NCBI GenBank assembly: GCA_017965475.1
Contig: JAGCPV010000061.1
Location: 1-33,748, forward strand
Reading direction: 5' to 3'
DNA: 33,748 nt
From: Prevotella sp.
Lineage (GTDB): Bacteria > Bacteroidota > Bacteroidia > Bacteroidales > Bacteroidaceae
Shown here: positions 1 to 33,748 of the stretch, one piece after another
How positions within the stretch are numbered: position 1 is the stretch's first letter
Layout of the letters: every line of letters starts with the position of its first letter
Notes under the pieces: model-generated
What the model was told of the DNA's origin: nothing
The model's input: the letters and a program-made list of their open reading frames with translations, nothing else
Database searches by the model: none
Position numbers and translations under genes: made by a program

Positions 1-1320
1 ATATGGAAGGCTTCCGGACACGTGGATGCCTTTAATGATCCCCTGATTGATAACCGCGACTCTAAGAAGCGCTATCGTGCTGATGTGCTGATTGAGGACC
101 AGATTGCCAAGTACGACGAGAAGATCCAGAAGGAGGTCGAGAAGGCCCGTAAGCGTTTTGGCGACAGCTTTGATGAGGCTAAGTATCTGGAGACTTCTGA
201 GCGCGTGAAGGAGACCAAGGAGAAGCGCGACGCCCTCCACGCCCGCTACGCTGCTGCCATGCAGGGTCCAGATCTCGACGAGTTGAAGCAGATTATCCTC
301 GACGAGGAGATTGTATGTCCTATCAGCGGAACCCGCAACTGGACCGATGTTCGTCAGTTCAACCTGATGTTCTCTACCGAGATGGGTGCCAGCGCTGATG
401 CTTCGATGAAGATCTACCTGCGTCCTGAGACCGCTCAGGGTATCTTCGTGAACTACCTGAATGTGCAGAAGACCGGTCGTATGAAGATTCCTTTTGGTAT
501 TGCCCAGATTGGTAAGGCTTTCCGTAACGAGATCGTGGCCCGTCAGTTCATCTTCCGTATGAGAGAGTTCGAGCAGATGGAGATGCAGTTCTTCGTACAG
601 CCTGGCACAGAGCTGGAGTGGTTCCCGAAGTGGAAGGAGACGCGTATGAAGTGGCATCAGGCCCTGGGCTTTGGTGCTGAGAACTACCGTTTCCATGATC
701 ACGATAAGCTGGCTCACTATGCCAACGCTGCAACCGATATCGAGTTTAAGATGCCGTTTGGCTTCAAGGAGGTGGAGGGTATCCACAGCCGCACGAACTT
801 CGACCTCTCGCAGCATGAGAAGTACTCTGGCAAGAGCATCAAATACTTTGATCCTCAGACCAACGAGAGCTACACCCCGTATGTGATCGAGACATCGATT
901 GGTGTGGATCGTATGTTCCTGAGCATCATGTGTCACGCCTACGAGGAGGAGAAACTCGAGAACGGTGAGACCCGCGTGGTGCTGAAGTTGCCTGCAGCTC
1001 TGGCTCCTGTGAAGTGTGCTGTGATGCCGTTGGTGAAGAAGGACGGTCTGCCCGAGAAGGCTCGTGAGATCATCGACCAGCTGAAGTTCCACTTCAATTG
1101 CCAGTATGATGAGAAGGATTCTATCGGTAAGCGCTATCGTCGTCAGGATGCTATTGGTACACCGTATTGCGTCACCGTCGATCACGACACGCTGAACGAT
1201 GGTTGCGTGACCCTGCGTTTCCGCGACACTATGGAGCAGGAGCGCGTGAAGATCGAGGAGCTCAATGGTATCATCGAGGATAAGGTTAGTATCGCAAGTC
1301 TGCTGAAGAAACTCCAATAA
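1..1320 (+). CDS. glyS: Glycine--tRNA ligase, class II dimeric type (5' end missing)
   Basis: This enzyme charges tRNA-Gly with glycine in the cytoplasm. The reading frame is open from the first base of the window (in-frame start IWKASGHVDAFNDP, typical of the family's N-terminal catalytic part), so the true start lies upstream; about 439 residues are present, against roughly 510 for a full bacterial enzyme of this type. Class II synthetase motif 2 is visible as FRNEIVARQFIFRMREFEQME and motif 3 as IETSIGVDRMFLSIM. The C-terminal anticodon-binding domain starts near LAPVKCAVMPLVKKDG. The family is the eukaryote/archaea-like single-chain GlyRS, not the alpha2beta2 type. The stop codon overlaps the start of the FKBP gene by one base (TAATG), which suggests co-transcription and translational coupling. 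Confidence 0.97.
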   Translation: MWKASGHVDAFNDPLIDNRDSKKRYRADVLIEDQIAKYDEKIQKEVEKARKRFGDSFDEAKYLETSERVKETKEKRDALHARYAAAMQGPDLDELKQIILDEEIVCPISGTRNWTDVRQFNLMFSTEMGASADASMKIYLRPETAQGIFVNYLNVQKTGRMKIPFGIAQIGKAFRNEIVARQFIFRMREFEQMEMQFFVQPGTELEWFPKWKETRMKWHQALGFGAENYRFHDHDKLAHYANAATDIEFKMPFGFKEVEGIHSRTNFDLSQHEKYSGKSIKYFDPQTNESYTPYVIETSIGVDRMFLSIMCHAYEEEKLENGETRVVLKLPAALAPVKCAVMPLVKKDGLPEKAREIIDQLKFHFNCQYDEKDSIGKRYRRQDAIGTPYCVTVDHDTLNDGCVTLRFRDTMEQERVKIEELNGIIEDKVSIASLLKKLQ

Positions 1321-1928
1321 TGAAGGTATTCAAGTACATATTCGCACTGATGATGCTGCCGCTGGCGGTGGCAGTGTCATCGTGCTCTGAGGACAGCAAC
1401 GAGGTGGATGAGTTTGAGAACTGGGAGGAGCGCAATAATGCAGCCATCACCCAGTGGTCGAACAACAGCGCGCTGCGGAAGATCAAGAGCTATACGAAGG
1501 ACCAGATGACGGGCGGCACGAGCAGCGACTATATCTACGTGGAGGTGCTGGAAAGCGGTAGCGAGACGGAGACGGAGAGTCCGCTGTTCAGTGACAATGT
1601 GTGGGTCGCCTACAGGGGAAGGTATATCCCCACGGTCTCGTATCCCGAGGGCTATATATTTGACCAGAGCTACGAGGGTGAGTTCGACTGGCGGACAGCT
1701 GACATGATAGAATTCAGCGTGAGCGGGGTGGTCACCGGTTTCTCGACGGCACTGATGCAGATGCACCGTGGCGACCGCTGGCGCGTGTATATCCCCTATC
1801 ATCTGGGCTACGGCACCTCGTCATCGACGTCCATCCGCGGCTACAGCAACCTGATCTTCGACATCGCGTTACTCGACTTCTGGCATCCCAACGAGGATCA
1901 TCCGATATCGTTCAAGGCCAGGGAATAG
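1320..1928 (+). CDS. FKBP-type peptidyl-prolyl cis-trans isomerase, lipoprotein
   Basis: A 202-residue exported lipoprotein. Residues 1-21 form a signal peptide ending in a lipobox (VSSC) with the lipidated cysteine at position 22, followed by an acidic stretch SEDSNEVDEFE. The C-terminal half carries an FKBP fold: VWVAYRGRYI, FDQSY, GVVTGFSTALMQMHRGDRWRVYIPYHLGYG and LIFDIALLDF match the family's strands and the loop before the active-site tyrosine. It probably assists folding of periplasmic or outer-membrane proteins; substrates are unknown. The segment after GYG (SSSTSIRGYSN) replaces the usual IPPNATL-like stretch. It overlaps glyS by one base and is followed 22 bases later by the ATPase gene, so it may sit in one operon with both neighbours. 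Family assignment is firm; isomerase activity is inferred. Confidence 0.9.
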   Translation: MKVFKYIFALMMLPLAVAVSSCSEDSNEVDEFENWEERNNAAITQWSNNSALRKIKSYTKDQMTGGTSSDYIYVEVLESGSETETESPLFSDNVWVAYRGRYIPTVSYPEGYIFDQSYEGEFDWRTADMIEFSVSGVVTGFSTALMQMHRGDRWRVYIPYHLGYGTSSSTSIRGYSNLIFDIALLDFWHPNEDHPISFKARE

Positions 1929-1940
1929 AAACATCAAGAA

Positions 1941-1946
1941 AGGAGG
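1941..1946 (+). promoter_or_regulatory. Shine-Dalgarno sequence of the ATPase gene
   Basis: AGGAGG lies four bases before the ATG at 1951, inside the run AAAGGAGGAAAT. Perfect Shine-Dalgarno cores are uncommon in front of Bacteroidales genes, and the other gene starts in this window lack one. The spacing is short for an ideal site. It fixes the start of the ATPase gene at 1951. Confidence 0.6.
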
Positions 1947-1950
1947 AAAT

Positions 1951-2790
1951 ATGGCAAAGTACGCCAATTACATCAAGCGCATTGAGATCGACTCGCTGTG
2001 GAGCGGGAAGAAACATGTGGTCTGGGAGTTGAACCGTCAGGTGAACATCCTCAGCGGCAGTAATGGTCAGGGCAAGAGTACGATCCTGAACAAGGTGGTG
2101 AGGGGTCTGTCGGCCGGTGGCGAGTTCCCCTCGCACATGCTGAAGGGTGTGAAGCTCGACGTGGAGCCCGAGGATGCGAAGTGGATCCGCTACGACGTGA
2201 TCCGTTCGCTCGACACGAACATCGCCCAGACAGTCTCGGAAGGCGAGAACTACCTGCGGCAGGCACTCCCGACATTAGGAGCCGTGGGAGGCGGCTTCTC
2301 CCTCCTGGATTTCCAGCTGTATCACCTGCAGCGGAAATTCCTCGACTATCAGGTGAACATCGGCAACCGTATCATCGCCGAGCTGCAGCAAGGGAACACG
2401 GACGCCGCCCAGCAGCTGTCGGTACAGAAGAAGCGTTTTCAGGACATCGTCGATGACCTGTTCTCGGAAACGGGCAAGAAGATCATACGCACGGAGAACG
2501 AGATCCGTTTCACACAGATCGGTGAGACGCTGATGCCATATCAGTTGTCGAGCGGTGAGAAACAGATCCTCGTCATTATGCTGACGGTGCTCGTGGAGGA
2601 TAACCAGCCCTACGTACTCTTCATGGACGAGCCCGAGGTGTCGCTCCATATCGAGTGGCAGAAACGGCTCATCGATCTCTGTCTAGAGCTGAACCCCAAC
2701 GTACAGATTATCCTGACGACCCACTCGCCCGCCGTGGTGATGAACGGCTGGGTGGATTCGGTGACGGAGGTGAGCGATATAACTGTATAA
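1951..2790 (+). CDS. ABC/AAA-type ATPase, AriA-like partner of the DUF4435 protein
   Basis: A 279-residue soluble ATPase of the SMC/RecF/OLD-like ABC class. Visible motifs: Walker A GSNGQGKST (residues 36-44), ABC signature LSSGEKQ (199-205), Walker B plus catalytic glutamate YVLFMDEPE (221-229, D226/E227), D-loop SLHIEW (231-236) and the switch histidine in TTHSP (H258). The region between Walker A and signature (about 60-195) is short and helical, so there is no long coiled-coil arm. The next gene encodes a DUF4435 protein 29 bases downstream. ATPase + DUF4435 is the layout of PARIS (AriA + AriB), where the ATPase assembles, senses a phage trigger and holds the nuclease. Role as AriA is inferred from architecture and neighbourhood; another ATPase-effector system, or a domesticated housekeeping pair, is possible. 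It starts with an unusually strong Shine-Dalgarno. Confidence 0.85.
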   Translation: MAKYANYIKRIEIDSLWSGKKHVVWELNRQVNILSGSNGQGKSTILNKVVRGLSAGGEFPSHMLKGVKLDVEPEDAKWIRYDVIRSLDTNIAQTVSEGENYLRQALPTLGAVGGGFSLLDFQLYHLQRKFLDYQVNIGNRIIAELQQGNTDAAQQLSVQKKRFQDIVDDLFSETGKKIIRTENEIRFTQIGETLMPYQLSSGEKQILVIMLTVLVEDNQPYVLFMDEPEVSLHIEWQKRLIDLCLELNPNVQIILTTHSPAVVMNGWVDSVTEVSDITV

Positions 2791-2820
2791 TTAGTAATTA
2801 GGAATTATGATTACTAATTA
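2788..2820. repeat. Perfect 11-bp inverted repeat between ATPase and DUF4435 genes
   Basis: TAATTAGTAAT (2788-2798) and ATTACTAATTA (2810-2820) are exact reverse complements around an 11-base loop. The left arm includes the TAA stop of the ATPase gene and the right arm ends on the A of the ATG of the DUF4435 gene, so the structure fills the whole gap. It is AT-only in the arms and has no T-tract, so it is not a standard terminator. Confidence 0.8.
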
Positions 2821-3818
2821 TGGGCAGAAGGCTGAAGGATAATCTCAACAGCAAGTATTTCGAGGCGGCAAACGCCTTGACCTCGAAGAAAGCACGGCAC
2901 AGGATCGTCGCCTATGTCGAGAGCTATGACGATATCTACTTCTGGCGCACGGTACTCTCTGAGTTTGAGGATGACAAACGCTATTTCGAGGTGATGCTGC
3001 CGTCGAAGGCGAACCTGACGCGCGGCAAGAAATCGGTGCTGATGAACTTCCTCGAAGGGGAGCCGCTCGGCAAGGACATGATCGCCTGTGTGGATGCCGA
3101 CTACGACTATATGATCCAGGGACGTACGGCACAGTCGAAGCGGGTGCTGGGAAGTACGTATGTTTTCCATACCTACGTCTATGCCATCGAGAACTACCAG
3201 TGCTATGCCCCTTCGTTGCATAATGTCTGTGTCTCCGTGACGCTCAACGACCATCGCATCTTCGACTTCCGTGAGTATTTCCAACAGTTCAGTGAGGCGC
3301 TGTTCCCCCTCTTCGTCTGGTCTGTGATGTTCTACCGCAACGGCAACTATCCGAAGTTCTCCATCACAGACTTCAACCGTATTGCCGACCCCGGAGGCTT
3401 CAACGTGCAGGATCCGGAGCCCTCGATCGCGAATGTCAGGCGGAAGGTGCATACGAAGATCAACGAACTGCAGCGCCAGTACCCTGACGCCAAGGAGGAA
3501 TATCTGGCGACGAAGGAGGATATCAAGGCGCTGGGTGTGACGCCGCAGACCACCTATCTCTATATCCAGGGGCATCACCTGTTCGATACGGTGGTATCGC
3601 CGATCATGACAAAGGTGTGCAACCTGCTCCGTCAGGAACGGCAGAACGAGATCTACCATGCCTCTGCGCACAAGACACAGAAGAGCAACGAGATGTCGTG
3701 CTACGAGAACTCGCTGCAGGACATCAAGGTGATGCTCAAGAAGAACAGCGGCTATATGATGTCGGAGCAGTTCCGCCGCCTCCAGGAGGACGTGAGGAAA
3801 TACCTGGAGAAGGGTTAA
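2820..3818 (+). CDS. DUF4435 domain protein, AriB-like (TOPRIM-type) effector candidate
   Basis: A 332-residue soluble protein with an N-terminal DUF4435 region. RIVAYVESYDDIYFWRTVL (residues 28-46) carries the conserved glutamate (E34) at the end of the first strand, and IACVDADYDYM (88-98) supplies an acidic D92-x-D94-x-D96 cluster; together they resemble the metal-binding E and DxD of TOPRIM nucleases. GKKSVLMNFL (69-78) fits the helix between them. The rest (about 100-332) is mostly helical with no other motif I recognise. In PARIS the DUF4435 protein AriB is the toxic nuclease released by the ATPase AriA, and the same gene order is seen here. Nuclease activity and an anti-phage role are inferred. 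The stop codon abuts the stop of manA on the other strand without any spacer. Confidence 0.82.
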   Translation: MGRRLKDNLNSKYFEAANALTSKKARHRIVAYVESYDDIYFWRTVLSEFEDDKRYFEVMLPSKANLTRGKKSVLMNFLEGEPLGKDMIACVDADYDYMIQGRTAQSKRVLGSTYVFHTYVYAIENYQCYAPSLHNVCVSVTLNDHRIFDFREYFQQFSEALFPLFVWSVMFYRNGNYPKFSITDFNRIADPGGFNVQDPEPSIANVRRKVHTKINELQRQYPDAKEEYLATKEDIKALGVTPQTTYLYIQGHHLFDTVVSPIMTKVCNLLRQERQNEIYHASAHKTQKSNEMSCYENSLQDIKVMLKKNSGYMMSEQFRRLQEDVRKYLEKG

Positions 3819-4772
3819 CTACACAAATGTTTCCAGAAACTTAATGGTGCCTTCGACTCTGACCTCACTGGCTGTGGCGGGGAGAAGGATGGTGTCACCC
3901 TTGCGGAATGACTGTTCCTCACCGTCGCAGATGAGTTTCCCCTCGCCCTTGACGGCAATCAGGATGACGAACGAGTCGAGATCGGAGTAGTCGAGTGTCA
4001 TCGGCTCCGTCAGGTCATAGACAGCCGTCGTGAAGTAAGGACACGTCACGAGCTGCACACCCTCATTCTCTTGGGGCTCGTAACCCGCACGATAGTTCGG
4101 CAATACGGTGTAGTCGATGCTCTCGGCCGCCTCCTGGGTATGGAGTTCACGGTAATGGCCGTCCTTGTCCTTACGTTTGTAGTCGTAGATGCGGTAGGTG
4201 ACATCGGAGGTCTGCTGGATCTCCGTCACGAAACAGCCAGCACCGATGGCATGGATACGGCCAGCGGGGATGAAGAACACATCGCCCTCATGTACCTCGT
4301 AGCTGGCCAACGCCTCCGTGATGGTGTCGTTATCCACCATCTCCTTATACGCCTCGGGAGTGATCTTCTTCTTCAGACCATTAAAGAGGGTGGCGCCTGG
4401 CTCTGATTCCAGACAGTACCACATCTCCGTCTTACCACGGGACTTACCCTGACGACGGGCTGTCTCATCGTCGGGATGCACCTGGATAGAGAGATCCTGA
4501 CAGGCGTCGATGAACTTGATCAGCAAGGGGAACTCATTGCCGAAACGCTCATAGTTCTCCTGCCCCAGGAGTCTTTCCTTCTCTATGCTCACCAGTTCGT
4601 TCAGGGTCTTGCCCATGTAGGGGCCGTCGGCCACGATGGTCTCATTGTCCTTGACACCTGAGATCTCCCAGCTCTCGCCAACATGGTCCAGTTGGGTATC
4701 CAGATGTTTGAAGGGGATAATCTTGTCACCTCCCCAGAGTGTTTGCTTCAACAGCGGTTTGAATCTATACAT
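3819..4772 (-). CDS. manA: Mannose-6-phosphate isomerase, class I
   Basis: Interconverts mannose 6-phosphate and fructose 6-phosphate in the cytoplasm, linking glycolysis to GDP-mannose and mannose-containing glycans. The 317 residues match the short bacterial zinc-dependent type I family. SIQVHPDDETARR supplies zinc ligands (Q97, H99), TEMWYCL gives E116, and FIPAGRIHAIGAG gives H174; TYRIYDY contains the catalytic arginine (R194). The C-terminal cupin-like part runs through KGEGKLICDGEEQSFRKGDTILLP. It is the last gene of the dxs-trkA-trkH-manA group, 12 bases after the trkH stop, and meets the DUF4435 gene tail to tail with no intervening base and no visible terminator. Confidence 0.96.
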   Translation of the reverse strand: MYRFKPLLKQTLWGGDKIIPFKHLDTQLDHVGESWEISGVKDNETIVADGPYMGKTLNELVSIEKERLLGQENYERFGNEFPLLIKFIDACQDLSIQVHPDDETARRQGKSRGKTEMWYCLESEPGATLFNGLKKKITPEAYKEMVDNDTITEALASYEVHEGDVFFIPAGRIHAIGAGCFVTEIQQTSDVTYRIYDYKRKDKDGHYRELHTQEAAESIDYTVLPNYRAGYEPQENEGVQLVTCPYFTTAVYDLTEPMTLDYSDLDSFVILIAVKGEGKLICDGEEQSFRKGDTILLPATASEVRVEGTIKFLETFV

Positions 4773-4784
4773 TGTTTATAGTAG

Positions 4785-6242
4785 TTAGTTTTCCTTCCAG
4801 AAGCTGCGGGTAAACAGCACGAGCACCGTCATGATCTCAAGACGACCCATGAGCATCAGCGGACAGAGAATCCACTTGATGTAGTCTGGCAATATCGCCC
4901 ATGACATGACCGGCCCGATCTGGGTACCCAGCGTTGGACCCACATTACTCACGCAACTCAGGGCAATGGTGATGGCATTTGTATTGTCGATACCTGCTAC
5001 AATCATGATGGTAGCCGTAACGAGTGTCATGAGCATCGTCAGCGTGAAGAAGGCAAATAGTGCCACGAGTTTCGACTGCGGTATGCTGATTCCATTGATC
5101 TTTACCGGGAGAACGGCATTTGGATGCAGAATCTGTCGGAAGTTATTGCGTATCACCTTCAGCAGCATCACACCTCTGATGCATTTGAAACCACCACTCG
5201 TGCTACCTGCACAGGCTCCCAGATACATAACGACACCCAATATGACCCATGTAATATGTGGCCATGTACCCGCATCGTCGTTAAACATACCTGTTGTGGT
5301 AATAAATGAAACTACTTGGAAGAGTGCACACCTGAAAGACTTCTCTAAGTCGTAGTCCATACGTGTAAACAACAGGTACATAATCCAAAGCGTTGCACCT
5401 ACTACAATGCTCAGATAGAGTTTTAATTCTGAGTTGCGGAAGAGGGCTTTAATCTTCCCCTTAAAAATACATATATATAATAAGGTGAAGTTGATACCCG
5501 ACAAAAATTGAAAGGTGATAGAAATATAGTCAATAGTAGGAGAGTGGAAGTATTCGGTACTCTCGTTGTGGATGGCAAAGCCACCAGTGGCCGTAGTTGT
5601 CATCGAGTAGTTTAGTGCCTCGTACCAATTCATACCAGCCAGAAAGAAAGATACGCCGCAACCAATGGTCAGGAAGAGGTAGATGCTCCAAATCCATTTT
5701 GCAGTTGTCGAAAGACGTGGGTGCATCTTGGCCTTGATAGGTCCTGTGGCCTCTGCTGCAAACACCTTCACACTACCACTGACGAGCGAGGGGAGAATGG
5801 CAATGGTAAAGAACAGGATTCCCAAACCACCTATCCACTGCATCAGTGATCGCCAGAACAAGATGCCATGGGGCAGGCACTCCACATCGTCAAGGATGGT
5901 GGCTCCCGTAGTGGTAAAGCCCGAGATGCTCTCGAAATATGCGTCTGTCAGATTCGTGATACTGCCATGAATCATAAAAGGGAAGATGCCGAAGAGTGAG
6001 AAGATGAGCCATACAGCCGTTACCAGCAGATAGGCATCTCGCCGACTCAGTGAGTTATCGGCATTTCTGCCCAGGAAAAGGAAAAGAAATCCGCATCCAA
6101 GAGTGATCAGCAGCGACATCAGAAAGGCAATCTGGTCATCCTCGTTAAAGTAGAAGGACATCACTGCACACCAAGCCATGAAGAAAGCCTCGATGAACAG
6201 CAGCGACCCGATGATCTTGCTGATGATACGGAAGTTTACCAT
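4785..6242 (-). CDS. trkH: TrkH-type potassium uptake protein, inner-membrane subunit
   Basis: The potassium-translocating subunit of a Trk/Ktr system, 485 residues with about ten membrane helices and four pore loops. The pore loops are recognisable: FESISGFTTTGATIL (near residues 103-117), SMTTTATGGFAIH, VVSFITTTGMF and LSCVSNVGPTLG, each with the filter glycine in a TTTG- or VG-like context. LGACAGSTSGGFKCIR is the conserved cytoplasmic loop before the last helices. Its start overlaps the end of trkA by seven bases, so the gating subunit and the pore are translated together. Confidence 0.96.
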   Translation of the reverse strand: MVNFRIISKIIGSLLFIEAFFMAWCAVMSFYFNEDDQIAFLMSLLITLGCGFLFLFLGRNADNSLSRRDAYLLVTAVWLIFSLFGIFPFMIHGSITNLTDAYFESISGFTTTGATILDDVECLPHGILFWRSLMQWIGGLGILFFTIAILPSLVSGSVKVFAAEATGPIKAKMHPRLSTTAKWIWSIYLFLTIGCGVSFFLAGMNWYEALNYSMTTTATGGFAIHNESTEYFHSPTIDYISITFQFLSGINFTLLYICIFKGKIKALFRNSELKLYLSIVVGATLWIMYLLFTRMDYDLEKSFRCALFQVVSFITTTGMFNDDAGTWPHITWVILGVVMYLGACAGSTSGGFKCIRGVMLLKVIRNNFRQILHPNAVLPVKINGISIPQSKLVALFAFFTLTMLMTLVTATIMIVAGIDNTNAITIALSCVSNVGPTLGTQIGPVMSWAILPDYIKWILCPLMLMGRLEIMTVLVLFTRSFWKEN

Positions 6243-7591
6243 ATCGTGTTCTTTTTGAAGTATTTCTCGATATTGTTCAGTTTCTGCTCATGGCAGAACA
6301 CCATGACGGAATCACCAGCCTGGATCTGTGAGTTACCGTTGACAAGCATACCGACGCCTTTGCGCACCAGACCACCAATGGTCGCTCCAAAGGGCAGACC
6401 CAGGTCCTTCACGGGTTTCTTTGTCACCCTCGAACCTTCGGCAGCCGTAAACTCTGCCACCTCTGCATCCACGAGCATCAGCGAGCGCAGGTTCTCCACG
6501 TCGGCATCAAGCATCATCTGGAAGATATGGCTGGCAGCGATGGTTTTCTTGTTGATAATGGTACCGATGTCCAGACTCTCGGCCATCGAGACGTAGTCGA
6601 GGTTCTCCACCATGGCCACGGTCTTTCTCACACCGAGTTTCTTGGCTGTCAGACAAGCCAGGATATTGGTCTCCGCATTGCCCGTCAGGGCCACGAAAGC
6701 CTGCGTGTTCCTGATACCTTCCTCCTCAAGCAGTCCTAAGTCGCGGCCGTCACCGTGGATGACCATCGCCTCATCCTTCTCCAGCAACTCGTTCAGTTTC
6801 TCACAACGCTGGGCATCCTTCTCGATGATCTTCACGCTCATGTAATTGGGAATGGTCAGAGCCGCACGGACGGCCGTCTTACCGCCACCCATGATAATGA
6901 CGTTCTTCACATCCGTATAATGCTCTTTGCCGACGATCTTACGGATATAGGGGATATACTCCTTGGTGGTCATGAAATAGACCAGGTCGTTCACACGCAA
7001 CTCATCCATACCACCAGGGATCAGGGTGTCGCCGTTACGTTTGATAGCCACGACATGATAAGGATCATCCGGACCGCAGAGATTACGCAGTGGCTGATTC
7101 AGAATCTCCGCCGCCTCACGTAACTTGATGCCGAGCAGGATAAGTGCTCCGTCGTGCACGTCCCATCGCTGGCGTACCCAGGAGAGTTTCAGGCCATTCG
7201 TGATGTCGATGGCAGCCAGCACCTCCGGGTAGATCAGTGAATCGACGCCGAGGTTCTTGAAGAAGGGCTGCAGTTCCTGAGAAAGATATTCATAATTATC
7301 GATACGGGCCACGGTCTTCTTCGCACCGAGGGTATGGGCCAGAATACAGGCATTCAGGTTGGTGCTCTCCTCGGGCGTCACACCGACAAAGAGGTCGGCA
7401 TGGTCTGCACCGGCTTCCTTCAGCGCCTGAATGCTCGTGGGCGAGGCCTGATAGGTCATCACGTCATACTCGCTCAGCGTGCTCAGGCGCTCTTCGTCTG
7501 CATCGATCAGCACACAGTCCTGATGCTCACGCGACAACAACTTTGACAGATGAGTACCTACGGCACCTGCACCGACAATGACTATTTTCAT
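6236..7591 (-). CDS. trkA: Trk potassium transporter regulatory subunit (NAD-binding RCK protein)
   Basis: A 451-residue peripheral protein that binds nucleotides and gates TrkH. It has two tandem copies of the TrkA-N/TrkA-C unit: the first Rossmann loop is [15 protein letters not shown] (residues 4-18), the second [15 protein letters not shown], near the middle. Each is followed by a TrkA-C (RCK-C) half, e.g. [16 protein letters not shown] and [15 protein letters not shown]. The length equals that of the usual full two-repeat TrkA. Its start overlaps the end of dxs by four bases and its end overlaps trkH, in an order common in Bacteroidales. Confidence 0.96.
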
Positions 7592-9477
7592 ATCTCCTTG
7601 ATCGCTTTGATGATACCGTCCGTGCCAATACCCACAATATCCTGCAGTTCATCCACCGTACCGTGCTCCACGAACTCGTCAGGCAGACCCAAACGCACTA
7701 TCTTCGGCTGGTAGCCGTGGTCGTTCATCCATTCAAGGACGGCAGAACCCAGTCCACCTTTCCTGACACCGTTCTCAACGGTGATGATACGCTTGAACTT
7801 CTTGCCGACCTCTTCGAGAATCTCCTCGTCGAGCGGTTTCAGGAAGCGCATATCGTAATGGGCGACGCTAGGTGAACTAGCTAATTTAGCGATCGCCTCT
7901 GTGACATTATTACCTATCGGACCTATGCTCAGAACGGCTACATCGTCGCCATCATGCAACTTCCTGCCCTTGCCAACAGGCACCTCCTCGAAAGGACAAC
8001 GCCAGTCTTGCAATACACCACCACCACGCGGATAACGGATCACAAACGGTCCTTTGTCCGGTAACTGGGCAGTGAACATCAAACGTCGCAGCTCGTGTTC
8101 ATCCATAGGTGACGAGATGACAAGATTCGGAATAGGACGCAGGGCTGCCAGATCGAAGGCACCATGGTGCGTCGGTCCATCCTCTCCAACTAATCCGGCA
8201 CGGTCGAAGCAGAGTACCACATTCATGTTCAGCAAAGCCACATCATGGATGATATTGTCGAATGCCCTCTGAGCAAAAGCACTGTAGATATTACAGAAAG
8301 GCAGCAGTCCGTCCTTGGCCATACCACCTGAGAAGGTGACGGCATGTCCCTCGGCGATACCCACGTCGAAGGTGCGCTCCGGCATCTCCTTCATCATGAT
8401 GTTCATGGAACAACCCGAGGGCATCGCAGGCGTCACACCAACGATCTTCGGATTCTGCCTTGCCAGTTCAAGAAGGGTATGTCCGAAAACATCCTGATAT
8501 TTCTGCGGTTTCTTGGGATCGTTATCGACGATTCGTTCACCTGTGTCAGGATTGAACTTGCCAGGGGCATGCCAGATGGTCACATCCTTTTCCGCCGGGG
8601 CGTAGCCATGCCCCTTCTGGGTATGCAGGTGCAACAGCTTCGGACCCTTCATCTCCTTGATCTGTCGCAGGATGCGAACCAGTTCCTTCACGTTATGGCC
8701 GTCGAACGGTCCGAAGTAGCGGATATTCATACCCTCGAAGATATTCTGCTGATGAGAGATGGCACTCTTCAAGGCATTTGACAGACGGATGATACCGTTC
8801 TTCCTGTCATCGTTGAGCAAACCCTTGCGGTTCATCCAGCGGGACACGCGGAAACGCATGGCGTTATAGGTCTCGTTGGTGCTCAGGTTCAGCAGATACT
8901 GTTTCATGCCGCCTACCGAACGGTCTATCGACATGTTATTGTCGTTGAGGATAATGAGCAGGTCGTTAGGTGATGATGAGACATTGTTCAGGCCCTCGAA
9001 GGCCAGACCTCCCGACAGGGCACCGTCGCCGATGACGGCCACAACATGGCGTTTATTCTTCCCCTCCAGTTGTGCGGCTACGGCCATACCTAATGCTGCC
9101 GACACGGAATTGCTCGCATGTCCGCAGGCAAACGTGTCGTACTCACTCTCCGTGGGGGATGGGAAGGGTTTGATACCACCCAACTTACGGTTGGTACAGA
9201 ACTGCTCACGCCGTCCTGTCAGGATCTTATGGCCGTAAGCCTGATGGCCCACGTCCCAAACAATACGGTCTTCAGGCGTATTATAGACATAATGAAGTGC
9301 AACGGTTATCTCTGCCACGCCAAGGCTTGATGCCAGATGGCCAGGGTTCACTGCTACCTCTTGCACAATATCTTGTCGGAGCTCATCACAGAGCTGAGGC
9401 AACTGATCTACCTCCAGGTGTCTAAGGTCTTCAGGGGACTTTATCCCATTCAGTAGTGTTAATTCTTTTTTGTCCAC
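7588..9477 (-). CDS. dxs: 1-deoxy-D-xylulose-5-phosphate synthase
   Basis: First enzyme of the MEP isoprenoid pathway: condenses pyruvate and glyceraldehyde 3-phosphate with thiamine diphosphate, also feeding thiamine and pyridoxal synthesis. About 629 residues. PGHLASSLG (with H47) and [11 protein letters not shown] (H78) are substrate-side motifs; [17 protein letters not shown] (149-165) is the thiamine/Mg motif; [20 protein letters not shown] and VIRYPRG lie in the transketolase pyrimidine and C-terminal parts. I start it at the GTG at 9477 ([11 protein letters not shown]). The frame extends 11 codons upstream to a TTG at 9510, but that segment contains the promoter -7 element, so the longer form would start at or before the transcription start. 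First gene of the dxs-trkA-trkH-manA operon. Confidence 0.95.
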
Positions 9478-9496
9478 TTTGAATTGTTTATGCGTG

Positions 9497-9527
9497 CAAA
9501 GATACACCAAAATTAATAAAATACAAA
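9497..9527 (-). promoter_or_regulatory. Bacteroidales-type promoter of the dxs operon
   Basis: Read on the minus strand: TTTG (9527-9524), a spacer of exactly 19 bases, then TATCTTTG (9504-9497), a full match to the Bacteroidetes primary sigma consensus TTTG-N19-TAnnTTTG. Transcription should start around 9490-9493, leaving a leader of about 15 bases before the GTG start at 9477. Confidence 0.85.
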
Positions 9528-9545
9528 GATTTTATGCAAAAATGT

Positions 9546-9575
9546 TTTGGGTTTGTGATATTATTCGTATATTTG
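9546..9575 (+). promoter_or_regulatory. Bacteroidales-type promoter of panE and the glycine cleavage operon
   Basis: TTTG at 9546-9549, an 18-base spacer, then TATATTTG at 9568-9575, close to the TTTG-N19-TAnnTTTG consensus. The panE ATG follows 17 bases after the -7 element. It lies back to back with the dxs promoter; only 18 bases separate the two -33 elements. Confidence 0.8.
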
Positions 9576-9591
9576 CAGAAAAATCATCCTG

Positions 9592-10500
9592 ATGAAATAC
9601 GGAATTATAGGGACAGGAGCTATCGGCGGCTATTACGGCAGCAAACTGGCATATAGCGGGCAAGAAGTACATTTCTTGTCGCACAGTGATTATCAGTTTG
9701 TGAAAGAACATGGTATGCAGGTGGATTCCTGTGACGGCTCTTTCCATCTCGACCATGTGAATGTCTATCAGTATGCGACAGACATGCCGAAGTGCGATGT
9801 CGTAATTGTGGGACTGAAGACCACCAACAATCATCTACTTGTTGACCTCTTGCCGCCATTGTTACAGGAGCATACCGTAGTGGTGCTGATACAGAATGGC
9901 ATCGGAGTGGAGGCTGATGTGCAACAGATGTTCCCCGACTTGCAACTAGTGGCCGGACTGGCCTTTATCTGTTCTGCCAAGACGGAACCAGGACGCGTGA
10001 ACCATCAGTGCTACGGCAGCATCAATCTTGCCAACTACTCGTGCAAGGACGAGAGTGTCTTCACAGCGATCCTGAATGACTTTAAAAATGCCAATATCCA
10101 GGCAGGTTCTGTTCCCTACGACGAAGCCCGTTGGAAGAAAGCTGTGTGGAACATGCCGTTCAACGGGATGACGGTGGCACTTGACACCCAGACAGACTTG
10201 CTGCTGAAGAATCCCGCTACCCGTCAGCTCATCCGTGAGCAGATGATGGAGGTGGTCGGTGCAGCCAGACATCAAGGTATCCAGGGACTGGACGAGGCCT
10301 TTGTCGATAAGATGATTGAGATGACGGACAACATGACGCCCTACTCTCCCTCGATGAAGCTCGACTACGACTTCCACCGGCCAATGGAGATCCACTATAT
10401 CTATAGCCGTCCCATCCAGATTGCCCGTGAGGCAGGTTTCCCCATGCCGAAGCTGGAGATGCTGGAGGCTGAGCTACGCTTTAAGGCCGCAGCACAGTAA
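9592..10500 (+). CDS. panE: 2-dehydropantoate 2-reductase (ketopantoate reductase)
   Basis: Reduces 2-dehydropantoate to pantoate with NADPH in pantothenate and coenzyme A synthesis. 302 residues, usual for the family. The NADPH-binding Rossmann loop is GTGAIGGYYG (7-16); KTTNNH (76-81) and IQNGIG (100-105) are conserved cofactor/substrate loops; RWKKAVWNMPFNGMTVAL (180-197) holds the catalytic lysine (K182 or K183) and substrate asparagine N187. The C-terminal helical domain includes TPYSPSMKLDYDFHRPMEIHYI, the family's SSMLQDxxxGRxTEID-like stretch, in which the usual 'SM.QD' appears as SMKLD. It is the first gene after the divergent promoter; the GYF/DUF805 gene follows 44 bases later. Other members of this oxidoreductase family use different 2-oxo acids, so substrate is inferred. 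Confidence 0.9.
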   Translation: MKYGIIGTGAIGGYYGSKLAYSGQEVHFLSHSDYQFVKEHGMQVDSCDGSFHLDHVNVYQYATDMPKCDVVIVGLKTTNNHLLVDLLPPLLQEHTVVVLIQNGIGVEADVQQMFPDLQLVAGLAFICSAKTEPGRVNHQCYGSINLANYSCKDESVFTAILNDFKNANIQAGSVPYDEARWKKAVWNMPFNGMTVALDTQTDLLLKNPATRQLIREQMMEVVGAARHQGIQGLDEAFVDKMIEMTDNMTPYSPSMKLDYDFHRPMEIHYIYSRPIQIAREAGFPMPKLEMLEAELRFKAAAQ

Positions 10501-10544
10501 TTATTGACAAATCATTTAAAACAAATAACTAAAGATTGAGAACT

Positions 10545-11330
10545 ATGAGAATGTATTTTGTTCATGTAAAAGGAAAGCAGTATGGCCCCTATGACGAGGC
10601 CAAGGTAAGATCATTGAATTTGCCTCCCGACACACCTATATGGACGGAGGGAATGCCTAACTGGGCTCCCATGTCACAGGTACTTCCAATGGGTAGTAAC
10701 CCTAGACCTATGCAGTCTCCGCAGCCACAGCCACTTTCCCAACCAGTTCAGCCGCAGCCCACCCAACAGGCAAGACCTGTTCAGCAACAGCCCGTCCAAC
10801 AGGCCCAGCAACAGACTCAGCAACAGGTTCAGCAAACTGTTCAACAACCGACTCAGCAGGCCTATACACAACAGCCTGAGTATCTCAGTCTGTGGGGCTA
10901 CTATAAGAAATGCTGGCGCAAGTATGCCACCTTCTCAGGTCGTGCCCGCCGCAGTGAGTACTGGGGATTTGTGCTTTATAACTTCCTAATCCTTCTGGCT
11001 ATCAACATCTTAGTGGCTCTGGCAGTGGCGCTGATCGTCATGGCATCCAGTGATAAGGAGGCAGGTTTCTTTGCAGCATTGTTTGCAGCACCGATCGCAT
11101 TAATTGTGGTGACGTCTATCTATAATCTGGCCGTCATCATTCCTGGACTGGCAGTCTCCTCACGCCGTCTTCACGATACGGGAAGAAGTTTCTGGTGGTT
11201 CCTGCTCGTTCTGACATCCATCATCCCGATCATAGGTATTATCGGTCCCATCGTTCTGATAGTCTTCTACTTCATGGACAGTGAGCCCTTTGAAAATCGT
11301 TTTGGTCCGAATCCGAAGGCTTTCGCCTAA
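10545..11330 (+). CDS. Membrane protein: GYF_2 (DUF4339) domain, Gln-rich linker, DUF805 domain
   Basis: A 261-residue protein in three parts. Residues 2-46 (MYFVHVKGKQYGPYDEAKV ... PIWTEGMPNWAPMSQV) are a GYF_2 domain with the YGPY and W-x-x-GMPNW signature, a peptide-binding fold. Residues about 52-112 are a low-complexity linker of Q, P, V and T (CAG/CAA codons). Residues 118-255 form a DUF805 integral membrane domain with GRARRSEYWGF, RRLHDTGRS and about three membrane helices. I choose the ATG at 10545; a TTG at 10536 and an ATG at 10551 are also in frame, and the second would begin MYFVHV. No biochemical function is known for the family. It ends three bases before the lipoate ligase gene, inside a metabolic operon. 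Confidence 0.85.
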   Translation: MRMYFVHVKGKQYGPYDEAKVRSLNLPPDTPIWTEGMPNWAPMSQVLPMGSNPRPMQSPQPQPLSQPVQPQPTQQARPVQQQPVQQAQQQTQQQVQQTVQQPTQQAYTQQPEYLSLWGYYKKCWRKYATFSGRARRSEYWGFVLYNFLILLAINILVALAVALIVMASSDKEAGFFAALFAAPIALIVVTSIYNLAVIIPGLAVSSRRLHDTGRSFWWFLLVLTSIIPIIGIIGPIVLIVFYFMDSEPFENRFGPNPKAFA

Positions 11331-11333
11331 GAC

Positions 11334-12047
11334 ATGACGTATATCACCCTGCCATCCGATGAAGTGCGCCGTCTGTCGTTCTATCTGGCGATGGAGGAGT
11401 ACGTAGCAAAGTGTTTGGATGAACCCGACTGCTTCTTCATGTGGCAGGTGGAACCAAGTGTGATCTTCGGGCGCAATCAGGTGGCAGAGAACGAGGTGAA
11501 CATCGACTACTGCCGTGAACAGGGCATCAAGATCTACCGACGGAAAAGCGGGGGCGGCTGTGTGTATGCCGACATGGACAACCTGATGCTGTCGTATGTC
11601 ACTGACGGCGACAACGTGGGTTTTACCTTTAATCGGTTCATCCAGATGATCCTGCTGGTGTTTCGTAAACTGGGCATCGAGGCCACAGGCACCAGTCATA
11701 ACGACATCATGATCGGCGACAGGAAGGTCTGTGGCACAGCGTTCTACCAGTTGCCTGGACGTAGCATCGTACACAGCACCATGCTCTACGACACGAACAT
11801 GCAGCACATGCTGAACGCCATCACACCAGGCCCCGAGAAACTGGAGAAGAAAGGGATTCAAAGTGTGCGCCAGCGCATCACCCTGCTGAAGGACTATACG
11901 TTGCTCAGTCTGGAGCAGTTGAAGACCTTTATCCGTGAGACACTCTGTGACGGGGAAAAGATGCTGACACCTGCCGAGGTCAAGGAGATTGAACAGATAG
12001 AGGAATCGTATCTGAAAAAGGATTTCATTAACATATTACTACAATAA
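11334..12047 (+). CDS. lplA: Lipoate--protein ligase family protein (single catalytic domain)
   Basis: Attaches lipoate (or transfers lipoyl/octanoyl groups) to lipoyl domains such as GcvH. Key motifs of the biotin/lipoate protein ligase fold are present: IFGRNQ (44-49), YRRKSGGGCVYAD (68-80, the lipoate-binding RRxSGGGxVY loop), SHNDIMIGDRKVCGTA (121-136) with the catalytic lysine K131, and HSTMLYDTN. At 237 residues it has the catalytic domain but little room for the about 90-residue C-terminal accessory domain of E. coli LplA (about 338 residues), which is needed there for lipoate activation; it may therefore need a partner, or be a transferase of the LipM/LipL type. It sits three bases before gcvT, four genes from its probable substrate's partners. 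The ligase family is clear, the exact reaction is not. Confidence 0.85.
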   Translation: MTYITLPSDEVRRLSFYLAMEEYVAKCLDEPDCFFMWQVEPSVIFGRNQVAENEVNIDYCREQGIKIYRRKSGGGCVYADMDNLMLSYVTDGDNVGFTFNRFIQMILLVFRKLGIEATGTSHNDIMIGDRKVCGTAFYQLPGRSIVHSTMLYDTNMQHMLNAITPGPEKLEKKGIQSVRQRITLLKDYTLLSLEQLKTFIRETLCDGEKMLTPAEVKEIEQIEESYLKKDFINILLQ

Positions 12048-12050
12048 CCA

Positions 12051-13160
12051 ATGGCTATCAAACAAGAACTGGAAAAGAAAATCAAACGTACCTGTCTCTT
12101 CGACAAGCATGTTTCCTTAGGTGCTATGATGGTAGAGTTCGGAGGTTTCGACATGCCCCTGCTGTACCAGAATGCGGGTATCGCCCCTGAGCACATGGCC
12201 GTGCGCGAGCATGTCGGACTCTTTGATGTCTCTCACATGGGAGAGGTGACTGTGAAGGGCAAGGATGCCGAACGCTATGTGCAACATATCTTCACCAACG
12301 ATGTAAAAGACATGCCGACAGGAAAGATTCTCTATGGTATGATGTGCTACGAGAACGGCGGCACTGTCGATGACTTGCTCGTCTATAAGATGGGTGAGAA
12401 CGATTTCTTCCTCGTCATCAACGCCGCAAACATCGACAAGGACTGGGCCTGGATGCAGGCGCAGGCTGAGGGTTTCGACATCGACCTACAAAACCGCTCT
12501 GACTACTATGGTCAGATTGCCGTACAAGGTCCTGAATCGGAAGATGTGATGGAACACGTGCTGGCTCTGCCATGCAAGGAACTGACTTTCTACACCTGTA
12601 AATCCATCGGAGATACGATCGTCTCCCGCACAGGCTATACGGGTGAGGACGGCTTCGAGATCTATGGTTCACACGACTATATCAATGACTGTTGGGACAA
12701 ACTGATCGCCGCTGGTGTGCAGGCCTGTGGTCTGGGTTGCCGCGACACCTTGCGCTTCGAGGTGGGACTGCCCCTCTACGGTGACGAGCTCTCGGAGGAA
12801 ATCACCCCGATCATGGCTGGTCTGGGTATGTTCGTAAAACTCGACAAGCCTGAGTTTATCGGCAAGGAGGCATTGGCCAAACAGAAGGCCGAGGGACCAG
12901 CGAAGAAACTCGTGGGTATCGAGCTCTTCGACAAGGCCATCCCCCGTCACGGCTACACTGTACTGAATAAGGACGGTGAGCCCATCGGTGAGGTGACCAC
13001 AGGTTATCATACCCTGTCATCGGACAAGAGTGTCTGCATGGCACTAATCGACAGCCAGTACGCCCAACTCGACACCGAGGTCCAGATCCAGATCCGTAAG
13101 AAGGTCTTCCCCGGCAAGGTGGTCAAGAAGCAGTTCTATAACAAGAACTATAAAAAATAA
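12051..13160 (+). CDS. gcvT: Glycine cleavage system T protein (aminomethyltransferase)
   Basis: Takes the aminomethyl group from lipoyl-GcvH and passes its carbon to tetrahydrofolate, releasing ammonia and 5,10-methylene-THF. 369 residues, normal length. Typical segments: LGAMMVEFGGFDMPLLY, HMAVREHVGLFDVSHMGEV, AERYVQHIFTNDV, VQGPESEDVM, SRTGYTGEDGFEIY, GCRDTLRFEVGLPLYGDEL (contains the folate-site region), and YDKAIP-like LFDKAIPRHGY near the C-terminus. It begins three bases after the lipoate ligase stop, and gcvH follows after 28 bases. Confidence 0.97.
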   Translation: MAIKQELEKKIKRTCLFDKHVSLGAMMVEFGGFDMPLLYQNAGIAPEHMAVREHVGLFDVSHMGEVTVKGKDAERYVQHIFTNDVKDMPTGKILYGMMCYENGGTVDDLLVYKMGENDFFLVINAANIDKDWAWMQAQAEGFDIDLQNRSDYYGQIAVQGPESEDVMEHVLALPCKELTFYTCKSIGDTIVSRTGYTGEDGFEIYGSHDYINDCWDKLIAAGVQACGLGCRDTLRFEVGLPLYGDELSEEITPIMAGLGMFVKLDKPEFIGKEALAKQKAEGPAKKLVGIELFDKAIPRHGYTVLNKDGEPIGEVTTGYHTLSSDKSVCMALIDSQYAQLDTEVQIQIRKKVFPGKVVKKQFYNKNYKK

Positions 13161-13188
13161 AAAGGAAAAAGGTAAAACTATAAGTATT

Positions 13189-13569
13189 ATGGCAAAGGTA
13201 ATTGAAGGACTCTACTACTCGGAGTCGCACGAATATGTGAGAGTAGAAGGTGATTTTGGTTTCATCGGTATCACGGACTATGCACAGAACGCCCTGGGCA
13301 ATGTGGTGTATGTAGATATGCCTGAGGTGGATGACGAGGTCGAGGCCGGTGAGGAGTTTGGTGCCGTGGAGAGTGTCAAGGCCGCCAGTGACCTGTACGC
13401 ACCCGTCAGCGGAACCGTCGTGGAGATCAACGAAGCGCTGGAAGACCAGCCCGAGCTCATCAACCAGGATGCCTTCGAGAACTGGATCATCAAGGTGGAA
13501 CTCTCTGACAAGTCGGAGCTCGATGCACTCATGAACGCCACTGCCTATGCAGCCTTCTGCGAGAAATAA
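13189..13569 (+). CDS. gcvH: Glycine cleavage system H protein (lipoyl carrier)
   Basis: Small carrier (126 residues) that shuttles the aminomethyl intermediate between P, T and L proteins on a lipoyl arm. The attachment lysine is K64 in GAVESVKAASDLYAPVSG, the standard site. YSESHEYVRVEGDFGFIGITDYAQNALG is the family N-terminus. The stop codon TAA at 13567-13569 overlaps an ATG of the gcvPA frame. The leader before the ATG is A-rich with AAGGAAAAAGG but no clear Shine-Dalgarno at proper spacing. Confidence 0.98.
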   Translation: MAKVIEGLYYSESHEYVRVEGDFGFIGITDYAQNALGNVVYVDMPEVDDEVEAGEEFGAVESVKAASDLYAPVSGTVVEINEALEDQPELINQDAFENWIIKVELSDKSELDALMNATAYAAFCEK

Positions 13570-13589
13570 TGTTCAATGAACCATGTTCC

Positions 13590-14906
13590 ATGAATTATAA
13601 GTATTTCCCCCATACCCAGGAGGATCTTCAGGCGATGATGGAGAAGGCGGGCGTGACATCGCTCGACGGACTCTACGCCCAGATTCCCGAGGATGTCCGC
13701 TTCCGTGGCGACTACCAGATCCCTTCGGAGATGAGTGAGATGGAGGTGCGTGACACCTTCGCCAAATTAGGTTCGCAAAACGAACAGCTCACCTGTTTCG
13801 CGGGCTATGGTGTCTATGACCACTACACGCCCTCGGTGATACCCTGTCTGCTGCAGCGCTCCGAATTCCTGACCTCCTACACCCCGTATCAGGCCGAGAT
13901 CTCACAGGGCACGCTCCATTATATCTTTGAGTATCAAAGTATGATGGCTGAACTGACGGGCATGGACATCTCCAACGCCTCGATGTACGACGGTACGACT
14001 GCTGCCGCCGAGGCTATGATGATGGCCGTGGCCGCCGGCAAGAAGGTAAACAAGGTGCTGGTGTCGGCCACAATGAATCCCAAGACTCGTGAGGTACTTG
14101 ACACCTATGCCCTGCACCAGGGCATAGAACTGGTGACAATCCCCATGAAGGATGGTGTGACCTCAAAGGCCGACCTCCATGCTCTGCTTACCGAGGACGG
14201 TGTGGCTGGTGTAATGGTTCAGCAGCCTAACGTCTATGGCATCGTCGAGGACTATACGGACTTCGCCGAGGCTTGCCACGACAAGAAGGCCCTCTTCATC
14301 ATGGACAGCGTCGCCGCTGATCTCGCCGTGCTGAAGACCCCAGGCGAATGGGGTGCCGACATCGCCATAGGCGACGGCCAGAGCCTGGGTATCCCCATGC
14401 TCTTTGGTGGCCCATACGTAGGCTATATGTGCTGTACGGAGAAACTCATCCGTAAGATGCCAGGCCGTATCGTCGGTATGACGAAGGACAACCGCAACCA
14501 ACGGGCCTTCGTGCTCACCCTTCAGGCCCGCGAACAACATATCCGCCGTCAAAAAGCAACCTCGAATATATGTTCGAACCAGTCGCTGATGGCTCTCTTC
14601 GTGACGATCTATCTGTCGTTGATGGGTAAACAGGGCATGAAGGAGGCTGCCCAACTATCCTATGCCGGTGCACATTATCTCTGCGACGAACTGTTGAAGA
14701 CAGGCCGTTTCTCCTTAGCCTACGACCAACCCTTCTTTAATGAGTTCTATGTGAAGTACGATGGTGATATCGACACCCTCTATCAGCGTTTCATCGATGC
14801 CGGTTTCCTGGGTGGTGTGAAGTATGATGATGGTATCCTTTTTGCCGTCACCGAGAAACGTACGAAGGAAGAAATTGATAACCTCGTAAAACTGGCTGCC
14901 TTATGA
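13590..14906 (+). CDS. gcvPA: Glycine dehydrogenase (decarboxylating) subunit 1, P protein N-terminal half
   Basis: With GcvPB forms the split P protein that decarboxylates glycine with pyridoxal phosphate and loads the methylamine on GcvH. About 438 residues from [13 protein letters not shown], the usual N-terminus; [39 protein letters not shown] is a hallmark stretch. This half has the fold but not the cofactor lysine. The frame is open to an ATG at 13569 that overlaps the gcvH stop (adding MFNEPCS); I prefer 13590 because the extra seven codons look like spacer. The stop overlaps the gcvPB start (ATGA). Confidence 0.96.
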
Positions 14907-16312
14907 ACAATAGACTATACGGCAATCTGATCTTCGAACTCTCGAAGGAGGGTCGCAAAGGCTACAGTCTGCCAAGGAATAATTTTGGCAGTTACGAGAT
15001 ACCAGCAACGATGAAACGTTCTGACGATGCAGAGTTTCCCGAGTGCGACGAACTGACGGTGGTGCGCCACTACACGAACCTCTCCAATAATAACTTCGGT
15101 GTCGATACGGGCTTCTACCCCCTCGGATCGTGTACAATGAAGTATAACCCGAAGATCAACGAAGAGATGGCTGCCCTACCACAGTTCCAGAACCTCCATC
15201 CTGCACAGCCTGCCAACACTACGAAAGGTGCCATGGCGTTGGTATCACTGTTGGAGAAATCACTCTGCGAACTCACGGGTCTGGCCCACTTCACCTTCAA
15301 GCCCTACGCTGGTGCACATGGTGAACTGACGGGTCTGATGACCATCGACAACTACCACCGCTCACGTGGTGACATGACCCGTAAGAAGGTGATCGTCCCC
15401 GATTCTGCCCATGGCACGAATCCCGCTTCGGCCGCCGTCTGCGGACTAGAGATCATCGAAGTAAAATCAGATGCTAGAGGTCTAGTCGATCTAGCCGATC
15501 TGGAGAGGCTAGTCGGGCTAGAAGGAGAAAACATCGCCGCCATGATGATGACCAATCCCAATACCCTCGGCCTCTTTGAGACCCGCATTCCGGAAATCGC
15601 AAAGCTTATCCACAATTGCGGCGGTCTGATGTACTACGACGGTGCCAACCTAAACCCCATGTTGGGTGCCTGTCGCCCTGGTGACATGGGGTTCGACGTC
15701 ATGCACATAAACCTCCACAAGACTTTCTCCACACCTCATGGTGGTGGCGGTCCAGGCTCTGGTCCTGTGGGTGTGTGCGAGGGCTTGCAGGATTATTTCC
15801 CCGTGGTGTCACCCTATTATGGTAACTTCGGCGTGATGATGCGCGCCTATGCCTATATTCTCTCGTTAGGTCGTGAGCATATCAAGGAAGTCGGTCCGCT
15901 GGCCACGCTCAACGCCAACTATATCAAGGAGTCGCTGAAAGATGTCTATGAACTGCCCATCGATGGTCTGTGTTGTCATGAGTTCGTGTTCGACGGACTA
16001 AAAGACAAGAGTACGGGTGTCACTACGATGGACGTGGCCAAACGTCTGCTCGACTATGGCTATCATGCGCCCACGATCTACTTCCCATTGCTCTTCCACG
16101 AGAGTCTGATGATCGAGCCGACAGAGAACGAGTCAAAGGAGACGCTCGACGGTTTCATCGCCGTGATGCGGACGATTGCCGAGGAGGCCAAGACCAATCC
16201 AGAACTGGTGAAGTCTGCGCCCCACGACACACCCATCGGCCGCGTTGATGATGTCCTCGCCGCCAAGCATCCTATCACTACTTATAAACAAATGATCAAT
16301 GACAACAACTGA
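14903..16312 (+). CDS. gcvPB: Glycine dehydrogenase (decarboxylating) subunit 2, P protein C-terminal half
   Basis: Cofactor-bearing half of the split P protein. 469 residues. The pyridoxal phosphate lysine is K273 in [19 protein letters not shown]; other signatures are [14 protein letters not shown] (72-84), PYAGAHGE (134-141), [12 protein letters not shown] (167-178) and [10 protein letters not shown] (217-226). It overlaps gcvPA by four bases and lpd by 14 bases. Around residues 182-207 the gene uses codons unlike its surroundings (CTA, AGG, AGA, GGG) and holds a dense cluster of CTAG. The local protein segment [20 protein letters not shown] seems a few residues longer than I expect for the family. 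Confidence 0.96.
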
Positions 16313-17516
16313 TCTGATTATCATCGGTGCTGGCCCTGGGGGTTACCGCGCCGCTGAATATGCCGCCAAGAACGGCCTGAAGGTTGTGATTTTCGAGGGC
16401 TCTGAGGTGGGAGGTACCTGTCTGAACGTGGGTTGCATCCCTACGAAGACCTACGTCCATAGCGCCACGTTCGACGAAGCGCGTCAGCGTATGTCTGAGG
16501 TCATCCCCCAACTCCGTCAGGGTGTTGAGGGCATCCTCTCCCACCCCAACATCACCCTCGTCCGCGAGTGTGGCAAACTCACTGATGCGCACAGCGTCAA
16601 TGAGTTTACAGCCCCAAATATCATTATCGCCACTGGTTCTGAGACCAAATGGCTCCCTATCGATGACATCAAGACCGATCCCCGTGTGGTCGATTCCACT
16701 GGTCTCCTCCAACTCGACGCCCTCCCTAAGCGTCTCACCATCATCGGCGCGGGCGTCATCGGCATGGAGTTTGCCAGCGTCTTCCATCGCTTCGGCTCCG
16801 AGGTGACGGTCATCGAATATCTGAAGGAGTGTCTCCCTGCTCTCGACAGCGACATCGCCAAACGCCTGCGTAAGCTCTTAGAGAAGCATGGCATCACCTT
16901 CAAGATGAAAACCGCTGTACAGTCCCTTACCGACATCGATGCCGACGTGATCCTCATGGCGACAGGTCGCAAGCCCCGTGTACAGCCAGATTTCGCGATG
17001 GCTGGTTTTGAGTATGATGAGCGCAAGGGCATCACGGTCGATAACAATTTCGAGACCACGGTCAAAGGCATCTACGCCATCGGCGATGTGAATGGTCGTC
17101 AGATGCTCGCCCACGCCGCCGAGATGCAGGCCGTCCGTGCCGTGAACCATATCCTCGGCAAATCCGACGGCATCCGCTTCGACATCATGCCCGCTGCCAT
17201 CTTCACGGAACCTGAAGCCGCCAGTGTCGGTCCCACGGAAGACCAGTTGAAAGAACAGGGCATCCCCTACGAGTGCAGGAAATCATTCTGGCGTGCCAAC
17301 GGCAAAGCCCTTGCCATGGGTGAGACCGAAGGACTCCTGAAACTGTTCGTCAGTCCAGAGGGACTGATCCTCGGCTGTCACGCTTACGGTGCACACGCAG
17401 CCGACATCGTGCAGGAGGCGAGTGTCCTCATGTGCAAACACACCACACTCAGCGAACTCGCAGACATGGTGCACATCCATCCCACTCTCTCAGAGATCCT
17501 CAGTACCATAGCATAA
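16299..17516 (+). CDS. lpdA: Dihydrolipoyl dehydrogenase (L protein), compact form
   Basis: FAD enzyme that re-oxidises dihydrolipoyl-GcvH and reduces NAD. The FAD loop is [15 protein letters not shown] (8-22), the redox disulfide is C41/C46 in [13 protein letters not shown], the NAD loop is [13 protein letters not shown], the second FAD motif is [10 protein letters not shown], and the active-site base pair is H394/E399 in HIHPTLSE. At 405 residues it is some 50-65 shorter than typical enzymes (about 450-475); the missing part appears to be in the helices between the disulfide and [10 protein letters not shown], plus a trimmed FAD domain. All catalytic residues remain. It overlaps gcvPB by 14 bases and is the last gene of the operon, so it probably serves mainly the glycine cleavage system. 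Confidence 0.93.
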
Positions 17517-17550
17517 CGAGGTCTCAGGGACATAAGTAATTGGAACGTAT

Positions 17551-17590
17551 AAAAAAGATCCCGCTTCTCATATGGATGAGGAGCGGGATC
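17551..17590 (-). terminator. Intrinsic terminator of the TonB-dependent receptor gene
   Basis: Bases 17557-17571 and 17576-17590 form a 15-bp stem with a four-base loop and one imperfect position. On the minus strand the stem is followed by six T's (17556-17551). In the plus direction (after lpdA) only ATTATG follows, so it is a weak or uncertain terminator for the glycine cleavage operon. Confidence 0.8.
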
Positions 17591-17613
17591 ATTATGATAA
17601 TCTGGTCCGAACC

Positions 17614-20600
17614 TTAGTTGAACAGGTAACGGATCGTGAACTGGAGGCGATAGGTAGAAGCCAGAGCCTCGTAGTTCTGAGAAGTGCTCAGGTGGCGCTC
17701 ACCATTCACGGTGTTATACGTGTACTTACCATCCTTGTAAGTCAGCAGGGCATTACCTGTGATCTGCTTGTAGAGGCCCCAGTCCTTGCAAAGGAAGTTG
17801 AGCACATTCTCCACATCCAGGCCAAGCTGCAGGCTGTGCTTTGTCTGACCAATCTTGATGCTCATATCACGCAGATACTTGAAGTCGAGCTGATGATGCC
17901 AAGGCATTTTGGCGCCACCGCGCTCTGCATACATACCCTTACGATCCTTCAGGTAGTCATCCTGATTGATGAAGGCCCAGAAGTCGTCACGCTGCATATC
18001 GGCAGAATAAGTAGCACCAGCAACACGGCTGTCGGCGAAATCCCAACTGTTCAGTTCTTGACGAGATGCAGGCACATAGATGAGGTTACCTGGTGCTGAT
18101 GGGTCGTTGTTCACATTACCCGTGAAGATGTAAGAGTAGCGGCTGTAGGAATAAGAACCGAGATAGCCGTACTGATAAGCATCATAGACAAGGCTGAAAC
18201 GAGAGGTGGCATTCTTTGACTCCTTCAGCTCATAGCTGGCAGAGAGAAGGAAGCGGTTCGGAGCTACGTAGGTAGCGTAACCCGTCTCATTGTCGTTGAC
18301 AGCATGGATAGAGTTACGATAGTTGTTGTAGGCTGATGATACCTGGTCACCAATACCCTCGGTATAGCTCTTGGCTTTGGAAAGGGTGTAACTGGCAGCG
18401 AGGTTAAGACCAAAGTCGAAAGCCTTGTGCAGCTGGAAGCTCAGTGACATATAGTAAGCCCTTGAACCTGCGTTCTCCAGCACGTAAGCGCTCTGCTTGT
18501 TATAGGTTGACATCTTGTGACGTATATCACCGTGGCCAAGGTCAACGGTAGAGGTGCCATCCCAATAGACATTGGCGTTAGACACAACGACAGGGTTCAA
18601 ATCCTTGTTGAAGATACCCTCGACGGTGAAATCGATGTCCCAAGGCAGCTTTGCATCGAATGCCAAAGAAGCTTTCCAAGTCTTAGGCATACGCAGATCC
18701 TCACTTAGGATTGTCGGACTGCTGGGGATAGAGGTAGAACTGGTGGCATTGATCTGCTTCAGCATATCCTCCTGACTCATGGTGAACGACGGCAGAACGT
18801 TGCCATTGTCACGGGTTGCCCAATAGGTGGTCTGACCCATACCAGAGTTACCCACGGCAGATACAAGCCATACGAACGGCATACGACCTACGAAGAGACC
18901 CGTACCACCACGGAGGATGTACTTACGTTCACCACTGATATCCCAGTTGAAACCGATACGAGGAGAGAAGCTCACGCTGGCATCGGGCACATTATCTGTG
19001 CGGAAGTGACGGCCTCCGAAGTCGAGGGCATAATAATCAGCGTTGTAGTTGTTTTCCAATGAGGGATAAGAGGGCAGTTCGAGACGGGCACCAATGGACA
19101 TACGGAAGCGCTCGCTCCAACTGATGTTGTCCTGGATATAGAGCGACCACTGGTTGGTACTCATCTCAGAAGTGAAGCTGGAGTGGGTGGCGTTGTTGCC
19201 ATAGGTGACACCAAAGGCACGGGGACCAGCAGCGAAGACCTCATCCCAGCTAGCATTAGCAGCCTGCTCCTTGGTAGCCTCAAAGACATAGTATCCAGCG
19301 GCTGCCTGGGCATAACCATTGGCAGCGAAGTTGTGCTCGTACTGGAGACCTGCAAAGAGGTTGTGCTTACCCAGTGTAACGTTGAGCTCGTCGGTAATCA
19401 CAGTGTTCTTCGTCTGAGCGAGGTTAATGAAAGTGAAGATATCACCAGTGAGTGCCCATGTAGGATAGTGGTCCTGACCATCGTTCATCACGATCTCCAC
19501 CACAGGAGCAGCATCATTGTACTCCGTAGAACGGGGCTGATCCTGGAAGGAATAGGTTCCACGCAAGGTATTATTGATCTTACCGAACTTCGAGTTCAAT
19601 TCTGCTGCAATAGAGGTAAAGCGATACTCTGAATAGTAGCGGCTGGAAAGCGCGCTCATACCATAGTTAGTATTGCTACCGTAGTCGTTATTAGAACCAC
19701 CATAGATATCGTTAGACCTGTTAGAGCCCACAGAACGAGAAGCGGAAGCAGGACTGGAACCCTTACGGTTAGACTTGGTAAAACGTACATTGAACTTATG
19801 GTTGTCAGTGATGTTCCAATCGACACGGGCGAGGATACGGTAGGCCGGGGTCTTAATGTTGAAGCCCTCCCAAGGACCCGTTGACAGACCGTATTTACCC
19901 TGCAGATAATTAGAGAGACCCTCCAACTCATGCAGTTGTGGACGACGGTTAGTCGTGGTGTAAGGAGGTTCGCCTGTACCAGCACGGGCCACAGGACCGG
20001 CAATCACATTGTCCTCATACTCTCCATTGACGAAGAAGAACAGCTTATCCTTGATGATCGGGCCGCCGAAGGTAGCACCGTAAGTGTTGGTATGACCGTC
20101 ATCGACATCGAACACAGTGTTACCTACACGGTTACCCTTCAGTGAGGTACTGGTCAGGTAAGTATAAAGACTACCCTTGAACTCGTTGGTACCACTCTTG
20201 GTAACGGCGTTGATACCACCACCGGTGAATCCGCTCTGACGAACATCGTACGGGGTGATGGAGATGGTCATCTGATCCAGAGCGTCGAGCGAGATCGGCG
20301 TGCCACCACCAGGCAGCGGACTGGAACCCAGACCAAAGGCATTGTTAAATGCGGCACCATCGACAGTGATAGTCGATTGACGGTAGTTACCACCACCGAT
20401 AGCCAAACCACTGGCGGAACTACTCTGCGGGGTGAGTTTCATGATGTCGGTCATCGAACGGCCGATAGTCGGCACATTCGCCATCGCATTGGCATTGATG
20501 GCCGTTACAGCACCGGAACGATCGGAACGCATCGTGTTGTTGGCATCGGCCGTAATCACAATCTCCTGCAACATCTCACTACCCTCCTGAAGGGCAGCGT

Positions 20601-20910
20601 CAACCACAGCGTTCTGTCCCAGAGCAAGGTTGACACCTGTCATCTTCGTCGTCTGATAGCCGATGTAGCTGATTTCTACCTCGTAAGGACCACCACTACG
20701 CATACCCGTGATGGTGTAGCGTCCGTTCACATTGGTCACGGCACGATAAACAGATCCCGAAGGAACGTGCTTTGCCGTAATGGTAGCACCAATGGCCTCC
20801 TCGCCACTGGCAGTTACGATACCCGTTATACCAGACGTCGTAACCTGAGCTACGGCTGCCAGCGACATGGTCAGCAGCGTAACAACCAGCAAGAACAATC
20901 TTTTCTGCAT
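17614..20910 (-). CDS. TonB-dependent receptor, Oar-like, with carboxypeptidase-regulatory domain
   Basis: A 1098-residue outer-membrane transporter. Residues 1-21 are a signal peptide ending AVA-Q; about 24-115 are a CarboxypepD_reg-like beta-sandwich (GITGIVTASGEEAIGATI ... VNGRYTITGMRSGGPYEVEISYIGYQ); about 120-240 the plug (SRRMTDI-like SMTDIMKLTPQ, QSTITVDGAAFNNAFG, GGGINAVTKSGTNEFKGSLY); the rest a 22-strand barrel ending TYRLQFTIRYLFN with the terminal aromatic. The plug motifs and lack of a SusD neighbour place it with Oar-like receptors, not SusC glycan importers. Cargo is unknown. It has its own -7 promoter element and terminator and is flanked by convergent lpdA and upstream pgeF, so it is probably monocistronic. 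Confidence 0.92.
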   Translation of the reverse strand: MQKRLFLLVVTLLTMSLAAVAQVTTSGITGIVTASGEEAIGATITAKHVPSGSVYRAVTNVNGRYTITGMRSGGPYEVEISYIGYQTTKMTGVNLALGQNAVVDAALQEGSEMLQEIVITADANNTMRSDRSGAVTAINANAMANVPTIGRSMTDIMKLTPQSSSASGLAIGGGNYRQSTITVDGAAFNNAFGLGSSPLPGGGTPISLDALDQMTISITPYDVRQSGFTGGGINAVTKSGTNEFKGSLYTYLTSTSLKGNRVGNTVFDVDDGHTNTYGATFGGPIIKDKLFFFVNGEYEDNVIAGPVARAGTGEPPYTTTNRRPQLHELEGLSNYLQGKYGLSTGPWEGFNIKTPAYRILARVDWNITDNHKFNVRFTKSNRKGSSPASASRSVGSNRSNDIYGGSNNDYGSNTNYGMSALSSRYYSEYRFTSIAAELNSKFGKINNTLRGTYSFQDQPRSTEYNDAAPVVEIVMNDGQDHYPTWALTGDIFTFINLAQTKNTVITDELNVTLGKHNLFAGLQYEHNFAANGYAQAAAGYYVFEATKEQAANASWDEVFAAGPRAFGVTYGNNATHSSFTSEMSTNQWSLYIQDNISWSERFRMSIGARLELPSYPSLENNYNADYYALDFGGRHFRTDNVPDASVSFSPRIGFNWDISGERKYILRGGTGLFVGRMPFVWLVSAVGNSGMGQTTYWATRDNGNVLPSFTMSQEDMLKQINATSSTSIPSSPTILSEDLRMPKTWKASLAFDAKLPWDIDFTVEGIFNKDLNPVVVSNANVYWDGTSTVDLGHGDIRHKMSTYNKQSAYVLENAGSRAYYMSLSFQLHKAFDFGLNLAASYTLSKAKSYTEGIGDQVSSAYNNYRNSIHAVNDNETGYATYVAPNRFLLSASYELKESKNATSRFSLVYDAYQYGYLGSYSYSRYSYIFTGNVNNDPSAPGNLIYVPASRQELNSWDFADSRVAGATYSADMQRDDFWAFINQDDYLKDRKGMYAERGGAKMPWHHQLDFKYLRDMSIKIGQTKHSLQLGLDVENVLNFLCKDWGLYKQITGNALLTYKDGKYTYNTVNGERHLSTSQNYEALASTYRLQFTIRYLFN

Positions 20911-20940
20911 AAAATAAACTGTTTTAATTAATTATATCAC

Positions 20941-20970
20941 TCGGTCAGAGACCGAAGTTTTCTTTTTCGG
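20941..20970 (-). promoter_or_regulatory. Two mutually exclusive hairpins in the receptor mRNA leader
   Basis: TCGGTC/GACCGA (20941-20946 with 20950-20955, three-base loop) and CCGAA/TTCGG (20952-20956 with 20966-20970) share bases 20952-20955, so only one can form at a time. They lie at the very 5' end of the predicted transcript. Function is inferred only. Confidence 0.35.
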
Positions 20971-20973
20971 TTG

Positions 20974-20981
20974 CAAATATA
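20974..20981 (-). promoter_or_regulatory. -7 element of the TonB-dependent receptor promoter
   Basis: Minus-strand TATATTTG, a full match to TAnnTTTG. I find no TTTG at the correct distance upstream, so the -33 half is weak or absent, as in promoters that need an activator. Predicted leader about 55-60 bases. Confidence 0.6.
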
Positions 20982-21013
20982 AGCAAAAGAATTTAGATAT
21001 TGTTATAAATTAG

Positions 21014-21045
21014 CAAGTTTTTTTTTAATAAGCCCCAAAAACTTG
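21014..21045 (-). terminator. Possible hairpin downstream of pgeF
   Basis: CAAGTTTTT (21014-21022) and AAAAACTTG (21037-21045) form a nine-bp AT-rich inverted repeat eight bases past the pgeF stop. There is no GC-rich stem; I rate it as a possible weak terminator of the hpt-adk-obgE-pgeF operon. Confidence 0.35.
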
Positions 21046-21052
21046 TTAAATG

Positions 21053-21844
21053 CTAATGAAGGACAATTCCTGTCAGGATACGCCCGGAGTCCGTCCCCAG
21101 TCTGCGCGCAGAGAAATAGTCATCGAAATGGTCGTAGGTACAGATGCCAGAGATCTGTATGTTGTCACCCTTTAGTCCCACATCTTCCAACTGCAGACGG
21201 CAACAATGCCAGAGGTCGATGTGCCATTTCTCAAAGCGACGGGCGATCTGTTCCATCGGATAGCCTGCGACAGCAAACTGCTCATACACCTCATCGCCCA
21301 CCTCGAAGTTCTGCATCGAGATACCCGGGCCGATGATGGCCTTCAGAAGCTCTGGCCGTGAGTGATAGGCCATCTGCATGGAGGTGACGGCGACACCTGC
21401 AATATTAGCCACCGTCCCGCGCCAGCCACTATGCACCACAGCAGCGGCATGGTGTTCAGGGTCATAGAGAATGATGGGGATGCAATCGGCAGTGGAAACA
21501 CCGATACAGATATCGGGCATGTTCGTCATTAGGGCATCGATACCTTCCATCACCTGTCGGCGAACCTCGTCGGATAGTTTGAAGAAAGTCTTGCCGATCT
21601 GTGCGATACCCGTGGCATGCACCTGATGGGGCATGACGAGACGGTCACTACCGATCTTCAGCAACTGACACAGAGCCTTACGGTTTTTCTCAATATCCCC
21701 AGGCTCATCACCACAATAGAGGTTCACATTGAACTCACCATGATGACCTTGACTATAACCACCATGACGAGTAGAACTGAAAGCGGTCACGCTCTCGGCA
21801 ATGTCATAATAAGTCAGTTGGGGCTTAAGGAGTTTCGCTCTCAT
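21053..21844 (-). CDS. pgeF: Purine nucleoside phosphorylase / polyphenol oxidase family (YfiH, LACC1-like)
   Basis: A 263-residue member of the DUF152/YfiH family, variously shown to act as a purine nucleoside phosphorylase/adenosine deaminase, laccase-like oxidase, or cell-wall editing factor. The conserved metal-binding residues are present: H73 in [10 protein letters not shown]121 in [10 protein letters not shown] and H138 in [15 protein letters not shown] (24-29) and [12 protein letters not shown] are further family stretches. I start it at the ATG at 21844 ([14 protein letters not shown]); an ATG at 21865 is also in frame and would add seven residues. Either way it overlaps the end of obgE (20 or 41 bases), so it is co-translated with it. 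Confidence 0.9.
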
Positions 21845-22997
21845 ACTCAAAGTCTTCGAGGTCATCGATATCCTCTATCTCGTCATCGTCAATATACTCG
21901 ATATCCTCGTCTTCGCCTTCATCGGCAAGTTCCTGGGCAAAACGGCTCATATCCTTGTCGCGGTGCACGAGGGTATCCTCGGCGGTGATGGTAGCGAGCT
22001 TGTTGCTCTCGGCATTCAACTCATACCAGAGCACATCTTTCAGTTCTTCAAGACCGAAACCTGTCACAGCGGAGATGAAGACGACTGGCAGATCACTTGG
22101 CAGCGTTTCCTTAAGCATCTCGATGAGCTCTTCGTCCAGCAGGTCGCACTTCGTCACAGCCAGCACGCGGTGTTTGTCAAGCATCTCTGGATTAAATTGA
22201 GACAGTTCATTGAGTAGGATCTCATACTCGCGTTTGATATCGTCGGTATCGCCCGGCACCATAAAGAGCAACAACGAGTTACGCTCAATATGGCGGAGAA
22301 AACGGAGCCCAAGTCCCTTACCTTCACTGGCCCCCTCGATGATACCCGGGATATCGGCCATCACAAACGACATATTGTCACGGTAGCCCACGATGCCCAA
22401 CGAGGGTTCCATCGTAGTGAAGGGATAGTTGGCAATCTTAGGCCGAGCATTTGAGAGGGCGGACACCAGTGTCGATTTGCCCGCATTGGGGAAACCCACA
22501 AGACCGACATCAGCCAACAACTTCAGTTCGAGGATGATGGTCATCTCTTGCATCGGCTCTCCGGGCTGTGCATAGCGCGGGGCCTGGTTCGTCGCCGTAC
22601 GGAACTGGAAATTACCCAGTCCGCCACGACCACCTTTCAGCAACAGCACTTCCTGACCGTCATAGGTGACATCGCAGACATACTTGCCCGTCTCAGCATT
22701 ATAGACCACCGTTCCACATGGCACGTCGATATAAACATCCTTGCCATCGGTGCCGTGACATTTGTCCTTACCACCGTTGCCGCCGTGTTCTGCGAAGATA
22801 TGACGCTCGTATTTCAGGTGAAGCAGTGTCCAGTAGTTATGATTGCCACGCAGATATATGCTACCACCCTTACCGCCATCGCCACCGTCAGGCCCCCCGT
22901 TAGGGTTGTACTTCACGTGGCGCAGGTGCATAGAGCCCTTGCCGCCCTTGCCTGAGCGACAATAGATCTTCACATAATCGACGAAATTAGATTCCAT
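21825..22997 (-). CDS. obgE: GTPase Obg (CgtA), ribosome assembly and stress control
   Basis: Essential GTPase involved in 50S ribosome assembly and stringent-type control. 390 residues: glycine-rich Obg fold (1-158, with [21 protein letters not shown], then GGDGGKGG and [11 protein letters not shown]), G domain with P-loop GFPNAGKST (168-176), switch [22 protein letters not shown] specificity motif and SAVTG. The C-terminal tail (about 335-390) is very acidic ([21 protein letters not shown]), as in many Bacteroidetes Obg proteins. It overlaps adk by 11 bases and pgeF downstream. Confidence 0.97.
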
Positions 22998-23559
22998 CTA
23001 TCACTGCACAGATATCTGCAAAAATGCGGTCGAGTTCTCCTAAGCCATCAATGTGATAGTGCAGACCCTCCTGCTTATACCATTCGATAAGAGGCTGTGT
23101 CTGAGAATGATAGACCACAAGGCGCTTCTTGATGGTCTCCTCGTTATCATCGGCACGACCACTCTGCTGGCCGCGCAGAACAAGACGCTTCATCAGTTCG
23201 TCCTCGGGCACATCGAGTTCGATCATGGCAGCCACCTTGTCGCCACGCTCTTGGAGCATCTGCTTCAGGGCCTCAGCCTGCGGGATCGTACGGGGGAAAC
23301 CGTCGAAGATCACACCCTTATGCTCCCGTCCGAAGGAATCATAGACCGAGGCGAGGATGCTCACCATCAGGTCATCGGGAATCAGCTGGCCGTTGTCGAT
23401 ATAGCCCTGAGCGGTCTTACCGAGTTCTGTGCCTTTCTTGATCTCACTGCGAAGCACATCACCTGTGGAGATGTGGTTCAGTCCATACTTCTCTATCAGT
23501 TTGTCGCTCTGCGTTCCCTTACCGGAACCGGGAGCACCGAAAATCACTATATTCTTCAT
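22987..23559 (-). CDS. adk: Adenylate kinase, short LID form
   Basis: Converts ATP + AMP to two ADP. 190 residues with the P-loop GAPGSGKGT (8-16), AMP-site HISTGDVLR and DGFPRT, and [23 protein letters not shown] in place of the long zinc-type LID, so it is the short variant. It lies 37 bases after hpt and overlaps obgE. Confidence 0.97.
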
Positions 23560-23596
23560 ATCAATAAATCTTTTTACCTTATTATTTTTTCCCCTT

Positions 23597-24136
23597 CTAC
23601 TCTTCTACAATCGTATAAACGTCCTTCAGTTCACGACCCATTCCATCGTAGTCCAAACCGTAACCCAGAATAAAATCGTCGGGAATGCGGAAAGCCACAT
23701 AGTCGATCTTCAGGTCTTCCTTCAGCTTCTCAGGTTTGAAAAAGAGGGTACAGATATGTACCGATTCGGGATTACGAGTACCCAACGACTCGATCATCTG
23801 CTTCATCGTCTGACCGCTCTCCACGATATCCTCCACGATGACCACCGTACGGCCACTCAGGTTTTCATTGATACCGATGACCTCCTTGACCTTACCCGTG
23901 GATGTCGTACCTTGGTAGGAGGCCAGTTTCACGAAAGATATCTCACAGGGGATCGTCATCTCACGCATCAGGTCGGCAGCAAAGATAAACGAACCATTCA
24001 ACACACCGAGGAAGAGTGGGGTTTTACCCTCCATATCCTTGCTGATCTGCTTGGCAAGGGCTTTTACACGTGCCTTGATCTCCGACTCAGGGATGGACGG
24101 TCTGAATACCTTGTCCTTGATTTTTACAATACCCAT
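23597..24136 (-). CDS. hpt: Hypoxanthine phosphoribosyltransferase
   Basis: Salvages hypoxanthine (and guanine) to IMP/GMP with PRPP. 179 residues. The PRPP-binding loop is VVIVEDIVESGQT (98-110); FLGVLNGSFIFAADL (42-56) is the usual first strand and the loop over pyrophosphate; LGYGLDYDGMGRELKDVY is the C-terminal nucleobase site. First gene of the hpt-adk-obgE-pgeF operon, transcribed away from nnr from a shared 88-base gap. With adk and the putative purine phosphorylase pgeF the operon is purine-salvage themed. Confidence 0.96.
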   Translation of the reverse strand: MGIVKIKDKVFRPSIPESEIKARVKALAKQISKDMEGKTPLFLGVLNGSFIFAADLMREMTIPCEISFVKLASYQGTTSTGKVKEVIGINENLSGRTVVIVEDIVESGQTMKQMIESLGTRNPESVHICTLFFKPEKLKEDLKIDYVAFRIPDDFILGYGLDYDGMGRELKDVYTIVEE

Positions 24137-24160
24137 ACGCTGAAAACATTAAATTTTCTG

Positions 24161-24168
24161 CAAAATTA
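24161..24168 (-). promoter_or_regulatory. -7 element of the hpt operon promoter
   Basis: Minus-strand TAATTTTG matches TAnnTTTG, 24 bases before the hpt ATG. No TTTG is found at 19 bases spacing; one lies at 12 bases, too close. Confidence 0.6.
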
Positions 24169-24211
24169 CAAAAAATCTGCCAAACTCTGCCATTCGTTAG
24201 CATATTTTTCG

Positions 24212-24219
24212 TATTTTTG
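24212..24219 (+). promoter_or_regulatory. -7 element of the nnr promoter (leaderless transcript predicted)
   Basis: TATTTTTG matches TAnnTTTG and ends only five bases before the ATG at 24225, so transcription should begin at or within a few bases of the start codon. No good -33 TTTG is visible. Confidence 0.6.
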
Positions 24220-24224
24220 CACCT

Positions 24225-25736
24225 ATGAAAATATTTACAAGCGCCCAGATACACGAACTGGACAAATATACCATCGAGCACGAGCCCATCAAATCCATCG
24301 ATCTGATGGAGCGTGCTGCAAAAGCCTTAACCCAAGCCATCACGGATATATGGAGTACGGCCACGCCCATCGTTGTCTTTGCCGGCCCTGGCAACAACGG
24401 CGGTGATGCACTTGCCGTGGCCAGAATGCTGATCGAGAGAAACTATGACGTGAAGGTCTGGCTCTTCAATATATCCGATCATCTCTCCGAGGACTGCGCC
24501 ACCAACAAACAGCGGCTGGCGGATAAGCGCTCAAAGGCTCTTGTAGAGGTGACACAGGAATTCGAGCCGCCACAGCTGGAGGCTAATATGCTTGTCATTG
24601 ACGGTCTCTTCGGTTCCGGCTTGAACAAGCCGTTGGCCGGAGGCTTTGCCTCGTTGGTGAAATATATCAACGCATCGCCCTCGAAGGTTGTCAGTATCGA
24701 TATACCGTCGGGACTGATGACGGAAGACAATACCTACAATGTGCGCGCCAATATCATTCGTGCGGACATGACCCTGACCCTCCAGCACAAGAAACTCTCG
24801 TTCCTCTTTGCGGAGAACCAGACCTATATCGGACAATTGCGGGTACTCGACATCCGTCTGAGCAAGGAGGGTATCGAGAAGACCGACTCCAACTACACCC
24901 TGCTGGAAGAGAGTGACATCCTGCCCCGACTGCTGAAACGCGATCCCTTTGCCCACAAAGGGAAGATGGGTAACGCCCTCATCATCGCTGGCAGCTATGG
25001 CATGGGCGGCGCCTCCGTACTGGCCACCAAGGCCTGTCTGCGCGCTGGAGCAGGTAAGGTGACGGTCCACACGCCCAAGCGTAACAACGTGATCATGCAG
25101 ATCAGCGTACCCGAGGCCATCATCCAATTCGACAAGGAGGAGACCATCTTCTCCGAGGCTGTCGATACCGAGGATTTTAATGCCGTGGGTATCGGACCGG
25201 GATTAGGTACCAGTGAACAGACGGGCATTGCCATTATTGCCCAGATGCGTCGTACGCAATGTCCGTTGGTGGCCGATGCTGATGCCATCAACATCCTCGC
25301 TAACCATCGTGCATGGCTCCAACAGTTACCAAAAGGAATCATCCTGACACCCCATCCGAAGGAGTTCGACCGTCTGGAAGGCAACTGCACCGACAGCTAC
25401 GAGCGTTTGATGAAGGCCCGCGACCTCGCTGAGCGCATCCAGGGCTACGTGCTGCTGAAAGGTCATAACACCTCCCTCTGTCTGCCCGACGGACATATCA
25501 TCTTCAACACCACTGGCAATGCCGGTATGGCAACGGCGGGCAGCGGCGATGTGCTGACGGGTATCATCACGGGACTGCTGGCCAGAGGCTACAAACAGGA
25601 GGATGCCTGTGTCGTTGGTATGTACCTCCACGGTCTGGCTGGCGATATCGCCGCCCGTGAACTCGGTGAGGAGAGCATCATCGCCAGTGACCTCATCCAG
25701 TACTTACCCAACGCATTTAAACGGCTCCATGAATGA
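24225..25736 (+). CDS. nnr: Bifunctional NAD(P)H-hydrate epimerase / ADP-dependent dehydratase
   Basis: Repairs damaged NADHX and NADPHX: the N-terminal half interconverts the epimers, the C-terminal half dehydrates the S form using ADP. 503 residues. N-terminal YjeF_N domain (about 1-215) with FAGPGNNGGDALAVARML (52-69) and VDIPSGL-like SIDIPSGLMTEDN; C-terminal carbohydrate-kinase-like domain (about 230-500) with GNALIIAGSYGMGGA, LVADADAINIL, LTPHPKEF and NAGMATAGSGDVLTGIITGLLARG. Both halves are intact. Divergent from hpt; followed by the DUF4831 gene 31 bases later. Confidence 0.97.
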   Translation: MKIFTSAQIHELDKYTIEHEPIKSIDLMERAAKALTQAITDIWSTATPIVVFAGPGNNGGDALAVARMLIERNYDVKVWLFNISDHLSEDCATNKQRLADKRSKALVEVTQEFEPPQLEANMLVIDGLFGSGLNKPLAGGFASLVKYINASPSKVVSIDIPSGLMTEDNTYNVRANIIRADMTLTLQHKKLSFLFAENQTYIGQLRVLDIRLSKEGIEKTDSNYTLLEESDILPRLLKRDPFAHKGKMGNALIIAGSYGMGGASVLATKACLRAGAGKVTVHTPKRNNVIMQISVPEAIIQFDKEETIFSEAVDTEDFNAVGIGPGLGTSEQTGIAIIAQMRRTQCPLVADADAINILANHRAWLQQLPKGIILTPHPKEFDRLEGNCTDSYERLMKARDLAERIQGYVLLKGHNTSLCLPDGHIIFNTTGNAGMATAGSGDVLTGIITGLLARGYKQEDACVVGMYLHGLAGDIAARELGEESIIASDLIQYLPNAFKRLHE

Positions 25737-25767
25737 GTTAGTAATTAATAATTAGTGATATATAATT

Positions 25768-26856
25768 ATGATTACCTGGATATACAGAAAGCGCTTGATG
25801 GTTTTATCATTGGTCGTCTGTCATTTATCATATGGCGTTGCTCAGACAGCCAGCAGCTACTACCAGCCAGGCGTGACGGCAGAGGGAGCCATCTATTTCC
25901 TGCCTAAGACCGCCATCCAGATCACGGTACAGATAGAGAAAAGCACCTACACCCCGGGTGATTTCTGTAAATATGCCGAGCGCTACCTGCGTATCAAGGG
26001 TGTCTCTCCTACCCCTTCCGTCAGCTATCGTATCACAGCCATCCGACAGGAGGCCATCGCCGTGGCCGACACCACCAAGGGCTTTGCCGTGAAGTTCGAT
26101 GCCAAGACCTCCGCCACAAATGTCCGTCTCTCCGATGACGGCATCCTGTTGGCCATCAATGCCGAACCGAAGAAACTCGATGCCCCACAGAAATACACAC
26201 CTGCGCCCCGTTCCGCCGCCATTAACCCCCGCCAATATATGAGTGAGGAGATCCTGGCTGCGGGCAGCACCGCCAAGATGGCGGAACTCACGGCACAGGA
26301 CATCTACGAGATCCGTGAGAGCCGTAACCTGCTTGTGCGCGGACAGGCCGACAACATGCCCAAGGACGGCGAACAACTGCGGTTGATGCTCAACCAGCTC
26401 GACCAGCAGGATCGTGCGATGACCAGTCTCTTCACAGGTACTACGGTCAACGACACCACGGAACACACCATCACCATCGTCCCCGACAAGGATATCAACC
26501 GTCAGATCCTCTTCCGCTTCTCGCAGAAACTTGGTCTGGTCGATCAGGACGACCTCGCAGGTACACCTTATTATATAACTATAGAAGACCTGAAGACAGT
26601 CCCGGCTCCAGAGCCCGTCGATCCCAAGAAGAAAGGTAAGCAAGTACCGGGTGTTTATGTGAACATCCCCGGACGCCTGCGCTCCACGGTCTCCAATGCC
26701 AAGGAAGCACTCGTCACGGCGGAGTTCCCCGCCGGGCAGTTCGGCAACGTGGAACTGCTCAGTGGTGCCCTCTTCAACAAGCGCTACACCACCCGTCTGT
26801 GGCTCCATCCTCTCTCGGGAGCCGTTGAGAAACTCGAAGCCGAGCAACCGAAATAG
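25768..26856 (+). CDS. DUF4831 family exported protein
   Basis: A 362-residue protein with a signal peptide: basic n-region (YRKR), hydrophobic LMVLSLVVCHLSYGVA, likely cut after A25. Mature protein begins QTASSYYQPGVTAEGAIYFLPKTAIQITV and includes PGDFCKYAERYLRI, DDGILLAINAEPKK, DIYEIRESRNLLVRGQADNMPKDGEQL and VPGVYVNIPGRLRSTV, which I recognise as the Bacteroidetes DUF4831 family; no function is known. It is probably periplasmic. I keep the ATG at 25768; an ATG at 25798 would remove the basic n-region. It follows nnr in the same direction and ends nine bases before a strong terminator hairpin. Confidence 0.85.
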   Translation: MITWIYRKRLMVLSLVVCHLSYGVAQTASSYYQPGVTAEGAIYFLPKTAIQITVQIEKSTYTPGDFCKYAERYLRIKGVSPTPSVSYRITAIRQEAIAVADTTKGFAVKFDAKTSATNVRLSDDGILLAINAEPKKLDAPQKYTPAPRSAAINPRQYMSEEILAAGSTAKMAELTAQDIYEIRESRNLLVRGQADNMPKDGEQLRLMLNQLDQQDRAMTSLFTGTTVNDTTEHTITIVPDKDINRQILFRFSQKLGLVDQDDLAGTPYYITIEDLKTVPAPEPVDPKKKGKQVPGVYVNIPGRLRSTVSNAKEALVTAEFPAGQFGNVELLSGALFNKRYTTRLWLHPLSGAVEKLEAEQPK

Positions 26857-26864
26857 AAGAAAAC

Positions 26865-26893
26865 AAAAGCCCCGCCATTGGCGGGGCTTTCTT
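26865..26893. terminator. Bidirectional intrinsic terminator
   Basis: GCCCCGCC (26869-26876), a three-base ATT loop and GGCGGGGC (26880-26887), extended by AAAA before and TTTCTT after. Acts on nnr-DUF4831 from one side and on the BIG-repeat protein gene from the other (T's on the minus strand from the A-run). Confidence 0.93.
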
Positions 26894-26902
26894 GACGATC
26901 AT

Positions 26903-29812
26903 TTATTTGATGACGACCTTCTGGTGTCCATGGATATACACACCCTTCTTCGTAGGCTTGGATATCCGCTGACCACTCAGGCTAAACCATAGGTCATCCT
27001 CAGGCGCTTCAAAGAGGACTCGCTCGATGCCACTACTTCCCTTACTCTTGTAGGTGACCTTGCGGACGCGCACATCCACGGCAGCCTTCTTTCCACGGGT
27101 ACCAGAGACATCACTATCCTTGCCGCCATTCCACAGATAGACATACTCCTCTATATGGTTTTTACAAGGAATACTATAGTCTTCCAACTCAGGCAAATTG
27201 ATGGCGACGGGCTTTGCATCGCCAATCTGTACCATTAAATTGACACCCTTCGCCTCCTGAGACGTGATGATCAGTTCACCCTCGTCTTCATCTTCAGGTA
27301 ATATAAACACAAGACCTGTGAATGCGGCTGCCCACTCTTCGCTACCGGGGATGATGCCCTTGTCCAACAATTCTATGGCATTACCTATCCCTGTCACGGT
27401 ATTAATGACGAGACTCTCCAGATCCGGATCATAACCATCACCCAAAGGTGAGTCCTGATTCTTCATGGTCACGATGAAATGGTTTTCGATCACCGCATTC
27501 GACAGATTCATCTCGGTGCCATCCGGATTGACAAGCTTTGTTGTCTCGAACGAGTATTCCGCATCCGGATCGACGGGGTCGAGATCCATTGGGTTGATTT
27601 CATTCTCACCCAGCACTGTCAAGACGTAAGAAGCTTCAGCATGATGATAGTTGGTTGAGCCCTTGAATGTCGCCGTGATCGTAGCCTTTCCGGCTCCTTT
27701 CAGGGAAACAACGCCCGTATTGGTATTCACCTTTGTCACCTCTTCATCTGACGAAGTATAGACTATCTCTAAACCGGGGTCATTGGGAGATACGCTGGCC
27801 TTGGGAGAATCGAAGTCCTTACCCATCTGGGCAACATAATGATCCATGGGGAACGATACTGTTGCCACAGCCTTGTCGATGGTCAGGATGTAGAAGACCG
27901 TACTGGCCGCATATTCGCTGTTACCGGCAAAGATGGCAGAGATGATGGTCTGACCAGCATTCTGGATGGTCACCTGACCCTGACTGTTGACTGTAGCCAC
28001 TCCCTGAGCACTGCTGCTCCAGACAATTGGGCTCAGATCAAGAGGGTTCTTCAAGGTCGGGGTAGTCACCGACTCATCGCCATAAGTGGCGGTCGCTGTC
28101 GTACTAGAGAAGCTGATCTGCGGATCCTTCAGTTCCGGGTTCGGATTACCAGCCTTTGATACCGTCAGGGTGTAGCTGGCGGAAGCGGCATTGTAATTAT
28201 CGTTACCTGCAAAGGAAGCCGTGATCGTTGTGGATCCTTCTGCAACGAGCGTCACAGTACCCGTAATGGCATCGACGGTTGCCACAGACGTAGTGGACGA
28301 ACCGTAGGTCAGCGTCAGACCTGACGGAGTGGTTGTGGCCGTCGGGGCAATAAAGCTCTCGCCGATCTTAGCGTTAACTGTCGCGGAGGCAAACGCCACC
28401 GTGGCTGCTGCCTTATTGACTGTCAAGGTATAGCTGATGGTCGCAGCCGAATAAGTATCGTTTCCGGCAAAGGCGGCGGAGATCACTGTCTTGCCTGCAC
28501 CGACTATAGTCACTACACCTGAGTTATTAACCTTAGCCACTTTCTTATCACTACTGGTCCAGGTGAGGTCCACCTGATGAGGATTGCTCAATGTCGGTGT
28601 GGTAACAGAGGCATCACCGTATGTGGCTGTAGCCGTCTGAGAAGAGAAACTGAGTTCTGCACTCACTGCATCGGCCTTAGAGACATTCAGTGTATAGCTG
28701 CCTTCTGCCGCATTATAGTTGGTATTGCCAGCGAAGGAGGCCGTGATCGTGGTAGAACCTGCGCTCTTCAGCGTCACAGCACCCGTAGAGGCATCGACGG
28801 TTGCCACAGACGTAGTGGACGAAGCGTAGGACAGCGCCAGACCTGACGGAGTGGTGGTGGCCGTCGGGGCAGTAAAACTCTCGCCGATCTTAGCATTAAC
28901 TGTCGCAGAGGCAAAAGCCACCGTAGCAGCTGCCTTGGCGATGGTAAAGGTAATGGTTTTGTCAGCGGGCAGCTTGTAGTTAGTATTACTCAGTGCCGAA
29001 GCCGTCGCCGTATAACTGCCGGCATTGGTCTGCGCACCGTCAACTGTGACAGAGCATTTATCAGAGCCCACGAGTCCCGTAGCTGTGGCCGTCGGCGCAT
29101 GAGCCTTGCCATCGTAGGTAAAGGTCGTCGTCCCCCATTCTATTCCCACTTCCTTCTGAGCCACCGTCAGCGTGTAAGAGACAGACCCAGGCTTGACATT
29201 GTCATTTCCCGCAAATGAGGCAGATATGTCAGTTGAACCTACACTAACAATCGTTACCCGACCAGAAGCATCAACGGTGGCAACACGCGGAGCGGATGAT
29301 GAATATGTATAAGACGCATCTTGCGGCATCTTTCCCATTTCCAAAGAAGGCGTATCCACCGTGGCATCGCCATAAGTGGCATCAGCCGTTGACGAAGAAA
29401 AGTGCAAACCCAGAACTTCAACAGTATAGCGATCATCCGTATAAGTCAGCGTATATTCTGCGTAGGAGGGGAAAAAAACGCCTTCCAATCCATCATAGGA
29501 TGCAGAAATGGTCGTTGTTCCTGGAGCTACTGGTGTAATAACACCGTTTTCATCAATCGTTGCGACACTCTTGTCAGAAGAGGAGTAATCAACATCCACT
29601 TGGCAATTATTATCAAGCACAGGATAAGTCCCTGTCCTCTCACTCCAGTTCATCGTCCATGTAGTAACCTCTACCATATGAGTCTGAACAGTAGGATCTT
29701 TGAACTTCAAAAATGGATCGATGGTATTATCCTGCGCAAATATACCTAATGGCATCAGCAACAATGCCAATGCCATCAAGTAACGGTATGGCTGGTTGAT
29801 TAGTTTTCTCAT
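26903..29812 (-). CDS. Secreted protein with immunoglobulin-like (BIG/MBG) repeats
   Basis: A 969-residue exported protein. Signal peptide 1-26 (cut at GIFA-Q). About residues 48-115 and 138-225 are BIG_2-like repeats (SSSDKSVATIDENGVITPVAPGTTTISASYDG); 226-300 an MBG/YDG-like unit (TFTYDGKAHAPTATATGL); then an alternating series of two repeat types with a 174-residue period (residues about 301-735). 740-940 is a non-repeat domain (ILPEDEDEGELIITSQEAKGVNL). The C-terminus SLSGQRISKPTKKGVYIHGHQKVVIK resembles the tail common on secreted Prevotella proteins. Surface location is inferred. It lies 29 bases after the small membrane protein gene with no TAnnTTTG box in the gap, so it is probably the last gene of the partner-switching locus. 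Confidence 0.88.
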   Translation of the reverse strand: MRKLINQPYRYLMALALLLMPLGIFAQDNTIDPFLKFKDPTVQTHMVEVTTWTMNWSERTGTYPVLDNNCQVDVDYSSSDKSVATIDENGVITPVAPGTTTISASYDGLEGVFFPSYAEYTLTYTDDRYTVEVLGLHFSSSTADATYGDATVDTPSLEMGKMPQDASYTYSSSAPRVATVDASGRVTIVSVGSTDISASFAGNDNVKPGSVSYTLTVAQKEVGIEWGTTTFTYDGKAHAPTATATGLVGSDKCSVTVDGAQTNAGSYTATASALSNTNYKLPADKTITFTIAKAAATVAFASATVNAKIGESFTAPTATTTPSGLALSYASSTTSVATVDASTGAVTLKSAGSTTITASFAGNTNYNAAEGSYTLNVSKADAVSAELSFSSQTATATYGDASVTTPTLSNPHQVDLTWTSSDKKVAKVNNSGVVTIVGAGKTVISAAFAGNDTYSAATISYTLTVNKAAATVAFASATVNAKIGESFIAPTATTTPSGLTLTYGSSTTSVATVDAITGTVTLVAEGSTTITASFAGNDNYNAASASYTLTVSKAGNPNPELKDPQISFSSTTATATYGDESVTTPTLKNPLDLSPIVWSSSAQGVATVNSQGQVTIQNAGQTIISAIFAGNSEYAASTVFYILTIDKAVATVSFPMDHYVAQMGKDFDSPKASVSPNDPGLEIVYTSSDEEVTKVNTNTGVVSLKGAGKATITATFKGSTNYHHAEASYVLTVLGENEINPMDLDPVDPDAEYSFETTKLVNPDGTEMNLSNAVIENHFIVTMKNQDSPLGDGYDPDLESLVINTVTGIGNAIELLDKGIIPGSEEWAAAFTGLVFILPEDEDEGELIITSQEAKGVNLMVQIGDAKPVAINLPELEDYSIPCKNHIEEYVYLWNGGKDSDVSGTRGKKAAVDVRVRKVTYKSKGSSGIERVLFEAPEDDLWFSLSGQRISKPTKKGVYIHGHQKVVIK
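28171..28942. repeat. Direct DNA repeat within the BIG-repeat gene (period 522 bp)
   Basis: Copies at about 28171-28420 and 28693-28942 are near-identical over long stretches; the shared ATCGACGGTTGCCACAGACG starts at 28271 and at 28793. By eye the copies look some 80-90% identical. They encode two type-B repeat units 174 residues apart. Confidence 0.85.
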
Positions 29813-29841
29813 TTTTCCATTGAATTCAGATTGTCTATGTT

Positions 29842-30177
29842 TTACAACTTATCAAACTTCTTCAACAGATCCTGCAGACGAGCCACGCTGTCGGGGTCCT
29901 TGTCGTTCTGAGCGATCAGCTCCAGATGATGACGGATATCAGCCATCTTGTCGAAGAGCAACAGGGCCTGCTCATAGCCCTTACCGATGTTCTCGAAGTT
30001 CTTGGAGAGAGAGTTATAGTCCTCCAACAGACGCTGGAGTTCATCCACACGTCTCTGATAGTCGTTTAGCAACTGCTGTCCATCCTCAGACTGCTGCTTG
30101 GCGGCCTTCACCTGGAAGAAGAGGGCCACTGCCAACACAACGACGATAATCACCAGTATGATTACAACGTATAACAT
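29842..30177 (-). CDS. Small membrane-anchored coiled-coil protein
   Basis: I do not recognise a family. 111 residues: a very hydrophobic N-terminal helix (residues 2-22, YVVIILVIIVVVLAVALFF) followed by a charged, heptad-like helix (about 24-75, KAAKQQSEDGQQLLNDYQRR and RLLEDYNSLSKNFENI) and a shorter C-terminal helix (SVARLQDLLKKFDKL). A single-pass protein with a cytoplasmic coiled coil is likely, topology inferred. It is five bases after the STAS gene and 29 bases before the BIG-repeat gene, so it is part of the partner-switching locus and could tether or sense through it. Confidence 0.8.
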   Translation of the reverse strand: MLYVVIILVIIVVVLAVALFFQVKAAKQQSEDGQQLLNDYQRRVDELQRLLEDYNSLSKNFENIGKGYEQALLLFDKMADIRHHLELIAQNDKDPDSVARLQDLLKKFDKL

Positions 30178-30182
30178 AATCC

Positions 30183-30494
30183 TTAAGCTTTTTTCTGTTC
30201 AACTTTCATAAACTTGGTGAAACCCGTCATAGCGAGCACCTTGTAGATCTCTGGGCTGACATTAGTCATCTTGAACTGGCCACGCAACTGCATCACCGTA
30301 CGCATGGTCTTCTGGATAATACGCAGACCAGAGCTAGCCATGTAAGTCAGATCCGTGCAGTCCATCTCCAGATCCACACCACCGTCCTGGAGGGCAGGCT
30401 GGATGTCGGCCTCAAACTGATTAGCATTCATCGTGTCGATACGACTACCTGTCTTAATGATGGTCTTACCACCTTCTTTCAAAATCTGTGTCAT
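30183..30494 (-). CDS. STAS-domain anti-sigma-factor antagonist (SpoIIAA/RsbV-like)
   Basis: 103 residues, whole STAS domain: GSRIDTMNANQFEADI (16-31), VDLEMDCTDLTYMASSGLRIIQKT (40-63), LRGQFKMTNVSPEIYKVLAMTGFTKFM. The phosphorylatable serine is expected at S55 (S54 is adjacent) in YMASSGLR, the position equivalent to S58 of B. subtilis SpoIIAA; the preceding acidic residue found there is alanine here. Partner of the downstream-encoded kinase and phosphatase of the same locus. Lies 25 bases after the kinase gene. Confidence 0.92.
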   Translation of the reverse strand: MTQILKEGGKTIIKTGSRIDTMNANQFEADIQPALQDGGVDLEMDCTDLTYMASSGLRIIQKTMRTVMQLRGQFKMTNVSPEIYKVLAMTGFTKFMKVEQKKA

Positions 30495-30519
30495 AATTGT
30501 AATGTTTTTATTGTTAATA

Positions 30520-30936
30520 TTATTGATCTTCTATTCCTTTGGTCATGGTCAGCAGGTTTTTCCCATCCAGACGCTGGTAGGTCACCTTATTCATGATGTT
30601 CTTAACGATAAAGATACCCATACCACCTAAGTCACGTTCTGCAGGGTTGGCATCCATGTCGCTGTCCTCCTTGGCAGTTGGGTCGAACTCGCGGCCCTGG
30701 TCACTGAGCACGAAGGTCAACTCCTTGCCGTCGCTCTTGGCCAACAGTTCGATATCGGCCTCTGACCCCTCCGGATAGGCATAGGAGATGACATTGACAA
30801 CCATCTCCTCCATCACCAGGTTCAGATTCATCTGCAACTCCATGCTGAGTCCCAGTTCTTCCCCGATTTCCTCAATGAACTGGCCCACCTTCTCCAGTTC
30901 ACTCAGATGATTCTTGATTAGAAGTTCCTTTCTCAT
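30520..30936 (-). CDS. RsbW/SpoIIAB-like ATP-binding serine kinase (HATPase_c_2)
   Basis: 138 residues of GHKL fold. N box VMEEMVVNVISYAYPEG (41-57, with E44 and N48), DQG (79-81) of G1 and GGMGIFIVKNIMNKV (104-118) of G2 are all present. Such proteins phosphorylate STAS antagonists or bind a sigma factor or another partner. It overlaps no gene: 19 bases after the phosphatase stop, 25 before STAS. Confidence 0.92.
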   Translation of the reverse strand: MRKELLIKNHLSELEKVGQFIEEIGEELGLSMELQMNLNLVMEEMVVNVISYAYPEGSEADIELLAKSDGKELTFVLSDQGREFDPTAKEDSDMDANPAERDLGGMGIFIVKNIMNKVTYQRLDGKNLLTMTKGIEDQ

Positions 30937-30955
30937 AATTTTATCGTTTGCGTTC

Positions 30956-33064
30956 TTAGTTATTTCCTATGATCTTCACACAGAGCATCGTCAGGTCATC
31001 GCTGGGCTCAGCACCGTCACGATGTTTCTCCACTTCTGCATGCATCAGTTCTATCGTCTGCTGACAACTCTCGAAGGGCGTCGTCTCCAGCAACTCCAAC
31101 AGACGTTCGTCACTGAACTGCTTCTTCTGACGATTCTCGGCCTCGTTCAGACCGTCGCTATAGACAAACAGCGGGGTGTTCATGATGCTCTCCAGTTCCT
31201 CACCTTCATATTCCAGTCCAGGCCAAAGGCCGATGGGGGCATTGGGTTCCATCTCAATAAACTCGGCCTTGCCGTCCGAAACCAGCACGGGCGGGTTATG
31301 TCCAGCGTTGCAGAAATGCAGATGACCAGTCTGAAGATCGGCCAATCCAATGAACATCGTCACGAACATGCCCGTCTCATTGTCCTCACCCGACAGTGCA
31401 TCATTGATACGTGTCGCGATCTCTGCGGGCTTCATCTTCTGGGCGGCCAGCGTACGGAAGAGGCGTGTAGCCTGGGCCATGAAGAGCGAGGCAGGCACAC
31501 CCTTGCCGCTCACATCACCCAGACAGAAATACAACTGGTTGTCTAACAGGAGATAGCCATACAGGTCACCTCCCACCTCCTTGGCAGGCTGGATCAAGGC
31601 GAAGAGATCGAGGTCTTCACGGTCAGGGAACTGACTGGGCACCATCGACATCTGGATATTACGGGCGATACGCAGGTCACTCTCAATACGCTCCTTAGCA
31701 GCGGTAGTCTCCTCCAGTTGGTCGTAGGCCGTCAACAGGTTACTATGTGCCTCCTCCAGTTCCTCGTGAGCCACCTTTAGACGCTTGGCAGAACGCAGAC
31801 GGAAATAGATAAAGATAACCAACGAAAGCACGACGATCGAAGCAATGATCATAATACCGAGACGCTGCTGCTGGGCCTTTTCTTTTTCCATTACGGCCTG
31901 TTTCATCTCCAGCTCATCGACATTGAACCGGGCATTCATCTCTGCCAACTGCCGCTTCGTATCACGGATATTGACAGAGTCGGTGATCTGATAGATCTCA
32001 CGGTAGAGTTCTGCCGCCGCCTTGTCCTTACCCAGACGGGTCATAATCTCTGCTCGCTGCTGTTTCACGCGGATCAGCTCAGCCTTGTCATCGATAGCCT
32101 CCACCAAGGGGAGTAACTGTGTGTTGCAGGAAAGCGCCTCCATGACAGCACCTTTCTGCATATAATACTTCACCTGATAGAAGAGCCATGAGCGATAGGG
32201 ATCACTCTCTTCACTGGGAATATGTCTCCTGGCCTCACTGAGCATCTTGGAAGCTTGATCCAGATGTCCCAGACCGAGTGACGCCTGAGCACATCCGATA
32301 TAATAATAAGCCCAGTTCTGTATGGTCCCGGGAAAATCAGCTGGCTGTTCCCAATCTATGATGAACTGATCGATCGCTTTTTTCCACTGTACGGTCAGTT
32401 GGCGCAGTTTCTGATATTCATTCAACCGCTCCAGTGCATCACACTGAGAGGAGAACAGGTTGGGCACATCTTCCGGTATCGGACGGATCTGTATCAACTG
32501 TTCGATAGCCTTCTGATACACCACGGAGGCCTCCTCGATATTATGCATGTTAAAATAGGCATTTCCCATCGCCATATAGGCCAGGCCCTGCCCCAATGAG
32601 TCCTTTCGCGTCTTGGCAAACTCATACATCGTCTGAGCCTCTTTCAGACCAGTGGTCAATGAGTCGGTATAGACATATGTGTTGGCCAGGAAGTACCACA
32701 GACGATAGAATTCCGTCCACTGCCTGTGTTCTTGTATATAGTCGAGATCCTCGCGGGCATAACGGAACAGGGAGTCGTTCTCGTCATAGTTATAGAAAAG
32801 GGTCGCCCTCGTCAGGAGGTCAGCACATTCTTTCTTCGCATTCCCCTGACGACGCGTCTCATTCAAATGGTCATACAGGCACTTGATCTGCATCTGATAA
32901 TCATCGCCCTCCATACTAATATCGAACAAACGGCTGAGGGCATCCAGTTTCCCCTCCCCCGACAGTTGGGGCAGTTTCTTTCTAATCTCTTCGGCCTCGT
33001 CGCCGTAGAGAGATGTTGCGGAAAGCAACAGAATGGCACATATCAGAAACTGGCGTATGCCCAT
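30956..33064 (-). CDS. SpoIIE-type PP2C phosphatase with periplasmic TPR sensor region
   Basis: 702 residues. Signal-like helix 1-21; about 25-370 TPR-like helical repeats (GQGLAYMAMGNAYFNMHNIE and others), probably periplasmic; membrane helix 403-421 (GIMIIASIVVLSLVIFIYF); coiled coil about 428-463; PP2C/SpoIIE domain 464-702. Phosphatase metal residues are visible: D500 in VGGDLYG, D517 in GDVSGKG, NAGHNPP (586-592), D637 in YSDGLNEA and DD at 689-690. It should dephosphorylate the STAS protein in response to a signal from the TPR part. First gene of the locus, with a TAnnTTTG promoter upstream. Confidence 0.93.
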   Translation of the reverse strand: MGIRQFLICAILLLSATSLYGDEAEEIRKKLPQLSGEGKLDALSRLFDISMEGDDYQMQIKCLYDHLNETRRQGNAKKECADLLTRATLFYNYDENDSLFRYAREDLDYIQEHRQWTEFYRLWYFLANTYVYTDSLTTGLKEAQTMYEFAKTRKDSLGQGLAYMAMGNAYFNMHNIEEASVVYQKAIEQLIQIRPIPEDVPNLFSSQCDALERLNEYQKLRQLTVQWKKAIDQFIIDWEQPADFPGTIQNWAYYYIGCAQASLGLGHLDQASKMLSEARRHIPSEESDPYRSWLFYQVKYYMQKGAVMEALSCNTQLLPLVEAIDDKAELIRVKQQRAEIMTRLGKDKAAAELYREIYQITDSVNIRDTKRQLAEMNARFNVDELEMKQAVMEKEKAQQQRLGIMIIASIVVLSLVIFIYFRLRSAKRLKVAHEELEEAHSNLLTAYDQLEETTAAKERIESDLRIARNIQMSMVPSQFPDREDLDLFALIQPAKEVGGDLYGYLLLDNQLYFCLGDVSGKGVPASLFMAQATRLFRTLAAQKMKPAEIATRINDALSGEDNETGMFVTMFIGLADLQTGHLHFCNAGHNPPVLVSDGKAEFIEMEPNAPIGLWPGLEYEGEELESIMNTPLFVYSDGLNEAENRQKKQFSDERLLELLETTPFESCQQTIELMHAEVEKHRDGAEPSDDLTMLCVKIIGNN

Positions 33065-33094
33065 TGGGGTTGAGTGATTAATCAGTCAATGCTG

Positions 33095-33125
33095 CAAATT
33101 TACACACAATTTTTGAATTAACCAA
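33095..33125 (-). promoter_or_regulatory. Promoter of the partner-switching locus
   Basis: Minus-strand TAAATTTG (33102-33095) matches TAnnTTTG; 19 bases upstream is TTGG (33125-33122), one mismatch from TTTG. The start codon is 31 bases downstream. A ten-base palindrome TGATTAATCA (33075-33084) lies in the leader and could be an operator. Confidence 0.7.
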
Positions 33126-33165
33126 TAAAATAGGAGGAAAAAAGCCAAAAAGGCACAAAAACACA

Positions 33166-33205
33166 TAAAAAAGAAATGGATTCCCTGAAAGGGAACCCAC
33201 TTCTT
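33166..33205 (-). terminator. fba: Intrinsic terminator of the aldolase gene
   Basis: Arms 33171-33186 and 33190-33205 form a 16-bp stem with a three-base loop; the two non-identical positions become G-U pairs only in minus-strand RNA, which fits aldolase transcription. The T-run (33170-33166 and the arm's own T's) follows on that strand. Confidence 0.88.
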
Positions 33206-33229
33206 TGGTTATTTTTCATCTCTTACAGC

Positions 33230-33748
33230 TTACTGCTGAGCCAATTTACCATCAGAACCGAGCACATTCACAATCTTGTGGATGTACATCTTCTTCATGT
33301 TCTCACGAGCTGGCTTGAGGTACTGACGTGGGTCAAAGTCACCAGGATGCTCAGCGAGGTGCTTACGGATAGCAGCAGTCATAGCAAGACGAGAGTCAGA
33401 GTCGATGTTAATCTTGCAAACAGCGCTCTTAGAAGCCTGGCGGAGCTGCTCCTCTGGAATACCGATTGCAGCCTCAAGCTTACCACCGTACTTATTGATT
33501 GTGTTCACTTCGTCCATTGGAACAGAAGAAGAACCGTGGAGCACGATTGGGAAGCCAGGAAGCTTCTTCTCAATCTCAGCGAGGATATCGAATGCCAATG
33601 GTGGTGGAACGAGTACGCCATTCACCAAAGTGCACTGTTCTGGAGTGAACTTGTGAGAACCGTGAGAAGTACAAATAGAAATAGCGAGAGAGTCACAACC
33701 AGTGCGAGTAGCGAAGTCGATTACCTCTTCTGGCTTAGTGTAGTGAGA
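33230..33748 (-). CDS. fba: Class II fructose-bisphosphate aldolase (N-terminal part outside the window)
   Basis: Splits fructose 1,6-bisphosphate to dihydroxyacetone phosphate and glyceraldehyde 3-phosphate, zinc-dependent. The frame is open to the end of the window; about 172 C-terminal residues are visible. KPEEVIDFATRTGCDSLAISICTSHGSHKF carries the zinc-binding region, LHGSSSVP another zinc histidine, and INIDSDSRLAM the DHAP-phosphate loop. The protein ends NVLGSDGKLAQQ. The TTG at 33628 seen as a possible start is internal: VNGVL is preceded by conserved sequence. Codons are those of a highly expressed gene. Confidence 0.96.
   Translation of the reverse strand, partial: SHYTKPEEVIDFATRTGCDSLAISICTSHGSHKFTPEQCTLVNGVLVPPPLAFDILAEIEKKLPGFPIVLHGSSSVPMDEVNTINKYGGKLEAAIGIPEEQLRQASKSAVCKINIDSDSRLAMTAAIRKHLAEHPGDFDPRQYLKPARENMKKMYIHKIVNVLGSDGKLAQQ

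Follow-up and report, generated by a model that had tools for sequence, protein, structure and literature searches.

Why should a gene pair that resembles the anti-phage system PARIS lie among housekeeping genes in a Prevotella genome? The pair was found in a 33,748-nucleotide stretch of contig JAGCPV010000061.1 (hereafter the window), where 22 bp separate the end of the bamJ-type gene from the ATPase start and 29 bp separate the ATPase ORF from the downstream DUF4435 ORF. In line with the original prediction, Pfam recognized no mobile element in the 12 further ORFs of the window to which it was applied. The window also holds no tRNA genes. Below, "the family" is the one holding Prevotella and Bacteroides, which we take to be the GTDB Bacteroidaceae, an assignment consistent with a B. 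finegoldii record and with Bacteroides ihuae, a control genome. The gene names glyS, trkH, trkA and dxs were assigned by inspection or taken from the original prediction. As side observations, the BamJ-type gene is fast-evolving (median identity 45% over 56 loci, with more conserved flanking genes), and the glycine cleavage P-protein at 13569-16312 is encoded by two ORFs with a 4-base overlap, probably the usual two-subunit form.

Table 1 Position of the ATPase–DUF4435 pair and its immediate neighbors in the window.
Feature	Position	Strand	Basis
bamJ-type FKBP lipoprotein gene	1320..1928	+	NCBIfam BamJ E 2.6e-58, above its cut-off
AriA-type (OLD/AriA) ABC ATPase, 279 aa, arm-less	1951..2790	+	Pfam, PADLOC, AriA profile match
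332-aa DUF4435 protein (AriB-type), predicted to be a Toprim nuclease	2820..3818	+	Pfam, PADLOC, invariant residues
manA-type mannose-6-phosphate isomerase, converging (context only)	3819..4772	-	Pfam PMI_typeI_cat, MPI_cupin_dom

The translation of the first ORF displays Walker A (GSNGQGKST), signature (LSSGEKQ), Walker B (VLFMDEPE) and H-switch (TTHSP) motifs, in agreement with the prediction of an ABC ATPase with all its motifs. Pfam assigns it to AAA_15 (67.2 bits) and AAA_21 (63.9 bits) and its best PADLOC match is the AriA model PDLC04164 (E 9.8e-55). The closest sequence with a solved structure is AriA (8ux9), at E 1.9e-12 for the single sequence and E 1.1e-27 for the ATPase profile. 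The solved AriA has 464 residues and PARIS AriA proteins span 388-464, whereas the window ATPase has 279 and those of the family 244-288, so the short protein without a long arm was described correctly. Since about 64 positions of the ATPase profile face about 235 AriA residues in the middle segment, it is the middle arm that is missing; a protein shorter by these roughly 170 residues may assemble and sense differently from AriA. Residues 91-105 are poorly conserved, with a mean of 0.20 over 45 family rows. Related ATPases on three IMG/VR contigs measure 395-403 aa and an E. coli prophage relative, which has a DinI-like gene on one side and phage portal and terminase genes on the other, 388 aa, while small-plasmid ATPases are intermediate (325 and 335 aa). 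A short AriA-type ATPase as such is already known, as PADLOC includes short models (PDLC04164/PDLC04165). The 253-position PDLC04164 is also the best match of longer ATPases, and it fits the 241-aa ATPase of a separate pair in genome G012 end to end and far better (E 6e-108) than the window ATPase.

The second protein matches Pfam DUF4435 with 203.8 bits and PADLOC AriB with E 7e-71. Among solved-structure (PDB) sequences, phmmer found no match to it and its profile found only unrelated ones, at E 0.18 or worse. Fourteen positions are invariant in 58 of 58 homologs (E34, D38, F41, W42, G69, D92, D94, T118, E124, C128, L133, S158, G251 and H252). An alignment of 11 rows, including prophage, viral-contig and plasmid DUF4435 proteins, retains M1, E34, D38, W42, D92, D94, T118, E124, S158, G251 and H252, so that the E. 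coli prophage protein has E34, D38, D92, D94, E124, G251 and H252 in common with the 58 homologs. Of the acidic residues named in the original prediction, E34, D92 and D94 thus stand as invariant; D96 does not stand as catalytic, because only 48 of 58 homologs have D at this position, which places it outside the universal motif. Judged by motif, the catalytic acidic residues of a Toprim nuclease are present. AriB is a two-metal tRNase inactivated by the E26A mutation, and its metal site resembles that of the Toprim enzyme RNase M5 (PMC12409363, in part). From AriB E26 and the order of the motifs, the invariant acidic residues presumably form the metal site; equivalence with AriB was drawn via relatives other than the E. 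coli B185 protein, which was not aligned. Mutation of AriB K60 and K64, 34 and 38 residues after E26, prevents defense against T7 (PMC12409363, in part). The window nuclease carries G69-K70-K71 35-37 residues past E34 (G69 invariant, K70 in 48/58, K71 in 43/58), a likeness in spacing to the unaligned AriB that is suggestive only.

PARIS is an anti-phage system triggered by Ocr or Arn-like proteins, in which an AriA hexamer holds AriB and the Toprim subunit cleaves tRNA-Lys(UUU). AriA is described as binding and gating AriB (commentary PMC11455837). A published rule calls PARIS where an AAA_15 match of at least 32 or an AAA_21 match of at least 27 bits is encoded next to a DUF4435 match of at least 27 bits (PMC9122126, in part). 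The window pair, with 67.2, 63.9 and 203.8 bits, is PARIS under this rule and has its best matches in AriA and AriB, which bears out the proposed PARIS-type relationship. The pair shares with PARIS of E. coli B185 and its prophage-borne relatives the order of ABC ATPase then DUF4435 protein, and active-site residues are common to the family nucleases and the annotated E. coli prophage pair. Two features of the B185 subtype differ here: in place of a long AriA with an extended middle segment we found a short one, and in place of carriage in a prophage or satellite hotspot a housekeeping context. PARIS has been described in prophage and satellite hotspots (PMC9122126, in part), where its carriage is patchy, whereas the pair of the family is chromosomal and near-universal (146/151 genomes).

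OLD nucleases, Gabija GajA and Septu PtuA have an OLD-type ABC ATPase in common with the window pair, and their matches are weaker than that of AriA. Septu combines the PtuA ATPase with the HNH partner PtuB; in the window the partner is a DUF4435 protein without a Pfam HNH match at E 1. OLD and GajA carry a Toprim nuclease (PMC10568477, in part), and these systems use fused domains or other partners, unlike the separate genes seen here. In OLD class 1 and Gabija, as commonly described and in PMC12839542 (in part), ATPase and Toprim form one chain and the GajB helicase is encoded beside GajA. The window instead has two separate ORFs between BamJ- and ManA-type neighbors, and no helicase was recognized beside the pair. 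That the pair is an OLD/Gabija-like nuclease acting on DNA ends and not on RNA therefore appears very unlikely, even with its OLD-type ATPase and Toprim-type partner, the PtuA matches of the window ATPase and a weak GajA match of the G012 ATPase, as the best matches are AriA and AriB, and AriB is reported to be a tRNase (PMC12409363, in part).

Patchy, mobile carriage is what one expects of a defense system. In the window's genus, a search with the window protein detected the DUF4435 gene in 281 of 299 genomes, the window's own included (one of them, G109, only at E 6e-4), and in 130 of the 131 of high quality. For the family, genomes with a completeness of at least 90% were searched; 146 of 151 carry it, representing 22 of 22 genera. 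An order sample gave a nuclease match in 17 of 198 genomes, among them the window's own and two family members, and a Pfam DUF4435 search was positive in 6 of 197 other Bacteroidota genomes; the rates for genus, family and phylum are not strictly comparable, as query (protein or Pfam model) and cut-off differ. In genus g97 all eight genomes have a relative of the nuclease, with an AriA-like ATPase in both of the two examined. Genus g172 includes one DUF4435-positive genome and at least four negative ones. Named relatives (80 of 563 matches) are Prevotella, Prevotellaceae and one Xylanibacter ruminicola, and many come from the rumen. The nuclease gene of G174, which belongs to a selection of 50 genus genomes, is split into two parts that lie in different reading frames. 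A PARIS-type pair is thus found in nearly all sampled genomes of a dominant gut family, as the suggestion of a domesticated or stably inherited pair had anticipated, and tools that apply the published rule should flag a defense system in almost every family genome.

It is this distribution, the near-universal and mostly vertical carriage of a PARIS-type pair in the family, that is new. In the open PMC literature, the pair was not found described as core in the family among the matches listed, and the word PARIS is absent from the main texts of two PADLOC rumen surveys. The distribution may have been noticed earlier, for example in supplements, in subscription papers or in the distribution figure of PMC9122126.

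The two genes are tightly associated. Our 144 loci represent 136 distinct nuclease proteins, 122 of them from the family, and the ATPase adjoins the nuclease on the same strand in 122 of 122 distinct family cases (median gap 21 bp, range -16 to 196). At four loci, judging by position, a long antisense ORF hides the ATPase, and tblastn recovers all four. By tblastn the ATPase stands beside the nuclease at 11 of the 14 order-level loci (L033-L046) and is not found at 3 of all 144 (L033, L034 and L046); the L046 genome has an ATPase match about 3 kb away. The 80 named Prevotella-type loci offer no exception to adjacency once partial alignments are allowed for. At E 1e-5, all 58 nuclease rows match DUF4435 and all 56 ATPase rows match both AAA_15 and AAA_21.

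Absence is shared as well. We searched ten genomes without a clear nuclease ortholog (the five family negatives, four of the 18 genus negatives and G109 with its weak match) and found no ATPase at E 1e-8 in nine of them, while it was detected in two of two controls. This joint loss is modest evidence of coupling, since six of the ten genomes are at least 90% complete and a single deletion or assembly gap removes adjacent genes together. The tenth genome, G012, lacks the core pair and has a separate divergent one of 241 and 282 aa (L230 631-2211 / L276 5438-7018), which by inspection adjoins an RNase III-type gene and whose nuclease is placed outside the family clade. In a further family member, G498, a divergent ATPase–DUF4435 pair (26 and 30% identity; locus L112) replaces the usual one.

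Constant adjacency would also be expected if the pair were a selfishly kept toxin–antitoxin module, with a nuclease toxin held by the ATPase, and a commentary classes PARIS in this way (PMC11455837). We consider such an addiction pair improbable: deletion of ariA or ariB is non-toxic in E. coli B185, which was taken as excluding it (PMC9122126, in part), and orphan nucleases persist without an ATPase, as described below.

In order to compare the history of the pair with that of its hosts, we used Dxs, a single marker and hence a thin species proxy. For 31 family taxa the pair tree and the Dxs tree share 10 of 28 splits, while shuffled trees share 0.2 on average and at most 3 (1000 shuffles). 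Eight splits are strong in both trees. There are also seven conflicting pairs of strongly supported splits, and six of these pairs concern relations within or beside the window's genus. The Mantel correlation is 0.553, a value reached in 0 of 2000 permutations. In a nuclease tree with 56 tips, the family apart from G498 forms one clade of 30 tips with an ultrafast bootstrap of 100, and G498 falls outside.

Median dN/dS is 0.196 for the nuclease (116 pairs) and 0.172 for the ATPase (228 pairs). Among the other genes we obtained 0.200 for TrkH (62 pairs), 0.160 for TrkA (88), 0.113 for ManA (12), 0.053 for GlyS (563), 0.059 for Dxs (16) and 0.458 for BamJ (21). In 40 matched pairs the value of the nuclease (0.113) again exceeds that of GlyS (0.065). 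These medians indicate purifying selection on the pair that is similar to that on the transporter genes, stricter than on BamJ and looser than on GlyS and Dxs, and at the whole-gene level there is no sign of diversifying selection.

Taken with the distribution, these data make it probable that the pair is an arm-less module of the PARIS type, old and passed on mostly by vertical descent, which became near-universal in the family holding Prevotella and Bacteroides. What it does there can be read in more than one way. The pair may be a fixed form of innate immunity, that is, ordinary PARIS abortive infection which nearly every lineage keeps under constant gut phage pressure, and we give this a chance approaching even. 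It falls under the published rule, AriA is its best solved-structure sequence match, ten active-site-type positions besides M1 are common to prophage, viral-contig and plasmid DUF4435 proteins, and its absence from a few near-complete genomes indicates that it is dispensable. On the other hand, PARIS elsewhere occupies prophage and satellite hotspots (PMC9122126, in part) and not a housekeeping context, and the whole-gene dN/dS values lack the mark of diversification. As a built-in immune layer the pair would be relevant to anyone who works with phages of Prevotella and Bacteroides; otherwise, an immune nuclease would have been turned into ordinary cell machinery.

The surroundings of the pair were compared in the window and 40 fetched regions (41 loci). 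A divergent EamA/DMT-type transporter lies immediately upstream of the pair in 14 of the 41 loci. In several g2 genomes it lies between a meaB-type gene and a mechanosensitive channel. Some Prevotella, along with g153, g162 and g164, have trkA and dxs downstream of the pair, and in g163 dxs is upstream; among the 80 named Prevotella-type loci dxs is downstream in 53 and glyS upstream in 53, and many contigs end nearby. Neighbors therefore vary from genus to genus across the 41 loci, so a single fixed site, as considered in the original prediction, was rejected, and the pair persists through rearranged surroundings.

In 33 of the 41 loci the 150 bp that precede the ATPase contain the motif TAnnTTTG, which we take to be the -7 box of Bacteroidota promoters; in 32 of these it lies 25-51 bp before the start. 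From shuffles, 4.0 (single bases) or 4.5 (dinucleotides) loci would be expected. In most of the lineages examined the pair thus carries its own promoter-like motif. No TAnnTTTG was found within 150 bp upstream of the window ATPase; together with the 22-bp gap this makes read-through from bamJ likely, so that in this lineage the pair is likely co-transcribed with bamJ.

How the arm-less module would work can be sketched from homology to AriA and AriB. The ATPase would assemble with the DUF4435 nuclease and restrain it; ATP-dependent sensing of a trigger would alter the ATPase, upon which the nuclease would dimerize. The dimer would then cut with two metal ions, most likely RNA such as tRNA, and cleavage would arrest translation and growth. 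For tRNA itself as the target, analogy to AriB makes a reasonable case that stops short of likely. As the module is neither mobile nor fast-evolving, we judge that it responds to some general and ever-present insult (infection, or translation or DNA stress) and not to one phage protein.

Gating by an AriA-type ATPase is not universal, as orphan nucleases occur in genus g104 of another Bacteroidales family (L033, L034, L278-L297). There, the nuclease occurs in 20 of 23 genomes, and 10 of the 11 high-quality ones carry it. At E 1e-5 an AriA-like ATPase was detected in none of these 20 genomes, and all four positive controls reach E 1e-87 or better; three of the 20 contain short ATPase fragments at 5e-5 to 2e-4. 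The catalytic residues of the nuclease are intact in 20 of 20. In the tree, eight of the 20 form one clade (100) that joins the family clade at a support of 90. This genus offers a natural test of nuclease action without its ATPase.

Orphan nucleases with an intact active site would suit a domesticated cellular enzyme, one that serves RNA (tRNA) or DNA turnover or a stress response in uninfected cells and has lost its immune role. Near-universal carriage in the family, the promoter motif at 33 of 41 loci and purifying selection resembling that on neighboring transporter genes point the same way, whereas 5 of 151 family genomes have no match and the known tested homolog is immune. We regard such domestication as possible, on a tentative footing. 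A broader version, which we find rather doubtful, makes the nuclease an RNase that belongs to the core cellular machinery in several Bacteroidales lineages; an OLD-type ATPase would normally gate it, in one genus it would work alone, and PARIS immunity would be its mobile offshoot or its source. The everyday job of such a housekeeping RNase could be, for example, tRNA turnover or stress arrest.

A mobile or plasmid origin of the module was also considered. Of 72,556 plasmid records, 16 match the nuclease, two in the family (48-51% identity) and fourteen in Proteobacteria (20-23%). One family match is a Phocaeicola record without useful annotation. The other, B. finegoldii NZ_OY725943.1 (L268), encodes alpha-2-macroglobulin, DUF1573, meaB, a DMT transporter, the ATPase, DUF4435 and a mechanosensitive channel, an order that by inspection resembles the g2 context, and one g2 genome with a similar order is a single 4.4-Mb contig. 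We infer that this record is a chromosomal piece labeled as a plasmid, and given these two records a mobile origin was dropped. The nuclease query had no match in 50,697 phage records; this says little, and was set aside as evidence of immobility, because a viral-contig DUF4435 query matched none there either. A pattern scan of IMG/VR yielded three relatives with 22-36% identity. Finally, genomes G024, G163, G030, G501 and G634 contain a second DUF4435 gene elsewhere (25-27% identity), perhaps mobile PARIS beside the core pair.
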